Origin: Tautonia marina | GTDB lineage: Bacteria; Planctomycetota; Planctomycetia; Isosphaerales; Isosphaeraceae | NCBI RefSeq assembly: GCF_009177065.1 | Contig: NZ_WEZF01000016.1 | Location: 1 to 64,000, forward strand | DNA length: 64,000 bases | Reading direction: 5' to 3' | In this document: positions 1 through 64,000 of the stretch, in pieces | Layout of the letters: every line of letters begins with the position of its first letter | Numbering within the stretch: position 1 is the stretch's first letter | Program-made: the position numbers and the translations under genes | Notes under the pieces: generated by a model | The model's database searches: none | What the model was told of the DNA's origin: nothing | The model's input: only the letters and a program-made list of their open reading frames with translations

Positions 1-159
1 CTCGGGAGGGGTTTCGGGCATGTCCTTGCTGGTCCAGGAGGCGACGAGCACTTCCATGCGCTGGCGTTCCTCGTCGCAGAGAGGACGCCGGGCGGTCAGG
101 CCGTGGGTGAGGGCGTTGGCGGACGGGTCGGGGTGGCGATCGTGGGTGGGGTGGCTCAT
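1..159 (-). CDS. 5' end of a leftward gene, product unknown (partial)
   Basis: Reading leftward from an ATG at 159-157, the frame is open to the window edge (53 codons). The peptide starts MSHPTHDRHPDPSANALTHG and continues with LTARRPLCDEERQRME. The segment NALTHGLTAR resembles the start of small planctomycete and phage-associated proteins of the form NALKHGLTAK, followed by an acidic stretch; that resemblance is from memory. A purine-rich stretch (gaggcgaacc) precedes the ATG. The rightward frames over the same bases give arginine/tryptophan-rich peptides without family features, so the leftward reading is preferred. The function is unknown and the rest of the gene lies outside the window. 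Confidence 0.55.
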   Translation of the reverse strand, partial: MSHPTHDRHPDPSANALTHGLTARRPLCDEERQRMEVLVASWTSKDMPETPPE

Positions 160-341
160 GGGAGTCGGTTCGCCTCGATGGGGGTGGTGCGGGCTCTCTG
201 GTGCAGTGCTCGGCGCGAGGGGACGCGGGGCGATCGAGCGCAAGCTCATCCTGAAATCATCGGGGCGAAGGGTGGAATTAAGCACAAATTCCGTGAAAAA
301 TCATGGATCGTCGACTTTCCACTCAAAACGGGTGGGTGTTT

Positions 342-486
342 CCTGGGTGGCCCCGGTGGCTCACCAACCGGGGTCGCGGAGCGACGAGCGGTCTCGGTAC
401 GGCCTTCCGTCGCCTCTTGCGGCTGCGCCGCCCCGGTTGACGAGCAACCGGGGCCACCCAGGGCAAAGGGGCGACGCATCATTTTT
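342..486. repeat. Inverted-repeat element, copy 1 (full)
   Basis: Two 32-bp arms, 342-373 and 431-462, are near-perfect inverted repeats of each other with only a few mismatches. Both are built around CCGGTT/AACCGG and end in CCTGGGTG at the outer side. The core between the arms is about 57 bp and contains GAGCGACGAGCG and CTTGCGGCTGCGCCGC. The conserved tail GCGACGCATCATTTT follows at 471-485. The same layout recurs at 10654-10797 and as a half copy at 537-601. There is no coding capacity, so it resembles a MITE or a long REP-like element rather than an insertion sequence. Confidence 0.8.
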
Positions 487-536
487 TACGGGAAGGTCGA
501 GGAGAGTCTTGAGCCACGGATGAAACACGGAGGGGG

Positions 537-601
537 CGGTCTCGGTGCGGCCTCTTGCGGCTGCGCCGCCCCGGTTGGCGAGCAACCGGGGTCACCCAGG
601 G
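537..601. repeat. Inverted-repeat element, half copy
   Basis: This is a truncated copy of the element at 342-486. It contains the end of the core (CTCTTGCGGCTGCGCCGC) and the complete right arm ending in GGGGTCACCCAGG, but no left arm and no GCGACGCATC tail. It lies immediately upstream of the small membrane protein gene at 657. Confidence 0.7.
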
Positions 602-656
602 CCCTCGCTTGAAGCTCGGAGATTGTTCCTGGAGGCCCGCGAAAGGGGCGAGGCGT

Positions 657-1343
657 ATGGCACGTTCGTCGTTGTTCTCGCGTCTGCTGCAAGGGCGGTG
701 CAACCGATGGGAGCAATCCCTGGTCGGGGGGCTCGCGGGGCTGGGCTGTGGGCTCCTGCTGGGTGGCTTCTCGATCTGGTCCTCCCCAATACCGCCGGGT
801 TCGGATGCGTTGACCGTCTGGGAAACCGCGCTCGTCGCCGCGGGCATGGGAGCCGTCTTCGGTGGGATTGTGGGAGGGATCGCGAGCGTTGACTCGGGCG
901 AGGGGCACACCTGGGAATCGTTCCCGGAACCCGACGAGGGCCGGGTGAAGGATTGGATCGTTGCCTTTGTCTGGCCCAGGGAGCATGCGTCGCAGGAATC
1001 CCTCCGGATGCTCGGCCAAGAACTGGAGGCCTGGCGGGCAGAGAACCCGTTCGTGACGAGGATCATGGGCCTGGAACGGCTCCGGTTGGGGCGCTACCCG
1101 ATTCCAGATGGTCCGACGCCGTACGTGGACGATCCCGAGGGAGGAGAGCTGATGCCGTGTCCTTGCCCGACCCCCGACGGGATCGGCCTCGAACTCCGCA
1201 AGTTGAGCATCGTCGAACCCTGGGTTTATTGCCCGGCGCTGGTCTGGGCCACCGAGGAGCTGGAGAGCAGCAAGGCGATTGCGAGCTTGCGTCGGTCGAT
1301 CTCGCCCGAACTCGTGTCGGAGATCGGCTACTCGTTCTCCTGA
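657..1343 (+). CDS. Small membrane protein with two glycine-rich helices, function unknown
   Basis: The protein has 228 residues. I start it at ATG 657, preceded by the purine-rich GAAAGGGGCGAGG, because the longer open frame from 555 would begin inside the repeat element. Two hydrophobic glycine-rich segments near residues 22-42 and 57-80 look like paired transmembrane helices of the glycine-zipper kind. The remaining ~145 residues are soluble, with tryptophans and a CPCPTPDG segment near the middle. I do not recognise a family. It has no obvious operon partner, with repeats upstream and a sparse 370-bp region downstream. The reading frame is convincing in codon use; the function is open. 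Confidence 0.6.
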   Translation: MARSSLFSRLLQGRCNRWEQSLVGGLAGLGCGLLLGGFSIWSSPIPPGSDALTVWETALVAAGMGAVFGGIVGGIASVDSGEGHTWESFPEPDEGRVKDWIVAFVWPREHASQESLRMLGQELEAWRAENPFVTRIMGLERLRLGRYPIPDGPTPYVDDPEGGELMPCPCPTPDGIGLELRKLSIVEPWVYCPALVWATEELESSKAIASLRRSISPELVSEIGYSFS

Positions 1344-1714
1344 TCGGGCCTCATCTCAGAGCGAGGAGGTTCCTGACCGGGTTCGGGATGAAGCGCGGCG
1401 CGACGGATTGGGTCGGGACGCACGCAGCGCGGGGACAGCCGGAGGGATGAGTCGCGATCCGAAGGGGTCAGGTCCCCTCTCGAAGGCATCGGCTCGCACA
1501 CCGCGCTCGGGGGTCGGCGCGAAGGAGGGCGGATCGGCGGCGTCGGCTCGGGAGGGGGGGCGGAGGGAGATCGTCCCGGCGAACATCCACGCCCGAGGCA
1601 TTCCTGCGCGGCCCGCCGCGGCGTCTTCAGTGAACATCAAGGCTTGTCTCGGCGGGCCGGACCACCGAGGATGGTTGTTCGGCGACGGAGGATGATCGGA
1701 GGTCGAGTGCGATC
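1344..1714. other. Gene-poor stretch before the toxin-like ORF
   Basis: No frame here looks like a real protein; the open frames give arginine/serine/alanine-rich peptides. The frame of the downstream E5-like ORF stays open back to 1634 (stop TGA at 1631) without an ATG. The ORF could therefore be the 3' end of a longer gene whose upstream part has decayed. Confidence 0.4.
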
Positions 1715-1981
1715 GTGGGTGGCATACGCGGTACGCCGAACTGGAGGCTGGGGGCGAATCACTCGGCCGAGCAGTGGCAGAACAGGATGCGGCATCGGGG
1801 TTGGACTCACGAGCAAATCGAGGAGGCCATCCGGTCCAGGCAAGGGTTCGCGGTGGCGAATCATCTCAACCCTGCCAACGGGGCGACCCGCTCCGTTCAC
1901 CCGACCACAGGCCGGTCCGTCGTCCTCGACGACACGACCGGCGAAGTGATCCCCGTCGGAGAAGATGGCTTTGTCTCCTAA
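1715..1981 (+). CDS. Colicin-E5-like ribonuclease toxin domain
   Basis: The protein has 88 residues from GTG 1715. Residues 29-35 (GWTHEQI) and 67-81 (RSVVLDDTTGEVIPV) match the layout of the colicin E5 C-terminal RNase domain as I know it: a GWTxxQI-type helix start followed by a strand pair with VxxDxxTGxxxQV. Colicin E5 cuts the anticodon of queuosine-type tRNAs; that activity is assumed here, not shown. No secretion or receptor-binding domain precedes it, and the frame has no ATG back to the stop at 1631. It is thus either a free-standing toxin or the tail of a decayed polymorphic toxin. The next gene overlaps its 3' end by 17 bp, as expected for a toxin/immunity pair. Confidence 0.6.
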   Translation: MGGIRGTPNWRLGANHSAEQWQNRMRHRGWTHEQIEEAIRSRQGFAVANHLNPANGATRSVHPTTGRSVVLDDTTGEVIPVGEDGFVS

Positions 1982-2219
1982 CTCAATCCCAATCGATGTT
2001 CCCTTGCTGAATGAGGGGACGGATGTCTTGAGGCCCACCACGGGTCGCTTCGTGGGGCCGGATATCATCCGCGTCGAAGCCACCAACGACTACGACCCCG
2101 ATGTTGAGGAGTGGGAGTTCCCGCCCGGGAGCGAGGTGCGATGTCTCGCGGAATTCCGAGGTGGACGGCAAATCCTTGTTGCTCGGTCGCGGGCGCTCGC
2201 GTCGTCGCACACCGTCTAA
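1965..2219 (+). CDS. Small acidic protein, candidate immunity partner
   Basis: The protein has 84 residues, starting at ATG 1965 inside the end of the E5-like ORF, with GGAGAAG just upstream as ribosome binding site. The sequence contains IPIDVPLLNEGTDVLRPTTG, then DYDPDVEEWEFPPGSEV and a basic tail. I recall a broad family of ~75-residue proteins with the pattern V-PLLxEGTxVWRPV....W.F.PGxxVRC, and this fits it well. Position and overlap suggest that it neutralises the upstream RNase; this is inference. It ends at 2219, before the histidine kinase begins. Confidence 0.6.
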   Translation: MALSPNSIPIDVPLLNEGTDVLRPTTGRFVGPDIIRVEATNDYDPDVEEWEFPPGSEVRCLAEFRGGRQILVARSRALASSHTV

Positions 2220-2286
2220 CAGCTCTCATCCCCTCTGTGATCAAGAGCGCACCCGTGGCAGGGGGAAGGGGGCTTTCCTGGAGCAG

Positions 2287-3684
2287 TTGAGGGCCTGGTG
2301 GTTGCGACGGTCCATTCGAAGTCAGATTTTGATTCCGCTGGTGGTGATCCAGGCGCTGGCGACCTGTGCCACGACGCTGGCGACCGCGGCCCTGGCGGCG
2401 AGGCGAAGCGAACGGCAGGTGATCGACCGGCTCGACGGGGTGGTGGAGGCGCTCGGGAGGGCGAACTTTCCCTATACGGAGGGGGTGCTGGCCCGGATGA
2501 GGGGGCTGTCCGGGGCGGAGTTCATCGCCTACGGGGCCGATGGGCAGGCCGCGGCATCGAGCCTGGCGGGACTGGGCAGGACTCCCCCGCCGCTGAGTGA
2601 CTTTGATGGGACGGCGCGCTTGAAATCGCTTGGCGAGGCGCCGACGGTCCTCCTGGGAGGGGTTCGCTACTTCGCGGTGGTGCTGCCGGCCTCGGGACGA
2701 CCGCCGTCGGAGTCGCTTCTGGTGCTTTATCCCGAGACCAGTTGGAGGCAGGCCAGGCGGGAGGCAGCGACGCCGCCGCTGTTGCTCGGGGGCGGGGCAC
2801 TGGCGATCATGGTCGGGGTTTCCGGATGGATCGTCCACCGCATCACCGATCGGATTCAAGGGGTCGAGCGGCGGGTCGCCCGGATCGCCGAAGGGGACTT
2901 CGAGCGGCTCGATCCGGGAGACGAGCAGGACGAGATCGGCGACCTTGAGCGCTCGATCGACGCGATGTGCCTGCAACTGGCGAACATGAGGTGGACGATT
3001 CGGCAGTCCGAACGGGCTCGCCTGCTGGCCCAGCTCGGGGCGGGGCTGGCTCATCAGATGAGAAATGCGCTGACCGGAACCCGGATGAGCGTTCAGCTCC
3101 ACGCCCGGCGCTGCCCCGGCCCGCCGGGGGATCGGAGCCTGGATGTTGCCCTGAAGCAACTGACGATGATCGAGGAACAGGTCAAGGGGCTCCTTTCGCT
3201 CGGCCGGGTCGAGGATCGACCTCCATCGGCGTGCGACGTCGGGCAGGTTCTCGGAGAGGTCGCGCTGCTGGTTGGCTCGGCGGGGGAACACGCGAAGGTG
3301 GCCGTTGAGGTTCGGATCGATCGGGGTGAGCTTCAGGTGATGGCGGAGGAATCGGCGCTTCGGGCGGCGGTGCTGAACCTGGCCTTGAATGCGATTGAGG
3401 CCGCGGGAGGAGGCGGGAGCGTGCGTCTGGAGACCGTTCGGGACGGTGGGATGGCGGTCGTTGAGGTTGTTGACACCGGGCCGGGTCCGCCGCCGGATCT
3501 GGCTGGCGTGATCTTCGAGCCCTTCGCCACGAGCAAGCCCGAGGGGGTCGGCCTGGGGCTTGCGCTCGCTCGGCACGTTGCTGATCGGTACGGTGGGACG
3601 CTCGCGTGGGACCGGGTCGGCGGCGAAACACGCTTCCGCCTGGCGATGCCTCGGGTGGGTGTGGCTGGAGAGGAGGACGCATGA
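2287..3684 (+). CDS. NtrB-like sensor histidine kinase
   Basis: The kinase has about 465 residues. The N-terminal helix (residues ~12-40) and a second helix near 170-190 bracket an extracytoplasmic sensor region of ~130 residues. A HAMP linker (DRIQGVERRVARIAEGDFER) follows, then a HisKA helix with the phospho-acceptor His256 in GLAHQMRNALTG. The ATPase domain has an N box (NLALNAIEAAGG), a DTGPG box and a GVGLGLALARH box. The start is uncertain: no ATG lies near, so I use TTG 2287 after the GGGGAAGGGG at 2262-2271; CTG 2278 is possible, and ATG 2101 would overlap the preceding gene. The stop overlaps the regulator start by 4 bp (ATGA), so the pair is co-translated. Confidence 0.88.
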   Translation: MRAWWLRRSIRSQILIPLVVIQALATCATTLATAALAARRSERQVIDRLDGVVEALGRANFPYTEGVLARMRGLSGAEFIAYGADGQAAASSLAGLGRTPPPLSDFDGTARLKSLGEAPTVLLGGVRYFAVVLPASGRPPSESLLVLYPETSWRQARREAATPPLLLGGGALAIMVGVSGWIVHRITDRIQGVERRVARIAEGDFERLDPGDEQDEIGDLERSIDAMCLQLANMRWTIRQSERARLLAQLGAGLAHQMRNALTGTRMSVQLHARRCPGPPGDRSLDVALKQLTMIEEQVKGLLSLGRVEDRPPSACDVGQVLGEVALLVGSAGEHAKVAVEVRIDRGELQVMAEESALRAAVLNLALNAIEAAGGGGSVRLETVRDGGMAVVEVVDTGPGPPPDLAGVIFEPFATSKPEGVGLGLALARHVADRYGGTLAWDRVGGETRFRLAMPRVGVAGEEDA

Positions 3685-5111
3685 GCCGGGTCCTGATCGT
3701 CGATGACGAGGCGAGCATCTGTTTCGCGTTCCGCGAGTTCCTCGTCGACGAGGGGCATCGGGTGGACGTGGCCGCCTCGGCCGAGGAAGGTTTGACGATC
3801 GCCGAGGACACCCCGCCCGATGCGGTCGTGCTCGACGTTCGATTGCCGGGAATCGACGGCCTGACGGCCCTCGCGGAGTTCCGGAAACGCATTGGACCGG
3901 CGCCGGTGGTGGTCATCACCGCCTTCGGAGACCTCGACACGGCCGTTCGGGCGATGGAAGGGGGGGCCTTCGAGTACCTGGTCAAGCCGTTCGACCTCGA
4001 CCAGGCGGGGGAGGTGATCCGGCGCGCCCTGAGCTGGGAGCGCGGCGAGGATCGGCCCGTCGAGGAGGCGCCGGGAGGGGGATCGGAGGCGTTGATCGGG
4101 TCGTCTCCGGTGATGCAGGATCTGTTCAAGCGGATTGCGCTCGTTGCTCCGACCGAGGTTCCGGTCTTGATTACAGGAGAAAGCGGGACCGGCAAGGAGC
4201 TGGTGGCTCGGGCCATCCACCGGCACAGCGCGCGACGAGCCGGCCCGTTCCTGCCGATCTGCCTGGCGGCCCTGAGCCCGGGGCTGGTCGAGCGGGAGCT
4301 GTTTGGACACCTGAAGGGGTCGTTTACCGGTGCGGATCAGGACCGCAAGGGGCTGTTCGAACTTGGCTCGGGGGGAACCGTGCTGCTGGACGAGATCGGC
4401 GACGTGCCGATGGGCCTTCAGGTGAAGCTGCTCCGGGCGATCGAACAGCGCGAGGTGACGCCCGTCGGCGATGCAAGACCCCGACCGACGAATCTGCGGG
4501 TACTGGCCGCGACGAATCGGCCGCTCGGCGATCTCATGGCGGCCGGCCAGTTCCGGGAGGACCTGTTCTTCCGGCTCAGTGTCTTTCACCTGCACTTGCC
4601 GCCGCTCCGCGACCGTCGCGAAGATATTCCGGCCCTGGCGGAACACTTTCTCAGGATGGCCCGCACCTCGACCACCGCCGACCTCCGCTTCACCGAGGAG
4701 GTTCTGGCCGAACTCCGCGCGCGGCCCTGGGTGGGGAACATCCGAGAGCTGCGCAACGCCGTCGAACACGCGGCCATCGTCTCGCGGGGCCAGCCGATCC
4801 GGCCCGAGCATCTGCCCCCGGCCATGACCGGGTCGGGGCAGACCGCCCCGGCGCCGGTTGATGAGCTGGTGCCGCGGCACCTGGCCGAATGGGCGGCTCA
4901 GGAGGCAACGCGACTTCGCGATCATCCGGGTGAGGCGGCCCTGTATGATCGCTTTCTGGAACTGTCCGAGCCGGCCGTGCTTCAGGCCGTGCTGCGGGCC
5001 TGCCAGGGCAATCGGGCTCGAGCCGCCCAGGTGCTCGGCATCCACCGGGCGACGCTTCGCCAGAAGCTGAACAGGTACGCCATCTCGACCGACCGCGAAC
5101 GCGATGCTTGA
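3681..5111 (+). CDS. NtrC-family sigma-54-dependent response regulator
   Basis: The protein has 476 residues from ATG 3681 (GAGGAGGACGC upstream). The receiver domain spans 1-120, with acidic pair D8/D9, phospho-acceptor D52, T80 and K102. The AAA+ domain carries Walker A GESGTGKE and Walker B LLDEIGD. The sigma-54 contact loop reads GSFTGA where GAFTGA is usual. The C terminus has a Fis-type helix-turn-helix (GNRARAAQVLGIHRATLRQK). It would be phosphorylated by the overlapping sensor kinase and would open sigma-54 promoters; its targets are not evident here. An unrelated acidic/alanine-rich linker sits between the AAA+ domain and the HTH. Confidence 0.93.
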   Translation: MSRVLIVDDEASICFAFREFLVDEGHRVDVAASAEEGLTIAEDTPPDAVVLDVRLPGIDGLTALAEFRKRIGPAPVVVITAFGDLDTAVRAMEGGAFEYLVKPFDLDQAGEVIRRALSWERGEDRPVEEAPGGGSEALIGSSPVMQDLFKRIALVAPTEVPVLITGESGTGKELVARAIHRHSARRAGPFLPICLAALSPGLVERELFGHLKGSFTGADQDRKGLFELGSGGTVLLDEIGDVPMGLQVKLLRAIEQREVTPVGDARPRPTNLRVLAATNRPLGDLMAAGQFREDLFFRLSVFHLHLPPLRDRREDIPALAEHFLRMARTSTTADLRFTEEVLAELRARPWVGNIRELRNAVEHAAIVSRGQPIRPEHLPPAMTGSGQTAPAPVDELVPRHLAEWAAQEATRLRDHPGEAALYDRFLELSEPAVLQAVLRACQGNRARAAQVLGIHRATLRQKLNRYAISTDRERDA

Positions 5112-5285
5112 TTGAACGGCAAAGGTCTCCGCGATTCGGCCCGCTTGTCGATCGGGCGAAGATGACGGCCGCCCGGGGCCGGCACTGCGGTGGAAGGAGA
5201 CCGGAGAGGTCGTCTCGTGGGCCGATCGGTGGTAAGATCGTCGCACCGCGCTGATCGTTTCGGATGTCACGAAAAGATTGAACTA

Positions 5286-5963
5286 ATGAAAATTTGTATT
5301 GTTGGTGCTTCGGGAAAACTTGGCCAGTACATGATTCAGCATGCGTTGGACCGCGGCGATGAGGTTGTTGGCGTGTGCCGCGCGGAGAGTGTGGGAAAAC
5401 TCGATGCCTTCAAGGACCGAATCACCGTGGTGCCTGGAGCAACGAATGATCGCGAGGTGATCAGGAAGGCGGTTTCAGAATGTGATGGAGTGCTTGCGGT
5501 TCTGGTTCCCTGGGGGGTGCAGCAGTACGCAACGGGAACCGCTCAGGCGGTTTTGGACTACGCACGCCCCGGAGCCCGCCTGGTCTTCTCGTGCGGATGG
5601 CACATCACACGCGATGGTCGTGACGTGTACTCGTGGAGATTCAAGACACTTCTGAAACTCTTTGGATGGATTGCCCGCCTGACGCGATTTGCGGACCTGA
5701 ACGATCAAGTTGAGGCCTGCCGCCGCATCTTTGCAAGCGAAACGCGCTGGACGGTGGTCCGCGGAAGCGACCTTGAAGAAGGGGAGAGCGAGGGCTTGCC
5801 GGTCTGGAGTCGCCACGTGGGCGATCCGGTGCTCCAGAGCAACATCACGCGGCGCGTCGATTTTGCGTTGTTCATGGTCGCCGCGCTCTCGAACGACGAA
5901 CTGATCCACGAAGCACCGGCCATTGTCAGTTGCAAATCCCCCTCGGCCCTGGCAAATGCCTGA
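5286..5963 (+). CDS. NAD(P)-binding protein, atypical SDR (NmrA-like)
   Basis: The protein has 225 residues from ATG 5286 (MKICIVG). The nucleotide-binding loop GASGKLGQ at residues 8-15 is the GxxGxxG form of atypical short-chain dehydrogenases. An arginine after the second strand (VVGVCR) suggests NADPH preference. The fold fits NmrA/SDR5-type proteins, which often sense or use NAD(P)H; the substrate is unknown. The first ~250 bases use noticeably more A/T-ending codons than neighbouring genes (AAA ATT TGT ATT GTT GGT), which hints at acquisition. It stands alone between the regulator gene and the convergent adenylate kinase gene. Confidence 0.75.
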   Translation: MKICIVGASGKLGQYMIQHALDRGDEVVGVCRAESVGKLDAFKDRITVVPGATNDREVIRKAVSECDGVLAVLVPWGVQQYATGTAQAVLDYARPGARLVFSCGWHITRDGRDVYSWRFKTLLKLFGWIARLTRFADLNDQVEACRRIFASETRWTVVRGSDLEEGESEGLPVWSRHVGDPVLQSNITRRVDFALFMVAALSNDELIHEAPAIVSCKSPSALANA

Positions 5964-6173
5964 GCGGCCGAAGCCGACGTCGCATGGCAGCGGCCGCTTC
6001 AGTGCTCGCGTGGGCTCGGATGTCACAGGCGCACGATCGACGGGCCGTGCCAGGAGCCGAGGGGCCTGACAGGGTTCGAGAGGAGGCGAGGCGAGGCGCG
6101 GAGGATCGAGCACGAGGTCGTCTGCCCGTACCACCCCATCGAGACGAGGGCGGGGGGTACGGGGAGGTGACGG

Positions 6174-6845
6174 TCAGGGGGCGAGGCCGAGGGCGCGTTC
6201 GAGATCGGAGGAGACGGCGTCGAAGGATTGCTCGCCGTTGATAAGAAGGAAGCGGTCGGGGGCGGTGCGGCGGTAGTGGTCGACGACCGGGCCGGTGCGT
6301 TCGTCGTAGACGGATTGGCGGACGCGGAGGACCTCGGGGGTGTCGTCGGAGCGGCGGGTGAGGGGGGTGCCGTCGTGGTCGCAGACGCCGTCGGCCTTGG
6401 GAGGATTGTTGGTGATGTGATAGGTGGCGCCGCAGGTCGGGCAGACGCGACGCCCGGACATGCGACGGAGGGCCTCGTCGGCAGAGACGGCGATCTCGAC
6501 GTAACGGTCGATGGTGAAGCCGACGGCCTCTTGCAGGCGATCGAGCAAGGGAACCTGGCCGAGGGTTCGGGGGAAGCCGTCGAACAGGAGGCGATCGTGC
6601 CGGAGGGTGGAGAGGTCGCGGGCGAGGACCTCGTAGGCGAGATCGTCGGGCACGAGCTGGCCGGCTTTCAGGAGCGATTCGACCTGCCGGCCGAGCGAGT
6701 CCCCCTTGCGGACGGCGTCGCGGAGCAGCGCTCCGGTGCGGACCATGGCGAAGCCGTGGGCCTCGCCGAGACGCTCGGCAACGCTGCTCTTGCCGCTGCC
6801 GGGACGGCCAAAGGCGACAACGTGGAGGGGGAAATCAGTGGCCAT
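6174..6845 (-). CDS. adk: Adenylate kinase
   Basis: The enzyme has 223 residues and interconverts ATP + AMP and 2 ADP. It carries the P-loop GRPGSGKSS (13-21), the AMP-site TGALLRD and the FDGFPRT motif. The long LID is of the zinc-binding kind, with CPTCGATYH and, later, GVCDHDG, so three cysteines plus an aspartate as metal ligands. It ends in the usual VVDHYRR helix. Length fits long-form bacterial Adk. It lies downstream of hpnCDE on the same strand, 159 bp after hpnE, so joint transcription is possible but not required by the sequence. Confidence 0.93.
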   Translation of the reverse strand: MATDFPLHVVAFGRPGSGKSSVAERLGEAHGFAMVRTGALLRDAVRKGDSLGRQVESLLKAGQLVPDDLAYEVLARDLSTLRHDRLLFDGFPRTLGQVPLLDRLQEAVGFTIDRYVEIAVSADEALRRMSGRRVCPTCGATYHITNNPPKADGVCDHDGTPLTRRSDDTPEVLRVRQSVYDERTGPVVDHYRRTAPDRFLLINGEQSFDAVSSDLERALGLAP

Positions 6846-7004
6846 CGGACCTCAAGGGGAAGGAAACCAGGAGACGATCGGTCCCGACCGGGCATAAGGC
6901 CCAGGCATCGGGGGAAACAATCCATTCTAACCGAGAGAGGGTCCCTGAGTCGCCGGATGTTGCGATCGGGCAATTCGGAGGGTTGAATTCGTTGAACGCG
7001 GATC

Positions 7005-8543
7005 TCAGCGCATCGGAGAACGAGCGGGAGCCGTCGTCGTCATCGTTGGAGGAGGAGGGGAGGGGCGGGTCAGGGTGGGAGCCGAGCCCAGCAGCAGGCG
7101 AGCCAGCGGGGCCATCGGGAGTTCGGGACGGACCAGGCGCTTCGGTCGGCCGAGATCGGCGAGAATGCCCTCGGCGGCGCGGTAGCCGCTGCGGACAGCC
7201 CCTTCCATGGTGGCGGGCCAGCCGGTATCGGTCCAGTCGCCGGCCAGGAACAGGCCATCGACGGTGGTCCGCTGGGGGGGGCGGAGGGCCTCGATGCCGG
7301 GTCGGACGGAGAAGGTCGCGCCGTGCTCGGTGACGACCCACCAGCGGGTGAGGGTTGCCTCTCGGGCGTCGGGCCAGATGGAGGCGAGGTCGGCGAGCAC
7401 GGCGTCTCGGATGGCGTTCTTATCGAGCGGGAGGAGGTCGTAGGCGGCACTGATGACCAGTTGCAAATACTGGCCGCCGCCTTCGGGTTCGCGGCCCTGA
7501 ATGGCCGAGTGATTAAACACCCACTGAATCAGGCGGCCGACCGTGACGACGTGTTCAAGCTCGGGGGGGCAGACGGGTCGGTCGAACCAGAAGTGAACAC
7601 CGGTGATGGGGGATGACTCCATCCGGGAAACGGCGTCGAGGCCGGGAATCGTCGCCGAGGCCCCTTCGGGCACGAGTGCATTGACCCGGTCGTACGGGAC
7701 GGCCAGGACGACGAAATCGGCGGGAAGATGCTCGCCCGATCGAAGCAGGACGCCCGAGGCCGCGCCGTCATCGTCAAAGGTGAGCGATCGGACGCCGGTT
7801 TTCAAGCGGATGGAAACCCCTTCGGCGTCGAGCCACTGCTGGAGCCGAAGGCCGTACAGTTCGCCGAGGGGGACGGTCGGGATCTCCATCTGGAATCCGG
7901 TTCGATTGCGGAGGAACCCATCCAGGAAGACCTTGCGAGCATGGCCAACGTCCATCTGGTCGAGCCGCTCGTTGAGGGCCGAGACAAGCACGGTGCCCCA
8001 GAAGCGTTCGATGGTGCGGTCGGTCTGACCGTGGCGGCGGAGCCAGGCGTCGAACGATTCGCCGGGGCGGTCGCGTTGGGACAGGCGGAGGCAGGCCATG
8101 CCGAGGCCGACGCGGAGCTTCTCGGAGAAGGTGAGATAGCGGGCGCGGAGGAAGCTCTCGGTCAGGTGCAGGGGGGCGGGCAAGAGTCCGGCACGGAGGG
8201 GAGAGGTGCGCCCTTGCTCGTCGAGGAAGACGACCTCGGGGACGCGGCGGAACAGATCGGCCGTGCCGACTCGCTTGCAGAAGTCGGCAAGATTGGTGCA
8301 GCAGGCCATACTGACATGCTGGCAATTGTCGACCTGTTCGGTGGTGGTGGGATCGACAAAGGAGCTGGCGCGGCCGCCGAGGCGGGGGCGGCTTTCGAGC
8401 AACGTGAGGTTCAGGCCGCATCGGACCAGGGCCGAGGCAGCGGCCAGGCCGGCCAGACCGCCGCCGACGATGACGACGCGCGGGGGAGTGGGCCGCCAGT
8501 CGGGACCGTTGGGGGGAGCGTCGGGGTTCTGGGTCTCGATCAC
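7005..8543 (-). CDS. hpnE: Hydroxysqualene dehydroxylase HpnE
   Basis: This FAD-dependent amine-oxidase-fold protein has 512 residues. The dinucleotide site VIVGGGLAGLAAASAL lies near residues 24-39, and the C-terminal FAD contact is FLAGDWTDTGWPATMEGAV. Its place after hpnC and hpnD identifies it as the step converting hydroxysqualene to squalene. The start overlaps the hpnD stop by 4 bp (ATGA), giving translational coupling. The C-terminal ~25 residues are proline/threonine-rich and probably unstructured. No squalene-hopene cyclase gene lies in the window. Confidence 0.92.
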   Translation of the reverse strand: MIETQNPDAPPNGPDWRPTPPRVVIVGGGLAGLAAASALVRCGLNLTLLESRPRLGGRASSFVDPTTTEQVDNCQHVSMACCTNLADFCKRVGTADLFRRVPEVVFLDEQGRTSPLRAGLLPAPLHLTESFLRARYLTFSEKLRVGLGMACLRLSQRDRPGESFDAWLRRHGQTDRTIERFWGTVLVSALNERLDQMDVGHARKVFLDGFLRNRTGFQMEIPTVPLGELYGLRLQQWLDAEGVSIRLKTGVRSLTFDDDGAASGVLLRSGEHLPADFVVLAVPYDRVNALVPEGASATIPGLDAVSRMESSPITGVHFWFDRPVCPPELEHVVTVGRLIQWVFNHSAIQGREPEGGGQYLQLVISAAYDLLPLDKNAIRDAVLADLASIWPDAREATLTRWWVVTEHGATFSVRPGIEALRPPQRTTVDGLFLAGDWTDTGWPATMEGAVRSGYRAAEGILADLGRPKRLVRPELPMAPLARLLLGSAPTLTRPSPPPPTMTTTAPARSPMR

Positions 8544-9436
8544 GGGAGCAGACCCTCCGGGCTGGGGACGGGTCGGGCGAGGCGTCCGGTGAGTGCGCCG
8601 ACGGTGATGGCCGCCTTGCGCCAGGGGGGGAGGGCAACCCGAGCGGCGAGGACGTCGTAATCGCGGCGGGCGATCTCGTCGAGCAGGGCGCGGTAGATGT
8701 TGACGATGGCGGCGAGGACGGGACGGCCGACCGGGGCGACGAGGCGAATCAAGGGGCTGGCCTCACGGTAATAGTCGTAGGCGCGGCGGCCTTCGAAGGC
8801 CAGGAGTTGCCGGAGGCGGTCGCTCGGAACGGGGGCCTTGAGTTCGTCGGGAGAGACGCCGAAGCGGTCGAGGTCTTCCATCGGCAGATAAACACGGCCC
8901 AGTTCGGCGTCTTCGCGGACGTCGCGGAGGATATTGGTCAGTTGCAGGGCGATGCCGCAGGCTTCGGCGAGCTTCTCGGCGCGGCCGCCTTCGGACTGGT
9001 ATCCCCAGATGTGAATGCAGCAGAGTCCGACGGCCGAGGCGACCCGGTAGCAATAGCCGTGCAAGTCTTGAAAGGTGGAGAAGGGGCGGGGTTCCAGGTC
9101 CATCTCGACGCCGTCGATGACCGCGTGGAGGAACCTGGGCGGGATGCCGTGTAGCCGAACCGCGTCGGCCAGGGCGGGGAAGCCGGGCCAGGCGATCGGG
9201 TCGCCGTCGAGCGCGCGGTCGAGGGAGGACCGCCAGGAGAGGAGGCTCGATCGCTTGGCGTCGATCGTGCCAGGCTCGTCGGCCAGGTCGTCGGTGTGGC
9301 GGAGGAAGGCGTAGAGCGCGCACATCGAGCGGCGGAGGCGGGGAGGGAGCAACAGGAAACTATAATAGAAATTCTTGGCCTCGCGCCGGGAGAGATCGCC
9401 ACAGAATCGGTAGCTCGCGTCGAGTGCGTCGGTCAT
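8540..9436 (-). CDS. hpnD: Presqualene diphosphate synthase HpnD
   Basis: The protein has 298 residues and belongs to the squalene/phytoene synthase fold. Two aspartate-rich motifs are seen: HTDDLADE (D49-D53) and the second, DVREDAELGRVYLP. It joins two farnesyl diphosphates to presqualene diphosphate. It overlaps hpnC by 4 bp upstream and hpnE by 4 bp downstream, so the three proteins are made from one message. The assignment as HpnD rather than HpnC rests on gene order (C-D-E) and on the shorter length. Confidence 0.92.
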   Translation of the reverse strand: MTDALDASYRFCGDLSRREAKNFYYSFLLLPPRLRRSMCALYAFLRHTDDLADEPGTIDAKRSSLLSWRSSLDRALDGDPIAWPGFPALADAVRLHGIPPRFLHAVIDGVEMDLEPRPFSTFQDLHGYCYRVASAVGLCCIHIWGYQSEGGRAEKLAEACGIALQLTNILRDVREDAELGRVYLPMEDLDRFGVSPDELKAPVPSDRLRQLLAFEGRRAYDYYREASPLIRLVAPVGRPVLAAIVNIYRALLDEIARRDYDVLAARVALPPWRKAAITVGALTGRLARPVPSPEGLLP

Positions 9437-10449
9437 GGGCGGGCCTCGGATCGGTCGGCGGAGGAATTGAGGCTGGAAACGGCGTCGGCGTCGGCGTGGG
9501 GAGCCTGAGCGCGGGTCGGTAGTCCGTTCCTGGGTGATTTTCCGGAACGAAGCGAGCGAGCGAGGACCGCGCGAAGCAGGAGGCCGAGCTTGGCGAGCTT
9601 GCCGACGGTCGGGCGACGGCGGAAGACGTCGAACCTCTGAGCCTCGATGCGGTCGAGAATGGCCAGCCCGCCCCGGGTAAACAGTTCGACATCGACGGCC
9701 AGGCGGCCGGGAAGGGCGTCGGCCAGGGGAGCGCCGATTCGGAACAGATCGCGGGTCCGCTCGACCTCGAAGGCGAGCAAGCGGGCGAAGGCGGGGGTGA
9801 AGCGGCGGGCGTGCAGGTCGTCGTCGGAGTAGCCGAAGCGCTCGCGGTCCTCGCGGGGGAGGTAGACGCGGCCGATGTCGAGGTCTCGGGAAACGTCTTG
9901 CCAGAAGTTGGCCAGTTGCAGGGCGGTGCAGGTGGCGTCGGCCCGTTGAACATTTTCGGGAGTGTGGACTCGGCCGAGGTAAAGGATCAGGTGGCCGACG
10001 GGGTTGGCTGATCGGGTGCAGTAGTCGAGCAGTTGGTCATACGAGTCATAATCGGTGATGACCTGATCTTGCTCGAAGGCGGAGATGAGGGCCTCGAAGG
10101 GGGTGATGGGAATGGCGAACTCCTCGACCACGTCGCGGAGGGCGATCATGACCGGGTGGCGCGGTGCTCCGTCCTGCATGGCGAGCAGCTCGCCGCGCCA
10201 CCAGGAGAGCAACTCAGTGGCTCGGGCCCGGTCGCCGACCTCGTCTCCCAGGTCGTCGGACCAGCGGCAGAAGGCGTAAATGGCCTGGAAGGCGGGGACG
10301 AGGTGCGGGGGGGTGAGCCAGGTGACGACGCTGAAGTTTTCGTAGTGCGAACTCGTGAGCGCGGCGCAGTAGGCCAGAGCCTCGTCGCGCGAGACGCGGA
10401 CGGGGGCATCGGGCCCGAACCGGCGGAGATCGTCGGCGAAAGACGGCAT
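9433..10449 (-). CDS. hpnC: Hydroxysqualene synthase HpnC
   Basis: The protein has 338 residues and is the first gene of the hpnCDE unit. The squalene-synthase motifs are WSDDLGDE (D65-D69) and DVSRDLDIGRVYLP. The enzyme converts presqualene diphosphate to hydroxysqualene. The C-terminal ~50 residues after the conserved helices are basic and then proline/alanine-rich. About 200 bp of sequence containing the tandem CTCTGCG repeat and an inverted-repeat element lie upstream, so the promoter should be in 10450-10630. Confidence 0.92.
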   Translation of the reverse strand: MPSFADDLRRFGPDAPVRVSRDEALAYCAALTSSHYENFSVVTWLTPPHLVPAFQAIYAFCRWSDDLGDEVGDRARATELLSWWRGELLAMQDGAPRHPVMIALRDVVEEFAIPITPFEALISAFEQDQVITDYDSYDQLLDYCTRSANPVGHLILYLGRVHTPENVQRADATCTALQLANFWQDVSRDLDIGRVYLPREDRERFGYSDDDLHARRFTPAFARLLAFEVERTRDLFRIGAPLADALPGRLAVDVELFTRGGLAILDRIEAQRFDVFRRRPTVGKLAKLGLLLRAVLARSLRSGKSPRNGLPTRAQAPHADADAVSSLNSSADRSEARP

Positions 10450-10631
10450 CGGCGCGCTCGGAATCGACGAGTGGGGGTGATCGGGGAGTGCTTCATCTTA
10501 GCGGAGTGTCGGTCGGGGGACCAGTTCTCCCGGCGGGAAGGGGGGAGGGGAATCGCGTGCAGAGACGCAACGACGCGAGAGAGGAGGGGAGGAGAGCGGA
10601 GTCTTTGTCCGATGCCCTTTGGCTTTCTCTT

Positions 10632-10655
10632 CTCTGCGACTCTGCGGCTCTGCGC
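10632..10655. repeat. Triple 8-bp tandem repeat CTCTGCGN
   Basis: Three perfect head-to-tail units CTCTGCGA, CTCTGCGG and CTCTGCGC run from 10632 to 10655 and directly abut the left arm of the inverted-repeat element. From memory, similar CTCTGCG runs are scattered between genes in planctomycete genomes; their role is unknown. Confidence 0.7.
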
Positions 10656-10797
10656 CGGGTGGCCCTGGCGGCTCGTCAACCGGGGTCGCAGAGCGACGAG
10701 CGGCCTCGGTGCGGCCGCCCGGAGCCTCTCGCGGCTGCGCCGCCCCGGTTGGCGAGCCACCGGGGTCACCCAGGACAACGCGGCGACGCATCATTTT
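10654..10797. repeat. Inverted-repeat element, copy 2 (full)
   Basis: The left arm 10654-10685 and right arm 10743-10774 are imperfect inverted repeats of 32 bp. The core includes GAGCGACGAGCGG and CTCGCGGCTGCGCCGC. The tail GCGACGCATCATTTTC lies at 10783-10798. Arm, core and tail all match the copy at 342-486, in the same orientation. It sits between the divergent genes hpnC and the nitrilase-family gene. Confidence 0.8.
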
Positions 10798-10951
10798 CGG
10801 ATGGACGGTCTCCTACGGGCGGAGTCGCAAACGCCCCGGAAGAGTCGCCGCTGACCGGTGGCCGAGCGGGGGAAGGCGTGGTAGTGTCCCGAGCGGCGGG
10901 AGTTGAGATGATCGGCGGGGGGGATGGGCCGTGAGAAAGGGGAGGCGGGGC

Positions 10952-11800
10952 ATGGAAACCGTGCGCGTGGCCGCGGTGCAGATGGATGTGAAACTGGGGA
11001 ATCGGGAGGGGAATCTCCGGGCGATCCTCGACCAGATCGCCTCGGCCACCGGGGCAGGGGCGCGGCTGGTCGTCTTCCCCGAATGTGCCCTGAGCGGCTA
11101 TGTGTTCGAGTCGCGCGACGAGGCAATGATGGCGGCCGAGGCGATCGACGGGCCGAGCCTGGGGGCAATTGCCTCGCGGTGCGCCGAGCGGGGGGTGTTT
11201 GCGGTGGTGGGGATGCTGGAGCGGGACGGCGATCGGTTGTTCAATGCGTGTGCCCTGGTCGGGCCGGACGGGCTGGTGGCGTCGTACCGGAAAATTCACC
11301 TGCCGTTTTTGGGGGTCGATCGCTTCGTCGATCCGGGAGATCGGCCGTTCGAAGTGGTCGAGGCGGCGGGGCTTCGGCTGGGCATGCACATTTGTTACGA
11401 CGGCTCATTCCCGGAATCGGGGAGAGTGATGACCTTGCTCGGGGCCGACGTGCTCGTCTGGCCCACGAACTGGCCGACGCGAGCCGAGCCGACCGCCGAG
11501 CATTTCCCGATCGTCCGGGCGATGGAGAACGCAGTCTATGTGATGGCCGCGAACCGGGTGGGGACCGAGCGAGGATTTCCGTTCATCGGCCGAAGTTCAA
11601 TCGTCGATCCGAACGGGCAGGTGCTGGCCCGAGGGGATGAGCAGTGCGAGCAACTCTTGATGGCTGAGATTGACCCAACGCTGGCGCGGACGAAGCGGAT
11701 TGTCCGCGTGCCGGGCCTGCATGAGATTGACCGGATCGCCGATCGAAGGCCGGAGGTTTACGGGCCAATCATCGAGTCGGCTCAACCTGAGCCGCGATGA
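10952..11800 (+). CDS. Carbon-nitrogen hydrolase (nitrilase superfamily)
   Basis: The protein has 282 residues from ATG 10952 (GGAGGCGGGG upstream; GTG 10931 would add seven residues). The Glu-Lys-Cys catalytic triad is visible: E44 in FPECALSGY, K114 in YRKIHLP, and C148 in HICYDGSFPE. Such enzymes hydrolyse amides or nitriles, for example omega-amidase or N-carbamoyl amidase; the exact substrate cannot be read from the sequence. No signal peptide is present, so it is cytoplasmic. It converges on the Gfo/Idh/MocA gene across a hairpin at 11806-11836. Confidence 0.9.
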   Translation: METVRVAAVQMDVKLGNREGNLRAILDQIASATGAGARLVVFPECALSGYVFESRDEAMMAAEAIDGPSLGAIASRCAERGVFAVVGMLERDGDRLFNACALVGPDGLVASYRKIHLPFLGVDRFVDPGDRPFEVVEAAGLRLGMHICYDGSFPESGRVMTLLGADVLVWPTNWPTRAEPTAEHFPIVRAMENAVYVMAANRVGTERGFPFIGRSSIVDPNGQVLARGDEQCEQLLMAEIDPTLARTKRIVRVPGLHEIDRIADRRPEVYGPIIESAQPEPR

Positions 11801-11805
11801 GCGAA

Positions 11806-11836
11806 TCCCGCGACCGGAGGTCATCCGGCCGCGGGA
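11806..11836. terminator. Hairpin between convergent genes
   Basis: TCCCGCG-A-CCGG pairs with CCGG-C-CGCGGGA across a 7-nt loop. It starts six bases after the nitrilase stop and ends 20 bases before the end of the leftward gene, so it could serve both. No T-run is present. Confidence 0.5.
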
Positions 11837-11856
11837 CGATGGGACATCGTTCAGAA

Positions 11857-13140
11857 TCAGGCGTAGTTGGTGATGCCCGGCTTGGGGACGATGATCTCGG
11901 GGCGGGGGCCCCATTCGAGGTTGGTGGGGAAGGTGTCGAGCGGGGAGTTGAGGGCCTCGTCCCAGGTCAGTTCCTTGCCGGTGTAGGCGGAGTCGCGGCC
12001 CATGATGGCCATGAGGGTGCTGTGGGCGACGCGCTCAAGCTCGTTGAGGGGCTGTCCTTCGGCGATGGACTTGAGCAGGTTGATATGCTCGTTGACGTAG
12101 GGGTTGACCTCTCCTCGGGCGCGGAGGCGCTGGCCGGCGAGGTTGTAGTTGCCGGGCATGAGGTGGGCGGTCCCCTTGTGGCCGACGATGTACTCGGAGA
12201 CGTCCTTGGCGCAGCCGTCGATCTGGCGGCACATGCTCATGACGTGGCGGCCGTCCTCGAAGGCGTAGTCAACGGCGAAGTGGTCGTACGACTGGCCGAA
12301 GCCGGGGTCGGTGTTGACCTGCTGGCCGCCCATGCCGACGCAGGAGGAGGGGACCATGTCGCCGAAGGCCCAGCGGGCGACGTCGAGGTTGTGGACGTGC
12401 TGCTCGACGATGTGGTCGCCGCAGAGCCAGAGGAAGTGGTACCAGTTGTGGAGCTGGTAGGCCATGTCGTCCATGCCGGGCTGGCGGGGGCGGACCCAGA
12501 TGTTCCCCTGGTTCCAGAAGACGCGGGCGGTGATGACGTCGCCGATGGCCTCGCCGGAGCGGATCTTCTCCATCGACTCGATGTAGCCGGTCTGGTGGCG
12601 GCGCTGGGTGCCGGCGACGATGGCCAGGCCCTTCTTCTTGGCCTCCTCGGCGGCGGCGAGGACCTTGCGAATGCCGGTGCCGTCGACGGCGACGGGCTTC
12701 TCGGTGAAGATGTTCTTGCCGGCCTTGACGGCGGCCTCGATGTGCAAGGGGCGGAAGCCGGGGGGGGTGGCGAGGATGACCAGGTCGCAGGCCTCGATCA
12801 CGTCCTTGTAGGCGTCGAAGCCGGCAAAGACGCGGTCGGGGCTGACGTCGAACTTCTCGCCGACCTTGGAGTTTTTCGAGAGGCGGTCGGCGGCGAGGTT
12901 CGCCTGACCTTCGAAGACGTCGCCCAGGGCGTGGATGGTGACGTTGTGGTCCTGGCCTGCGGCTTCACAGATGTTTTCCGCCGCGCCGGTGCCGCGACCG
13001 CCGCAGCCGATGACGCCGACCCGGATCGAGTCGGTCCCCGCGGCGAAGGCATTGGGAACGGCGGCGAGCGAGGCGGTGCCGACGGCGGCGACGGCCGAGT
13101 TCCGGAGGAAGTTGCGGCGAGAGGGCTGGGGTCCGGTCAT
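11857..13140 (-). CDS. Tat-exported Gfo/Idh/MocA family oxidoreductase
   Basis: The protein has 427 residues from ATG 13140, with GGGAG upstream; the open frame extends further but without family features. The N-terminal SRRNFLR then a hydrophobic alanine-rich stretch ending in AFA is a twin-arginine signal. The Rossmann motif GVIGCGGRGTGA follows, and the family lysine motif is TEKPVAVD. The planctomycete branch with WNQGNIW and HHxxxLDVARW-like segments is clear. Such proteins act on sugars or sugar derivatives with bound NAD(P); the substrate is unknown. It is followed leftward by the hairpin at 11806 and preceded on the same strand by the SUMF1 gene. Confidence 0.9.
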   Translation of the reverse strand: MTGPQPSRRNFLRNSAVAAVGTASLAAVPNAFAAGTDSIRVGVIGCGGRGTGAAENICEAAGQDHNVTIHALGDVFEGQANLAADRLSKNSKVGEKFDVSPDRVFAGFDAYKDVIEACDLVILATPPGFRPLHIEAAVKAGKNIFTEKPVAVDGTGIRKVLAAAEEAKKKGLAIVAGTQRRHQTGYIESMEKIRSGEAIGDVITARVFWNQGNIWVRPRQPGMDDMAYQLHNWYHFLWLCGDHIVEQHVHNLDVARWAFGDMVPSSCVGMGGQQVNTDPGFGQSYDHFAVDYAFEDGRHVMSMCRQIDGCAKDVSEYIVGHKGTAHLMPGNYNLAGQRLRARGEVNPYVNEHINLLKSIAEGQPLNELERVAHSTLMAIMGRDSAYTGKELTWDEALNSPLDTFPTNLEWGPRPEIIVPKPGITNYA

Positions 13141-13350
13141 GGCTCGAAGCTCCCGAGACGGGGGACTGAGAAACCAGAAGAAAGACGCACTCAAATGGGG
13201 ATGGGTCCGCACCGTGGAATCGACACCGCGAAGGAGGTCGAACACGTTGGGTTCAACAGCGCGCAGGCGGATCCGATCGGGCCGGGGCTCGGAGACACGG
13301 TGCGTTGGGAGCAACGCGAGCGGTGTCTCCGAGTCGCTGCCAGGGTTGGG

Positions 13351-14412
13351 TTACTCGGCGTCGTCGGGCTTCGGGCCTTTGCCCTTGATGATCGGCGACT
13401 TGAAGTCGATCAGCTCGGGCTGTTCCTCGAAGGCACGGACGATCCGGAAGCCGACGAAGGTGGCGTCGGTGTGCCACCAGATGCTCTGAGGGCGCTGGGG
13501 GTCCTGAACGCTCCAATCGGGATTGGAGACGTGGCGCGAGGCGCTGCGGCAGTCGTAGGCGTCGAAGTCCCACGAGCCTCCCCGAGCGAGGTAGGGGTAC
13601 TCGAACTCGTCCGGCACGACCACCGGTCGGACGGTTGGAGTGTCTTGCGACCTCCGACTATAGAGGTCTTCGACGTAGTGGTCCAGCACCCACTCGGCGA
13701 CGTTGCCGTGCATGTCGTAGAGGCCCCAGGGGTTCGGCTTGAGTTGGCCGACGGGCTGGGGGCCTTCGCAGTTCTCGAAGAACCAGTCGTACTCTTCGAG
13801 GTCGGCGGGGTCGTCGCCGAAGTGGTAGGCGGTGGTGGTGCCGGCTCGGGCGGCGTACTCCCATTCGGCCTCGGTGGGGAGGCGGTAGGTGTGGCCGGTC
13901 TTGGCCGAGAGCCATCGGCAGTATTCCATGGCCGCGTGCAAGGTGATGCAGATCACCGGCTGGCCTTCGCGGCCGAGGCCGAAGGTTTCGTCGGCGTAGG
14001 GAGGGGTGGGGCGAGTGATGGCGTCGGCCTGTTGCTCCCCTTCGGGCTGGGAGTCGCGCTCAACGCCTTCGCGTTCCTTGCGGCGCAGATCGAAGCTGAA
14101 GGCGAACTCGTCGTACTCGTCCCAGGTGACCTCGTGCTTGCCCATCCAGAAGGGGGCGATGGTGACGGGGTGCTGGGGGCCTTCGTGCTTGGAGCGGTCG
14201 GCCTCGTCGTCGGGGCTGCCCATCATGAAGGTGCCGCCGGGAATCGGGACCATTTCGAAGCTGATGTCGGTGCCGGGGATCGTCTCGGTGTAGGGCTTCA
14301 TCTCCTCCGGGGTCTGGGCGTCCTGCCCCCAGGAGGACGAGGCGGGAAGGACCAGCAAGGCGCATGCGACGGCAACGAAGCCAGTCCTGCCGTGCGACAG
14401 CGGGATGATCAT
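13351..14412 (-). CDS. Exported SUMF1/FGE-domain protein
   Basis: The protein has 353 residues from ATG 14412, with GAGGAG upstream; ATG 14517 would overlap the divergent gene. A signal peptide ends near SSSWGQ. The formylglycine-generating-enzyme fold follows: IPGGTFMMGS, WMGKHEVTWDEY, LPTEAEWEYAARAG, GLYDMHGNVAEWVLD, ARGGSWDFD and FVGFRIVRA. The residues of the catalytic cysteine pair of true FGEs are not evident. It is probably one of the many planctomycete SUMF1 proteins of unknown role rather than a sulfatase activator. The 210-bp gap to the next leftward gene leaves room for a separate promoter. Confidence 0.9.
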   Translation of the reverse strand: MIIPLSHGRTGFVAVACALLVLPASSSWGQDAQTPEEMKPYTETIPGTDISFEMVPIPGGTFMMGSPDDEADRSKHEGPQHPVTIAPFWMGKHEVTWDEYDEFAFSFDLRRKEREGVERDSQPEGEQQADAITRPTPPYADETFGLGREGQPVICITLHAAMEYCRWLSAKTGHTYRLPTEAEWEYAARAGTTTAYHFGDDPADLEEYDWFFENCEGPQPVGQLKPNPWGLYDMHGNVAEWVLDHYVEDLYSRRSQDTPTVRPVVVPDEFEYPYLARGGSWDFDAYDCRSASRHVSNPDWSVQDPQRPQSIWWHTDATFVGFRIVRAFEEQPELIDFKSPIIKGKGPKPDDAE

Positions 14413-14510
14413 CGTAGGATGGACTCCTCGGGCGGACGGGAACGGTCGAAGGCGGCGAGAACGCAACCCATCCAAACACACAATAAAAAGGGCTCGGGGC
14501 GATCGGAGCG

Positions 14511-15608
14511 ATGGCACTCGGGCCGCGGGGAGGTTGGTGGATGAGCGTGGGACTGCTCGCGATGCTCCTGGTTGTGGGGACGAGCCCGGCGGTCGAGGAC
14601 CAAGGGGCCGGGAACCTCGAACGGTTCGAGTTCCGAGAAACCCACATGGGGAGCGAGTTCAAACTTCTAATCTACTGCACCGACCGCGAACTCGCCAGCA
14701 GCGCGGCTCGTTCAGCGTTTGCTCGGATCGCCTTTCTTGACGCGACTCTGAGTGATTACAAGCCCGACAGCGAGCTGATGCGTCTGAGCGATCAGGCCGG
14801 GGGGCCCGCGGTGCCGGTCAGCCCGGAGCTGTTCGAGGTGCTGGCGCGGGCTCGATCGCTGTCGGAACGAACGGACGGGGCGTTCGAGCCGACAATCAAC
14901 CCGGTAGTGAAGCTTTGGCGTCGCGCGAGGCGGAACCGAGAACTGCCGAGGCCATCGCAACTGAAGGAGGCGCTCGAGCGGGTTGGCTGGCGGGATCTGG
15001 TACTGAACGCCGAGGCCCAGACGGTGCGTTTGGCGAGGCCGGGGATGCGGCTGGATGTCGGCGGGATTGCCAAGGGGTACGCGAGCGACGCCGCGCTGGA
15101 AGTGCTGCGAGAGGCGGGCATTTCTCGGGCGCTGGTGGCCGGGGCAGGGGACATTGTGGCGAGTGAACCGCCTCCGGGGCGTTCGGGATGGATCGTGGGG
15201 ATTGCGTCGCTCGATGCCGAGGAGGGGGCAACGCGGTTTCTCTCGTTGCGTTGCCAGGCGGTCTCGACCTCGGGAGATACCGAGCGCTTCGTCGAGATTG
15301 ATGGCGTACGGTACTCTCACATCGTCGACCCGAGGACGGGGCTGGGCTTGACCGACCGTAGCAGTGTCACGGTGGTGGCACCGGACGGGACGACCTCGGA
15401 CAGCCTGGCGACGGCGATTTCGGTGCTCGGCCCGGAAACGGGCCTGGAGCTGGCCGAGCAGACCGAGGGGGTTGAGGCGTTGATCGTGACGGTTGGGGAT
15501 GGCCAGAATCGGTATCGGGTGGATCAGACCTCGGGATTCGAGGCCTTGCTCGCAAGACCGCTTGAGCAGGAGGAGCCGGTGACGAGCCTGGGACCGCCGG
15601 AGTCTTGA
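14511..15608 (+). CDS. apbE: FAD:protein FMN transferase (ApbE family)
   Basis: The protein has 365 residues. An N-terminal hydrophobic segment (about residues 10-28) indicates export or membrane anchoring. The ApbE fold is supported by THMGSEFKLLIY, LSDYKPDSELMRLS, DVGGIAKGYASD, VAGAGDIVAS, STSGDTERFVE, and HIVDPRTGLG with TSDSLATAISVLG. The enzyme attaches FMN from FAD to a threonine of target flavoproteins. No obvious flavoprotein substrate (Nqr, Rnf) lies in the window. It is divergent from the SUMF1 gene with about 100 bp between the starts, and its last four bases overlap an upstream in-frame extension of the next gene. Confidence 0.92.
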   Translation: MALGPRGGWWMSVGLLAMLLVVGTSPAVEDQGAGNLERFEFRETHMGSEFKLLIYCTDRELASSAARSAFARIAFLDATLSDYKPDSELMRLSDQAGGPAVPVSPELFEVLARARSLSERTDGAFEPTINPVVKLWRRARRNRELPRPSQLKEALERVGWRDLVLNAEAQTVRLARPGMRLDVGGIAKGYASDAALEVLREAGISRALVAGAGDIVASEPPPGRSGWIVGIASLDAEEGATRFLSLRCQAVSTSGDTERFVEIDGVRYSHIVDPRTGLGLTDRSSVTVVAPDGTTSDSLATAISVLGPETGLELAEQTEGVEALIVTVGDGQNRYRVDQTSGFEALLARPLEQEEPVTSLGPPES

Positions 15609-15661
15609 ATCGTGCCACCGTCGTTCTACAATGGCGGGACATTCGCATCAGGAAGGTCGAT

Positions 15662-16729
15662 ATGCGCAAACGCATTCGCAGAAACGGATTGTTTATGCTG
15701 CCCCGAACCCTGCCCGCGATGATGGCGGTGAGCTGGCTGGTGCTTGTGCTTGAACTTCCGGCGATCGGAAGTCCTGCACAAGAGGTGGAGCGAGTCGTGC
15801 TGAACGACGGCTATCAGATTGTGGGGAAGGTGCTGGCCGAGAAACCTGATGCGATCTTTCTCGATGTCGGCTACGACGTGATCAAGGTTCCTCGGGATCA
15901 GATCCTCCGGCGAGGGGCTCCCGAAGAGACCGCGCCGGAATCGGTGAACGTCGCGGCCAATGCGACCTCACCGAGCGACGGATTTTTCGAGATCCGCACG
16001 CTGCGGCCTCGGCCGGTCAACGAGCTGGTCAATCAGTACGGCGAGGCGGTGATCTCGATCGAGACCCCTTCGGGAATCGGTTCCGGGTTCATCATCAACC
16101 CGGACGGCTTCGCCGTTACCAATCATCACGTGATCGAGGGCGAAACGCGCATTTCGGCGATTCTGTACCAGCGAACGTCGAGCGGTTGGCGTCGTCGGAA
16201 GATTGACGACGTGCGGATTGTCGCGGTGAATCCGTTCCTCGATCTGGCCCTCTTGAAATTGCCGGCGCAGGACGGATTGAAACTCGAACACGTTGTGCTG
16301 GGTACGCTCGATGACCTGGATGCCGGAGACGGCACCTTCGCGGTGGGAAACCCGCTAGGGCTGGAGCGCAGCGTGTCGCAAGGGATCCTCAGCACCTTGA
16401 ATCGCAATTTCGACGGTCTGGTCTATCTTCAGACCGATGCGGCAATCAATCCGGGGAACTCCGGAGGCCCGCTGTTTAATTTGCGAGGAGAGGTGATCGG
16501 GGTGACGAACATGAAGGCCTCGCAAGGGGACAACCTCGGGTTCGCCATTCCGATTAATTACGTCAAGGACTTCTTGAGGAATCGAGACGCCTTCGCGTAC
16601 GACAAGGACAACCCCAACAGCGGCTACCGCTATCTGGACCCGCCCCGCCGTCGCCGAGCCGAACCTCCTGCCGCGGCGCAGCAGGCGGCCTCGGGGGCCG
16701 AATCACCCGCTCGAACTTCGAGTGAGTGA
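15662..16729 (+). CDS. Exported trypsin-like serine protease (S1C, DegP-like, no PDZ)
   Basis: The protein has 355 residues from ATG 15662 (AGGAAGGTCGAT upstream). A signal peptide is followed by a ~90-residue domain with VVLNDGYQIVGKVLAEKPD, resembling planctomycete periplasmic domains that precede proteases. The protease domain carries the triad in TNHHVIEG (His), NPFLDLALLKL (Asp) and NPGNSGGPLFN (Ser). There is no PDZ domain; the tail is arginine- and alanine-rich. It probably degrades or processes exported proteins. It follows apbE by 53 bp and may share its message. Confidence 0.9.
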   Translation: MRKRIRRNGLFMLPRTLPAMMAVSWLVLVLELPAIGSPAQEVERVVLNDGYQIVGKVLAEKPDAIFLDVGYDVIKVPRDQILRRGAPEETAPESVNVAANATSPSDGFFEIRTLRPRPVNELVNQYGEAVISIETPSGIGSGFIINPDGFAVTNHHVIEGETRISAILYQRTSSGWRRRKIDDVRIVAVNPFLDLALLKLPAQDGLKLEHVVLGTLDDLDAGDGTFAVGNPLGLERSVSQGILSTLNRNFDGLVYLQTDAAINPGNSGGPLFNLRGEVIGVTNMKASQGDNLGFAIPINYVKDFLRNRDAFAYDKDNPNSGYRYLDPPRRRRAEPPAAAQQAASGAESPARTSSE

Positions 16730-16971
16730 CCCAGGGGTTGGGCCATCCAGTCTCCGGCATCGAACTTGCTACGAACAACGGTCACCGAAGTCGGCCTCTT
16801 TCGGGTCGGCCTTCCGTCGTGAGAAGGGGCGGAGCTTGATGACTCTCGGAGGATCTCAGGCTCGACTGTTCCCCCTGGCCCTCGCTTTTTGGTTTCGCGA
16901 TTCCATGATTGGCTCGCGAGAGGGCCTCGTTGGTTGGAATTCCTCCACGTTTGAAGAAGGAGAAAAGCTCA

Positions 16972-18732
16972 ATGCGATTCCCGATTCGGGTGCTCGCCGG
17001 CTCGGCATTGCTCGGCGTCCTGACAGCGGCGGTTCCGGTGGCGGCGCAAGTCCCCGACGAGAACGCGCTGCCCAACTCGACGCTCGCCATCGTCAAGGCC
17101 AAGAGTGCCAGCGACCTGCGAGAGGCCCTCGGCCGTAGTCAGATCGGTCAGTTGCTGGCCGATCCGGCCATGGAGCCGCTGAAGGACGACGTTCGGGCCA
17201 GGTTGGGGGAGCTGGAAAATGAGCTGCAACAGCGGCTCGGCGTGAGCCTTGAGGAGTTGCTCGAAACCCCTCAGGGTCCGGCCTGGCTGGCGGTCACCCG
17301 CCGCGACGACGTGCTGCCGATCGCCGTCTTGCTGGTCGCCGACGCCGGCCAGAACGCCGATCGGATGAACGACATCATGACCCGGGGAACGGATCAGCTC
17401 GTCAAGGAAGCCAACGGTCAGTCCCGGACCGAGGAGTTCCAGGGCAAGACCCTGACGATCATCCAGCCGCCGGCCGAAGACAGCCCGCCGCTCGTCTGGA
17501 CCAATGAGGGCAGCGTCTACTTCATCGGCGTCGGGGTCGAAGGGGTCAAGGACCTGCTGGCCAATGCCGACGGCCGGGAAGATTCGCTGGCCGCCAGCGC
17601 CAACTACCAGGCCATCGGCGCGAAGCTCGGCAGCGACAGCCAGATCTGCTGGTACATCGATATTCAGCAGGCGCTACAACTGGTGATCCAGGCCGCCGCC
17701 GAGCAAGGCGGAGAGGCCGGTCAGGCCGAGGCTCTCTTGCGCACGCTGGGGGTCGATCAGCTCAAGGCCGTCGGTGGCACGGTTGACCTGGCCACCGGAG
17801 ACTACGACTCGATCTCGAAGACGTTCGTGTATGCTCCCGGCCCCCGTGCGGGCATTCTCCGGCTCGTGCAGATGCCGCCGATCGCCGCGACTCCGGAAGC
17901 CTGGGTGCCGGCCGACGTCAGCAGCTATCAGACCATTAGCTGGGATCTGGACGCGGCCTACACCGCGCTGGGTGACCTGGTGAACATGTTCCTGCCCGGA
18001 GCGATTGAAAACGTCGAGCGCGGCCTGCAAGGGCCTGGCGGCGAAACCATTCGCTTCCAGCAAGACATTTTCACGCCGCTCGGCGATCGGATCACCATCC
18101 TCTCCGACTTCGAAGGGGAAGGAGCCGAGATCGACGCGGAAAGCCAGCGCGCCCTGTTCGCAGTTGAACTGGACGACGAGCAAGCCTTCCAGACGACGCT
18201 GAACAAGATTTTCGCCATCACCGGCGCGAATCCGAAGACGCGAGACTTCCAGGGCACGACGATCTACGACGTCGAGCTTCCGGAACTGCCGGCCGCTCCG
18301 GGTGCTCCGCAGATGCAGCTCTCCGGCAACGTGAGCATTGCCATTGCCAAGGGCTACCTCTTCGCCACCGGCCGCGCTCCGCTGCTCGAACAGATCCTTC
18401 GCGGTGGCGGCAGCAGCCTGGCCGACGATGCTCAGTTCCAGAGCGTCGCCTCGAAGTTCCCGGATCAGGTTTCGACCTTCGCCTACAACCGACCCGAGGA
18501 ACAGGCCCGAGCCGTGTACAACACGGTCACCAGCGGCCAGTTCCAGGAAGCCCTCGACCTCGCCGGCAACGCCGGAGGCGCCGATGTGCCCGACCTGTCG
18601 GAGCTGATCGACGTTGAGAAGATTCCCGAGTTCTCCGTCTTCGCCAAGTACCTCACCCAGGGGGGGAGCTACAGCGTGATGGAGGATGACGGCTTGATGA
18701 TCATCCAGTTCTCGCTGCCGAAGGGAAACTGA
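16972..18732 (+). CDS. Large exported protein, DUF3352-like, function unknown
   Basis: The protein has 586 residues from ATG 16972, with GAAGAAGGAGAAAAG upstream. The signal peptide ends at VPVAAQ. The body has repeated alternating helix/strand patterns typical of planctomycete proteins annotated as DUF3352-like, with segments such as LPNSTLAIVKAKSASDLREAL and many QF/FQGTTIYDV units. I see no catalytic motif. GC and codon use match the window. It is followed by a strong hairpin at 18769-18798. Confidence 0.7.
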   Translation: MRFPIRVLAGSALLGVLTAAVPVAAQVPDENALPNSTLAIVKAKSASDLREALGRSQIGQLLADPAMEPLKDDVRARLGELENELQQRLGVSLEELLETPQGPAWLAVTRRDDVLPIAVLLVADAGQNADRMNDIMTRGTDQLVKEANGQSRTEEFQGKTLTIIQPPAEDSPPLVWTNEGSVYFIGVGVEGVKDLLANADGREDSLAASANYQAIGAKLGSDSQICWYIDIQQALQLVIQAAAEQGGEAGQAEALLRTLGVDQLKAVGGTVDLATGDYDSISKTFVYAPGPRAGILRLVQMPPIAATPEAWVPADVSSYQTISWDLDAAYTALGDLVNMFLPGAIENVERGLQGPGGETIRFQQDIFTPLGDRITILSDFEGEGAEIDAESQRALFAVELDDEQAFQTTLNKIFAITGANPKTRDFQGTTIYDVELPELPAAPGAPQMQLSGNVSIAIAKGYLFATGRAPLLEQILRGGGSSLADDAQFQSVASKFPDQVSTFAYNRPEEQARAVYNTVTSGQFQEALDLAGNAGGADVPDLSELIDVEKIPEFSVFAKYLTQGGSYSVMEDDGLMIIQFSLPKGN

Positions 18733-18768
18733 TCTCCCGAAGGTAGGCAAGACGACGGGGATTTCTCT

Positions 18769-18798
18769 CCGCCTCGCCCCCGACCCGGGGCGAGGCGG
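18769..18798 (+). terminator. GC-rich hairpin after the exported-protein gene
   Basis: CCGCCTCGCCCC and GGGGCGAGGCGG form a perfect 12-bp stem with a 6-nt loop, starting 36 bases after the stop at 18732. The downstream T-content is low, so it could be a structural terminator or an RNA-stability hairpin. Confidence 0.6.
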
Positions 18799-19000
18799 GG
18801 ACCGTTCTCTCCGACCCGATCGACGTGACGGCGGCGGATCGTGGGTTCCTCTGGGGACCTGGGGTCTGCCGCCGTTACTTTGCGCAGCTTCGGCTCAAGC
18901 CGTGCGACCGGATTGACCGATCGAGTGGGTGATCCGATCGCGCGGTGGCACCAATGGCCTGCCCGCGTGGAGGGAATGGCCAAAGGTCGGGAGGAGTCCG

Positions 19001-21628
19001 ATGCGGGATCGCAATGGTAGCGGGTCGATCCGACGATGGCTCGGGGCGGGCAGCTCGGCTGTCGAACGACGGCGGGCGCGTCGCCCTCGGCTCGAAGGGC
19101 TTGAGCCTCGCCAGATGCTCGTCGCCTCGCTCAATCCGATTCCGAACCTCTCGGTCGCGGCCGACCTGGGCCGGGTGGTTCCGCTGGAGGGGGGGACCGA
19201 GGCTCAGCAGTTTTCGGTCACGTCCAGCAATCCGAATATCGGTGTCTCGGTCGTGGAGGGGTCGTTCCTGTCCGTGGATGTCTCGCACACGTCAAGCGGC
19301 TCGGGCGATCCGGCCTTCTCGGGAACGATGACGTTTCAGCTCTTTGACGAGCTGACACCCACGACCGTTGATCGGATTCTGGCGCTGGTGAACCAGGGGT
19401 TCTATACCTCGCCGACGACCAACCCCAACCCGGATTTCACGAACCTCCCGAGCAAGAATTTCCATCGGATCGCGGAGGGCTTCCCCGGCGATGCGTTCAT
19501 CGTGCAGGGTGGCTCGGCCAATGGGAACGGAACGGGCGAAATCAACCAGCCAGGCTTCCCGTTCGCCGACGAGTTCCTCGCTCCCCTGGTGTTCAACGGC
19601 CAGGGTCAACTGGCGATGGCCAACGCGGGAGACGACACGAACAGCTCGCAGTTCTTCGTGACCACGGGGTCTCCCCGGTTCCTCGACTTCAATCACACGA
19701 TCTTCGGGCAACTGGTCGAGGGAGCCGACGTCCTCGAACGGATGACGCAGGTTTCGCGAGACGCGAACGATGCCCCCGTCTCTCCCATCCTGATTACCGC
19801 CACGCGAGTCAGTGAGGCCAACCCGAACGGCACGTTGCTGATCAACACCACATCGGCTGCGGCAGGAGAGTCGGCAACGATCACGGTCACGGCCTCGACG
19901 CCGTCGGATGGCTCGACGGATGTCGAGACGTTCCAGGTGGCGGTGGTCGCCAACGCCGAGAGCCAGCGGCCCTTCCTCCGGCCGGTGAGCGATCAGATCA
20001 CCCTGCCGAACCAGCCGGTTCAGTTCCAGCTGAACGCCGTCAGCACGAACCCGGGAGCCGAGCTGACCTTCGCCGTCGGCGGTGGGGTTTCTCCGAGTGG
20101 AACCTTCGCTCCGGTCCAGAATGCCACGGCCACGGTCGATGCCAACGGGCTGGTGACCGTCACGCCTAATGCGGGATTTGAGGGGGTGATCGACCTGCTC
20201 GTCGGGGTCCGCGATCAGGTCAACCGCACCACCAATCTCAATGCGGTCAGCAACTTCGACACCGATCGGATCACGCTGACGGTCACGACCAATACCCAGC
20301 CGACGGCCACCCCCGTCTCCGTCCAGACCGAGCAGAACGATGCGGTGACCATCCAGCTGGCCGGGCAAACCGGGAACCCGGGATCGCAGCAGACCCTGAC
20401 CTACGAGCTGACCGGACCTCCGGTTCATGGCTTGATCTCCCAGTTTAACGCCCAGACCGGAACGCTCGTCTACACACCGTTCACCAACTTCCAGGGGAAC
20501 GACTCCTTCGGATTCCGGGTCCGAGACGTCGGTGATCCGACACCGAACCTGACGAGTGAACCGGCCGAGGTGTCGATTCTGGTTCAGGGGGGCGACCCGA
20601 TCGCCGTTCCCCCCACGGCCTCGTCGCAGTTGCTGACCATTCCGCCGAACGCTCCGGTCCCGGTCCAGCTCCAGGGGTATCCCGGGACGGCCGATGCCGG
20701 GCAGACCCTCACGTATGAGATCGACACAACCAGCACGCTGGGAACGGTTTCCAACTTCGACGCCGACACCGGCACATTGATTTACACGCCGCCGACCGGG
20801 TTTGCCGGGACGGACAGCCTGACCTTCTCGGTCCGTCAGATCGGTGAGCCGGGGTCGGGCCTCGAAAGCGATTCGGCGTCGGTCACCTTCACGGTGACCG
20901 GAGCGGTGACCACCGGCGCCGTTCGCCAGATCGGGAACGTCTTGCTCGTCACCCCACCCCCGGGCCGTTTGGTCAACCCAGACCCGAACACGATTGAGGT
21001 CAGTGTGATCGGCGGCCGGGTTTCGGTATCGATCAACGGCCTGATCGACACGATGCAGCCGCTGGTCAGCGAGCTGGAACGGGTGGTCGTTTACGGCACC
21101 AAGGCCAGCGACACGATCACGATTGCCCCGGATGTTCCCTTGCTGGCAACGCTCGACGGCGGCCTCGGCGGGCGCAACCAGCTTCAGGCCGGCGACCTGC
21201 CGACTCGGCTGCACGGCTGGTTCGGCCACAATACGCTCCGGGGAGGAGCCGCCCGCGACGCCCTGATCGGCCGGATGGGACGGGTGCGATTCCTGCCGAG
21301 CCCCGGAGACGATCTGGTCTTTGCTGGTGATCCGAACCTGTTCCCGCAGGTCGACAAACACGCGAGAGATCAAGGGATTCCCCCCACCGGCCAGTTCTTC
21401 CGGTTCGTCCGGGATCGCCTGGTGCCGGTGCCGACTCCTCCCCCGCAGGCCCAGGGCCGAATCGTCCTGCATCCCCGTCGGACGAACGTCACCATTCCCC
21501 AGTTCAACCTTCCCGAAGCGCCGGGAGGGGGACAGACCGCCGCGCAATCGCCGGCGATCCTCGCCGCCCAGCAGCGCCGGGCCGAACGACTCGCCGCGCG
21601 GCAGAACCAGGACAATCAAGTCTCTTGA
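19001..21628 (+). CDS. Exported LEPR-XLL cyclophilin with cadherin-like repeats
   Basis: The protein has 875 residues from ATG 19001 (GGGAGGAGTCCG upstream). The N terminus has the LEPR-XLL-type motif LEGLEPRQML at residues 31-40, after an arginine-rich stretch. Residues ~60-260 form a cyclophilin-type peptidyl-prolyl isomerase domain (FHRIAEGFPGDAFIVQGGS, then SSQFFVTTGSP and FGQLVEGADVLERM). The rest consists of about four tandem beta-sandwich repeats, each with a TPF/GTLxYTPxxxFxGxDSF ending and threonine/valine-rich strands. A hydrophilic C-terminal tail ends in ERLAARQNQDNQVS. It probably acts at the cell surface, isomerising proline bonds in exported proteins. Confidence 0.88.
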   Translation: MRDRNGSGSIRRWLGAGSSAVERRRARRPRLEGLEPRQMLVASLNPIPNLSVAADLGRVVPLEGGTEAQQFSVTSSNPNIGVSVVEGSFLSVDVSHTSSGSGDPAFSGTMTFQLFDELTPTTVDRILALVNQGFYTSPTTNPNPDFTNLPSKNFHRIAEGFPGDAFIVQGGSANGNGTGEINQPGFPFADEFLAPLVFNGQGQLAMANAGDDTNSSQFFVTTGSPRFLDFNHTIFGQLVEGADVLERMTQVSRDANDAPVSPILITATRVSEANPNGTLLINTTSAAAGESATITVTASTPSDGSTDVETFQVAVVANAESQRPFLRPVSDQITLPNQPVQFQLNAVSTNPGAELTFAVGGGVSPSGTFAPVQNATATVDANGLVTVTPNAGFEGVIDLLVGVRDQVNRTTNLNAVSNFDTDRITLTVTTNTQPTATPVSVQTEQNDAVTIQLAGQTGNPGSQQTLTYELTGPPVHGLISQFNAQTGTLVYTPFTNFQGNDSFGFRVRDVGDPTPNLTSEPAEVSILVQGGDPIAVPPTASSQLLTIPPNAPVPVQLQGYPGTADAGQTLTYEIDTTSTLGTVSNFDADTGTLIYTPPTGFAGTDSLTFSVRQIGEPGSGLESDSASVTFTVTGAVTTGAVRQIGNVLLVTPPPGRLVNPDPNTIEVSVIGGRVSVSINGLIDTMQPLVSELERVVVYGTKASDTITIAPDVPLLATLDGGLGGRNQLQAGDLPTRLHGWFGHNTLRGGAARDALIGRMGRVRFLPSPGDDLVFAGDPNLFPQVDKHARDQGIPPTGQFFRFVRDRLVPVPTPPPQAQGRIVLHPRRTNVTIPQFNLPEAPGGGQTAAQSPAILAAQQRRAERLAARQNQDNQVS

Positions 21629-22227
21629 TCGCGTCCTGACAATGACTTACGATCAATTCAACTGAACCGCGGCCGGGTCACCCGAATTCCCTCGGGCGAT
21701 TCGGCCGCGTTCGGTCGTTGACCGTTGCGTACGGCATCCTGACACCTCCTCTGATTCGATCATCCGTCCGTTCGGTGGTAGCTGGCCGACCGGATCGCCT
21801 TTGCCAGGCACGGTTTCCTTGATCCGCACCCTGAGCGGATCGCCCTGGATCCGTTGTTCGCGGGCCGCTTGTGACGTGCGCTCCTGAGGCCCTGAAAGTC
21901 TTGCATCGAACACCTGGCAAACCGTGAGCGATGAGAAATCGCTACCCTGGCGGAGCCCCATGTCTTAGGGTGAACTTAGGCTCGATGCGGCAATCTTGAC
22001 CTCACGGGGTGTCCCCGCTAGCATTTGATTGGATGCATGAATTGTGTCGTCCTGGAACTTTCGAACGGGGGGAGGAATTGGCCTCGTCGAGAATTGCGGT
22101 TTCGCTAGGATGATCGGGCGAGGTGGAGGACTCCGCCTGAATCTCGATGGCGAGGTGAAGGGATCGGCAGGCATGGCCGGAAAGAGGATGCCGGCGATGG
22201 CTCCGAATCGAAACGGGGGACGGAACG
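21629..22227. other. Gene-poor region upstream of the sigma factor gene
   Basis: I find no convincing coding frame. An imperfect GC-rich inverted repeat (CGCGGCCG... / CGGCCGCG) follows the stop of the cyclophilin gene near 21667-21706. The region from 21960 to 22100 is richer in A/T and is where the sigma-factor promoter should lie, but I see no clear -35/-10 pair. Confidence 0.35.
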
Positions 22228-23031
22228 GTGAGCGATGAGGTCCAGCGAAAGGCGCGACGGTCCTATCGCCCGGGAGTCGAGGGGCTGGAGGCGTTGCGGC
22301 TGCTGAGCGGCCTGATGACCTCGCCTCCGGCGGTCCCGGCCGAGCATGGGGCGTTGTCCGTCGCGGTCTCCGACCCGCCGCCGGTGTTCGAGCCGACCGT
22401 CGATTCGGACGCCTGGGACGCGGCGATCGACCAGGCCTTTTCGGCCGAGTTCTTCACCCCTTCGCAAACCGAGGCGGTCGAGGAGCACGAGCGGTCGGAT
22501 TCGGAAGCAATTCGAGGGGGGCTCTCGCAGCTCGATCGGTACCTGGCGCGCACCTGGATGCGGGCCGGCTTGCCTCCTCAGAAGCACGACGACTGCACGC
22601 AAGCGGTGTACGTCAGCCTCCTGAAGCAACTGGGCCGTCCGGGCTTCGATGAGCTGATGGTCGCCGTCGGGGTGCTGGGGATCCGGGAGGTCTTCAGCCG
22701 AGAGCGAGACGAGGGGACCACCTTCTTCCGCGCCATCGACGCAACCAAGAAACGAGCCCAACGCGAGCGCAAGCTCCGATCGCTCGACGATGGTCCGGAT
22801 GACCCTTCGGCCCCGTTCCGGGAACGGGACTGGGTGGAGGATCTGGGCGAGGCGATCGAACGGAGCCTCAATCCCCGGGAGGCGGACCTGATTCGGGCGA
22901 CCCTCCAGGGAGAAACGCCGGCCGAGATCGCCGAGCGCTGGGGAGTCGCTCCCAAGACCGTCAGCAACGAGAAATCGCGGGCCTTCCAGAAGCTCCGATC
23001 GTTCCTGAGCACGCTGGAGCCGGTGGCCTGA
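22228..23031 (+). CDS. Sigma-70-like factor with N-terminal LEPR-XLL-like motif
   Basis: The protein has 267 residues from GTG 22228 (GGGGGACGGAACG upstream). Residues 8-27 read KARRSYRPGVEGLEALRLLS, which has the arginine-rich lead and LExLxLLS core of planctomycete exported LEPR-XLL proteins, although this is a transcription factor. Residues 30-95 are an acidic, unstructured-looking linker. A sigma region 2-like helix set (LDRYLARTWMRAGLPPQKHDD) and a region 4 (LNPREADLIRATLQG... TVSNEKSRAFQKLRSFL) follow, so the sigma assignment is good. It resembles ECF factors of the group with long N termini. No anti-sigma gene adjoins; the flanking gene products are exported. Confidence 0.82.
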   Translation: MSDEVQRKARRSYRPGVEGLEALRLLSGLMTSPPAVPAEHGALSVAVSDPPPVFEPTVDSDAWDAAIDQAFSAEFFTPSQTEAVEEHERSDSEAIRGGLSQLDRYLARTWMRAGLPPQKHDDCTQAVYVSLLKQLGRPGFDELMVAVGVLGIREVFSRERDEGTTFFRAIDATKKRAQRERKLRSLDDGPDDPSAPFRERDWVEDLGEAIERSLNPREADLIRATLQGETPAEIAERWGVAPKTVSNEKSRAFQKLRSFLSTLEPVA

Positions 23032-23661
23032 GTGGACTGGAGCCGAGCCCGCCCTTGTCCTTCAGACCACGCGACGAGCTGAGGGGTGGAGAGGAATCCC
23101 GGACGCTCGAAGGCGACAATCTTACACGCCTGGTGGCGAACCTTTGGTTGTTCGTACAATCCGAGGGATCGAACTTCAGCAAATCTTGAAGGGCCTCAGG
23201 AGGGTTCTCCGGACCGTGCCGGTCGTGTCGGTCAGAGGCGGTCCCGATCGGTGGAATCGAGCCTGTTCGAGCCAGGTCGATATGATAGATTGAATTGTGA
23301 CGGGCGTTCGCGAACGAGTGATTGCCCTGATCGTGATCGGAGCGCCGATCATCGCCGCCTGCCGCCTTCCCTGATCGGGTTTGCCTGAGTGGTCCTCGGC
23401 ATGGGGCGTGCATTGTGCTTGCGAAGGCACCTTCGAAGCGTTTCCTCACTCGGTGATTGACTTCCTCAAAGACGTGCAGCCACGGATCGGTGCGCGGATG
23501 GATCACGGAAGACCTGGTCTGTGGTCACCGCTTGCGATCCTCGACCCCGATCGTTCCCTTCCCGGCACGAGTCCACGGCGAGCTGAACCAGCGGCAATCC
23601 TTTCGGCCAGGGCTTTTGAGGTCTGTCCCGCAATCGATCCAAAGCGGGAGGATCGTGGCCG
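23032..23661. other. Gene-poor region upstream of the S41 protease
   Basis: No credible gene in 630 bp. The open frames on both strands are arginine/serine/proline-rich with no recognisable family. The section around 23260-23340 is slightly richer in A/T. It may hold the protease promoter, but I see no clear consensus. Confidence 0.35.
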
Positions 23662-25377
23662 ATGCTCGCCCTGCTTCGAGGTCCCTTGACGGGACTTTTC
23701 ATCCTGGCGTTGGCATTCCTGCCCGCCTCGCCCATGGCGGCGAACTCGGCGGTCGAGACCGAAGGCGTGGGCTCGATCGTCCGGCAATCGATCCCTCGAT
23801 CCGAGGCGTCGAGCACGGTCGAGCCGAGGACGCCCGAAGACGCTCTGACCGAGGCCCTGGAGCGGGAGCGTGCCCGGGACTGGTCCGGCGCGATGGACCT
23901 TTACGAGCAGGCGCTGGAACGCTGGCCGAGTCGGACGGACTTTCGCCACCGCCTGCGGCTCTGCCAGACCCACTACCGGCTCGGTCGTCGCTACGAGGAC
24001 CGGAGCTTCCGGAGCGTCCTGCTTCGACTTCCCCGGTCGGATGTGATGGCGCTTTATGAGGAATTGCTGGAACGAATCGAAATCGGCTATGTTGATCCGG
24101 TCCGCTTCGAACCTCTCTTGAGACACGGTTACGATAATCTGGAGGTCGCCCTGCGTGACCCGGTCTTCCTCGAAGCCCACCGCATTGATGCGTCGGAGCG
24201 GGCCGATCGGGTTCGGTGGCTTCGAGACGCCTATCGATCGCAGCGAGCGAAGCTTTCAGTGCAGTCCCGGGGGGACGCGAACGCCCAGGTCGAGTCGGCA
24301 TGCGACCTCGGCCAGCGGGCTCTGGGATTACCCGAGGCCGCCATCGCGCTTGAATTCGTGTATGGAGCTTGCGACGCGCTCGACGATTACACCGGCTGTC
24401 TCACGCCGGACAAGCTGTCGGATCTGTACGCCGAGATTGACGGGAACTTCGTTGGGATCGGTGTCGAGCTGAAACGCTCGGAGCGGGGGCTCTTGCTGGT
24501 CAACGTCATCCGGGATGGTCCGGCCTGGGAGGCCGGGTTGAAGCCCGGCGAGCAGATCGTGGTGGTCGACGGCCAACCGCTCGACGGGCTGAGCCTCGAC
24601 GCGGCGGCCGGCATGCTTCAGGGAGTCGAGAATTCCGGGTTCGCGGTCGAAGTGCTGGGGCGGGATGGCCAGACAAGGACGGTGGATCTGGTGCGGCGTC
24701 CGGTGGAAGTCTGGAGCGTGGAATCGTCGGCCTTGCTTCCCGGCGGCATCGGCTTCATCCGGTTGATCAGTTTCCAGAAGACCACCCTGGCGGAGATGGA
24801 TCGGGCGGTGGCCGACCTTCAGGCCAAGGGGATGCACCATCTGGTGCTGGACCTTCGCGGGAATCCCGGTGGCTTGTTGAATGTGGCGGTCGAACTGGCG
24901 GATCGGTTCCTCGATCGCGGCCGAATTGTCGCCACGAGGGGCAGGGCCCCCGGCCAGACGTTTGATTATCTCGCCTCGCAGGCGACCCCCTGGCAAATGC
25001 CGGTCACGCTCCTGGTCGATGGCGACAGCGCCAGCGCGAGCGAGATTCTGGCCGGAGCCTTGAAGGAACATCGTCGGGCGGTGGTCATCGGCGAGCGGAC
25101 CTTCGGCAAGGGATCGGTGCAGAGCATCTATCCGCTTCGGGCGGCCGACGCGGCGCTGAAGCTCACCACGGCCAAGTTCTACTCGCCGAACGACCGGCCG
25201 TATAGCGAGTACGGCGTGTCGCCCGATATCGAGGTCGCCTCGTCGGCCCGACCGGCGTCGGATCGGAGTGAGGAGGCCATCGAACCGATTCCGTTCGGTG
25301 ATCCGGAGCGAGACCCGGCGCTTCGAATCGCCATCCGGAGGGTGCAGGCCGAAGACCTGGCCGGAAACGCTCGCTAG
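23662..25377 (+). CDS. C-terminal processing protease (S41, CtpA-like)
   Basis: The protein has 571 residues from ATG 23662, with GGGAGGATCGTGGCCG before it. A signal peptide (ALAFLPASPMAAN) leads to a ~230-residue helical region with TPR-like pairs (WSGAMDLYEQALERWP). The PDZ domain is NFVGIGVELKRSERGLLLVN... GPAWEAGLKPGE. The S41 core has FQKTTLAEMDRA, LDLRGNPGGLL, the serine loop DGDSASASEILAGAL and the lysine loop GERTFGKGSVQ. The enzyme cuts exported proteins near their C terminus. It is followed by a beta-propeller gene 60 bp downstream. Confidence 0.92.
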   Translation: MLALLRGPLTGLFILALAFLPASPMAANSAVETEGVGSIVRQSIPRSEASSTVEPRTPEDALTEALERERARDWSGAMDLYEQALERWPSRTDFRHRLRLCQTHYRLGRRYEDRSFRSVLLRLPRSDVMALYEELLERIEIGYVDPVRFEPLLRHGYDNLEVALRDPVFLEAHRIDASERADRVRWLRDAYRSQRAKLSVQSRGDANAQVESACDLGQRALGLPEAAIALEFVYGACDALDDYTGCLTPDKLSDLYAEIDGNFVGIGVELKRSERGLLLVNVIRDGPAWEAGLKPGEQIVVVDGQPLDGLSLDAAAGMLQGVENSGFAVEVLGRDGQTRTVDLVRRPVEVWSVESSALLPGGIGFIRLISFQKTTLAEMDRAVADLQAKGMHHLVLDLRGNPGGLLNVAVELADRFLDRGRIVATRGRAPGQTFDYLASQATPWQMPVTLLVDGDSASASEILAGALKEHRRAVVIGERTFGKGSVQSIYPLRAADAALKLTTAKFYSPNDRPYSEYGVSPDIEVASSARPASDRSEEAIEPIPFGDPERDPALRIAIRRVQAEDLAGNAR

Positions 25378-25437
25378 AATCAACGGACGGTGACCGTTGC
25401 CGGTTCTTCGAGCCGGCTCAGGGAGGGACGTTCGACC

Positions 25438-27471
25438 ATGTCCGTGTCCGATGCTTCGACCGGCGTCCAGTTACAACCGAGCCTGGCCTGGACCGTCGTG
25501 ACCGACGCTCCCCTGAAAGGGCTGGGCCTGATGCGGGAGGCCGGTCGGATCATCACCTGGGACGAGGTGGACGGCCTGGTGATGTCGGACCTGAACGGCG
25601 AACGGATCTGGGCCGTTCGCGCTCCGGGAGCCATTCAAGGAGGAGCGGTCAGTGACGACGGCTCGCTCGTGGCCTTGCTGGGAGAATCGCGCAGGCTCTG
25701 GTTGTTCGGGCCCGAGCTGGAATTGATCGCCGATCGTGAAACGGTGGCCGATCCCCTGGCGATCGCCGTCGATCCGCACGGCCGGTTCGTCGCTGTCTCC
25801 TCCCGGATGGATCAGACTCACCTTTACACCCGGTACGGACGCAAGGCCGGCGAGTTCGAGACGATGCAACCGCTGGCTCATCTGGTGTTCGTTCCCAGCC
25901 AGCCCAAACTGCTGGGAGCGGCCGGGCATGGCTCGCTGTTTGGGGTCGATCTGTACCCGAGCGGCCGGGGAAAACTGTTTGCCGAGGTCGCCTGGCGCGA
26001 GTCGTTGCTCTCGAATGTCGGCCGGTTGACGGTGACCGGAGACGGCGGCACGATCATCGCCAGTTGCTACATTCACGGAATCCAACGCTTTGATGCTCAG
26101 GGGAGGAGCGAAGGAGCCTATCACCTCGGCGGGACGGCGGTGAACGCCGTTCCCGACTTCATTGGCCGAACGATGGCGGCCGCGACCCAGGAAGGGGAAC
26201 TGTTTCTCCTGAATCGGGCCGGCAATGTCCGGTGGAAGACCGCCTTGCCCAGGCCCGCCGTGGCGCTCGAAATCGACGCGCTCGGACGCTGGCTCGTCTA
26301 TGGGCAAGCCACGGGAGAAGTCTCTCGGATCGACCTGGACGAGTCGGCCCGGTCCGGTCAGGGAAGCCAAGGGCCGGCAGCTCGGTCGGCGGTTCGACCG
26401 GCTCCGGCCGCGTCGGCGGCTCGGTCGGGGGTTCGACAGGCTCCGGCCGCCGCCAGCCCGATGCGGGAGCCGGCCTGGTCGCTGACGGCGACCGAAACCG
26501 AGGATCGGGCCGAAACGGCCGTCCTGGCTGTGCTGGATGATCCGCCTCGAATCGGCTTGATGACGAGCAGCGACCGGCTGGAGTTGTTCACGACGGCGGG
26601 CAAGAGCCTGGGCAAAACCCCGCCGATCGGGGGAAATGGTCGGTTGTTGCGCACGGCTCCGGGCTGGATTGCCGCGGCCACCGACCGCGAGCTGTTGCTG
26701 TTCGATGCGCGCCGGAACGCCGGGAGACGCCTGGAAGACCTGAACCTGGTGCAGTTGACCCATCTGCAAATTCGGCCCGACGATTTTGGGCTGGCCGCGG
26801 TGCAGGAGCGGGATCGAGTCGGTCGAGCGACCACGGCCGGGCGTTGGATCTGGCGCCGCGAACTGCCTTCGGCCGTGGAGGAACTGGCAATCGGTCCGGA
26901 CGGCTTGACCGCGGTGACGACCGATGACGGCCGCCTGCTCCTGTTCGATCCGGCCGGCAACCCGGTGGTGTCGGGGCCTCAGACGAATTATGAGGAACCC
27001 CTCGGCCTGGCACCGGCCCCCGAGGGGGCGCCTTCCGAGCTGGCCTTGCTGACCCTGGCCCGCCATCACCAGATTCTGCGAGGGCACGATGAACGGGGCT
27101 GGGTGCTCTGGGAATCGCCGGTGCCGTGGGAATCGTGGCAACTTGAGTGTGTCGGGCCGGCGGTGGTCGTCTCGGCCCCTGATGGGCGGGTGATCGCCTA
27201 CGATGGGACCGGCCGATCCCTGGCGCAGAGCCGAGACGCGGTCGCCCCCGGAATCTTCAGCATCGGCCCCGAGGGAGAGGTGCTTCGGATCGCTCGCCGA
27301 GGCCCTCACCTGATTTGCGACGATCTGTCCGGTCGGGTCCGATGGCGAGCCCTGACCCACTCGATCCGAGGCCCCCTGGCGGCCGGACGATCGGGAGTCG
27401 CCACCTTGATCGGTCGGAACCTGGCCTGGTTTCCCCACCTTCCCTCTACCCCCAACGCGAGTCCTTCGTAA
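25438..27471 (+). CDS. Cytoplasmic beta-propeller protein (WD40/PQQ-like), function unknown
   Basis: The protein has 677 residues from ATG 25438 (GGGAGGGACG upstream); GTG 25390 would add 16. Repeated blades of about 40 residues with patterns such as ERIWAVRAPGAIQGGAVSDDGS and GRFVAVSSRMD suggest two seven-bladed propellers joined by an alanine/arginine-rich linker (residues ~314-345). The linker holds an in-frame duplication (ARSAVRPAPAA / ARSGVRQAPAA). No signal peptide or membrane helix is present. It probably serves as a binding scaffold; the partner is unknown. Co-transcription with the protease gene is likely from the short gap. Confidence 0.75.
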   Translation: MSVSDASTGVQLQPSLAWTVVTDAPLKGLGLMREAGRIITWDEVDGLVMSDLNGERIWAVRAPGAIQGGAVSDDGSLVALLGESRRLWLFGPELELIADRETVADPLAIAVDPHGRFVAVSSRMDQTHLYTRYGRKAGEFETMQPLAHLVFVPSQPKLLGAAGHGSLFGVDLYPSGRGKLFAEVAWRESLLSNVGRLTVTGDGGTIIASCYIHGIQRFDAQGRSEGAYHLGGTAVNAVPDFIGRTMAAATQEGELFLLNRAGNVRWKTALPRPAVALEIDALGRWLVYGQATGEVSRIDLDESARSGQGSQGPAARSAVRPAPAASAARSGVRQAPAAASPMREPAWSLTATETEDRAETAVLAVLDDPPRIGLMTSSDRLELFTTAGKSLGKTPPIGGNGRLLRTAPGWIAAATDRELLLFDARRNAGRRLEDLNLVQLTHLQIRPDDFGLAAVQERDRVGRATTAGRWIWRRELPSAVEELAIGPDGLTAVTTDDGRLLLFDPAGNPVVSGPQTNYEEPLGLAPAPEGAPSELALLTLARHHQILRGHDERGWVLWESPVPWESWQLECVGPAVVVSAPDGRVIAYDGTGRSLAQSRDAVAPGIFSIGPEGEVLRIARRGPHLICDDLSGRVRWRALTHSIRGPLAAGRSGVATLIGRNLAWFPHLPSTPNASPS

Positions 27472-27749
27472 GTTGGCCTGCTTGGTCGTGTGGGTCTGAG
27501 GCATCATTCGAGCCGTCGGAGGAAGGGGCGTTCTGGTTTTCCGAGAAAGATGGTTGGCGCCTGTGAGAATCAGAGATATAGTGACCCAAACCCTCCTTTT
27601 CAGGTGCGTGCAATCATAACGATCTTCAATCCTTAACCACCTGACCATGCTGTCAGGTTGCCGAACCATCATCGTGGGAGCCTTGGCGAGCGGAAATCAC
27701 CCAGTTATCATTCCCCAATGAGGCAGTGGGCCAGGATGGCCTGGAGGTC

Positions 27750-28211
27750 ATGATGGCGTTGTGTAGCAGCCCCTCCGTGGATATACATCGAGCCCCCACG
27801 CCACTGAGTCTCCTCGCCGAAGGTGAGGAAGAGGCCCGCCGATTCAAGTGGATCATGAGTGAGAAAGCCGGTCGCGATCTGGGCGACTGGGCCATTCGCT
27901 GCTGGGTCCGCGAACACTGGAACGGATTTCTTCGCGAGCGGTGGCTCGAACATCTTCAAGGCCGAGCGTTCTGGATCGAACTGGACCGGGAAGATTACGG
28001 CCTCCTTCAGCGCGAGTTTCGGGATTCTTGCCCCTTGTTCGACGAGATCTTCCGTCGGATCAAGCGCGGTGATGAGAACCTCGACATCCTCAACTGGGCG
28101 ATCGACGAAGGCATCGGTACGGACGACGTGATCGACATCCTCGAAGCGATCGACATCAACAGCCGCCGGATCGAATGCAAGTTCGCGATCCGTCTGTCCC
28201 AGGCACACTGA
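27750..28211 (+). CDS. Conserved planctomycete hypothetical protein
   Basis: The protein has 153 residues from ATG 27750, or one codon later at 27753, with TGGAGG just upstream. The segments KAGRDLGDWAIRCWVREHW and LQREFRDSCPLFDEIFRRIK are strongly charged and helical, and the tail has acidic GDENLDILNWAIDEG. I recall similar sequences in other planctomycete genomes without function. There are no membrane segments or catalytic motif. It stands alone between the beta-propeller gene and the convergent aminopeptidase gene. Confidence 0.65.
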   Translation: MMALCSSPSVDIHRAPTPLSLLAEGEEEARRFKWIMSEKAGRDLGDWAIRCWVREHWNGFLRERWLEHLQGRAFWIELDREDYGLLQREFRDSCPLFDEIFRRIKRGDENLDILNWAIDEGIGTDDVIDILEAIDINSRRIECKFAIRLSQAH

Positions 28212-28313
28212 TCCTCTGGGAATCGGGACGCTCCGGTGCAAGCCGGTCGTCTTCAAGAGGGAAGGAACGGAAGCCCCACCCCTCTTGATTGCCGAGGGAG
28301 GAGGCTTCGTCCC

Positions 28314-28356
28314 GTTGCCGAAGGTGGGCAACGCTGGTTGAGTTACGCTCGGCAAC
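28314..28356. terminator. Possible terminator hairpin between convergent genes
   Basis: GTTGCCGA and TCGGCAAC are perfect 8-bp inverted repeats with a 27-nt loop, between the ends of the conserved small gene and the aminopeptidase gene. There is no T-run, so this is weak. Confidence 0.3.
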
Positions 28357-28379
28357 CCGCCTGAGCGAGCGGCGGAGGA

Positions 28380-29873
28380 TCAGGGCGTGACGCCCTCCTC
28401 AGCCAGTCGGACGAGGGTCCGGACGAAGCAGCCGGTGCCGCCGGCATCTCGGGTGGAGGAGTCGGAATCGGCCCAGGCGGGGCCGGCGATGTCGAGGTGA
28501 GCCCAGGGGCGACCAGCGACGAACTCTTCCAGGAACTTCCCGGCAATACTGGCGCCTCCCCACTTCGAACCGACGTTTTTCAGGTCGGCCACGGGGCTCT
28601 TGAGCGACTCGCGGAAGTCGACATCCATCGGCAACGGCCAGAGACGTTCGCCAACCGCCTCGGCGGCCGATTGAACCGCCTGCGCGGTCGTCTCGTCGTT
28701 GCTGAACAGGCCGGCGACCTTCGGTCCCAGCGCGACCATGCACGAGCCGGTCAGGGTGGCCAGGTCGATGATCCGTGACGGGGCCTGTTCGGCGGCGTAG
28801 CTCAGGGCGTCGGCGAGGATCAGGCGTCCTTCGGCGTCGGTGTTCATGACCTCGACGGTCTTGCCGTTTCGCATGGTGAGCACGTCGCCAAGCTTCATCG
28901 CGCGACCGCCAGTCATGTTCTCCGCCAGGGGGAGGAAGGCCCGGACGTTGACCGGCAGTTCGAGCCGAGCAATGGCCGTCATCGCGGCCGTCACAATGGC
29001 CGCGCCGCTCATGTCGGCCTTCATGTCCTCCATCGAGGCCGACGGTTTCAGCGAGAGGCCACCTGAGTCGAACGTGATTCCTTTGCCCACCAGGGCCAGG
29101 GCCGGCGCCTGCGGATCGGCCGCGCCGAGCCAGTCCAGGATGACGAAGGCCGGCGGCTCGTCCGAACCGGCCGACACGCCAAGCAGGCCGCCGAAGCGCT
29201 CGCGACGGATGCGGTCCTGGTCCCAGATCGTCACCGTCAGATCGGCCAGGCCGGCCTCGGTCCGGATCCGGTCAGCGAGCAGCGAGGGGGTTTTCCGCCC
29301 TGGAGGAAGGTTGACCAACTCTCGGGCCAGGTTGATGGCTCGGCCGAGGATCTCGGCGCGGCCGAGGGTCTGCTCGATCTGGCCCAGTTCGCTCGATGAG
29401 CCGGGAGGCACACACACCCGGAGTTCCTGGAAGGGGAAGCGAGCGGGTTCCGACTTCGCCAGGCCGGGACCACTGGTGCCCACCAACACTCCCTGAAGCA
29501 TCGCCGAGGCAAGCTCAGGAGCCCGTGCCCCCACCTCGGGCACGACCAAGCCGACCGACTCCCGTGATCGACCGCCGAGCCGCTTGCCGACGAGCACGCC
29601 GGAGTCGAAGGCTTCCCCCATGCCGAAGCGGTCGGACGGGCCGAGCCCGACGACCAGCATCGACCCGCTCGACGGACCCAGCATGGCGTGAAGCGCCGAC
29701 GCCTCTCCAAGCCCCCCCGAGAGATCTCGGGACGCGATTAGTCGGCGGATGGTGTCGGCACCGGGCGTCTCTGAGAGCCAGGAGGGGGGATCGGGCTGAT
29801 CTTCGAACATGCCAACAACGAGCCAGCCCACCTCAAGCTGGGCGGGGTCTTCGGAGACGATCCGGATCTTCAT
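28380..29873 (-). CDS. pepA: Leucyl aminopeptidase (M17)
   Basis: The protein has 497 residues from ATG 29873 (MKIRIVS). It is a cytosolic exopeptidase of family M17 binding two metal ions. The core motifs are VGKGITFDSGGLSLKP and NTDAEGRLILADAL, with the active-site lysine in the first and arginine in the second. LATLTGSCMVALG and the C-terminal HLDIAGPAW also match. The N-terminal ~170 residues are the usual macro-like domain. It releases N-terminal residues from peptides. Length and motifs are typical. Confidence 0.93.
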   Translation of the reverse strand: MKIRIVSEDPAQLEVGWLVVGMFEDQPDPPSWLSETPGADTIRRLIASRDLSGGLGEASALHAMLGPSSGSMLVVGLGPSDRFGMGEAFDSGVLVGKRLGGRSRESVGLVVPEVGARAPELASAMLQGVLVGTSGPGLAKSEPARFPFQELRVCVPPGSSSELGQIEQTLGRAEILGRAINLARELVNLPPGRKTPSLLADRIRTEAGLADLTVTIWDQDRIRRERFGGLLGVSAGSDEPPAFVILDWLGAADPQAPALALVGKGITFDSGGLSLKPSASMEDMKADMSGAAIVTAAMTAIARLELPVNVRAFLPLAENMTGGRAMKLGDVLTMRNGKTVEVMNTDAEGRLILADALSYAAEQAPSRIIDLATLTGSCMVALGPKVAGLFSNDETTAQAVQSAAEAVGERLWPLPMDVDFRESLKSPVADLKNVGSKWGGASIAGKFLEEFVAGRPWAHLDIAGPAWADSDSSTRDAGGTGCFVRTLVRLAEEGVTP

Positions 29874-30225
29874 CGAGACGCGTTCCTTCCGGGGCCAGAG
29901 CATTCAGGAGAAGGGGTCCTCATCTTCCTCACCCCTGTCTCGTGCGCCAAGCCGGCTTGTCGGACGGCTCGAATCCGGCTAGACTCCGCGGCGCACGTCT
30001 CGACCCGTAAGGATCTGGGGACCTTCCTCGATCCCTTTTCGGTCGCTGGCTCGCCCCGGGTCGTCCGATCCTACCGCGATGCGACTGCTCCCCCGCCGCC
30101 CGGTGATCTGATCTGGAACCGATCGATCGGACCCGGCCCTTTGAGGTGCCTTCGACGATGGCAAGCGCTCGCTCGCCGGTCGAATCGAACCTTGGGAGGG
30201 ATCGGGAGAACGCGGAGGTCGACCG
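29874..30225. other. Spacer between divergent pepA and PEGA lipoprotein genes
   Basis: About 350 bp with no credible gene. It must contain the promoters for both divergent genes. I see a purine-rich GGGAGGGATCGGGAG before the lipoprotein start at 30226 but no clear -10/-35 pairs. Confidence 0.4.
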
Positions 30226-30690
30226 ATGCTGACCCGCCCGAATTGCAAGACACGACGGGCCATCTGCCTGGCCCTGTTCCTGCTCAGTCTGACCGCGGTC
30301 GGCTGTGTCGAACGGCGCTACACGATCCGGACCGATCCGCCGGGGGCCCTGGTGTTCGTCAATGGCGAGGAATCAGGGATCAGCCCCGTCTCGGTCAGCT
30401 ACGAATACTACGGCGACCGTCGCGTGACGATCCAGGCCGAGGGGTACGAGACGATTCAGACCGAATTGCCGATCCCGGCCCCGTGGTGGAACAACGCCTT
30501 CACCGGGTTTTTCACCGAGAACCTGATCCCGTTCACCCTCCGAGACGAACGAGAGTTCCGGTTCACGATGGCCCCGGCCGTCTCTCCTGAAACGGGCGAC
30601 CTCGTCGGTCGCGGCCAACAACTGCGCCAGCAAGCCCAGGCCCCCCCTCCGGAACGGCCGGGTGGGTTCTTCCGGTTCTTTGCGCTGTGA
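30226..30690 (+). CDS. PEGA-domain lipoprotein
   Basis: The protein has 154 residues from ATG 30226. The lipobox LTAVGC at residues ~22-27 gives a lipidated cysteine, so it is membrane-anchored and exported. The PEGA domain is clear in YTIRTDPPGALVFVNGEESG and the VSYEYYGDRRVTIQAEGYET that follows. Then come aromatic-rich strands and a proline/glutamine-rich tail. PEGA proteins occur as surface or cell-wall-associated lipoproteins. It is convergent with the DUF1501 gene, across the hairpin at 30735-30782. Confidence 0.88.
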   Translation: MLTRPNCKTRRAICLALFLLSLTAVGCVERRYTIRTDPPGALVFVNGEESGISPVSVSYEYYGDRRVTIQAEGYETIQTELPIPAPWWNNAFTGFFTENLIPFTLRDEREFRFTMAPAVSPETGDLVGRGQQLRQQAQAPPPERPGGFFRFFAL

Positions 30691-30734
30691 GCGTGCAAGG
30701 CCCGTTGAAGTTGGGAATTCACACTCAAGAAAAC

Positions 30735-30782
30735 GGGGACCGCACTGCCACGAAGCATGCTTCGGATTGGAGTGCGGTCCCC
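30735..30782 (-). terminator. Bidirectional terminator between lipoprotein and DUF1501 genes
   Basis: GGGGACCGCACT and AGTGCGGTCCCC form a perfect 12-bp stem; the loop contains the palindrome CGAAGCATGCTTCG. Read leftward, the stem is followed by GTTTTCTT, a T-rich tail, so it is a good terminator for the leftward DUF1501 gene. Confidence 0.7.
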
Positions 30783-30817
30783 CTGGTGTTCGACGCGCGA
30801 TGCGGTCGAGCCAGGCG

Positions 30818-32083
30818 TTACGCGCGGGTTCGAGCCGGAGCGAGGATCGGGAAGGGTTGGAAGCGGGCCTTGAGAATGGCCTCGGCATCCGCGCCGAACC
30901 AGTCAGAGAGAACCGCGGCATAGACGGATCGGAAATCGACGGTGAACCGGGGGTCGCCCTCGTCGTCGAGTTGCGAAAGGTCGGGACGGTCGCCAAGCAA
31001 TCCGGGACGGATGCCGTCGCCCATCAGAAGCATGGACCCGGCCGTTCCGTGGTCGGTGCCTCCCGACTGGTTTTCGGCGACCCGGCGGCCAAACTCCGAG
31101 AAGGTCATCACGAGGGTCCGGTCAAGGTGGCCTCGGCGGTCCAGATCGTCGCGGAACGCGGCCAGCCCCTGGCTCAGCTCCTGAAGCAGGCTGGCGTGGC
31201 GCCGGTCTTGTCGGGCGTGGGTGTCGAAGCCACCGAGCGAGACGTAGTAGACCCGCGTTGGCACCTCGGCCGTGATCATCTGGGCGACGAGCTTCAACGA
31301 TTGCGAGAAGGCGAAGGGGGCATAAGGTGCCTCGGTCGCGTCGTCTCGGACAGCTTCCTGAATGCGTCGAGAGGCGGCAAGGGTGGCGTTGGCCGCCCGC
31401 TGGACGTAATCGAAGGTGTCCAGGCCGGTCGGCTCGATCTGATTGATCTGCTCGAAGCCGAGCCCCGCTGGCCCCTCCTCGGGCCAGTCGAAGATGGCGG
31501 GATTGGCCATCGAGACGGCGCGGGGTCTCGGGTGGGCGAAGGTCTGCGCCGGTCGTTCACCGAGTTGCAGGCCGATCATGGGCGAATCGACACCGCTGCA
31601 CTCGTTGTCGAAGTAGCGGCCGAGCCAACCCTCGGTCCAGACGGCATCGGGAGGGGAAGCGGTTTCCCAAATCTCGGTCGATCGGAAGTGCGAGCGGTCG
31701 GGATTCGGGTACCCAACCCCCTGGACGACGGCGAGGTTTCCGTCGTCGAGCAACTCGCGCAGCTCGACCAGCTCGGGATGAAAACCGAGTTCATCATCGA
31801 TGCGAAGGACGTCGGCCGACGGGATCGCCAGATTCGGCCGGGCCCGGTAATAGGAGTCGTCTCGATACGGGACGACCGTGTTCAGGGCGTCGTTGCCGCC
31901 CGCAAGCTGGACCACGACCAGCACACGGTTGTCCCTCAGGCCGGGGATTGGCGGCACGTCTCGGCTCGGATCGCCGTCGAAGGCCAGGCTCGTCTTCTGA
32001 AGAAAGGCCGGGACCGTTCCGGAGAAGGAGGCGAGCCCCGTCGCCCGGCGAAGAAAGGCCCGTCGTCCCATCTGAATTAACAT
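30818..32083 (-). CDS. DUF1501 family protein
   Basis: The protein has 421 residues from ATG 32083, with AGGAGCATCCTCTT upstream. It starts MLIQMGRRAFLRRATGLAS, a twin-arginine-like export signal. The family hallmarks are VVVQLAGGNDALNTVVPY, DELGFHPELVELRELLDDG and the later GGFDTHARQD and GGTDHGTAGSMLLMG. DUF1501 resembles alkaline-phosphatase-fold sulfatase-like enzymes, and in planctomycetes it almost always pairs with DUF1800. The pair here is 47 bp apart with DUF1800 upstream. The function is not known. Confidence 0.92.
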   Translation of the reverse strand: MLIQMGRRAFLRRATGLASFSGTVPAFLQKTSLAFDGDPSRDVPPIPGLRDNRVLVVVQLAGGNDALNTVVPYRDDSYYRARPNLAIPSADVLRIDDELGFHPELVELRELLDDGNLAVVQGVGYPNPDRSHFRSTEIWETASPPDAVWTEGWLGRYFDNECSGVDSPMIGLQLGERPAQTFAHPRPRAVSMANPAIFDWPEEGPAGLGFEQINQIEPTGLDTFDYVQRAANATLAASRRIQEAVRDDATEAPYAPFAFSQSLKLVAQMITAEVPTRVYYVSLGGFDTHARQDRRHASLLQELSQGLAAFRDDLDRRGHLDRTLVMTFSEFGRRVAENQSGGTDHGTAGSMLLMGDGIRPGLLGDRPDLSQLDDEGDPRFTVDFRSVYAAVLSDWFGADAEAILKARFQPFPILAPARTRA

Positions 32084-32130
32084 AAGAGGATGCTCCTGTC
32101 TTGTTGAGGAGGTTCGGGAAGCGAATCGGT

Positions 32131-33744
32131 TCAGGCCATCTGAAATTCGGGAGAGGCGAGAATCAGGCGGACAACCAGGGCCGGTCGATCGGCGATCGGA
32201 GCAGCCTGGCAGACCCGAATCAACGCCTTGCGGGCAGTGGGACGGACCGGGGTGACGATCAGACGGTCGAGCATTGCATCGACTAGCGCGACCGGAGACT
32301 CGGGGAGTCCGTCCGGGAAAAGCGTTTCGGCATGGAATCGCGTTTTGATGCCGTCCCGGGTTCGCTCGGCGCCGCGGTCGGTCATGGCCTGTTCCATCCG
32401 TTCCATCCGTTCCTGCATCTGCGAAGGGTCGCGCGGAACGAGGAGGAACCGGTCGAACCCGATCGGCTCCAGGCCGTTGGGGATGCGGCTCTGCAACAGG
32501 GCATCGGCCATCTGGTAGCGCACGGCCAGGGTGCCCGAGCCGATCCAGGCCCGGCCGCCGGGCCATCCCTTGACGTTCGGCGGATCGAACAGTGCCTGGC
32601 CCATCGAGGCGGTCAGATCCGCAAGACTCGGGGTGGGTTCGACCTCCAGGCGAAGCTGTCGGCAGGCGCCGACGAGCAGTCGAACCGGACTCTTGATCAA
32701 GGTCCCCTGGGACGATTCCTCGTAAAACTCCGGGGCAGTGAATAGTTCGTGCAAAACCGGCCGCATCTCAAACCCGGAACCCCGGAAGGCGGAGGCCAGG
32801 CGATTGCGGAGGGTTCCCGCAGGATCGGCCGCGCCGAAGAAGTCGATGAGCCGGGACGCCAGGTGCAGGCCCGTCTCCTCTCGTGAGACGATCAGATCAA
32901 GCACCTCGTCGAGGCCGAAGCGTCCCGATCGGCCGAAGACGGTTTTCTCAGCGTCGTCGTGACGATCGGGGACGAAGGTGGCGTGCAAGCCGTCTCGTGA
33001 GAAGTTGCGCGGGGTGTCGGGTGCGGTGGGCCGATCGGGCTTTGAGACACCAGGAGGAACGTCAAGGGTCCAGCCGGTCAGTGCCCTGGCGGTTTCCTGG
33101 ATGTCACGCTCGGTGTAGTGGCCGATGCCGAGGGTGAACAGTTCAAAGAGTTCTCGGGCGTAATTCTCGTTGGGTTGACGGGCATCGCTGTCTTCCAGAT
33201 CGAGGTACATCATCATGGCGGCATCTCGGGAGATGGCGCCAAGCAGTTCGCGGAAGTTTCCCAGGGCGAATTGCCGCAGGGTGGCGTTCTGCTCGTACAT
33301 GGCCTGCGAGATGCCGACCTTGTCGTTGGCACTGGTGAAATGGCCGTGCCAGAACAGGGTCATGACCTCCCGCAAGGGAGCGTCGGTGGTGATCATTCGG
33401 CCCAGCCACCAGGAGCGGAGGTCGTTCATCTCCGAGGCGTATCGGCGACGGGTTTGGCGGTGGTTTTCGGCCGATTCCTCGCGAGGGGTGTCGGCAAAGC
33501 GGCGCTCGGTGTTGACCCAGGGAATGCGAACCCAGTCGGGGGGACGGGGAGGCTCTGCGGCCTGGGCCGTATCGAGCAGGGATGCGACGGCCTGATCGAC
33601 CGGTAGGTCGAGCAGCGCGTCGAGTTCCTCAGGAGTCGCACCGAAGCCGGCTCGACTCAGAAGATGAGCCGCCGAGGCGGCGTCGAGGCGACGAGGCTCG
33701 ACGGCCTGAACCGTTTGCAACCGTTTCATGTTCGTGGACCTCAT
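32131..33744 (-). CDS. DUF1800 family protein
   Basis: The protein has 537 residues from ATG 33744 (AAGGGA upstream; ATG 33729 is an alternative). The DUF1800 signatures are HLLSRAGFGATPEELDALL, TLFWHGHFTSANDKV, NENYARELFELFTLGIGHY and the GTLAVRYQMADALL region. It is the upstream partner of the DUF1501 gene, and the two probably act together on exported substrates. No clear signal peptide precedes the conserved region. Confidence 0.92.
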   Translation of the reverse strand: MRSTNMKRLQTVQAVEPRRLDAASAAHLLSRAGFGATPEELDALLDLPVDQAVASLLDTAQAAEPPRPPDWVRIPWVNTERRFADTPREESAENHRQTRRRYASEMNDLRSWWLGRMITTDAPLREVMTLFWHGHFTSANDKVGISQAMYEQNATLRQFALGNFRELLGAISRDAAMMMYLDLEDSDARQPNENYARELFELFTLGIGHYTERDIQETARALTGWTLDVPPGVSKPDRPTAPDTPRNFSRDGLHATFVPDRHDDAEKTVFGRSGRFGLDEVLDLIVSREETGLHLASRLIDFFGAADPAGTLRNRLASAFRGSGFEMRPVLHELFTAPEFYEESSQGTLIKSPVRLLVGACRQLRLEVEPTPSLADLTASMGQALFDPPNVKGWPGGRAWIGSGTLAVRYQMADALLQSRIPNGLEPIGFDRFLLVPRDPSQMQERMERMEQAMTDRGAERTRDGIKTRFHAETLFPDGLPESPVALVDAMLDRLIVTPVRPTARKALIRVCQAAPIADRPALVVRLILASPEFQMA

Positions 33745-33771
33745 GATTCCCTTGGTGATTGTGCGTGGTGG

Positions 33772-34800
<1,029 letters not shown>

Positions 34801-35107
34801 CAGTCGTCCTTTGAAGATATCTTGGCGTCTTCAAACCTTTTGGCTCGCAGCGCGCACGATGATCGGGACCCGGAACCTCGGGCGCACCACGGCCAGCAAC
34901 GCGCGGGGGATCACCTCCGAGGGGAACTCTCCCCCCGGTCTCCCGTTCCATCGCTCGGGAAGACCGACCGCGCAGAATCGAGAATGAATTCTCGTTATCA
35001 AAATGAAGCCGAACTGCTTCGTTGTCAAGGGGGGAGTGCGGGAGGGGTGAGAAGGGTTCGGGAGCGGTGTGAGCGATCCGAGCGTTGGCGATTGTTCGCT
35101 GGCTCGG
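34801..35107. promoter_or_regulatory. Intergenic region with leftward promoter-like sequence
   Basis: On the leftward strand TTGACA (complement of 35023-35028) is a perfect -35 match. The region downstream of it is AT-rich (CATTTTGATAA), but a -10 at good spacing is weak. Just beyond it, GAGAAT-GA-ATTCTC (34980-34993) is a near-palindrome that could be an operator. These could drive the DUF1559-DUF1800-DUF1501 run. Confidence 0.35.
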
Positions 35108-35136
35108 TTGCCTTCTGTACAGAACGGCAGTAAAAT
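35108..35136 (+). promoter_or_regulatory. Putative sigma-70 promoter for the radical SAM gene
   Basis: TTGCCT (35108-35113) and TAAAAT (35131-35136) are separated by 17 bp, 78 bases before the start at 35214. TGTAC (35116-35120) and GTACA (35043 is not part of it; the right half is at 35143-35147) flank the -10 as an imperfect inverted repeat, possibly an operator. Confidence 0.4.
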
Positions 35137-35213
35137 TCGTCCGTACACTTGGGGCTCAGGTACGAGGGACCGGGACGAGTCCGGCCGACTCCTCTGTGAC
35201 GGAGGGAGCGACG

Positions 35214-36242
35214 ATGGAGCTTGCGATCGCGGAACCGGAGCAGGGGATGCTCGGTCGATCGGTGCCGATGCCGAGCGTGCGGCAGGTCCGACGGCGGGGG
35301 CCCTTGTTGCGACCGGCTCGGGGAGGGGTGCAGGAGTCGGGGCTTTATGGATTCGACCTGACGGCCGGGTGCGCGATGGGGTGCGCGTTCTGCTTCGTGA
35401 AGGGGACGGTGCGCGATCCAGGGCCGGGGCGGTTGCTGTTCGATCCGGGGGTGGTTGAGGCGATCGGCCCGGCGATTGAGGCGCTCGACGTGCCGCCGAA
35501 ACGGGTGGTGTTGAGCCCGAGTAGTGATCCGCTGCCGCCGATCCGGGAGATTCGGTCGGCAACGCTCCGGATCATCGAGCAATTGCTTGAGCGGGGGATC
35601 GAGGTCGTTTTGATGACCCGAGGGCGTGTGACGCGGGACCTGGCGCGGTTGCTCGGGTCGGCTCCGGATCGGGTGCGGGTGGCGGTGGGTGTGACGACGC
35701 TCGGCCGATCCCTGAGCCGGGCGCTGGAGCCGATGGCCCCCCTGGGGCCTCGCCGGCTGAAGGGGATCGAATGCCTGATCGAGGCCGGGGTTCCGGTTGA
35801 GGCCCGGATTGAGCCGTTGATCCCCGGCCTGACCGAAACGAGGGAGAATCTCCGGCCGTTGCTCCGGGAACTGGGGAAAATCGGCGTCCGCGAGGCGATG
35901 GCGCACTACGCCTTCTTGCAACCGGCGGTGATCCCCTCACTTCGGGAGGCACTGACGCCGCTTGGTCATGCCGAGCGTCTGGTGGACCTTTACGAAGGGG
36001 GGCCGGTGTTTTCGGTCGGCGAGGCCGGAGCGACGAAGCACGTGCCGCTCGATGCGCGTCGGGAAGGCTTGGCGCGGGTCATTGCCTGGGGGGCCGAGTT
36101 CGGATTGATCGTGACGACGGGCTCTGCCCAGAATCCGGACCTGCCCCGGCTGGATGCCGCAACGCCCAGGGGAGAGGATTCTGGACCGAATCCTCGATCA
36201 CCTGAACGCAAGAAACCCATCCGAGAACCGGCCACGGTATAA
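35214..36242 (+). CDS. Radical SAM protein, spore-photoproduct-lyase/SplB-like group
   Basis: The protein has 342 residues from ATG 35214 (GGAGGGAGCGACG upstream); ATG-less extension to 35085 would cross the promoter. The iron-sulfur motif CAMGCAFC (C-x3-C-x2-C) binds the 4Fe-4S cluster that splits SAM. The SPSSDPLPPIREIRSATLRI segment and the GVTTLG strand are typical of the group related to SplB and to Rv2578c. The reaction is unknown; repair-like roles are known for relatives. The C-terminal 30 residues are proline- and charge-rich. It converges on aroA with only 11 bp between. Confidence 0.85.
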   Translation: MELAIAEPEQGMLGRSVPMPSVRQVRRRGPLLRPARGGVQESGLYGFDLTAGCAMGCAFCFVKGTVRDPGPGRLLFDPGVVEAIGPAIEALDVPPKRVVLSPSSDPLPPIREIRSATLRIIEQLLERGIEVVLMTRGRVTRDLARLLGSAPDRVRVAVGVTTLGRSLSRALEPMAPLGPRRLKGIECLIEAGVPVEARIEPLIPGLTETRENLRPLLRELGKIGVREAMAHYAFLQPAVIPSLREALTPLGHAERLVDLYEGGPVFSVGEAGATKHVPLDARREGLARVIAWGAEFGLIVTTGSAQNPDLPRLDAATPRGEDSGPNPRSPERKKPIREPATV

Positions 36243-36253
36243 CGCGCGGCCGG

Positions 36254-37540
36254 TCAGCCGAGGCGGGCCAGATCATCCCAGAAGCCTGGGTAGGTCTTGG
36301 CCACGCAACCGGGGTCGAGGATCGTCACCCCCTTGGCCTTCAGGCCGACGAGGGCGAAGGACATGGCCATCCGGTGGTCGTCGTAGGTCTGGATGCGGGC
36401 GGGGGTGATGGTTGACGGTGGGAAGATCATCAGGCCGTCGGGCTGCTCGTCCACCTCGGCACCGAGCTTGCGCAGTTCGGCGGCGAGGGCGGCGATGCGG
36501 TCGGTTTCCTTGTGCCGGATGTGGGCGATGTTGCGGATCCGGGTCGGCCCGTCGGCGAAGAGGGCGACGGCGGCGAGGGTCATCACCGTGTCGCTGATGG
36601 CGTTCATGTCCACGTCGATCCCGACGAGCGGCGCGTTGCCGGTGACGGTGATCGACGACTTCGACCGCTCGACGGTGCAGCCCATGTGCTCCAGGAGGTC
36701 GACGAAGCCGACGTCCCCCTGGATGCTCTCGGTCCCGAGCCCCTCGACGGTGATCGACCCGCCGGTGATCGCCGCCGCGGCGAAGAAGTAGCTGGCGGCC
36801 GAGGCGTCGGGCTCGATCGCGTAGGATCGGGCCGAGTAGGGGGCCGGCTCGACGTTGAACCGCTTGAAGTCGCGGTTGCTGATCCGACGACCGAATGCGG
36901 CCATCACCTCCATCGTCATGGCGATGTACGGCTTCGAGACGAGCGTGCCCATCACCTCCACCGTCGTCGGCCCCTTGGCGCAGGGCAGGGCCATCAGCAG
37001 GCCGCTGAGGAACTGGCTCGACACGTCCCCCCGGACCTCGGCATAGCCGCCGTCGAGCCCGTCGGCCTGGACGATCACGGGCGGGCAACCGTTGTCGAAC
37101 TCGCTCCGGGCATCGGCCCCGAGGCGGTTGAGCGCCAGCAGCAAATCGGCCACCGGACGCTCGCGCATCCGGGGGACGCCATCGAGCCGGTACGTCCCCC
37201 GGGTCACGCAGACCATTGCCGTCAGGAACCGCAAGGTCGTCCCCGAGTTCCCGACGAACAGATCGGCCGATTCGGCCGGCAGGTGCCGCCCCCGGCCTTC
37301 GATGACGATCGTGGCCGAGGCGGGATCGTGCTCGACGCTCAGGCCCAGTCGGCGAAGGCTCTCGATCATCACCCGCGTGTCGTCGCTGTCGAGGGCGCCG
37401 GTCAGGGTGCTCCGGCCTCGGGCCAGCCCGGCGACCACGAGCGCCCGATTCGTCAGGCTTTTCGACCCCGGCACCCGGACGGTTGCCTTCGGGGGGGAGG
37501 GCAGGGGGGTGACGGTCACTTCGGCGGGGTAGTCCGGCAT
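36254..37540 (-). CDS. aroA: 3-phosphoshikimate 1-carboxyvinyltransferase
   Basis: The enzyme has 428 residues and makes EPSP from shikimate-3-phosphate and PEP in the shikimate pathway. Motifs include VPGSKSLTNRAL, GNSGTTLRFL, DGVPRMRERPV, RHKETDRIAAL, and DDHRMAMSFAL with the final CVAKTYPGFWDDL. All expected substrate-binding lysines and arginines of the family are present. Length is standard. It stands alone on the leftward strand and converges with the radical SAM gene. Confidence 0.95.
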   Translation of the reverse strand: MPDYPAEVTVTPLPSPPKATVRVPGSKSLTNRALVVAGLARGRSTLTGALDSDDTRVMIESLRRLGLSVEHDPASATIVIEGRGRHLPAESADLFVGNSGTTLRFLTAMVCVTRGTYRLDGVPRMRERPVADLLLALNRLGADARSEFDNGCPPVIVQADGLDGGYAEVRGDVSSQFLSGLLMALPCAKGPTTVEVMGTLVSKPYIAMTMEVMAAFGRRISNRDFKRFNVEPAPYSARSYAIEPDASAASYFFAAAAITGGSITVEGLGTESIQGDVGFVDLLEHMGCTVERSKSSITVTGNAPLVGIDVDMNAISDTVMTLAAVALFADGPTRIRNIAHIRHKETDRIAALAAELRKLGAEVDEQPDGLMIFPPSTITPARIQTYDDHRMAMSFALVGLKAKGVTILDPGCVAKTYPGFWDDLARLG

Positions 37541-37766
37541 GGGAGGGGGCTCGGGCGGTCGGTGCTCTTGCGATCGGGTCGTGACGATGCCGGCGGGCTA
37601 CCGGCTTCCTCCCCATCATACCTCAGACCCGCCCCCACCGCGGCGCCTGCTCCGGAGACCTGCCCCTGTTCTTGAGAAGGATAATTGAGTTCCTCAGAGG
37701 CGACCCAGTCCATATGGCGTTAATCATGTCTCTCCTGTCCCGTCATCAGAGGTTTTCGGCGTGTGG
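37541..37766. other. Spacer between aroA and the DUF2262-like gene
   Basis: 226 bp with no gene seen. GC falls toward 37690-37766, in keeping with the AT-richer gene that follows. Confidence 0.4.
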
Positions 37767-38225
37767 TCAGCCCCAGAGTTGAGGTTCATCAATGAAATGC
37801 TCGCCCCTTCCTCTCACGGACAATACGATCGCGTGACCGCCGAAAAGCCCAGCGTCGTTGTAGTAGAGCGTAGCAACTCGATCTTCCAGAATGCTGACCC
37901 CTGACATGCTAATGGCTTCTTGAAATCCCTCTTTTGTGATCACTTCGTCGATTTCCTCGTCGTACCAACCACTTTTCCAGCCCTCGAACATATGATCTGC
38001 AATAAAGGCTCGAATGGAAGGTTCGTTGATCACAATCCAACTGACACAATCCCGGATTTCCGTTAAGCCCTGATGTTCCAAAGGTAGACGGCTGTCCTCA
38101 GGGGTAATGCCAACTCGGACTGACTTTCCGCTCGGAACGGTGAACGCAAAGACCCATTCTCCACGGACGGCATCCCATCTCAGCCTCCCCAGGACAGGAT
38201 CATCGATAGCCTCGTGCTCGGACAT
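37767..38225 (-). CDS. DUF2262-like protein
   Basis: The protein has 152 residues from ATG 38225. The start DDPVLGRLRWD and the end NDAGLFGGHAIVLSVRGRG with FDEPQLWG-like IDEPQLWG match the layout I know for DUF2262 proteins. It is acidic and soluble. Its base composition is clearly more A/T-rich than that of its neighbours, which suggests transfer. DUF2262 proteins are of unknown function and often occur as isolated genes in variable regions, sometimes among immunity-type genes. Confidence 0.75.
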   Translation of the reverse strand: MSEHEAIDDPVLGRLRWDAVRGEWVFAFTVPSGKSVRVGITPEDSRLPLEHQGLTEIRDCVSWIVINEPSIRAFIADHMFEGWKSGWYDEEIDEVITKEGFQEAISMSGVSILEDRVATLYYNDAGLFGGHAIVLSVRGRGEHFIDEPQLWG

Positions 38226-38330
38226 CGGATGCCCTCTCTGATTTAAGAGGTGTCGAAGGTCAGATCGGGTGCGGACCGAAAGTCATCAATTGCCGAGCAC
38301 GGCTTGCCTTTGGCTGAAACCTTTGCGTCA

Positions 38331-38648
38331 TTAGCGCTTCGTCGAAGAGGTGGAAGGCAGAGTAGCCGCCAGGCGATTGCGAACCTCGTCCGGCGTCAAT
38401 CCGGAGATCAAGAACCGCTTCTGGCGGCTCGTCGGGCCGGACAGAAGGACAATTGCGGACGGCTTGCAACCAACCACCTCGGCCAGCAAGGTCGCCAGGG
38501 CAGCATTCGCCTTGCCCTTATCCGGAGGGGCGGAGACGGCGAGGCGGAGGGCACCGTTGCGCTCGCCGAGGACGCCGGGACGCTTCGCGCCGGGCTGGGC
38601 GACGACGGGGATGACGGTGCCATCGGCGTGGGCCGTCAGGGTGATCAC
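38331..38648 (-). CDS. yggU: DUF167 family protein (YggU-like)
   Basis: The protein has 105 residues, starting at GTG 38648 inside the yggS stop (GTGATCAC is shared; 4-bp overlap). The DUF167 pattern is VQPGAKRPGVLG-like (VAQPGAKRPGVLGERN), ALRLAVSAPPDKGKANAAL and LLSGPTSRQKRFLISGL. The function is unknown. In many bacteria the gene sits next to yggS, as here; yggT is absent. A longer frame to 38957 exists but has no family features and overlaps yggS. Confidence 0.9.
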   Translation of the reverse strand: MITLTAHADGTVIPVVAQPGAKRPGVLGERNGALRLAVSAPPDKGKANAALATLLAEVVGCKPSAIVLLSGPTSRQKRFLISGLTPDEVRNRLAATLPSTSSTKR

Positions 38649-39331
38649 GGCGCGTCGAGCCCCTCGAACAGGGCCGAGCCGACGCGGACGAGCGTGGCCC
38701 CTTCCTCGATGCCGGCCTCGAAGTCGCCGGACATGCCCATCGAAAGCTCGGGGAGGTCGAGGCCGGTGCGTGAGCGCATCTGGTCGCGCAGGTCGCGGAG
38801 CAGGGCGAAGGTGGGGCGGGCCTCCTCGTTGGTCGTGTCGTAGCCGGCCATCGTCATCAGGCCGACGATCGGGACGCGAGCACAGGAGGCGATGGCCTCG
38901 GCCTCGGCGAGCATCGCCTCGGGAGACCAGCCGTGCTTGGCCTCCTCGCCCGAGCAATTGGCCTGGAGCAGGACGGCGGGGGGAGACTCTAGGGCGTCGA
39001 TCAGGCGGAGCAGCTTGAGCGAGTCGACGCTGTGGATCAGGTGGACCATCGCCGCGGTGCGCTTGGCCTTGTTCGTTTGCAGGTGGCCGATCAGGTGCCA
39101 GCGGACGGGCTGATCGGCCAGCGCCTCGACCTTCTTCCAGAGCTCCTGGGGGAAGTTCTCGCCCAGGTCGAGCTGCCCGTGGGCGATGAGCGGCAGGATC
39201 CGCTCGGGCGGGTTCTTCTTCGTGACCGCGACCAGCCGGACGGCATCGGGGGCGCGGCCCGATCGGCGGGCGGCCTCGGCGATCCGACCGCGGACGCGGT
39301 CCAGGTTCTCTCGAATGCGATCCTCAATCAT
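38645..39331 (-). CDS. yggS: YggS family PLP homeostasis protein
   Basis: The protein has 228 residues from ATG 39331. It is a PLP-binding barrel protein; the lysine is in VRLVAVTKKNPPERI. GHLQTNKAKR, SVDSLKLLRLID, EEAKHGW and SMGMSGDFEAGIEEGATLVRVGSALFE are the family motifs, the last near the C terminus. It keeps free PLP low by carrying it and is not an amino-acid racemase. It is the first gene of the pair with DUF167, with a 4-bp overlap. Confidence 0.95.
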   Translation of the reverse strand: MIEDRIRENLDRVRGRIAEAARRSGRAPDAVRLVAVTKKNPPERILPLIAHGQLDLGENFPQELWKKVEALADQPVRWHLIGHLQTNKAKRTAAMVHLIHSVDSLKLLRLIDALESPPAVLLQANCSGEEAKHGWSPEAMLAEAEAIASCARVPIVGLMTMAGYDTTNEEARPTFALLRDLRDQMRSRTGLDLPELSMGMSGDFEAGIEEGATLVRVGSALFEGLDAP

Positions 39332-39904
39332 GCTCCCAGTGTACCGAGGGGACGTCGTCCGACAAGCGGTCAATCCGGTGGTGCCTCCCCACAGGAAACG
39401 GCCGCCGAATCCAGAGGCAAGACTGCGCGCGAAGCGTGCATTTCGGAGCACAAGCCAAGGAGAGCCCCGAAGGATGGAGGAACCGAGGGCAACTCTCGGT
39501 CGAATTTTTTTCCGATCGCAAGTGGTTGAGCCAACGAGCTTAGCGCATCACGGAGCGGGGAAGCCCAATGCGATGGCGGGTCACGCGCGCCGCTTTGGCA
39601 CTCAGGTTGCTTTCTCTTTTCCACATCAAAGGCACGAGCCAACGCGGAATGCATCGGGCTTGTGAGTCCTTCTCATTGACAAGCAATCACCCCACCCCTT
39701 GGCGACGACCGGCTTCGATCGGTCAACCGCCAAAGGGCGAGCGGGTTGCCTCGCACGACCCCCCCGCTCGCCCTGTCTTACACCGATTCTTCCCTGGAAG
39801 CGCATGAAACGCTCGGGGAGAGTCACCAACCTGAGCTGGTCGGGGTCTCCCTCCTTGAGCTATGGGAGAGGTGGTTCGAGGAGGCGAACCCCGGCCGGCT
39901 TATT
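39332..39904. ncRNA. Possible structured RNA upstream of a bidirectional terminator
   Basis: No credible gene lies in this 570 bp. From 39780 to 39904 there are several stems: GGTTCG/CGAACC around 39871-39888, ACCA/TGGT near 39827-39842, and GGGGAGA/TCTCCC near 39816-39853. A strong bidirectional terminator follows at 39905-39955. This could be a rightward small RNA, but I recognise no family and it does not fold as a tRNA. The evidence is weak. Confidence 0.25.
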
Positions 39905-39955
39905 CAAAACGGCCCGATTGATCGGACTTCGGTCCTTTCGATCGGGCCGTTTTTG
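39905..39955. terminator. Strong bidirectional rho-independent terminator
   Basis: CAAAACGGCCCGATTGA and TCGATCGGGCCGTTTTTG pair almost perfectly, with a loop around TCGGACTTCGGTCC (itself able to pair). The rightward transcript ends in TTTTTG and the leftward one in TTTTGAATA. It lies 58 bases downstream of the leftward metallophosphoesterase gene. Confidence 0.85.
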
Positions 39956-40012
39956 ATTGTTCAGGGGGCGATTCGTTTCCGCCCTGGTTCCCCGGCTCAA
40001 CACCCAGGCGGA

Positions 40013-40882
40013 TCATCCCGAGGCCAGGTCGATCAGCCGGACGCCGTCCTTGAGGGAATCGACCGTGACCGGCTCGGTCGCAGGAAAGAGGCAGTAGGCC
40101 GGATAGGGGCCGGTGCCGTCGATGATGAGCTGGCGGTGGTTGGCCACGCGGAAGCTGTCGTCGCAGGGCTGGTGCCCGGTGATGAAGCAGTCGGCATCGA
40201 CCAAGGCGGCGAAGCGGTCGGCCGTCTCGGGGCGGTCGTCGCGTCCCCAGGTCATTGCATACACGGCCCCGCCGCGCTGCATGGAGGAGGGGGGCCAGAC
40301 GCCCGTATGCAAGGGTTCGAGGTCGAGATCGTCGAGCATCTTGCCGTCGGGCAGGGTGTGGCAGAGCATCACCCGGTTCGGGCATCGGACGGCCAGCGGG
40401 AGGGAGCGAAAGAGGTCGTGGTAGGCCTCGATGATGGTGTCGGCCATCGGGCCGTAGGCCGTCTCGACCCCGGCCCGGAACAGGGCATTGAGCGCCACGC
40501 CGTTCTTGGCAATCGGTCGGTTGGTCAGTTCCGAGAGTTCGTGATTGCCCAAAATCAGGTGCACGCGCTCAGGAAACTGGCACTTGAGGGCCGCGACCAG
40601 ATCGACCAGTTGATGCGACCGGTCTCCCCCCTCGTCCGGGTAGAAGCTGTCGCCGTGCACGAGTTCTTGCAGGACGAGATGGCGCTTCGGGTGGGTCTTC
40701 AGATCGGCGACGGCCAGGACCTTGCGGAAGGCGATCAGGTTGCCGTGCAGATCGCCGACGACCATGACGTCATCGACCGACTCGGGAGGGATCGCCACCA
40801 CGCTCCCGACCCTGCCGGGAGTGGCCCGAGAGAGCATTGCCGCGCGGCGGATCAAGGGAAGAACGCGTTGCGGGTCGGGCAT
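40013..40882 (-). CDS. Metallophosphoesterase (calcineurin-like)
   Basis: The protein has 289 residues from ATG 40882; the longer frame to 41008 runs into repeats. The metal-binding motifs are VVGDLHGN, the GD in LVHGDSFYPDEGG, ILGNHELSE, the later CHTLPDGKML and FITGHQP. This is the standard two-metal active site. It is cytoplasmic with no signal peptide. The substrate is unknown; relatives hydrolyse phosphodiesters, phosphoproteins or nucleotides. It ends just before the terminator at 39905-39955. Confidence 0.9.
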   Translation of the reverse strand: MPDPQRVLPLIRRAAMLSRATPGRVGSVVAIPPESVDDVMVVGDLHGNLIAFRKVLAVADLKTHPKRHLVLQELVHGDSFYPDEGGDRSHQLVDLVAALKCQFPERVHLILGNHELSELTNRPIAKNGVALNALFRAGVETAYGPMADTIIEAYHDLFRSLPLAVRCPNRVMLCHTLPDGKMLDDLDLEPLHTGVWPPSSMQRGGAVYAMTWGRDDRPETADRFAALVDADCFITGHQPCDDSFRVANHRQLIIDGTGPYPAYCLFPATEPVTVDSLKDGVRLIDLASG

Positions 40883-40976
40883 CAGATCGACTCGGTCGTG
40901 CCGGTGGGGGGTGAGGGTTCGGTGCGAAGGGGAAGGGCCGTTCGTCGGCCATCGATGGCGAAAGGTCCCTGAGCCC

Positions 40977-41168
40977 CCTCCCCCGCACACGCGGGAGCCG
41001 GTGGCCAAAGGCCGGATGAAGAAGGTTCCTGAACGAACGCCACGCCTTGCGATCTGGCCGAAGACCCCTCACCCCGGCCCTCTCCCCGCGAGCGGGGAGA
41101 GGGAGGCAGATTCAACCCTTGCCCCCGCAAGCGGGGGAGAAGGTGGTCGAAGGCCGGATGAGGGGGGC
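40977..41168. repeat. Cluster of dispersed hairpin repeats
   Basis: Three units: 40977-41020 (CCCGCACACGCGGG, then GGCCAAAGGCCGGATGA), 41065-41106 (CTCTCCCCGCGAGCGGGGAGAG), and 41117-41166 (CCCCCGCAAGCGGGGG, then GTCGAAGGCCGGATGAGGGG). The first and third share the GGxCxAAGGCCGGATGA end in the same orientation. This kind of hairpin string occurs between genes in many high-GC bacteria. It separates the ABC-F gene end from the metallophosphoesterase start on the leftward strand. Confidence 0.75.
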
Positions 41169-41208
41169 CGAGGCGTGATCGAACCAAGACGAACAAGCGG
41201 AAACCGTT

Positions 41209-43146
41209 CTAGCTATTATACTCCAGGGCCTCTTCCCAGTGCTCGTAAAGGGCCTTGATCGATTCGGCCAGCTCGTCGTAACGTTCCTGAGCGGCCCGAG
41301 CGCGATCGGCGTCTTTCCAGGTTTCGGAAAGGCCGAGGGCGTGTTCGAGTTCGCCCATCTCGGCCTCGACCTCGGCGATCTCGCGCTCGATGTCGGCGGC
41401 CTTGCGATAGGGGTACTTTTTCTTTTTCTTTCCCTTCGGAGGGGTGTCGGCCGATCGAGTCGCCGTGGAGGAGCCGCCCCCTTTGGCTGAGCCATTGCGG
41501 TCGTCGGCGGCGCGCTGACGGGCGGCGAGGGTCTCGGCCTCCTGATCGAGCATCCGGCGGTAGACCTCGTAATCCCCCTCGACCACCCGGGCGCGGCCGC
41601 CATCGACCACGATGAGCCGGTCGGCCACCTGGTTGAGAAAATAGCGGTCGTGGCTGACGACGAGGACAGTTCCTTCGAACTCCCGGATCGTCCGCTCCAG
41701 GGCGTCGCACGACCAGATGTCGAGGTGGTTTGTCGGCTCGTCCATCACCAGCAGGTTCGCCCCCGTGGCCGCCAGTCGGGCCAGGGCGGCCTTGCCCTTC
41801 TCGCCGCCGGAGAGCTTGCCGACGGTTTGCAAGGCCAGGTCTCCTGAGAGGCCGAACTTGCCGAGCAGGTCGCGGACATCCTGCATGACCCAGGATGGGT
41901 CATCATCGGGCCAGACAGCGCGGAGGACGGGGGTGTCGGCCGGAAGGGATTCGAGCCCCTGGTCGTAGTAGCCGACCGTGACCTTGTGGCCGAGCTTGAC
42001 CTCCCCTTCGTCGGGCTTGATGCGGCCGATGAGGGTCTTGATGAGCGTGGACTTGCCCGCGCCGTTCGGCCCCATGATGGCGACACACTGGCCGCGCTGG
42101 ACCTGGAGGTTCAAGTGGCTGAACAAGGGTTTGTCGTATGACTTACCCAGGTCCTTGGCCTCGATCACCACGTCTCCGGAGCGGACGACCTCATCGAAGC
42201 CCATCGGTGGGCCGGTGATGTTCCGCATCAGCTCGATATCTTCCGACATGACCCGTTCGAGCTTCTTCGCCTTGTCCTTGGCCTGGGTGGCCCGGGTGCC
42301 GGCGGAGAACTTGTCGATGAATTTCTGGAGGTGGGCGGCCTGCTCGGCCTGCTTCTCGGCGCGTCGTTCAAGGATCTTGGCCCGTTCCTCGCGGAGTTTC
42401 CAGTACTGGGAATAATTGCCGGGATAGGCGTCGACCCGCCCCTGGAACAGTTCCCAGATCTTCGTCACGGTCGCGTCGAGGAAGTAGCGGTCGTGGCTGA
42501 CGATCACCATGCCGGTCGGCTGCCTCGACAGGTAGGCTTCGAGCCAGGAGACGGTGGCCACGTCGAGGTGGTTCGTCGGCTCGTCCAGAAGCATCAAATC
42601 GGGGCTTTCGAGCAGGAGCCGGGCCAGCATCAATCGCGATTGCTGCCCCCCGGAGAAGGTGCCGGCGGGGCGATGGAACTCCTCTGTTTTGAATCCAAGG
42701 CCGGAGACGATCTCCTCGACCCGGTGCTCGATGGCGTAGGCGTCCTGGTGTTCGAGCTGGTCCTGCAAATCGGTGTAGCGTCGGGACGCACGTTCGCGGT
42801 CGGCGTCGTCGTCAGCCTCGGCCATCTCTCGGGCGGCTTCTTCGAGTTCGTCCTGCAGTTCGAGCAAGGAGGCAAGGCCGGATCGGGCCACCTCGAACAG
42901 GGTTTTGTTCGGGTCGAAGTCGGGCTGTTGCTTCAGAAGGCTGACACGGATGCCTTGCCTGATGTTCAAACGGCCCATGTCGGGCTGATCAATGCCGGCG
43001 AGCAGGCGCATGAGGGTGGTCTTGCCCGCGCCGTTCGGCCCGACCAGGCCGATCCGCTCTCCGGCCCGGATTTCGAACGCAAGATCGGTGAAGATCGGGT
43101 CGCCGGTGTACTGGCGGCCGAGTCCGGAGGCGGAAGCGAGGATCAT
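41209..43146 (-). CDS. ABC-F family ATPase (Uup/EttA-like)
   Basis: The protein has 645 residues with two ATP-binding cassettes and no membrane domain. The first has GPNGAGKTTLMRLLAG, the signature FSGGQQSRLMLARLL and LMLLDEPTNHLD. The second has GPNGAGKSTLIKTLIG, LSGGEKGKAALARL and LLVMDEPTNHLD. The linker helices are long and charged. The C-terminal charged coil (DIEREIAEVEAEMGELEHAL) is like the Uup tail. ABC-F proteins act on the ribosome. The start overlaps the stop of the DUF4058 remnant (TCATGATC). Confidence 0.93.
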   Translation of the reverse strand: MILASASGLGRQYTGDPIFTDLAFEIRAGERIGLVGPNGAGKTTLMRLLAGIDQPDMGRLNIRQGIRVSLLKQQPDFDPNKTLFEVARSGLASLLELQDELEEAAREMAEADDDADRERASRRYTDLQDQLEHQDAYAIEHRVEEIVSGLGFKTEEFHRPAGTFSGGQQSRLMLARLLLESPDLMLLDEPTNHLDVATVSWLEAYLSRQPTGMVIVSHDRYFLDATVTKIWELFQGRVDAYPGNYSQYWKLREERAKILERRAEKQAEQAAHLQKFIDKFSAGTRATQAKDKAKKLERVMSEDIELMRNITGPPMGFDEVVRSGDVVIEAKDLGKSYDKPLFSHLNLQVQRGQCVAIMGPNGAGKSTLIKTLIGRIKPDEGEVKLGHKVTVGYYDQGLESLPADTPVLRAVWPDDDPSWVMQDVRDLLGKFGLSGDLALQTVGKLSGGEKGKAALARLAATGANLLVMDEPTNHLDIWSCDALERTIREFEGTVLVVSHDRYFLNQVADRLIVVDGGRARVVEGDYEVYRRMLDQEAETLAARQRAADDRNGSAKGGGSSTATRSADTPPKGKKKKKYPYRKAADIEREIAEVEAEMGELEHALGLSETWKDADRARAAQERYDELAESIKALYEHWEEALEYNS

Positions 43147-43349
43147 GAGTGGTCCGGGGGGGCAGGAGCGTTTGGGGTCGGTTCGGCTGTCGGCTGGGGG
43201 ACGATCGCGGCGGCCCAGGCGGCGTCTTCGGGGCCGAGGGGGGGCTCGGGGCGGCCGTCGTAGATGTCGTAATGGTATCCGGCCGCGTCATAAATGCGAT
43301 GCAAGATTCGCTGGAGGTCGAGCCGGGCGTCGGGATCAGGGGGCCGCGA
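43143..43349 (-). pseudogene. C-terminal remnant of a DUF4058 gene
   Basis: Read leftward, from just inside a TGA at 43352-43350 to a TGA at 43145-43143, the frame has no ATG and gives RPPDPDARLDLQRILHRIYD, then AAGYHYDIYDGRPEPPLGPE and DAAWAAAIV. This is the C-terminal part of DUF4058 proteins (PPDPDVPLDLQ... YDRA-Y...YR-PPPPLSPEDAAW). The upstream part that would encode the ~200-residue core is missing: the frame is stopped immediately before RPPDPD and the sequence beyond is unrelated. It lies between uvrC and the ABC-F gene. Confidence 0.75.
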
Positions 43350-43407
43350 TCAAACGGTCAAGTCGAGCAGATTGGCCCTAGGTGTTGAGTCCGCAGGGCA
43401 AGGGACC

Positions 43408-44787
43408 TCAAGTCACATCATCGCCGAGGGTTCGCTTCGATCGCAACATGTGATGATAATGCTGGGCGAAGCGGTGCGACTCGTCGCGGACATATTGCAG
43501 CAGGCGGAGTGCGAACGATCGGCGGGAGAGGACGATGGGGTCGGGCCGGCCGGGGACGTAGATTTCTTCCGCCTGCTTGGCGAGGGAGATGAGCGTGGGG
43601 ACCTCGACGCCGAGGGCCTTGAAGGCGTCGAGCGCGGCGTTGAGCTGCCCCTTGCCGCCGTCGATGAGGAAGATGTCGGGGAAAGGCTCGTCCCGTTCCT
43701 GAAGCCCCTGGATGCGGCGGGAGACGACCTCGCGGATCGAGGCGTAGTCATCGACTCCCTTGACGCTCTTGATCTTGTAGCGCCGATAGCCGGGCTTGAA
43801 GGGGAGGCCGTCGATGAAGGTGACGAGCGAGCCGACCGTCTCGGTGCCGCCGAGGTGGGCGATGTCGACGCCGTGAATCGTGCGGGGGGTGGTCGGGAGG
43901 TTCAGGACCTTCTGCAAGCCGCGGAGCCCCTTCTTTGGATCCTGGTAGAAGACCTCGGGTTGGGCGTGGTCTTCGAGATTCCCGCGGAGGTTGAGGTTCT
44001 GCAGGGCTTTCAGCTCATCGCGCAATCGGGCGGCCTTCTCGAACTGGAGGGCCTTGCTGGCCTCCTTCATCTCGTCTTCCATCTCGCGGAGGACGACGTC
44101 CTTCTTGCCTTCGAGAAAGAGGCGGAGGCGGCGGATGTCTTTTTTATAGGTTTCCTTGTCGATTCGGAGGTTGCAGGGGGCGGTGCACTGGTTGATCGAG
44201 TGCAGGAGGCAGGGACGGAACCATCGCCACCTTGGATCATCTTCATCAATGTCGAGCGAGCAGGTGCGGAATTTGAAAATGCGTTGAAGCACCTGAATGG
44301 CCCCGCGAAGCCCTTTGGCGCGGGGGAAGGGTCCGTAGAGCTTCACGCCGCGGTCGCGGGGTTCTCGGGTGAAGTTGACGCGGGGAAAGTCCTCGCCGGT
44401 GGTGATCTGGAGGTAGGGGAAGCTCTTGTCGTCCTTCAGGTCGGCGTTGTGCCTCGGCTGGATGTCCTTGATCAACCGGGCTTCCATGAGCAGGGCATCG
44501 ACCTCGCTGTCGGCGTCGAGGTGGTCGAGATCCACCACCTCGCCGATCCAGTCGCGGATCCGAGGGTCGGTCTCGGCCCCCTTGACGAAGTAGGAGCCGA
44601 CCCGGCTGCGCAGATTCTTGGCCTTGCCGATGTAAATGACGCGCCCCTGCGCGTCCTTCATCAGATAGACGCCGGGCGTTTTCGGCAGGGCTCGGATTTT
44701 GGCGCGCAGCGCAGAGGTTCCCTCCTCGGCAGGAGCGGTCTTCTTCGAGGAGGAGTTGGCGTCGGTTGTCGGCGAGGGGTCGGGCAT
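43408..44787 (-). CDS. uvrC: UvrC excinuclease subunit lacking the C-terminal HhH domain
   Basis: The protein has 459 residues from ATG 44787; typical UvrC has about 600. The N-terminal GIY-YIG nuclease is present (GVYLMKDAQG, VIYIGKAKNLRSRVGSYF). The cysteine motif CLLHSINQCTAPC and the UVR helix (LQFEKAARLRDELKALQ) follow. The second, RNase-H-like nuclease is intact (HGVDIAHLGG, FLIDGGKGQLNAAL, RDESHRFAQHYH). It stops soon after at LGDDVT, so the tandem HhH DNA-binding domain is missing. The gene end is next to the DUF4058 remnant at 43143-43349. It cuts damaged DNA on both sides with UvrA and UvrB, which are not in this window. Confidence 0.92.
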   Translation of the reverse strand: MPDPSPTTDANSSSKKTAPAEEGTSALRAKIRALPKTPGVYLMKDAQGRVIYIGKAKNLRSRVGSYFVKGAETDPRIRDWIGEVVDLDHLDADSEVDALLMEARLIKDIQPRHNADLKDDKSFPYLQITTGEDFPRVNFTREPRDRGVKLYGPFPRAKGLRGAIQVLQRIFKFRTCSLDIDEDDPRWRWFRPCLLHSINQCTAPCNLRIDKETYKKDIRRLRLFLEGKKDVVLREMEDEMKEASKALQFEKAARLRDELKALQNLNLRGNLEDHAQPEVFYQDPKKGLRGLQKVLNLPTTPRTIHGVDIAHLGGTETVGSLVTFIDGLPFKPGYRRYKIKSVKGVDDYASIREVVSRRIQGLQERDEPFPDIFLIDGGKGQLNAALDAFKALGVEVPTLISLAKQAEEIYVPGRPDPIVLSRRSFALRLLQYVRDESHRFAQHYHHMLRSKRTLGDDVT

Positions 44788-44987
44788 GGCAAGGTCGCTC
44801 CGCGACGTGTTCCCCCTCGCAACTCCTGAACATGGGCGGCGATGAAGGGCAGGGGGGCTCCTCGTTATTGTTCGTCGGGAGGCAACTCCCGAAGCATCAC
44901 GCATGCGAGAATCGGGCCTCGGCGGAGTTCCTCCAGCAGGTCGCTTGAAGGAACCCGGCCGGCTCGATCGGAAGGGGCCAGGGCGGC

Positions 44988-46841
44988 TCAGGCAGACTCC
45001 TCGGGCACCTTCGAGGCGATGTAACGGTGGATGTCCTCGGCCATCTGTTCCAGCCGCTGGGCGGTTTCGGCCTTGGCGGTGTCGACACTCGCGCCGTCGG
45101 CAAGGCCCGAGGTGTCGGTCCGGGCAAACAGATAGAACTTGATCTTCGGCTCGGTCCCGGAGGGTCGAGCGGCAAATCGGGTGCCGGGGGCGTCGAGCGT
45201 GAAGATGAGCAGGTCGCCGGACGGCTCGGGCAGGGGGGTTGGCGGAGCGCTTGAACCCGGGCGACGCGATTCGTGGCGGCCGTAGTCGTCGACTCGCGTC
45301 ACCGCCAGGCCGCCGATCTGGTGCGGAGGATCTTCGCGGAGCGCGGCCATGAGCGACCGGATCTTTTCGAGGCCCGTGCGACCTTCGTAGACCTTGTTGA
45401 TCAACGCCTCGCCGTAGTGGCCGTGCTTGCGGTACAGCTCATCGAGGTAGTCGAGGACGGTCTGGCCGCGCTCCTTGAGGGTTGCGACCAGCTCGGCAAA
45501 GAGCAACGCAGCGACGGCAGCGTCCTTGTCGCGGACATGGGTGCCGCGGAGGTAGCCGTGCGACTCCTCAAACCCGAACAGGAAGTTCGACGGCCCGGCG
45601 CGGTCGATCCGCTGGCCGATCCACTTAAACCCGACGAGCAGGTTGTCTTCCATGCCGATCCCGGCCTGCTCGGCAATCGAGCGGGTCATCGGCGTGCTGA
45701 CGAGGGTGGTGACCATGTAATGATCGGGGCGGAGGCTCCCGGCCTTCTGGCATTGTTCCACCACGAAGGCCGCCAGCAAGGCACCAATCTGGTTGCCGGT
45801 CAACGTCGTCCAGGCTCCGGCCGACGAGGGGCCGACGGGCAGGGCCACGCCGATCCGGTCGGCGTCGGGGTCGCTGGCGATCACCAGATCGGCCCCGGTG
45901 CGGCGAGCCTCCTCGATTGCCGGTTCGAGCGTCCGGGGGACCTCGGGATTGGCCACGTGACCGGGGACGTTCGAAAAGTCGGGGTCCGGCTGACGCTGCG
46001 ATTCGAGGACGTTGACCTTCGCAAATCCGGCCGCCCGAAGCGCCTCGCCGCAGGCCGAATCGCCGACCCCGTGCATCGGCGTGTAGACGATCGAGGCGTT
46101 CCTCGCGTCGGAAACCGACTGCGAGACGACGGCGGCGATGAAGGACCGATCAATCTCCTCGCCGACAAGCTGGATCGACCCGTCCTTGAGCCCTTCGTCC
46201 ATCGAGACTTCGGGAATTTCACGCTCGGAGACGGCCTCGACGCAGGCAATGATCCCCGAGTCGTCGGGGGGGATGACCTGGCCCCCGGTGCTCGCGTAGC
46301 ACTTGAAGCCGTTGTCCGATGGCGGATTGTGCGAGGCGGTGATCATGATTCCGCCGTCACACCCCAGATGTCGGACGGCAAAGGAGAGCAGGGGGGTCGA
46401 TCGCGGCTCGGGAAAGAGGTAGACCGTGAATCCGGCCCCGGCCAGGACTCGGGCGCAGCACTCGGCGAACTCCTTCGAGTTGCGCCGGGCGTCTCGGGCG
46501 ATCACACACGACCGCTTCGCGTCTGATCCTTTGCGAGAGGTGACGTAATCGGCCAAGCCTCGGGCGCTCTCGGCGATGGTGCGCTCGTTCAGGACGTTCG
46601 TGCCGATCGGGTACATCCGGCCTCGGCGTCCGCCGGTCCCAAATTCGAGAACGGCGAAAAAGGCGTCGTCCAGCTCTCGCCAGCGCTGCTGCTCAATGTC
46701 GGCTCGGAGCCGATCGCGGTAGGGGACGAACGGCGACTCGATCAACCAGCGGCGAATGTTCTTCGCCGCCGACTCGGAGAGCTTTCCCTCGGCCACCGCC
46801 TGAGCGACACGAGCCACGGAGTCGTCCTGAGCCGTAGACAT
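44988..46841 (-). CDS. Phosphoglucomutase/phosphomannomutase
   Basis: The protein has 617 residues from ATG 46841; this is the long form of alpha-D-phosphohexomutases. Motifs: the phosphoserine loop TASHNPPSDNG, the metal loop SDPDADR, the sugar-binding GFEESHG and the phosphate-binding RPSGTEPKIKFY near the end. An N-terminal helical extension of ~80 residues precedes the fold. It interconverts hexose 1- and 6-phosphates. The substrate preference cannot be read with confidence. About 200 bp separates it from uvrC on the same strand. Confidence 0.93.
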   Translation of the reverse strand: MSTAQDDSVARVAQAVAEGKLSESAAKNIRRWLIESPFVPYRDRLRADIEQQRWRELDDAFFAVLEFGTGGRRGRMYPIGTNVLNERTIAESARGLADYVTSRKGSDAKRSCVIARDARRNSKEFAECCARVLAGAGFTVYLFPEPRSTPLLSFAVRHLGCDGGIMITASHNPPSDNGFKCYASTGGQVIPPDDSGIIACVEAVSEREIPEVSMDEGLKDGSIQLVGEEIDRSFIAAVVSQSVSDARNASIVYTPMHGVGDSACGEALRAAGFAKVNVLESQRQPDPDFSNVPGHVANPEVPRTLEPAIEEARRTGADLVIASDPDADRIGVALPVGPSSAGAWTTLTGNQIGALLAAFVVEQCQKAGSLRPDHYMVTTLVSTPMTRSIAEQAGIGMEDNLLVGFKWIGQRIDRAGPSNFLFGFEESHGYLRGTHVRDKDAAVAALLFAELVATLKERGQTVLDYLDELYRKHGHYGEALINKVYEGRTGLEKIRSLMAALREDPPHQIGGLAVTRVDDYGRHESRRPGSSAPPTPLPEPSGDLLIFTLDAPGTRFAARPSGTEPKIKFYLFARTDTSGLADGASVDTAKAETAQRLEQMAEDIHRYIASKVPEESA

Positions 46842-47405
46842 GAGACCCTTTTCCCTCGATGCGAACTCATTGCAACCACGAATGCTCGGCACGATCGCCG
46901 GGCCGGATGGGCGGGCCGGAGGAAGACCGACCGCCCACAGGCTATCCGCGCAGCCAAAGGGCCTTCAAGACCACGGCGTCGGTCGATTGCGTCGCTCGGC
47001 AGGGCTCGGCATGATCCCGACAACCGGAACACCTTCACAGGTCGTCCGGCGCAACTTCAATCTTTAACGAAACTTGCGTTTGGAGTTCCTACCTCCACTC
47101 TTGTAAAAAGGCGGTCCCGACCGGGGGAAAATGCGTGCTGGGCGGCGGCGATTTCCTGGTGTGAAACCAGGAAACTCCGGGCCTGTATCATGATGAATGG
47201 CAGTAAGTTACGGAACGATCGCCAGAGATCTGTCACGACTCGAAAGATTTCTGGCACAGCCATTGCGATTGCTCTTGACATCTGGCAACGGCGATTTTCA
47301 ACCGCCAATGCCGCTCAAGACGGACGATCGAATCGCCAATAATTCTTCTATTCCGTGCCCTTCCCTATGGCAGGGACAGGGCTCAACCAAGACAGGGAGG
47401 TCTTG
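46842..47405. other. Intergenic region with a strong hairpin upstream of the CAP gene
   Basis: 564 bp without a credible gene between divergent phosphohexomutase and CAP genes. It contains a perfect 9-bp stem TTTCCTGGT/ACCAGGAAA (47152-47160, 47166-47174; 5-nt loop) about 230 bases before the CAP start. The GGAGG before the start is at 47396-47400. No promoter consensus is clear. Confidence 0.4.
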
Positions 47406-48857
47406 ATGGCTCGCCCCACGACGCGACGATCGCCTCGGTTGGAGACTCTGGAAGCCCGCAAGCTCCTGTCTGCCGACGTGACCGGCGAACAGCAACTGAT
47501 GCTGGAACTGATCAACGAGGCACTGATCAATCCCGAGTCGGCCGCTGAGCGGGTGGAGCAAGGGTTGACCCGGGGGGCCATCACCGCAATTACCCGGGAC
47601 GGCGATTCGGTTGAGTCCGTCATCTCCGACATTGCGTCCTCCGACTCCCGACCTCCGGTCGCCTGGGACGCTTCGCTCGCCGACGCGGCCAAGCGGCACA
47701 CCGAATACCAGATTCGCCTCGGCGGTCAGACCCACGACGGCCCCAAGGGGCTGGAAACCGCCACCGATCGAGTGATTGCCGCCGGATACGGCAATCCCGA
47801 TACCGTTGCCGAGAATATCATCTACGGCGTCGATTCTTCTGAACACGCCATGCGGGCCTTCCTGGCCGACTACGGGCCTGGCAACTCCCAGGACCCGCAC
47901 CGAGAGAACATCCTGCAAACCTCCTCCGACCGCAACGAGAGCCATCAGGACGTCGGCGTGGCCATCTTGCCGGTGGAAGTCTCGGTGGATCGATCCACCC
48001 CCTTCGGCTCTCCCACGCCCTCGACCGAGACGAAGCTGGTCGTTACCCAGGTCTTCGCCCGCAAGGAGGAGGCCGCCCCGAAGATTCTCGGCGTGGTCTT
48101 CGACGACTCGAACAACGACCAGTTCTATGATCTGGGCGAAGGGGTTTCCAACGCCGAGGTCACGATCACCAACTCGGGCACCGGCCAGTCGTCTCGCGTG
48201 ACCACCTGGTCGTCCGGCGGCTACCAGGCCGAGGTGACTCCCGGTGTTCACCAGGTCGAGGTCCGCGTGAACGACCGCCTGGTCGGCCGCCGAGACGTGG
48301 TTGTCGGTCGGGAAAACACCAAGATTGATTTCCGAGTCAACGACGCCCCCAGAACCGTCTTGCAGATGCCGGTGTCCAGCACCCCCCGATCGACCGCAAC
48401 CAGCACCGTCCGGCCCTCGGTCGCTCCCGTCGCTCAGCGAACCGTAACATTCACACCAGCCTCGACTCCGGCTCCGGCCCCTGCTCCGACCCCAGCCCCA
48501 AGTTCAGCCCCAACCCCGACCCAAATTCCGTCTCGCTCCCAGTTCACCTCGCCGAATGTGGCCACCCGAACTCGGGCTTCGGAGCAAGCTCCGGCCGCGC
48601 CACCGACCCTCTCTCCGGCGAGCCTCGACCCGACGCCGAGCAACGTCAACGTGATCTCCGCCTCCCGCGTTGATGCCCGGCCCGTCGCTCGGGAAACCCG
48701 CACGTTCACCAACGCTCGACCCAATCCTCCCGAACCGACCGAAAACTCCTCGGCGCTCACGCTTCTGAAGTCGAGCCTCAGCGGCGGCAGCGTCCGATCC
48801 TGGCGAATCGCCGAGGGTTCGGCATCCGACTCCACCCTGTCCGCGTCGAGCCGATAA
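47406..48857 (+). CDS. Exported LEPR-XLL protein with CAP/SCP domain
   Basis: The protein has 483 residues from ATG 47406, with GGGAGG upstream. It starts MARPTTRRSPRLETLEARKL and then LSAD, a LEPR-XLL-type motif. The CAP domain spans about residues 27-190: MLELINEALINPESAAERV, WDASLADAAKRHTEYQIR, HDGPKG, VAENIIYG and HRENIL. The histidine and glutamates of the CAP cleft are present. A Cna/SdrD-B-like beta domain (GVVFDDSNNDQFYDLGEG, VSNAEVTI) follows at ~215-315. The C-terminal ~165 residues are proline/threonine/alanine-rich and probably a flexible linker. It should be surface or extracellular; the role is unknown. Confidence 0.88.
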   Translation: MARPTTRRSPRLETLEARKLLSADVTGEQQLMLELINEALINPESAAERVEQGLTRGAITAITRDGDSVESVISDIASSDSRPPVAWDASLADAAKRHTEYQIRLGGQTHDGPKGLETATDRVIAAGYGNPDTVAENIIYGVDSSEHAMRAFLADYGPGNSQDPHRENILQTSSDRNESHQDVGVAILPVEVSVDRSTPFGSPTPSTETKLVVTQVFARKEEAAPKILGVVFDDSNNDQFYDLGEGVSNAEVTITNSGTGQSSRVTTWSSGGYQAEVTPGVHQVEVRVNDRLVGRRDVVVGRENTKIDFRVNDAPRTVLQMPVSSTPRSTATSTVRPSVAPVAQRTVTFTPASTPAPAPAPTPAPSSAPTPTQIPSRSQFTSPNVATRTRASEQAPAAPPTLSPASLDPTPSNVNVISASRVDARPVARETRTFTNARPNPPEPTENSSALTLLKSSLSGGSVRSWRIAEGSASDSTLSASSR

Positions 48858-48891
48858 GTTCCGCCTTCCGGGTGATTGATGCACGGTGAGC

Positions 48892-48935
48892 AGCGGCCCC
48901 GGTCCCGGACACGGATGTTCGAGACCGGGGCCGCT
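48892..48935 (+). terminator. Strong hairpin after the CAP gene
   Basis: AGCGGCCCCGGTC and GACCGGGGCCGCT form a perfect 13-bp stem with an 18-nt loop, 35 bases after the stop at 48857. The downstream sequence is not T-rich. It probably ends or protects the CAP message. Confidence 0.65.
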
Positions 48936-49053
48936 CCACGTCGCTGTTGCTGCGGAAAACTGTCTGCCGAGACGGAATGACATCATTCCGAGGTCACACC
49001 CCGCCGAAACGAGCATAAGGTCCATTATCAGACCCATTGCGGGCGGCATCTTC

Positions 49054-49094
49054 GGGGCGGATCGTCCCATTGAGGCGATCAGGCGATCCGCCCC
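49054..49094 (-). terminator. Hairpin after the subtilase gene
   Basis: GGGGCGGATCG and CGATCCGCCCC form a perfect 11-bp stem across a 19-nt loop, starting 20 bases beyond the end (49115) of the leftward subtilase gene. Confidence 0.6.
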
Positions 49095-49114
49095 GAGAAT
49101 CCCTGGCAGGAGCG

Positions 49115-51766
49115 TCAACCGCGCAGGAAGTCCTGAGCAAGCTCGTCCAACAGACTGCCATCGACCCCGGTCAGAACCGGAGACCGTCGGGAAGCCTTCG
49201 AGAGGTTCTCGTCGAACAACGCGAGTTCGATCAACGAGGACGACCAAGACGACGGGGCTGGTACTTCTTCGATGCGGATGGCGTCGGCGATGACGAACCC
49301 GTCGGCCCGGTTGCTCAACTGCACCTGGAGCACGCCCGAGGAAACAGTCACCACCCCCAGGTCCGCCCAGCCCGTCCCTTGCTCGGTGAACGCGCCGGGG
49401 GTCTGACGCTGATCGACGAGAATTGTCCGTTGCACCTGCCCGTCATCGAGCAGCCGGAACGGCGCGTTGCTCGCCCGGTTCGGGGACGCCGACCAGGTCG
49501 CCGAGACCCGATAGCTGACCCCCGGCGTCACGGCAAAGCTCCAGGTCGCCGTCGCCGATCCGTCGCCAGCACCCGCGTAGCGACTCGTCTGATCAAAGCC
49601 CCCCAGCACCGAGTACCGCCAGTAACCCACCTCCGCATAGCCGGATTGCGTATCGTCGAGCACCTGAACCAGGGGCGGAGGGGGGGCTGGTACTTCTTCG
49701 ATGCGGATGGCGTCGGCGATGACGAACCCGTCGGCCCGGTTGCTCAACTGCACCTGGAGCACGCCTGAGGAAACAGTCACCACCCCCAGGTCTTCCCAGC
49801 CCGCGCCTTGCTCGGTGAACGCACCGGGGGTCTGACGCTGATCGACGAGAATTGTCTCCTGCACCTGCCCGTCATCGAGCAGCCGGAACGGCGCGTTGCT
49901 CGCCCGGTTCGGGGACGCCGACCAGGTCGCCGAGACCCGATAGCTGGCCCCCGGCGTCACGGCAAAGCTCCAGGTCGCCGTCGCCGCGCCGTCGCCGGCC
50001 GCCGCGTAGCGACTCGTTTGATCGAAACCGCCCAGCACGGAGTACCGCCAGTAACCCACCTCCGCATAGCCGGATTGCGTATCGTCGAGAATCTGGACCG
50101 TCGCGGTGGGAGGGGCAGTCACCGTGACGGATGCCTCGAACTGATCGGAGGGGACCGTCCCGTTGAGACCATCCCGATCCTGGTCGACGAAGTTTCCGGC
50201 CAGGTCCAGGATTTTCGGGCCGACGACAATCTGGTAGGTGCCAACCCCGGCCGAGGAGAACACCACGTCGAACTCGCGGTCGGCCGATCCCGGGACCACC
50301 GAGACCGAGCCGATCGACACCCCCTGCCCTTCCGGACCCGTCAGTGAAAGCACGTCCTCGATCGTGAACGAATCGGGACGGATGGCCTCGCTGAATCGCA
50401 GGCGAATCCGATTCTCGGCGCCGGCAAGAGCCATTGCAGACTCGATCTGAGGTCCATTCGTCTCGCTCGTTACCGCGCGACCAAGATTTAAGCGTCCGCC
50501 TGTGATGACCACTCCGTCAAGCTCGGACAGCGGGTCGACGGTCGCCAGCACCTTGGCGATCACCTGGTCGTAAGACCAGTCCGGATGGAGGCCACGGATC
50601 AAGGCAACGGCCCCCGTGACGTGCGGCGCCGCCATCGATGTTCCAGACATGTAGCCATATGAGCCATGGCGGACGCTGCTCAGGATCGAGACACCCGGCG
50701 CTCCAAGATGGACGGTATTGACACCGTAATTCGAAAAACCCGCGATCTGGTCATACGCATTCGTGGCGGCCACCGAGATCAGGTTGTCGCCCTCATAATT
50801 GGCAGGATAGGTCGGGTTCAGGTCATTATTGGAGCCGTTGTTCCCGGCCGCGGTCACAACAATGTGCCCCCGCGCCCTCGCTTCGGCAATCGCATCGACA
50901 AACGCAGTGCTGTATCCGCCGCCGCCATAGCTATGATTCGAAACGTGTGCCCCCATCTCGACTGCATAATTCAACGCTTTAATGGCATTACTCGTGTAGC
51001 CTCGGCCAGATGAGTCAAGAAACTTCAATGGCATCAACTTCACATTCCAGTTCACCCCAACGACACCCAGCGCATTATTGCCGACCGCGCCGATGGTTCC
51101 CGAGACGTGGGTTCCGTGATTATGGTCATCTTGAACATTCGGAGAGTCATTCACAAAGTTCCAACCATGAAGATCATCAATGTAGCCGTTGCCGTCACTA
51201 TCCTGTCCGTTACTGCCGACTTCACCGGAATTCACCCAAAGATTCGGCACGAGATCGGCGTGGGTCAGGTCGATTCCGGTGTCAATTACCGCGACAATCA
51301 CGTCGGGACTGCCCGTCGTGACCGACCAGGCCTCAAGCGCGCTGATGTCGGCCCCTGGCAATCCGCCCACGCTCTGCCCCGTGTTATTCAACCCCCAGAG
51401 AGAACCGAACCGCGGATCGTCGGGAGACGCCGTGATCGAAACAACATAATCCGGTTGAGCGTAAAGCACCCGAGGGTCGCTTCGAGCAAAGGCAAGCGCC
51501 TCCTCAACCGAGCTTCCTTCACGGACCGGAACGGTTCGCATGCCGGGCACCAGGGCGCCTGCGAGATCATGACCTGAGGCTGCCTCGATCGCATCGGGGC
51601 GATAGCGAACGATAATATGCTCACTGCTGTACAACTCCTGTTGCGCAGGTGGTGCCTCGGCGACCGGCAAGGCGGCGCCGAGACTGAGCAGGGTTCGTGA
51701 TTCGAGCGCGTCGAGTGGAAGGAACTTGAGCGCAGAGCATCGTGTGCGTCGCGTGAAGCGGTGCAT
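49115..51766 (-). CDS. Exported LEPR-XLL subtilisin-like protease
   Basis: The protein has 883 residues from ATG 51766 (TTG 51802 is possible; no good ribosome site for either). The LEPR-XLL-like motif LDALESRTLLSLG is at residues 18-30. An inhibitor I9-like propeptide (residues ~45-105) precedes the peptidase S8 domain with D162 (AVIDTGID), H217 (NHGTHVSG) and S377 (GTSMAAPH). A beta-sandwich follows (~residues 440-540). Then come two almost identical 143-residue modules with DDTQSGYAEVGYWRYS and NRADGFVIADAIRIEEV, like the Golvesin/xanthan-lyase-type carbohydrate-binding fold. A short acidic tail ends it. It probably degrades or processes proteins at the surface. Confidence 0.92.
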   Translation of the reverse strand: MHRFTRRTRCSALKFLPLDALESRTLLSLGAALPVAEAPPAQQELYSSEHIIVRYRPDAIEAASGHDLAGALVPGMRTVPVREGSSVEEALAFARSDPRVLYAQPDYVVSITASPDDPRFGSLWGLNNTGQSVGGLPGADISALEAWSVTTGSPDVIVAVIDTGIDLTHADLVPNLWVNSGEVGSNGQDSDGNGYIDDLHGWNFVNDSPNVQDDHNHGTHVSGTIGAVGNNALGVVGVNWNVKLMPLKFLDSSGRGYTSNAIKALNYAVEMGAHVSNHSYGGGGYSTAFVDAIAEARARGHIVVTAAGNNGSNNDLNPTYPANYEGDNLISVAATNAYDQIAGFSNYGVNTVHLGAPGVSILSSVRHGSYGYMSGTSMAAPHVTGAVALIRGLHPDWSYDQVIAKVLATVDPLSELDGVVITGGRLNLGRAVTSETNGPQIESAMALAGAENRIRLRFSEAIRPDSFTIEDVLSLTGPEGQGVSIGSVSVVPGSADREFDVVFSSAGVGTYQIVVGPKILDLAGNFVDQDRDGLNGTVPSDQFEASVTVTAPPTATVQILDDTQSGYAEVGYWRYSVLGGFDQTSRYAAAGDGAATATWSFAVTPGASYRVSATWSASPNRASNAPFRLLDDGQVQETILVDQRQTPGAFTEQGAGWEDLGVVTVSSGVLQVQLSNRADGFVIADAIRIEEVPAPPPPLVQVLDDTQSGYAEVGYWRYSVLGGFDQTSRYAGAGDGSATATWSFAVTPGVSYRVSATWSASPNRASNAPFRLLDDGQVQRTILVDQRQTPGAFTEQGTGWADLGVVTVSSGVLQVQLSNRADGFVIADAIRIEEVPAPSSWSSSLIELALFDENLSKASRRSPVLTGVDGSLLDELAQDFLRG
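49254..50105. repeat. Tandem duplication of a 429-bp module in the subtilase gene
   Basis: The module starting at 49254 recurs 429 bp later at 49683 with near-identical bases (single changes such as cgtcccttgctc/cgcgccttgctc). 429 is a multiple of three and each unit encodes 143 residues, so the frame is kept. The two copies differ at few positions, suggesting a recent duplication or gene conversion. Confidence 0.9.
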
Positions 51767-52253
51767 GGTTGCAGAATGCCGTGATTGGAACAGGTGAATC
51801 AAGAGACGAAGGGGAGGGACGACTGGGAATGCGATTTCGTGTGTCTGGTTGACACATCCAAGGCGGTCGTCGTCGTGTTGCTCAGAACGAGCTTGGATTC
51901 GTTGATCGTTCTGAGAAGCTTTGAGAAAGTATCCGGAAACTTACCCAATCCCCCGCGCGCATTCCAGTCGAAAATCGCGTCTCATGTTGCAGGATGTCAT
52001 CAACCCCCTCGGACCGCGCGCCCGAGTCGTTCTCACCGCGCCACCTGGAACGGTTAAGCAACCAGCACGACATAACCCCAAAAGATCATGCGTGCACTCT
52101 TCGTTGGGTCCGATGGCGTTCCTCCGACCACGCAAGTGCCAGGAGTGACTCCTGCATCCTCCTGCTTCCCTCCCACGGCAATCCTCGCCATAATGATGGG
52201 CCTGGACTGCCGGAATGGCCCGATACTCGACACTGTTCCCTCAAGACACACGA
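51767..52253. other. Spacer between subtilase and IMPase-like gene
   Basis: About 490 bp with no credible gene between two divergent genes. The segment 51900-52000 is somewhat richer in A/T. No clear promoter is seen. The leftward gene has no good ribosome site, so its start is not certain. Confidence 0.35.
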
Positions 52254-53060
52254 ATGCCAACACCTGAACTTGTGGTCGCCGAACAGGCCGCGCAGGCTGC
52301 CGGAGAGGTCTTGCTGCGCTATCGGCGTGAAGGAGTCTCTCACCGCTCGAAGGACATCGGCAACCTGATCACCGATGCCGACCTTGAGGCCGAGCGCGCC
52401 ATCGTCGATGTCCTGCACCGCGCCTTCCCCGAGCACGCCATCCTCGGAGAGGAAGAAGCGAAGCACGGCGACCTCGATGCCGAGCACCTCTGGGTGGTCG
52501 ACCCGCTCGACGGCACCAATAACTTTGCCCATCAGTTGCCCCATTTCGCCGTCTCGATCGCCTACTACCGCGAGGGAGCGGCGCAGTGCGGCATCGTGCT
52601 CAGTCCGGTCAGCGGCGATCGGTTCACCGCGATCCGGGGGGCAGGGGCGTTTCAGAATGGCCGACCGGTCCGGGTTGCAGATCATGAACGCCTGGATCAA
52701 TCCATGATCGGCGTCGGATTCTATTATGATCGTGGGGCGATGATGGAGGCGACCCTGCGCTCCATCTCCGGCCTGTTCCGGCAGAACATTCACGGGATTC
52801 GACGATTCGGCACCGCCGCGCTCGATCTCTGCATGGTCGGCTGCGGGCAGTTCGGCGCCTTTTTCGAGTACCAGCTCGCCCCGTGGGACTTCGCCGCCGG
52901 TCGACTGTTCGTTGAGGAGGCCGGTGGTCGGGTCACGAACTGCCTGGGAGCCCCCCTGGACCTGACCGTGTCCAGCGTGCTCGCCTCCAATGGACGATTG
53001 CACGAGGCGGTCCTCGCCATTGTCCGGGACAATCACCCGTCATCCGAGCCTGCCTCATGA
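52254..53060 (+). CDS. Inositol monophosphatase family protein
   Basis: The protein has 268 residues from ATG 52254 (MPTPELV); ATG 52215 would add 13 residues, and neither has a clear ribosome site. The metal and substrate motifs are present: ILGEEEA, VDPLDGTNNFAHQ and, near the C terminus, LAPWDFAAGRLFVEEAGG. Relatives dephosphorylate inositol phosphates, 3'-phosphoadenosine phosphates or fructose-1,6-bisphosphate, so the substrate cannot be decided. No signal peptide. It ends 80 bases before the end of the convergent lipoprotein gene. Confidence 0.9.
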   Translation: MPTPELVVAEQAAQAAGEVLLRYRREGVSHRSKDIGNLITDADLEAERAIVDVLHRAFPEHAILGEEEAKHGDLDAEHLWVVDPLDGTNNFAHQLPHFAVSIAYYREGAAQCGIVLSPVSGDRFTAIRGAGAFQNGRPVRVADHERLDQSMIGVGFYYDRGAMMEATLRSISGLFRQNIHGIRRFGTAALDLCMVGCGQFGAFFEYQLAPWDFAAGRLFVEEAGGRVTNCLGAPLDLTVSSVLASNGRLHEAVLAIVRDNHPSSEPAS

Positions 53061-53139
53061 GCGCCCGGTGCAGGCGACGGCGAGCGCCGTAACCGTCGAA
53101 AGCCCCCTGCCCCGAGCCCTCGAACGATCAATCCCGATC

Positions 53140-54414
53140 TCACTCGCGCCCGAGGGCTCCCCGCCGGAACCGGTTCCCTTCGACCGACTCCCACGATTGC
53201 CGGCGGATTTCCACCGCCCCTGCTCCCCTACCCGCGGCCGATCGAGACGGAGACGGCAGGTCGAGCGACACGGGAGATCGCTCCGAGATCGACTGGAATC
53301 CCGAATTGCCCCCCTGCCCTCGGGCACCGAGCGAGACATCCTCGGTCCGAGCGACCTCACGATCACTTCTCGGCAAGGAGAGCGACCCCGGAGACGATGA
53401 GAAGGTGGGTGATCGATCACGAGCGGTTGCCGGCGGTGGGATCGGAGACGACGACGACTGATCGGCCAGCACCATCCCCTGCGATCGGGCCAGCTCCAGC
53501 ACGTCGACGACCAGATAGCCTTCCTTCACCGGCCGATCGAAGGTGGTATTGGCCGCGAAATCATCGGTGGGGTTCGGCTTGATGCTCCCAAGATACATGG
53601 TCAGCTCGGCCATCTCGGGAACGGTCAACCGGACGACTCGCGGCAGTTGGATTGTCTCTGGAGGCTCGGCTCCGCCGGTCGCCGGCAGCCGGATTGTTTC
53701 CGGTCGCTCGACCCGGGCTCGGGCGATCAGCTCGCCTCGCCCTTCGGTAAACAGGCGGTGCTCGATGATCCGCTGTTCGGCAATGCTCAGGATCGACTCC
53801 TTGACCATTGTCGAGCCGTTCGGGAGCCGTCGCTGTTCGATCAGGGTCAAGGTTGCGTCCGACTCTCCCGGAGCAATTTCCAGATCGGCCGGCAACGGCT
53901 CCAGGCCCAGGACCTCGAAGATCCAGTCGGGACGAACCGAGGCGAGCATCGGGTCGGCAAACCCTTCGGTCTGGGCATACGACCCGATCACCATCTCGTT
54001 CGATAGGTCGTTGGCAAACCAGAACTCCCGGTCATTCGAGCCGATGTCGGCCACCGCCATCCCGGGAGGCTTTCGGAGCGTGACCCGAAGATTCCTCGCC
54101 CGCTCCATCACCATCACGCCGCTGGCCGTGCCTCCCAGCAAGGGAGAGCGCTCGTTGCCGTTCTGGTCGCGGAAGGTATCGATCTTGATGTTCAGATCCG
54201 AGACCTTGAGCGCCTGGACCAGTTGCGAGCGCCGATCGTGTTCCAGGGCGACCCGACGAACCAGTTCATCGGGATCGGGCTGGTCGGCCTGCGCCACGGG
54301 AGCCTGGGCCAGATCGCGTCTCAGGAAATTCCCCTGAAACGAGGATCGGCAACCGGTTCCGGTGACGAGAACCAGTCCGAACAGGAGCAGGGGAACGATG
54401 GGAAGTCGGGACAT
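53140..54414 (-). CDS. Lipoprotein with LolA/LppX-like fold, function unknown
   Basis: The protein has 424 residues from ATG 54414. The signal peptide ends in VTGTGC, a lipobox with the lipidated cysteine at ~22. Residues ~45-320 have alternating strands with VMVMERARNLRVTLRKPPGM and FWFANDLSNEMVIGSYAQ, resembling outer-membrane lipoprotein carriers and LppX. The last ~100 residues are serine/arginine-rich and unstructured. It is a membrane-anchored exported protein. No partner is obvious; it converges with the IMPase-like gene. Confidence 0.75.
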   Translation of the reverse strand: MSRLPIVPLLLFGLVLVTGTGCRSSFQGNFLRRDLAQAPVAQADQPDPDELVRRVALEHDRRSQLVQALKVSDLNIKIDTFRDQNGNERSPLLGGTASGVMVMERARNLRVTLRKPPGMAVADIGSNDREFWFANDLSNEMVIGSYAQTEGFADPMLASVRPDWIFEVLGLEPLPADLEIAPGESDATLTLIEQRRLPNGSTMVKESILSIAEQRIIEHRLFTEGRGELIARARVERPETIRLPATGGAEPPETIQLPRVVRLTVPEMAELTMYLGSIKPNPTDDFAANTTFDRPVKEGYLVVDVLELARSQGMVLADQSSSSPIPPPATARDRSPTFSSSPGSLSLPRSDREVARTEDVSLGARGQGGNSGFQSISERSPVSLDLPSPSRSAAGRGAGAVEIRRQSWESVEGNRFRRGALGRE

Positions 54415-54858
54415 GAGGCCCTACCGGCGGTTCGAGGACCGAGTCGGGTCGTCGCTCGTCACACCTCGGTCGGGGGCAATCAAAGGTCATCTCCCGGGCG
54501 TATCCCGCCTGAGGGATGAGATGTCGGCGCAAGAGCAGGACGCCCTCGGAGGGGAAACGGACGCACTACACCAGAATTGTCCCACATGGGCAAGGCGAAC
54601 CTGGCAATTCCCGCTCGATCCGATCGCGGGAGATGCCGTTCGAACCGCCTCTGCGGATCCTTCGGCCTCTCTGTGGACGTTTTTCAACCAAACTCTTGAC
54701 CGCGATCCCTGCACGTCGGGGAGCCAACAAACACGGCCGACCCCTTCGATGTTGAAGGAGTCGGCCGAGAATCCCGGGGACCCGCCCGCCGCCAGTTGAC
54801 GACTCATCATCGAGTGCGTCGGTCGTCGCCGGGGGGCTCCTGGTCCTGCCGGGAGGGC
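54415..54858. other. Intergenic region with sigma-gene terminator
   Basis: 444 bp between the lipoprotein start and the sigma gene end. No credible gene. It holds the hairpin 54734-54767, listed separately. Confidence 0.4.
54734..54767 (-). terminator. Terminator hairpin after the sigma gene at 54859
   Basis: CGGCCGACcCCTTC and GAAGGaGTCGGCCG pair over 14 bp with one mismatch and a 6-nt loop. Read leftward it is followed by TGTTTGTTGG, a T-rich stretch. It is 92 bases beyond the stop at 54859. Confidence 0.7.
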
Positions 54859-55884
54859 TCAGACCAACTGGAGCAATGGAGCGGGAGAGCGTCTGCTCCG
54901 CGATCGCGAGGCCCGGCCTCGCCGCTTGGGGCGCGAGGGCCGGGGAGTCCAGTCGTCATGAAGTTTGCGGACGGCGCGAACCTCGATCTTTCGGACCCAT
55001 TCGCGGGTCACGCCGAGATGGAGGCCGATCTGTTTCAGCGTCATCGCGTCGTGATCGCCGAGTCCGTAGCGAAGCGTCAGGATGGTTCGCTCCCGGTCAT
55101 CGAGCCGCTTGAACCGTCGCATCAGGTCGCGACGATCGTCGTCGAATTCGAGCGATGCATCCGGGGCATCCCGAAGGTCGGCCGTCTCGTTCAGGGTGTC
55201 CCCGTCATCCCGATCGCCGCCAACCGGCATCAGGCGGCAGGCGATCAGCGCTTTCTCGACCATCCGGCACTTTGCGTCCGAAAGCCCAAGCGTCACCACC
55301 AGCTCTTCGAAACTGGCCGGCTGGCCGAACTCTCTCAGATGATGACGCTCGGCTCGGCGCCATTTGGTCAAGAGACCGACCATGTGCGCCGGCAAACGGA
55401 TGGTGGCCGTCGTCGTGATCAGGGCATGACGAATCGCCTGCTTGATCCAGTGGCTCGCGTAGGTGCTGAATCGTGTCCCGAACCGTGGGTCAAAGGCTTC
55501 GGTGGCTCGGATCAAACCGAGATTCCCTTCACCAACCAGGTCTTCGAGGGCAAGTCCTCGGCCTTCGAAGTCGCGGGCGATTTTGACGACCAGGCGCAGG
55601 TTGGCTCCGATCAGGCGCGTCCGAGCGGCTTCGTCCCCCGTTCGAATCGCCTCGGCGAGTTCGATTTCCTCGTCGGCGGACAGCAGGTCGTGATCGCGGA
55701 TTTCACGAAGATAATCCCCGAGCGGCGTCGCGTAGGTCTGTTCCCTGGTGCAGCATCGTCCCATCGGTGGCTGCTCCTCGCTGGTGGTCTCAGGAGTTCG
55801 ACCGATCATCTCGGCCTTCATCTCCCTGCGTCCCTGAGGTGGTCCGGGCCTTGGAGTCACCTCGAATCCGCCGAGAGCGTTCAT
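54859..55884 (-). CDS. Sigma-70 family factor (RpoD/RpoS-like group)
   Basis: The protein has 341 residues from ATG 55884; later ATGs at 55821 or 55764 are possible starts. Region 1.2 is TPLGDYLREIRDHDLLSADE. Region 2 has LIGANLRLVVKIARDFEGRG and LVGEGNLGLIRATEAFDPRFGTRFSTYASHWIKQAIRHAL. Regions 3 and 4 follow (LDDRERTILTLRYGLGD, LKQIGLHLGVTREWVRKIE). The extra ~40 C-terminal residues are arginine-rich. Region 1.1 is absent, so it is a group 2-type alternative factor rather than the housekeeping one. It would bind RNA polymerase and recognise -10/-35 sites. Confidence 0.92.
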   Translation of the reverse strand: MNALGGFEVTPRPGPPQGRREMKAEMIGRTPETTSEEQPPMGRCCTREQTYATPLGDYLREIRDHDLLSADEEIELAEAIRTGDEAARTRLIGANLRLVVKIARDFEGRGLALEDLVGEGNLGLIRATEAFDPRFGTRFSTYASHWIKQAIRHALITTTATIRLPAHMVGLLTKWRRAERHHLREFGQPASFEELVVTLGLSDAKCRMVEKALIACRLMPVGGDRDDGDTLNETADLRDAPDASLEFDDDRRDLMRRFKRLDDRERTILTLRYGLGDHDAMTLKQIGLHLGVTREWVRKIEVRAVRKLHDDWTPRPSRPKRRGRASRSRSRRSPAPLLQLV

Positions 55885-56349
55885 TCCTTGCCTGTCGTCG
55901 CGACGGACACCCCAATTCGGCCTAACAAAGTCATGCTCAGGTGGCGAATTGTGCCGGATCGGGGCGTTCTCGTGATCAAGGCCTTAACTCTCGTGTTGCA
56001 ATCAAAGAACGGAACCGGACACGATTCTGGAAAATCCTGTCCGAAGATTTCCGCGAAATTGCGTTGTGCCCGCCTTGGGGCGTCCGATCGAGGAATTTCG
56101 ACATCAGGCCGGAGGTCTCGGCCCACGCCTCGAAGAAATTGTGCTATTTTGAGGTGTCTTTGCCCGGTGGAGCACGTAAACTAAGAAATGACGCCTCCCG
56201 AGCGTCATTCGGTGATCGAGCCCTTGGGTCGGAGAGGTTCCGATCGAATCTCGACCCCCGAAGCTCCCCGATCGGATCGGCCCGACGGCGCTGTCGGGCC
56301 AAGGAGTTGACTCGGACGTCCGATCTTCAATCTCGGGGCGAGTGGCACG
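55885..56349. other. Spacer between divergent sigma factor genes
   Basis: 465 bp with no gene. It must hold promoters for both flanking sigma genes. The sequence around 56080-56190 is AT-richer (TGTGCTATTTTGAGG), possibly a promoter for the ECF-kinase unit, but spacing to any -35 is not convincing. Confidence 0.4.
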
Positions 56350-56940
56350 ATGAACGAGACCACCTTCGCCGACCTCATCGCCCAGGCCAAAGCCGGCGAC
56401 GAGCAAGCCCTCAACACCTTGCTGAACGAGTTCGAGCCCGATGTCCGGCTCGCCGTCCGTCGGCAGTTACCTCGCCTCCTGCGCGCTCAGTTCGATTCCA
56501 TGGACTTCGTGCAACTGGTCTGGGCCAGTGTCTTCGCGGGAGACGGGGTCGATCCGTCCCGGTTCGAAAACCAGCAGCATCTGCGGGCCTACCTCAGCGG
56601 GGTGGCCTGGAACAAGGTTCACGAGGAGTACCGGCGCCGCACCCGGACTCAGAAATACAACCTTCGACGCGAAGAGCCGCTCTACATCCGCCGCGGCAAT
56701 CGCGACGAACCCCGAGACGTTCCCTCGGCCGACCCGACCCCCAGCCAGAACCTTCAGGAACAGGAGTGCATGGACCAGCTCACCGCCGGACGGTCGGGCT
56801 GGGAAACCGAAGCCCTCCGCCTGCGCAGCGAGGGGCTGACCTTCGACGAAATCGCCCAGCGTGTCGGTGTCAATGAACGCTCGGTGCGTCGGCTCATTGA
56901 CGATGCCCGGCAGCGCATGGAGCAACGGCAATGGCGATGA
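56350..56940 (+). CDS. ECF sigma factor paired with a Ser/Thr kinase
   Basis: The protein has 196 residues from ATG 56350. Region 2 lies at the N terminus (AGDEQALNTLLNEFEPDVRL, FDSMDFVQLVWASVFAG), with a short linker, and region 4 is LRLRSEGLTFDEIAQRVGVNERSVRRLID. It overlaps the start of the kinase gene by 10 bp (ATGGCGATGA). In planctomycetes this ECF-STPK type (kinase instead of anti-sigma) is common. The kinase may phosphorylate the sigma factor, which is inference from known pairs. Confidence 0.92.
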   Translation: MNETTFADLIAQAKAGDEQALNTLLNEFEPDVRLAVRRQLPRLLRAQFDSMDFVQLVWASVFAGDGVDPSRFENQQHLRAYLSGVAWNKVHEEYRRRTRTQKYNLRREEPLYIRRGNRDEPRDVPSADPTPSQNLQEQECMDQLTAGRSGWETEALRLRSEGLTFDEIAQRVGVNERSVRRLIDDARQRMEQRQWR

Positions 56941-59900
56941 TGCCGACCCCCGGCCGCCCTCCCCGACCGCTCGACTCGAATTCCGACCTGCTTTCCTCCG
57001 AAGCCAGGCGAGAACTCGACCGCCTGCGTGTCTGGGCCGCTCCTTCGGCCTCCAACGCCGTGTCTGGGGCCGTCTCGACCGTCAGCCATGCGCTCGAAAC
57101 GCTGCTCGAAGACTTCACCCGACGCTGGGAGCAGGGCGAACACCCCCGCGCCGAGCAGTTCTTCGACCGCCTTCCTCCTGGTGATCCCGAAACACGCCTG
57201 GAGCTGATCTACCACGAGTTCTGCCTGCAAGCGTCGTCCGGGCACCAACCATCGGTCGAGGACTTCGTCGGCCGATTCCCCGAGTACCGCGATCGGTTGC
57301 TCCGACTGATCGCGCTGCACGATGTGCTGCCAACGATCTCGTTCGGTCAGGGCCAGGCCACCAGCCCCTTGAAGCCCGGCGATGAGGTCGGCCCGTATCG
57401 CCTTCTGCGCGAGATGGGCCGCGGCGGCTTTGCTCACGTCTACCTGGCCGCCGATGCCGAGCTGGAAGACCGCTTGCTTGTCCTGAAGGTCACCGACCGC
57501 CCGTCGGCCGAACACCGATACCTCGCCCGAGCCCCGCACCCTCACATTGTTCCGATTCTCCGGGAACGGATCACCGACGACGGCTTGCAACTGATCTTCA
57601 TGCCCTTTGTCGGTGGGGCAACTCTCGGCGAGGTTCTCCAGGAAAGCCGTCGACGCAGTCGAAGGCCGGAACGTGGCCTCGACCTCCTGGCCGATCTCGA
57701 CCTCTGCTCGGCCCCCGAATACACCGCGGCCACTCCTGTCCGACCCGCCCGAGAATTGCTCGCCTCGCTCAGTTATGCTGGAGCCGTCGCCTGGGTGATC
57801 GCTCGCCTGGCTGAGGCGCTCGACCACGCTTACCAGCGCGGCGTGATCCACGGTGACCTGAAGCCCTCGAACATCCTGATCGGGGGCGACGGCCAGCCGA
57901 TGCTCTTTGACTTCAACCTCTCGACCGACTGGCAACCGGCCGCTCATTCTCGATCCTCGGGAGAGATGGGCGGGACCCTCGCCTACATGGCTCCCGAGCG
58001 TCTCCGAGCGCTGGCCAGCCCCGAAACCGCCTCCCCCCCCTGCCCCTCCGCCTGCCACCAGGCCGACGTTTATGCCCTTGGCCTGATCCTCCGCGAGGCG
58101 CTCACGGGCGTCCCTCCGTCGGTCCCCTTGCCCGACGAATCTCCTCGATCGGGCCGCGCGCTGGCTGCATTGCTCGCCGCCGATCGCGCCGCCGGCGACC
58201 CCTCCGCCCGCCGCCAGCTTGTCTCGATCCCCCCTGGCCTTCGGGCCATCCTCCGCCGCTGCCTCGAACCCGACCCGACGCGCCGATACCGCCTGGCCTC
58301 TCAGCTCGCCGCCGACCTCGATTGCTGGCGATCGGGCCTCCCCCTGCTCCACACCACCCCTCCACTCTGGGTCGAACTCTCTCGCTGGCTCCACTACCAC
58401 CAACGCCCCTTCCTCGCCGCGGCCTGCTGCATCTGTCTCGGCCTGATCGCCTCCGTCGCCGCGGCCAAGGTTCAGGAAGACCAGACCGAGTCGAAACGGC
58501 AACTGACCACCACGCAGAACGCCCTGAACGAGGCCGAGCGTCAAGCCTATTTCCGATTTGTGTCCGATCCCGAGTCCAGTGCCCATTCGATCTACACGTA
58601 TCGATCTTCCGGGATGACTCCTCCGGAAGGTCGCATTGATTTCGCGGAACGGTTGCTCGACGCATACGGGCTCATGGGCGCTAGCAACGACCACGATTTC
58701 TGGAACTCCGAACCGATTCTCCGGCTCGACGAACCGCACCGCTCAGACGCCCGCGCTCTCATTCTTGAACAGGCGCTTCGCTACGGAATCGAGCTTTCCC
58801 GATCTCGCTACGCCCCCTTCCCCGACGATCGCCGTCGCGCGGTCGAGGTCCTTGACCGAATCCTCCGACATCATTCACTCGAACCCCTGGAGACGACGGC
58901 CCGACTCCTTCGTTCTCAACTTGGACTTCCGACCAATCCTCCCCGCCCATCGCCCACGAGCGTTCCTCCCCGCTGGCTTCTCAGCTACCTCCAGGGCGTC
59001 CGCGCCGAAGCTCTTCGCCCCGACGAGGCCTCGGCCATGGGAATCTCGACCGATCAGATCGGCTTCGCTGTCGCCATCACCCACTACTCCAACGCCCTGC
59101 TCGACCGCGACGACCTTTACTGGCCCCGCGTCCGACTCGCCGCCTCGGCCTATCAGATCGGCAACTTCGCAACCGCCCGCCATTCGTACCAACGCTGCCT
59201 CGACCTCCATCCTGAATCCGCCTTGCTCTGGCTGGGTCTGGGATCGAGCGAGTACCATCTCGGCTCCGAAGACGAATCGGTCACACACAGTCGTCAAGCC
59301 GTTGAAATTGAGCCTCGATGGCAGACCGGCTGGCAGGCTCTTGCGACCCTTGGCGCCCGACTGAAGCGATGGGACCTCGTGGAAGAATCTGTTCAACAGG
59401 TCCGCCTTGGATCGGTGCGCGGGGCACGAGAGCCCTGGAGACGCCTCCGACTCGACCTTTCGGTGATTACCGACGGGGCAGTTGCAAATACGACTGGAAT
59501 CGACCCCGACACCCTTCCAGTCATTCTTGCCCGCGAAGCCGACGATGACTTGACCGAAATCGGCCTCCGAGCAAGCGTCGCTCGAAGCCTACTTAATGAA
59601 GGCAGAACCCAGGACGCGATCGACCAGTTCTCCCGGATCCTCGCGGTTGAACCCGCTCACGTCTATTCTCGATTTTGTCGGGCGATCGGGCTTCAACGAG
59701 CCTGGCGCTCCGCTGAAGCAATTGAAGATTACCGAATTGCAGTTGATGACCCGAATTTTGATTCCTTCCTTCAGCAACAGCCGACAGCGTTGATCGCCTA
59801 CGTTCTTCTCTCGGCCGAGCAATTTCGTCAGGGTCATTCAGAAGAGGCCATTCGACTGGCAACAATCGCTTCAGATTATGCAGGGGAGTTCGGCCATTAT

Positions 59901-60104
59901 CGGGGAGAAGGGCATTATGCTCGTGCCAGAGCGTTCGCTGCCGCAGCCGACGATGACCTGACCTATCTCAGTAAAGCAGCCGACGAACTTGCCTTGGCCA
60001 GAACTTATAGTCCCGGCTTCATCGAGAGAATCTTCTATTCAGACACGGCATTCGATGGGAAACGGGCTGAACTCGCCGGGCGAATCGGCGGAATCGAATT
60101 CTGA
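56931..60104 (+). CDS. Ser/Thr protein kinase with TM helix and TPR tail
   Basis: The protein has 1057 residues. The kinase domain spans about 150-470: Gly-loop GRGGFAHVYLA (163-173), K186 in LVLKVT, the catalytic loop HGDLKPSN (307-314; HRD replaced by HGD), the metal loop DFN (327-329; DFG replaced by DFN) and GTLAYMAPERL. One transmembrane helix lies near 491-510 (AAACCICLGLIASVAAAK). The outer part has TPR-like helix pairs to the end. It starts 10 bp inside the ECF sigma gene, so the two are co-translated. It should sense signals outside and control the sigma factor. The last third has lower GC than the kinase part. Confidence 0.88.
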   Translation: MAMMPTPGRPPRPLDSNSDLLSSEARRELDRLRVWAAPSASNAVSGAVSTVSHALETLLEDFTRRWEQGEHPRAEQFFDRLPPGDPETRLELIYHEFCLQASSGHQPSVEDFVGRFPEYRDRLLRLIALHDVLPTISFGQGQATSPLKPGDEVGPYRLLREMGRGGFAHVYLAADAELEDRLLVLKVTDRPSAEHRYLARAPHPHIVPILRERITDDGLQLIFMPFVGGATLGEVLQESRRRSRRPERGLDLLADLDLCSAPEYTAATPVRPARELLASLSYAGAVAWVIARLAEALDHAYQRGVIHGDLKPSNILIGGDGQPMLFDFNLSTDWQPAAHSRSSGEMGGTLAYMAPERLRALASPETASPPCPSACHQADVYALGLILREALTGVPPSVPLPDESPRSGRALAALLAADRAAGDPSARRQLVSIPPGLRAILRRCLEPDPTRRYRLASQLAADLDCWRSGLPLLHTTPPLWVELSRWLHYHQRPFLAAACCICLGLIASVAAAKVQEDQTESKRQLTTTQNALNEAERQAYFRFVSDPESSAHSIYTYRSSGMTPPEGRIDFAERLLDAYGLMGASNDHDFWNSEPILRLDEPHRSDARALILEQALRYGIELSRSRYAPFPDDRRRAVEVLDRILRHHSLEPLETTARLLRSQLGLPTNPPRPSPTSVPPRWLLSYLQGVRAEALRPDEASAMGISTDQIGFAVAITHYSNALLDRDDLYWPRVRLAASAYQIGNFATARHSYQRCLDLHPESALLWLGLGSSEYHLGSEDESVTHSRQAVEIEPRWQTGWQALATLGARLKRWDLVEESVQQVRLGSVRGAREPWRRLRLDLSVITDGAVANTTGIDPDTLPVILAREADDDLTEIGLRASVARSLLNEGRTQDAIDQFSRILAVEPAHVYSRFCRAIGLQRAWRSAEAIEDYRIAVDDPNFDSFLQQQPTALIAYVLLSAEQFRQGHSEEAIRLATIASDYAGEFGHYRGEGHYARARAFAAAADDDLTYLSKAADELALARTYSPGFIERIFYSDTAFDGKRAELAGRIGGIEF

Positions 60105-60215
60105 TGCATTTTCTCTCAATCGGCTATTAGACTTACTAATATCAAAATCGTTCAAATGAAGGCAAAATCGCTTTTTTGATAAACTTGCTTGTCTGAACTT
60201 TAAAGCGCAATCAAG

Positions 60216-60252
60216 CAGCATGGCCCCGCGCCAGGGACGCAGGGCCATGCTG
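60216..60252 (+). terminator. Hairpin after the kinase gene
   Basis: CAGCATGGCCC (60216-60226) and GGGCCATGCTG (60242-60252) form a perfect 11-bp stem across a 15-nt loop, 112 bases after the kinase stop at 60104. It lies between the kinase gene and the convergent small gene, so it could serve both. Confidence 0.6.
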
Positions 60253-60292
60253 TTACTTGTAAATCTATCGAATCAATTCTGGAGATTAGAGG

Positions 60293-60511
60293 TCAAATCG
60301 GAGCCGGTTGGCCAGGTCCATCGTCCGTCGGGAGATCCGGAATCGGATCGCCGTTTTGATCTCGCGGCAGGGGTTCCTCCGTGATCCTGGCTTCCATGGC
60401 CACGTTCGAGAAGGTTGAGACCTCCGCCGTCGGAACCAGGCCGAAGGATGAGGGGCTCAGTCGTCGTTCCAGGAATTCGGGGGCATAGCGGGGATTTCGA
60501 ATGCGAGACAT
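60293..60511 (-). CDS. Small protein with LERRLSPS motif, unknown
   Basis: The protein has 72 residues from ATG 60511. The start MSRIRNPRYAPEFLERRLSP and then SSF has an arginine-rich lead and an LERRLSxS core, a short form of the LEPR-XLL type seen in small planctomycete proteins. The rest is acidic and proline-rich (DQNGDPIPDLPTDDGPGQP). Open frames extend to 60646 without features. There is no signal peptide of the Sec type. The function is unknown. Confidence 0.6.
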   Translation of the reverse strand: MSRIRNPRYAPEFLERRLSPSSFGLVPTAEVSTFSNVAMEARITEEPLPRDQNGDPIPDLPTDDGPGQPAPI

Positions 60512-60752
60512 GTCAGTAAACTCTTTTGATGCGTGCAATTTTGAAATTGGTACATGGGGGTGTCTCCTACAAGATCGATCGGAATCGGAACCGGTCACCG
60601 TGATCGCTGGCTCTTCCAACGATCGCGTGTCGTACGGAAATAACATCGGAAAAATGCGGGGCCTTAGTCACTTTTTCCTCAAGATTCGTGGCAAGAATGT
60701 CGAAGTGACCGTCCGGTCGTAACGACGCATTTCCCCAACTTTCGTCTCCGTC

Positions 60753-60758
60753 TATAAT
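60753..60758 (+). promoter_or_regulatory. Likely -10 box for the P1B ATPase gene
   Basis: A perfect TATAAT lies in GTCTATAATTCGG, 91 bases before the start at 60850. The expected -35 is weak (TTTCCC around 60730). The AT-rich run from 60600 to 60760 is unusual for this window. Confidence 0.4.
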
Positions 60759-60849
60759 TCGGAGGTCCGAAGGCCCCAAGGCTCGCATCGTCCCGAACGG
60801 TCGGGAGGGAGCGCCCGAGCCTCGAACCTCGACTCGGAGGCGTTCGAGC

Positions 60850-63042
60850 ATGGAGCGGCAGGCTCGCTGCACCTTGAAGGTCAAGGGGCTCGATTGCCCC
60901 AGCGAGGTGCCACCGATCCGGTCTGCCCTGGATGGAGCCCCAGGCGTCTCCTCCCTCGACATCAACCCGCCCGAGGGAACCGTCGCCGTCGACTTCGACC
61001 CGGCCGTGACCAACCCGAGCGAACTGGCCGGGCGCGTCTCCCGGATCGCCGGCATGGCGACCGAACCCCTGAACGAGGCGCTGGCGATCACCCCGTCGAG
61101 CGACGACCCAGACGAGGCCGCCCGTCCCTGGTTCGGTCACTGGGGGTGGACCACCGTTTCCGGCCTCTCGCTTCTTGTCGGAGCCTCGGCTGACTGGGCC
61201 GCATGGCTCGGGTGGATGTCGGATCGAACCGGCACGCTTCTCGTCGTGGCGATGGTCGGCTACGCCGTCGCCATCCTGGCAGGCATCGTCGAACTGCTCC
61301 CGAAAGCCTGGCGGGCCTTGCGACGCCTCCACCTCGGCATCCACCTGTTGATGACGCTGGCCATCGGCGGCGCGGTCTTGCTGGGAGAATGGGGAGAGGC
61401 CGCCACCGTTGCCTTTCTGTTCGGCCTGGCCGAGGCGCTCGAAGCCCAGAGCCTCTCCCGAGCCCGCCGCGCCGTGCGATCGTTGCTCGCCGTCGCGCCC
61501 GATACCGCCGAGCTGATCGACCCCGATGGATCGACCCGAGTCATTCCCGCCGAGCAGGTTACGCCAGGCCGCCGGGTCCGCGTCCGGGCCGGAGAGCGCG
61601 TGCCGATCGACGGCCGGGTTCTCGCTGGTCGCTCGGCCATCGACCAGAAGTCGATCACCGGGGAATCCGTCCCTGTCGACAAGGAAATCGGTGACGAGGT
61701 CTTCGCCGGCACCGTCAACGGCGACGGCGCGCTGGAGGTCGAGGCGACCAAACCCCTGCGCGATTCGGTCCTCTCTCGAACGATGACCCTCGTCCGAGAG
61801 GCTCAGTCCCGTCGCATGCCCCTCGAACGGAGCATCGAACGCTTCTCTGCCGTCTACACCCCGATTGCGGTCGGCCTGGCCGTGGCCTTGATGCTCGTTC
61901 CGCCGCTCCTCCTGCAAGCCACCGGCCAGTCGGCCGACTGGCGGGAATGGATTATGAGGGGCCTGGTTGTCCTGGTCGTCGCCTGCCCGTGCGCCCTGGT
62001 CATCGGCACGCCGGTGGCCGTCGTCAGTGCCCTGGCGAGTGCGGCGCGGAAGGGGGTGCTGGTCAAAGGAGGGCAGTTCCTCGAAGCGATCGGGCGGCTC
62101 CGGGTCCTGGCGTTCGACAAGACAGGGACCTTGACCCTGGGTGATCCGAGCGTCGTTGAGGTCGTTCCCAAGGCCCCCGAGGGGGCCGACCGGATGCTCC
62201 GCATCGCCGCGGCGCTCGGCGATCACGGCGGCCACGTCCTCGGCCGGGCCATCGCCAGGCACGCCCGCGACCAGCACCTGACCGTCCCCTCGGCCACCGA
62301 CTACCGGGCCGAGGCCGGGCTAGGTGCCAGCGGCATGGTCGAGGCATCTCGGTATCACATCGGCAGCCATCGCTATGTCGATCAGGCCGGGCTCTGCGAG
62401 GCGTCGTTTCACGCCTCGATCGACAACGCCGCCCAGGAGCCGGGAACCGCCGTCGTCCTCTCCACGACCGACGGCCCGCTCGGCTGGATTCGCCTGGCCG
62501 ATCGCCCCCGGCCCGAGGCCGCCGCCGTGCTCGCCGATCTCTCTCGCCTCGGCATTCATTCCGTCATGCTCACGGGCGATAACTCAGCGACCGCCGCCGC
62601 CATTGCCCGAGAGCTTGGCCTGACCGACCATCGCGCCAATCTGCTTCCCGCCGATAAGGCCCAGGCCGTTCAGGATCTCGACGCCCAGCACGGCCCGACC
62701 GGAATGGTCGGCGATGGTGTGAACGACGCCCCCGCCCTGGCCGAGGCCCGCGTCAGCGTCTCGCTCGGCGGCATTGCCAGTGCTTCGGCCCTGGAAGTCG
62801 CCGACATCGTCCTGATGGCCGACGACCTGCGCGGCCTCCCCTGGCTCGTCCGCCACAGCCGACGAACCCTGGCGATCATCCGTCAGAACATCGCCCTGGC
62901 CATCGGCATCAAGGTGCTCGTCCTCTTCCTCGCCGCCGTCGGCCTGGCCGACCTCTGGATGGCCATTGCCGCCGACGTTGGCACGACCCTTGTCGTCGTA
63001 GCCAACGCCATGCGGCTCCTCCATCCCGGTGATCGAGACTGA
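60850..63042 (+). CDS. Zinc/cadmium-type P1B ATPase with variant motifs
   Basis: The protein has 730 residues from ATG 60850. It starts with a heavy-metal-associated fold whose GMDCxxC site is GLDCPSE, so only C16 remains. Eight membrane helices carry the CPC motif (ACPCALVIGTP) in TM6 and ADVGTTLVVVANAMRLL near the end. The catalytic loops are DKTGTLTLGD, TGES and GDGVNDAPALAEA. The motif SEHP is replaced by GGHV in DHGGHVLGRAI: the histidine is kept and the proline is lost. It pumps divalent soft metals out of the cell, and the Zn/Cd/Pb group is the best guess. Confidence 0.9.
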   Translation: MERQARCTLKVKGLDCPSEVPPIRSALDGAPGVSSLDINPPEGTVAVDFDPAVTNPSELAGRVSRIAGMATEPLNEALAITPSSDDPDEAARPWFGHWGWTTVSGLSLLVGASADWAAWLGWMSDRTGTLLVVAMVGYAVAILAGIVELLPKAWRALRRLHLGIHLLMTLAIGGAVLLGEWGEAATVAFLFGLAEALEAQSLSRARRAVRSLLAVAPDTAELIDPDGSTRVIPAEQVTPGRRVRVRAGERVPIDGRVLAGRSAIDQKSITGESVPVDKEIGDEVFAGTVNGDGALEVEATKPLRDSVLSRTMTLVREAQSRRMPLERSIERFSAVYTPIAVGLAVALMLVPPLLLQATGQSADWREWIMRGLVVLVVACPCALVIGTPVAVVSALASAARKGVLVKGGQFLEAIGRLRVLAFDKTGTLTLGDPSVVEVVPKAPEGADRMLRIAAALGDHGGHVLGRAIARHARDQHLTVPSATDYRAEAGLGASGMVEASRYHIGSHRYVDQAGLCEASFHASIDNAAQEPGTAVVLSTTDGPLGWIRLADRPRPEAAAVLADLSRLGIHSVMLTGDNSATAAAIARELGLTDHRANLLPADKAQAVQDLDAQHGPTGMVGDGVNDAPALAEARVSVSLGGIASASALEVADIVLMADDLRGLPWLVRHSRRTLAIIRQNIALAIGIKVLVLFLAAVGLADLWMAIAADVGTTLVVVANAMRLLHPGDRD

Positions 63043-63068
63043 CGCGGCTCAGGTTCAACCGTGATCCA

Positions 63069-63725
63069 TCAGTCGGCCTTGAGCGGCTTGACGCTCACTT
63101 CCTTGAAGTACACCAGATCGTCGTCGCCGTGGTTCTGAAGGCCAATGTAGCCTCGGGTCTTCCTCGGCTGACGTTTGGGGTCGATGTCGTTCCGAGGCGG
63201 CGGAATCGGGTCGCTCGTCGGGTCGAACCGCGAAACCGGCTCGCCGTTGACCGAAACGGCAATCACCTCGCCGTCGAGCGTGATTTTCATCGTGTTCCAC
63301 TCGCCGGGCCTCGACTCGATTTTCTTCGCCTCGGCAAACGAATAGATCGCCCCCGTCTGGCTCAGCGGGCTTCCTCGATCGACGATCTGCACCTCGTAGC
63401 CGTTGTGCACGGCGTACCACGGGTCATCCGGCTCCTCGGCGATCCGGATGTAGACTCCCGCGTTATCCCGGTCGTCTCCCACCTTGTACACGACCCGAAT
63501 CACGCAGTCGCCGAACGTCTCCTTCTCATAGTAGAGCAGCCCCATGCCGCCGACGGTCTTGAACCCGTCCCCGTCTTCCACCTTCTCGAACGATCCGGGG
63601 CCGACCTGCTTCCAGCCGTCGAGCGTCTTGCCGTCGAAGATCACCCGGAACCCGTCCTCCTCGACCATCGCTGGCGAGGCCAGCATCACCAAAGAAACCG
63701 TCAGCGATTGAAGAAGCATTGCCAT
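63069..63725 (-). CDS. DUF1080 exported protein
   Basis: The protein has 218 residues from ATG 63725 with a signal peptide (LTVSLVMLASPAMV). The DUF1080 fold is clear: VIFDGKTLDGWKQVGPGSFE, LLYYEKETFGDCVIRVVYKV, DNAGVYIRI, the YAVHNGYEVQIVD loop, GEWNTMKITLDGEVIAVSVNGE and GYIGLQNHGDDDLVYFKEV. It is a concanavalin-like lectin/glucanase fold of proposed disaccharide hydrolase or binding role. It converges on the P1B ATPase gene with 26 bp between them. Confidence 0.93.
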   Translation of the reverse strand: MAMLLQSLTVSLVMLASPAMVEEDGFRVIFDGKTLDGWKQVGPGSFEKVEDGDGFKTVGGMGLLYYEKETFGDCVIRVVYKVGDDRDNAGVYIRIAEEPDDPWYAVHNGYEVQIVDRGSPLSQTGAIYSFAEAKKIESRPGEWNTMKITLDGEVIAVSVNGEPVSRFDPTSDPIPPPRNDIDPKRQPRKTRGYIGLQNHGDDDLVYFKEVSVKPLKAD

Positions 63726-63970
63726 TCTCCCGGCATCCGTCTCGAATCAACGATCGCGAACTCGCCGGCGCTGCGGCCGGCCCGGCGCGATCCACCCTTG
63801 CCCGACGAGCGTCTGCCCGCCGGGCGATGATTCGATCGTACCAGGATTTCCGACGCGATTCCCGAGGCTCCTGCAGTATCTCCCGCGTCTTCAATCGGCG
63901 CAGGGTACGGCTACCGTCGGCCTTGGCAGCTCAACAGGTCGAGGAGCCTCAACCACCGCTTCCGGCACCA

Positions 63971-63993
63971 CCGCCCGAGCTCGTCTCGGGCGG
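63971..63993. other. Perfect GC hairpin at the window end
   Basis: CCGCCCGAG and CTCGGGCGG form a perfect 9-bp stem with a 5-nt loop. The 63726-64000 stretch otherwise shows no gene. The hairpin may be a terminator of a gene outside the window. Confidence 0.35.
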
Positions 63994-64000
63994 ATCGTCC

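Follow-up and report, generated by a model that had tools for sequence, protein, structure and literature searches.

The question raised by this locus is what a motif of the kind found at the beginning of exported planctomycete proteins is doing on a sigma factor. The gene lies in a stretch of 64,000 nucleotides of Tautonia marina (Isosphaeraceae; contig NZ_WEZF01000016.1, positions 1 to 64,000, forward strand), which as a whole is called the window below. The excerpted text of PMC8567305 gives the LEPR-XLL consensus as RRLxxExLExRxLLA, after Studholme 2004, describes the motif as only thought to act as an N-terminal export signal, and places it in a planctomycete beyond the Isosphaeraceae, Tuwongella immobilis. 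The gene, its domains and its N-terminal elements are as follows:

22228..23031, plus strand: ECF-type sigma factor gene, 267 amino acids, GTG start
22252..22308, plus strand: LEPR-XLL-like N-terminal motif ARRSYRPGVEGLEALRLLS, residues 9-27, recognised by conservation, low dN and profile kinship; predicted helix at 15-29
22405..22452, plus strand: second conserved element, AWDAA[LI], residues 60-75, a predicted helix within the variable acidic linker
22516..22788, plus strand: sigma-2 domain, about residues 97-187 (TIGR02937, alignment, model, Foldseek)
22822..23016, plus strand: sigma-4 domain, about residues 199-263 (TIGR02937, Pfam, model, Foldseek)

The frame had been taken for a sigma factor from its letters alone, and the domain searches agree. 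The 267-residue protein matches the NCBIfam model TIGR02937 with 43.6 bits, above the cut-off of 42.9, and Pfam finds a helix-turn-helix of the LuxR/sigma-4 type, with GerE above its cut-off and the region-4 models just below theirs. An AlphaFold2 model for which the window protein and 33 orthologues served as input (pLDDT 79 on average, pTM 0.44) and Foldseek give sigma-2 and sigma-4 with a short linker between them, and most of the top PDB matches are to sigma factors (SigL, SigK, SigH, SigW and sigma32). The best Foldseek E-value is 7.5e-3 and none of the matches reaches 0.001, which we attribute to the flexible two-domain arrangement. Helices are modelled at residues 15-29, with moderate pLDDT, and at residues 60-75; the model puts sigma-2 within about residues 92-187 and sigma-4 within about 199-263. 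Residues 30-95 had been described as an acidic spacer, and a variable linker is indeed found there, but it holds the AWDAA[LI] element, the one part of it that does not vary, with W63, D64 and A66 each at 90% or more in 43 aligned orthologues.

Sigma matches were obtained in 62 of the 99 genomes searched, namely in all 45 Isosphaeraceae and in 17 of the 54 genomes from other families. The N-terminus was readable and alignable in 43 of the family genomes; the other two (G012 and G024) gave fragments, which carry the motif too, one of them as LDALRLPS. Sixteen of the 17 out-of-family matches also match a group of sigma factors with a hydrophobic N-terminus, at E 2.8e-37 or better, and the remaining one, in G086, is weak; the protein search of the 54 genomes of other families gave no LEPR-headed sigma.

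The N-terminal motif, RRSYRPGVEGLEALRLLS, stands behind a lead of arginine and lysine much as the sequence-only reading had described it, and the segment VEGLEALRLLSG takes up residues 17-28 (nt 22276-22311) after this lead. All 43 orthologues with a readable N-terminus have the motif: Y13, P15 and E18 never vary, and R11, E21, R24, L25 and L26 reach at least 90%. When four Tautonia genomes are compared, residues 11-27 have a dN of 0-0.058, the linker (residues 28-96) one of 0.15-0.52, sigma-2 0.02-0.13 and sigma-4 0.05-0.21; the basic lead (residues 2-10) is less conserved in sequence, with 33-89% identity. Judged by these substitutions, the motif is under purifying selection. The idea that it is a chance match, or the product of a mis-called start, was next to impossible to maintain. 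It is true that the motif is short, that the start is GTG, and that the start codons of several orthologues were our own pick among alternatives, but the idea is ruled out by the conservation across residues 15-27 in 43 of 43 orthologues, by the low dN, and by a strict sigma-derived pattern that matched sigmas only (31 matches in 1.1 million six-frame residues from 34 loci). The four Tautonia genomes share the protein start V-S-[DE], which makes a true start downstream of the motif, an objection raised in advance, very unlikely.

The three exported-type proteins with which the motif had been compared do carry LEPR-XLL:

18929..21628, plus strand: upstream LEPR-XLL protein with cyclophilin and Ig/cadherin domains, motif at about 19067-19144; a comparison case, and a putative partner at most
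47355..48857, plus strand: LEPR-XLL protein with a CAP domain, motif at about 47415-47495; comparison case
49115..51802, minus strand: LEPR-XLL protein with a subtilase domain, motif at about 51668-51715; comparison case

Two profiles were used for the comparison, A2 with 28 columns from 39 distinct sigma N-termini, and A3 from 36 LEPR proteins. For A3, 38 of 54 PF07595 loci matched the selection pattern and two near-duplicates were dropped; the pattern demands the Arg, which is therefore bound to be invariant in A3. Searched with A3, the window's own genome yields 30 or more LEPR carriers; the search is partly circular, as 18 of the 36 rows come from that genome. A possible start lies within 40 residues in each of the best 30 matches, and the most hydrophobic 17-residue window near the motif has a median of 0.88 and reaches 1.6 in only one of them. 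Among 20 of these 30, Pfam finds beta-propeller, beta-helix, cyclophilin, Ig/cadherin, FG-GAP, subtilase, glucanase, collagen, CAP and CARDB-type domains, no domain in eight, and a transcription factor in none. The carrier studied here is a sigma factor, and not a protein of the exported, surface type.

Aligned with hhalign, A2 and A3 come together in register with a probability of 93.6% and a score of 25.2, above all of 300 column-shuffled versions of A3 (14.0 at most) and the reversed A3 (5.0). When eight genomes of the family were searched with A2, the sigma ranked first in all eight, and 12 more matches came at E<0.01 where about 0.08 were expected. Of the 101 rows other than sigmas, we inspected the 22 whose loci had been retrieved, among them 11 of the 12 at E<0.01. 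In 21 of the 22 the E..E.R core of LEPR-XLL stands in an N-terminal-type position; RSRRNLRPGVEAVEARCLLSV is a case from the window's own genome. This figure is less biased than the Arg-requiring A3 set. A weaker test, in which hmmsearch set 30 LEPR N-termini against 376 neighbours, gave an AUC of 0.84 (0.88 with the 15 core columns) against a background that included two LEPR proteins, and column shuffles had a mean of 0.54, one of 60 reaching 0.83. The remaining N-terminus of the 22 inspected, RRAFRPALESMPTLALPG (L178, G030:C1:3084206-3084244), is a partial match: it has a sigma/LEPR-like beginning without the LExR...LL end, and is possibly a degenerate variant of the motif.

The layout had been called the same as that of LEPR-XLL, and this is only partly so. 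What agrees is the place, N-terminal behind a basic lead, the spacing E-x-[LM]-E-x3-L-[LM]-[SA], as seen in the hhalign alignment and the column counts, the register YxP..E.LE..LL, and the lack of a strong hydrophobic core. What differs, apart from the carrier and from Y.P being invariant ahead of the sigma motif, is the Arg of LExR, which is replaced by Leu, Val, Met or Ile in 42 of 43 sigmas and comes one residue later in 39 of 43, giving LEaLRLL as compared to LExRxLL. The sigmas have Ala before the Arg, where LEPR-XLL has Pro, Asp, Ser or Gly, and their helix is for this reason less broken. PF07595 does not match the sigma protein, but its cut-off separates poorly in this genome, since none of the 24 matches there passes the model's own cut-off. 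With the A3 profile the sigma has an E of 1.7, rank 53 of 62, next to the window's LEPR subtilase with 1.5, rank 51. Since A2 finds LEPR N-termini and the alignment score beats all shuffles, the sigma motif is, by these comparisons, a divergent LEPR-XLL-like sub-type; the shifted Arg, the PF07595 miss and the weak LEPR-profile score are why we speak of a LEPR-XLL-like motif and do not count it among the members. The suggestion that a sigma factor with this motif could prove LEPR-XLL not to be an export signal falls for the same reason, as the sigma alone, bearing a distinct sub-type, cannot show this.

It is well possible that the likeness is convergence between two short segments of the type E.LE..LL behind a basic lead, with unrelated jobs, and that the motif of the sigma is a conserved helix for docking on a protein, be it core RNA polymerase, the sigma's own domains or an unlinked partner. 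This is the main and a serious rival to the reading that we favour below. It would explain the shifted Arg as a clean sub-type, the Ala and the less broken helix, and the weak LEPR-profile score, and it needs no other location than the cytoplasm, where every sigma works. It fits poorly with an alignment score that no shuffle matched, with the LEPR-XLL-pattern N-termini among the inspected A2 matches, and with the register and the N-terminal place behind a basic lead that both segments share. An amphipathic helix binding lipid is unsupported: the Eisenberg helical moment of the 11-residue core is 0.32 in 39 sigma sequences and 0.32 in shuffled cores, and that of the LEPR core is 0.17 as compared to 0.34 when shuffled.

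The nearest other sigma factors give a further indication. A second ECF sigma that aligns over sigma-2 and sigma-4 turned up in 44 of the 45 family genomes, all except G039, where the profile of this sister group matches solely through the LEPR-headed sigma; nearest here means nearest among the candidates scored, at most 26 per genome. The sister sigmas are 28-36% identical to the query (19 proteins, from the family and elsewhere), and just ahead of sigma-2 comes a short stretch of hydrophobic residues, often with A-x-A behind it; MTRYLPSQRSSRNVMVAVVLGTALVATPAKAAVA is an example. The 17-residue hydropathy of this stretch is 1.38-2.11 in all 19, and 29 of 30 loci (a set overlapping the 19 proteins) have 1.3 or more, the exception being 1.24. 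The ranges touch, 1.38-2.11 in the 19 sisters as compared to 0.35-1.64 in the first 60 residues of the LEPR-headed orthologues. The stretch occurs in four families of the class (f1, f3, f6 and f8), and matches to the sigma itself come also from f2 and f5. With the sister profile, 103 of the 248 genomes of the class give a match, the 45 of the family among them. NCBIfam assigns three sister proteins to the sigma-70 ECF type, two above the cut-off and one below. The sister loci are L105-L124 (19 of 20) and L215-L244, the one in the window's genome being L115 (G000:C23:7432-7887); nearly all of the sister sigmas seen have a YCxxCW motif, and a Sec-like head on a sigma factor is an oddity in its own right.

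The nearest relatives thus bear a membrane- or export-like N-terminus, of another kind, at the same position, and this hints that the N-terminus of the LEPR-headed sigma may be about location. The sister's hydrophobic head is the strongest indirect argument for this, and its signal-peptide-like look lends indirect support to a tether or a pro-domain. That the protein is truly exported and has lost its sigma function is very improbable. The export-like N-termini of both groups could be read in this way, but the sigma-2 and sigma-4 residues are strongly conserved and the domains are still recognised by NCBIfam.

A sigma that senses the load of the export pathway is also conceivable, though unlikely. 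In such a scheme the sigma and the LEPR-XLL cargo would vie for the export receptor. While the pathway is free, the sigma would be retained, or else exported and so lost; with the pathway saturated or blocked, it would be active, a behaviour like that of mitochondrial ATFS-1. We consider it improbable, too, that the sigma acts as a decoy of the export tag, adjusting transcription through this competition, where the shifted Arg would permit binding without export and the sister sigma would do the same for Sec. The kinship of the motif with LEPR-XLL, the number of LEPR carriers in the genome and the sister's signal-peptide-like head, as a Sec counterpart, all suit a load sensor. Against it, LEPR-XLL is known outside the family, in T. 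immobilis according to the excerpts of PMC8567305, while the search of the 54 genomes of other families gave no LEPR-headed sigma.

The surroundings of the gene were compared in 35 loci. No neighbour is widespread; the neighbours vary by genus, and the top cluster occurs in 14 of 35. The map is rough, for in 7 of the 35 the simple gene caller overlooked the frame of the sigma itself. An operon or a partner gene was rejected on this ground. Pfam finds no anti-sigma among the four same-strand neighbours in the window. Directly downstream on the same strand, at 23662-25377, lies an S41 peptidase with a PDZ domain, the cluster of which occurs in 3 of the 35 loci. A comparison of the LEPR-XLL genes beside the sigma had also been proposed: a pattern scan finds LEPR-like genes in 6 of the 35 loci. 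In four of them (the window, L071, L079 and L080, which represent two lineages) the gene is clear and adjoins the sigma, and in L094 and L095 it is doubtful. We judged the adjacency as not significant. In L079 and L080 a long LEPR-XLL gene comes directly after the sigma on the same strand, and in Tautonia it precedes the sigma.

Upstream of the gene there is a predicted promoter:

21996..22024, plus strand: sigma-70-type (housekeeping-like) promoter TTGACC-17-TAGCAT, from a consensus scan, aligned in four Tautonia genomes

Sigma-70-type sites that match at 9 or more of the 12 positions lie upstream of 14 of 31 orthologues, as compared to 2.6 in mononucleotide shuffles, a count that covers 31 of the 35 loci and includes some closely related pairs. 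A promoter of the housekeeping type would fit steady transcription with control at the protein level. A second upstream block conserved in the genus, GGTTTCGCTAGGAT at 22098-22111, could be another promoter.

We favour, tentatively and with a probability of roughly 0.38, that the N-terminal segment is a LEPR-XLL-like pro-domain or localisation signal through which the LEPR-XLL machinery controls the sigma after translation. The gene would be transcribed from its housekeeping-type promoter, and the control would come later: the motif would dock the protein, on the cytoplasmic side, on the machinery that recognises LEPR-XLL, presumably through a shared receptor. Docked in this way the sigma may be kept off RNA polymerase, and it might be freed by release or by cleavage, by analogy with the pro-sequence of pro-sigmaK. 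We count in favour of the pro-domain the conservation and low dN, the LEPR-XLL kinship, the sister's head, the lack of a widespread neighbour and the sigma-70-type sites, and against it the shifted Arg, the A3 E-value, the PF07595 miss and a helical moment equal to that of shuffled cores. It also counts against it that LEPR-XLL is itself only a presumed export signal. The excerpts of PMC8567305 report several sigma factors in detergent-solubilised fractions of T. immobilis, which is compatible with a role in location but concerns other proteins. The observation is firmer than the sequence-only reading could have known, and the mechanism is what we infer from it.

Sigma factors with comparable beginnings are known. 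The pro-sequence of pro-sigmaK of Bacillus subtilis promotes membrane association and inhibits core binding, according to the title of a 1998 paper cited in PMC6242693, and PMC6242693 has the N-terminal segment bringing the sigma to a membrane protease. The likeness lies in a short segment at the N-terminus, ahead of the sigma domains; sigma class and sequence are different, and cleavage of the planctomycete protein is putative. Pro-sigmaE of B. subtilis is a further pro-sigma of the same type. In ECF36, according to the excerpts of PMC8999054, the ECF sigma is extended at its N-terminus by a part that is predicted to act at the membrane, but this extension consists of three to four transmembrane helices and DUF2275, unlike the planctomycete sigma, where Pfam finds no DUF2275 (E up to 1) and where the hydropathy of the first 60 residues, 1.64 at most across the orthologues, falls short of a transmembrane segment. 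The former groups ECF87, ECF88 and ECF89 are likewise planctomycete ECFs with N-terminal extensions, compared here by description only; the excerpted description in PMC8103513 reports them as experimentally unstudied and makes no mention of a LEPR-XLL motif. On this comparison, the protein is an N-terminally extended ECF, a known kind, with a LEPR-XLL-like head in one family.

The literature matches listed, which leave most subscription journals outside their scope, make no mention of a sigma factor with this motif. We know of no identified receptor for LEPR-XLL, and a related motif on a sigma factor would offer both a cytoplasmic bait for one and a reporter that can be read through transcription. 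The same question arises, on a wider scale, from the hydrophobic N-terminus that the sister sigmas have in four families of the class. The resemblance of the motif hints that gene control is tied to protein sorting in these bacteria, and if the motif does control the sigma, this would be a new coupling of protein sorting to gene expression.
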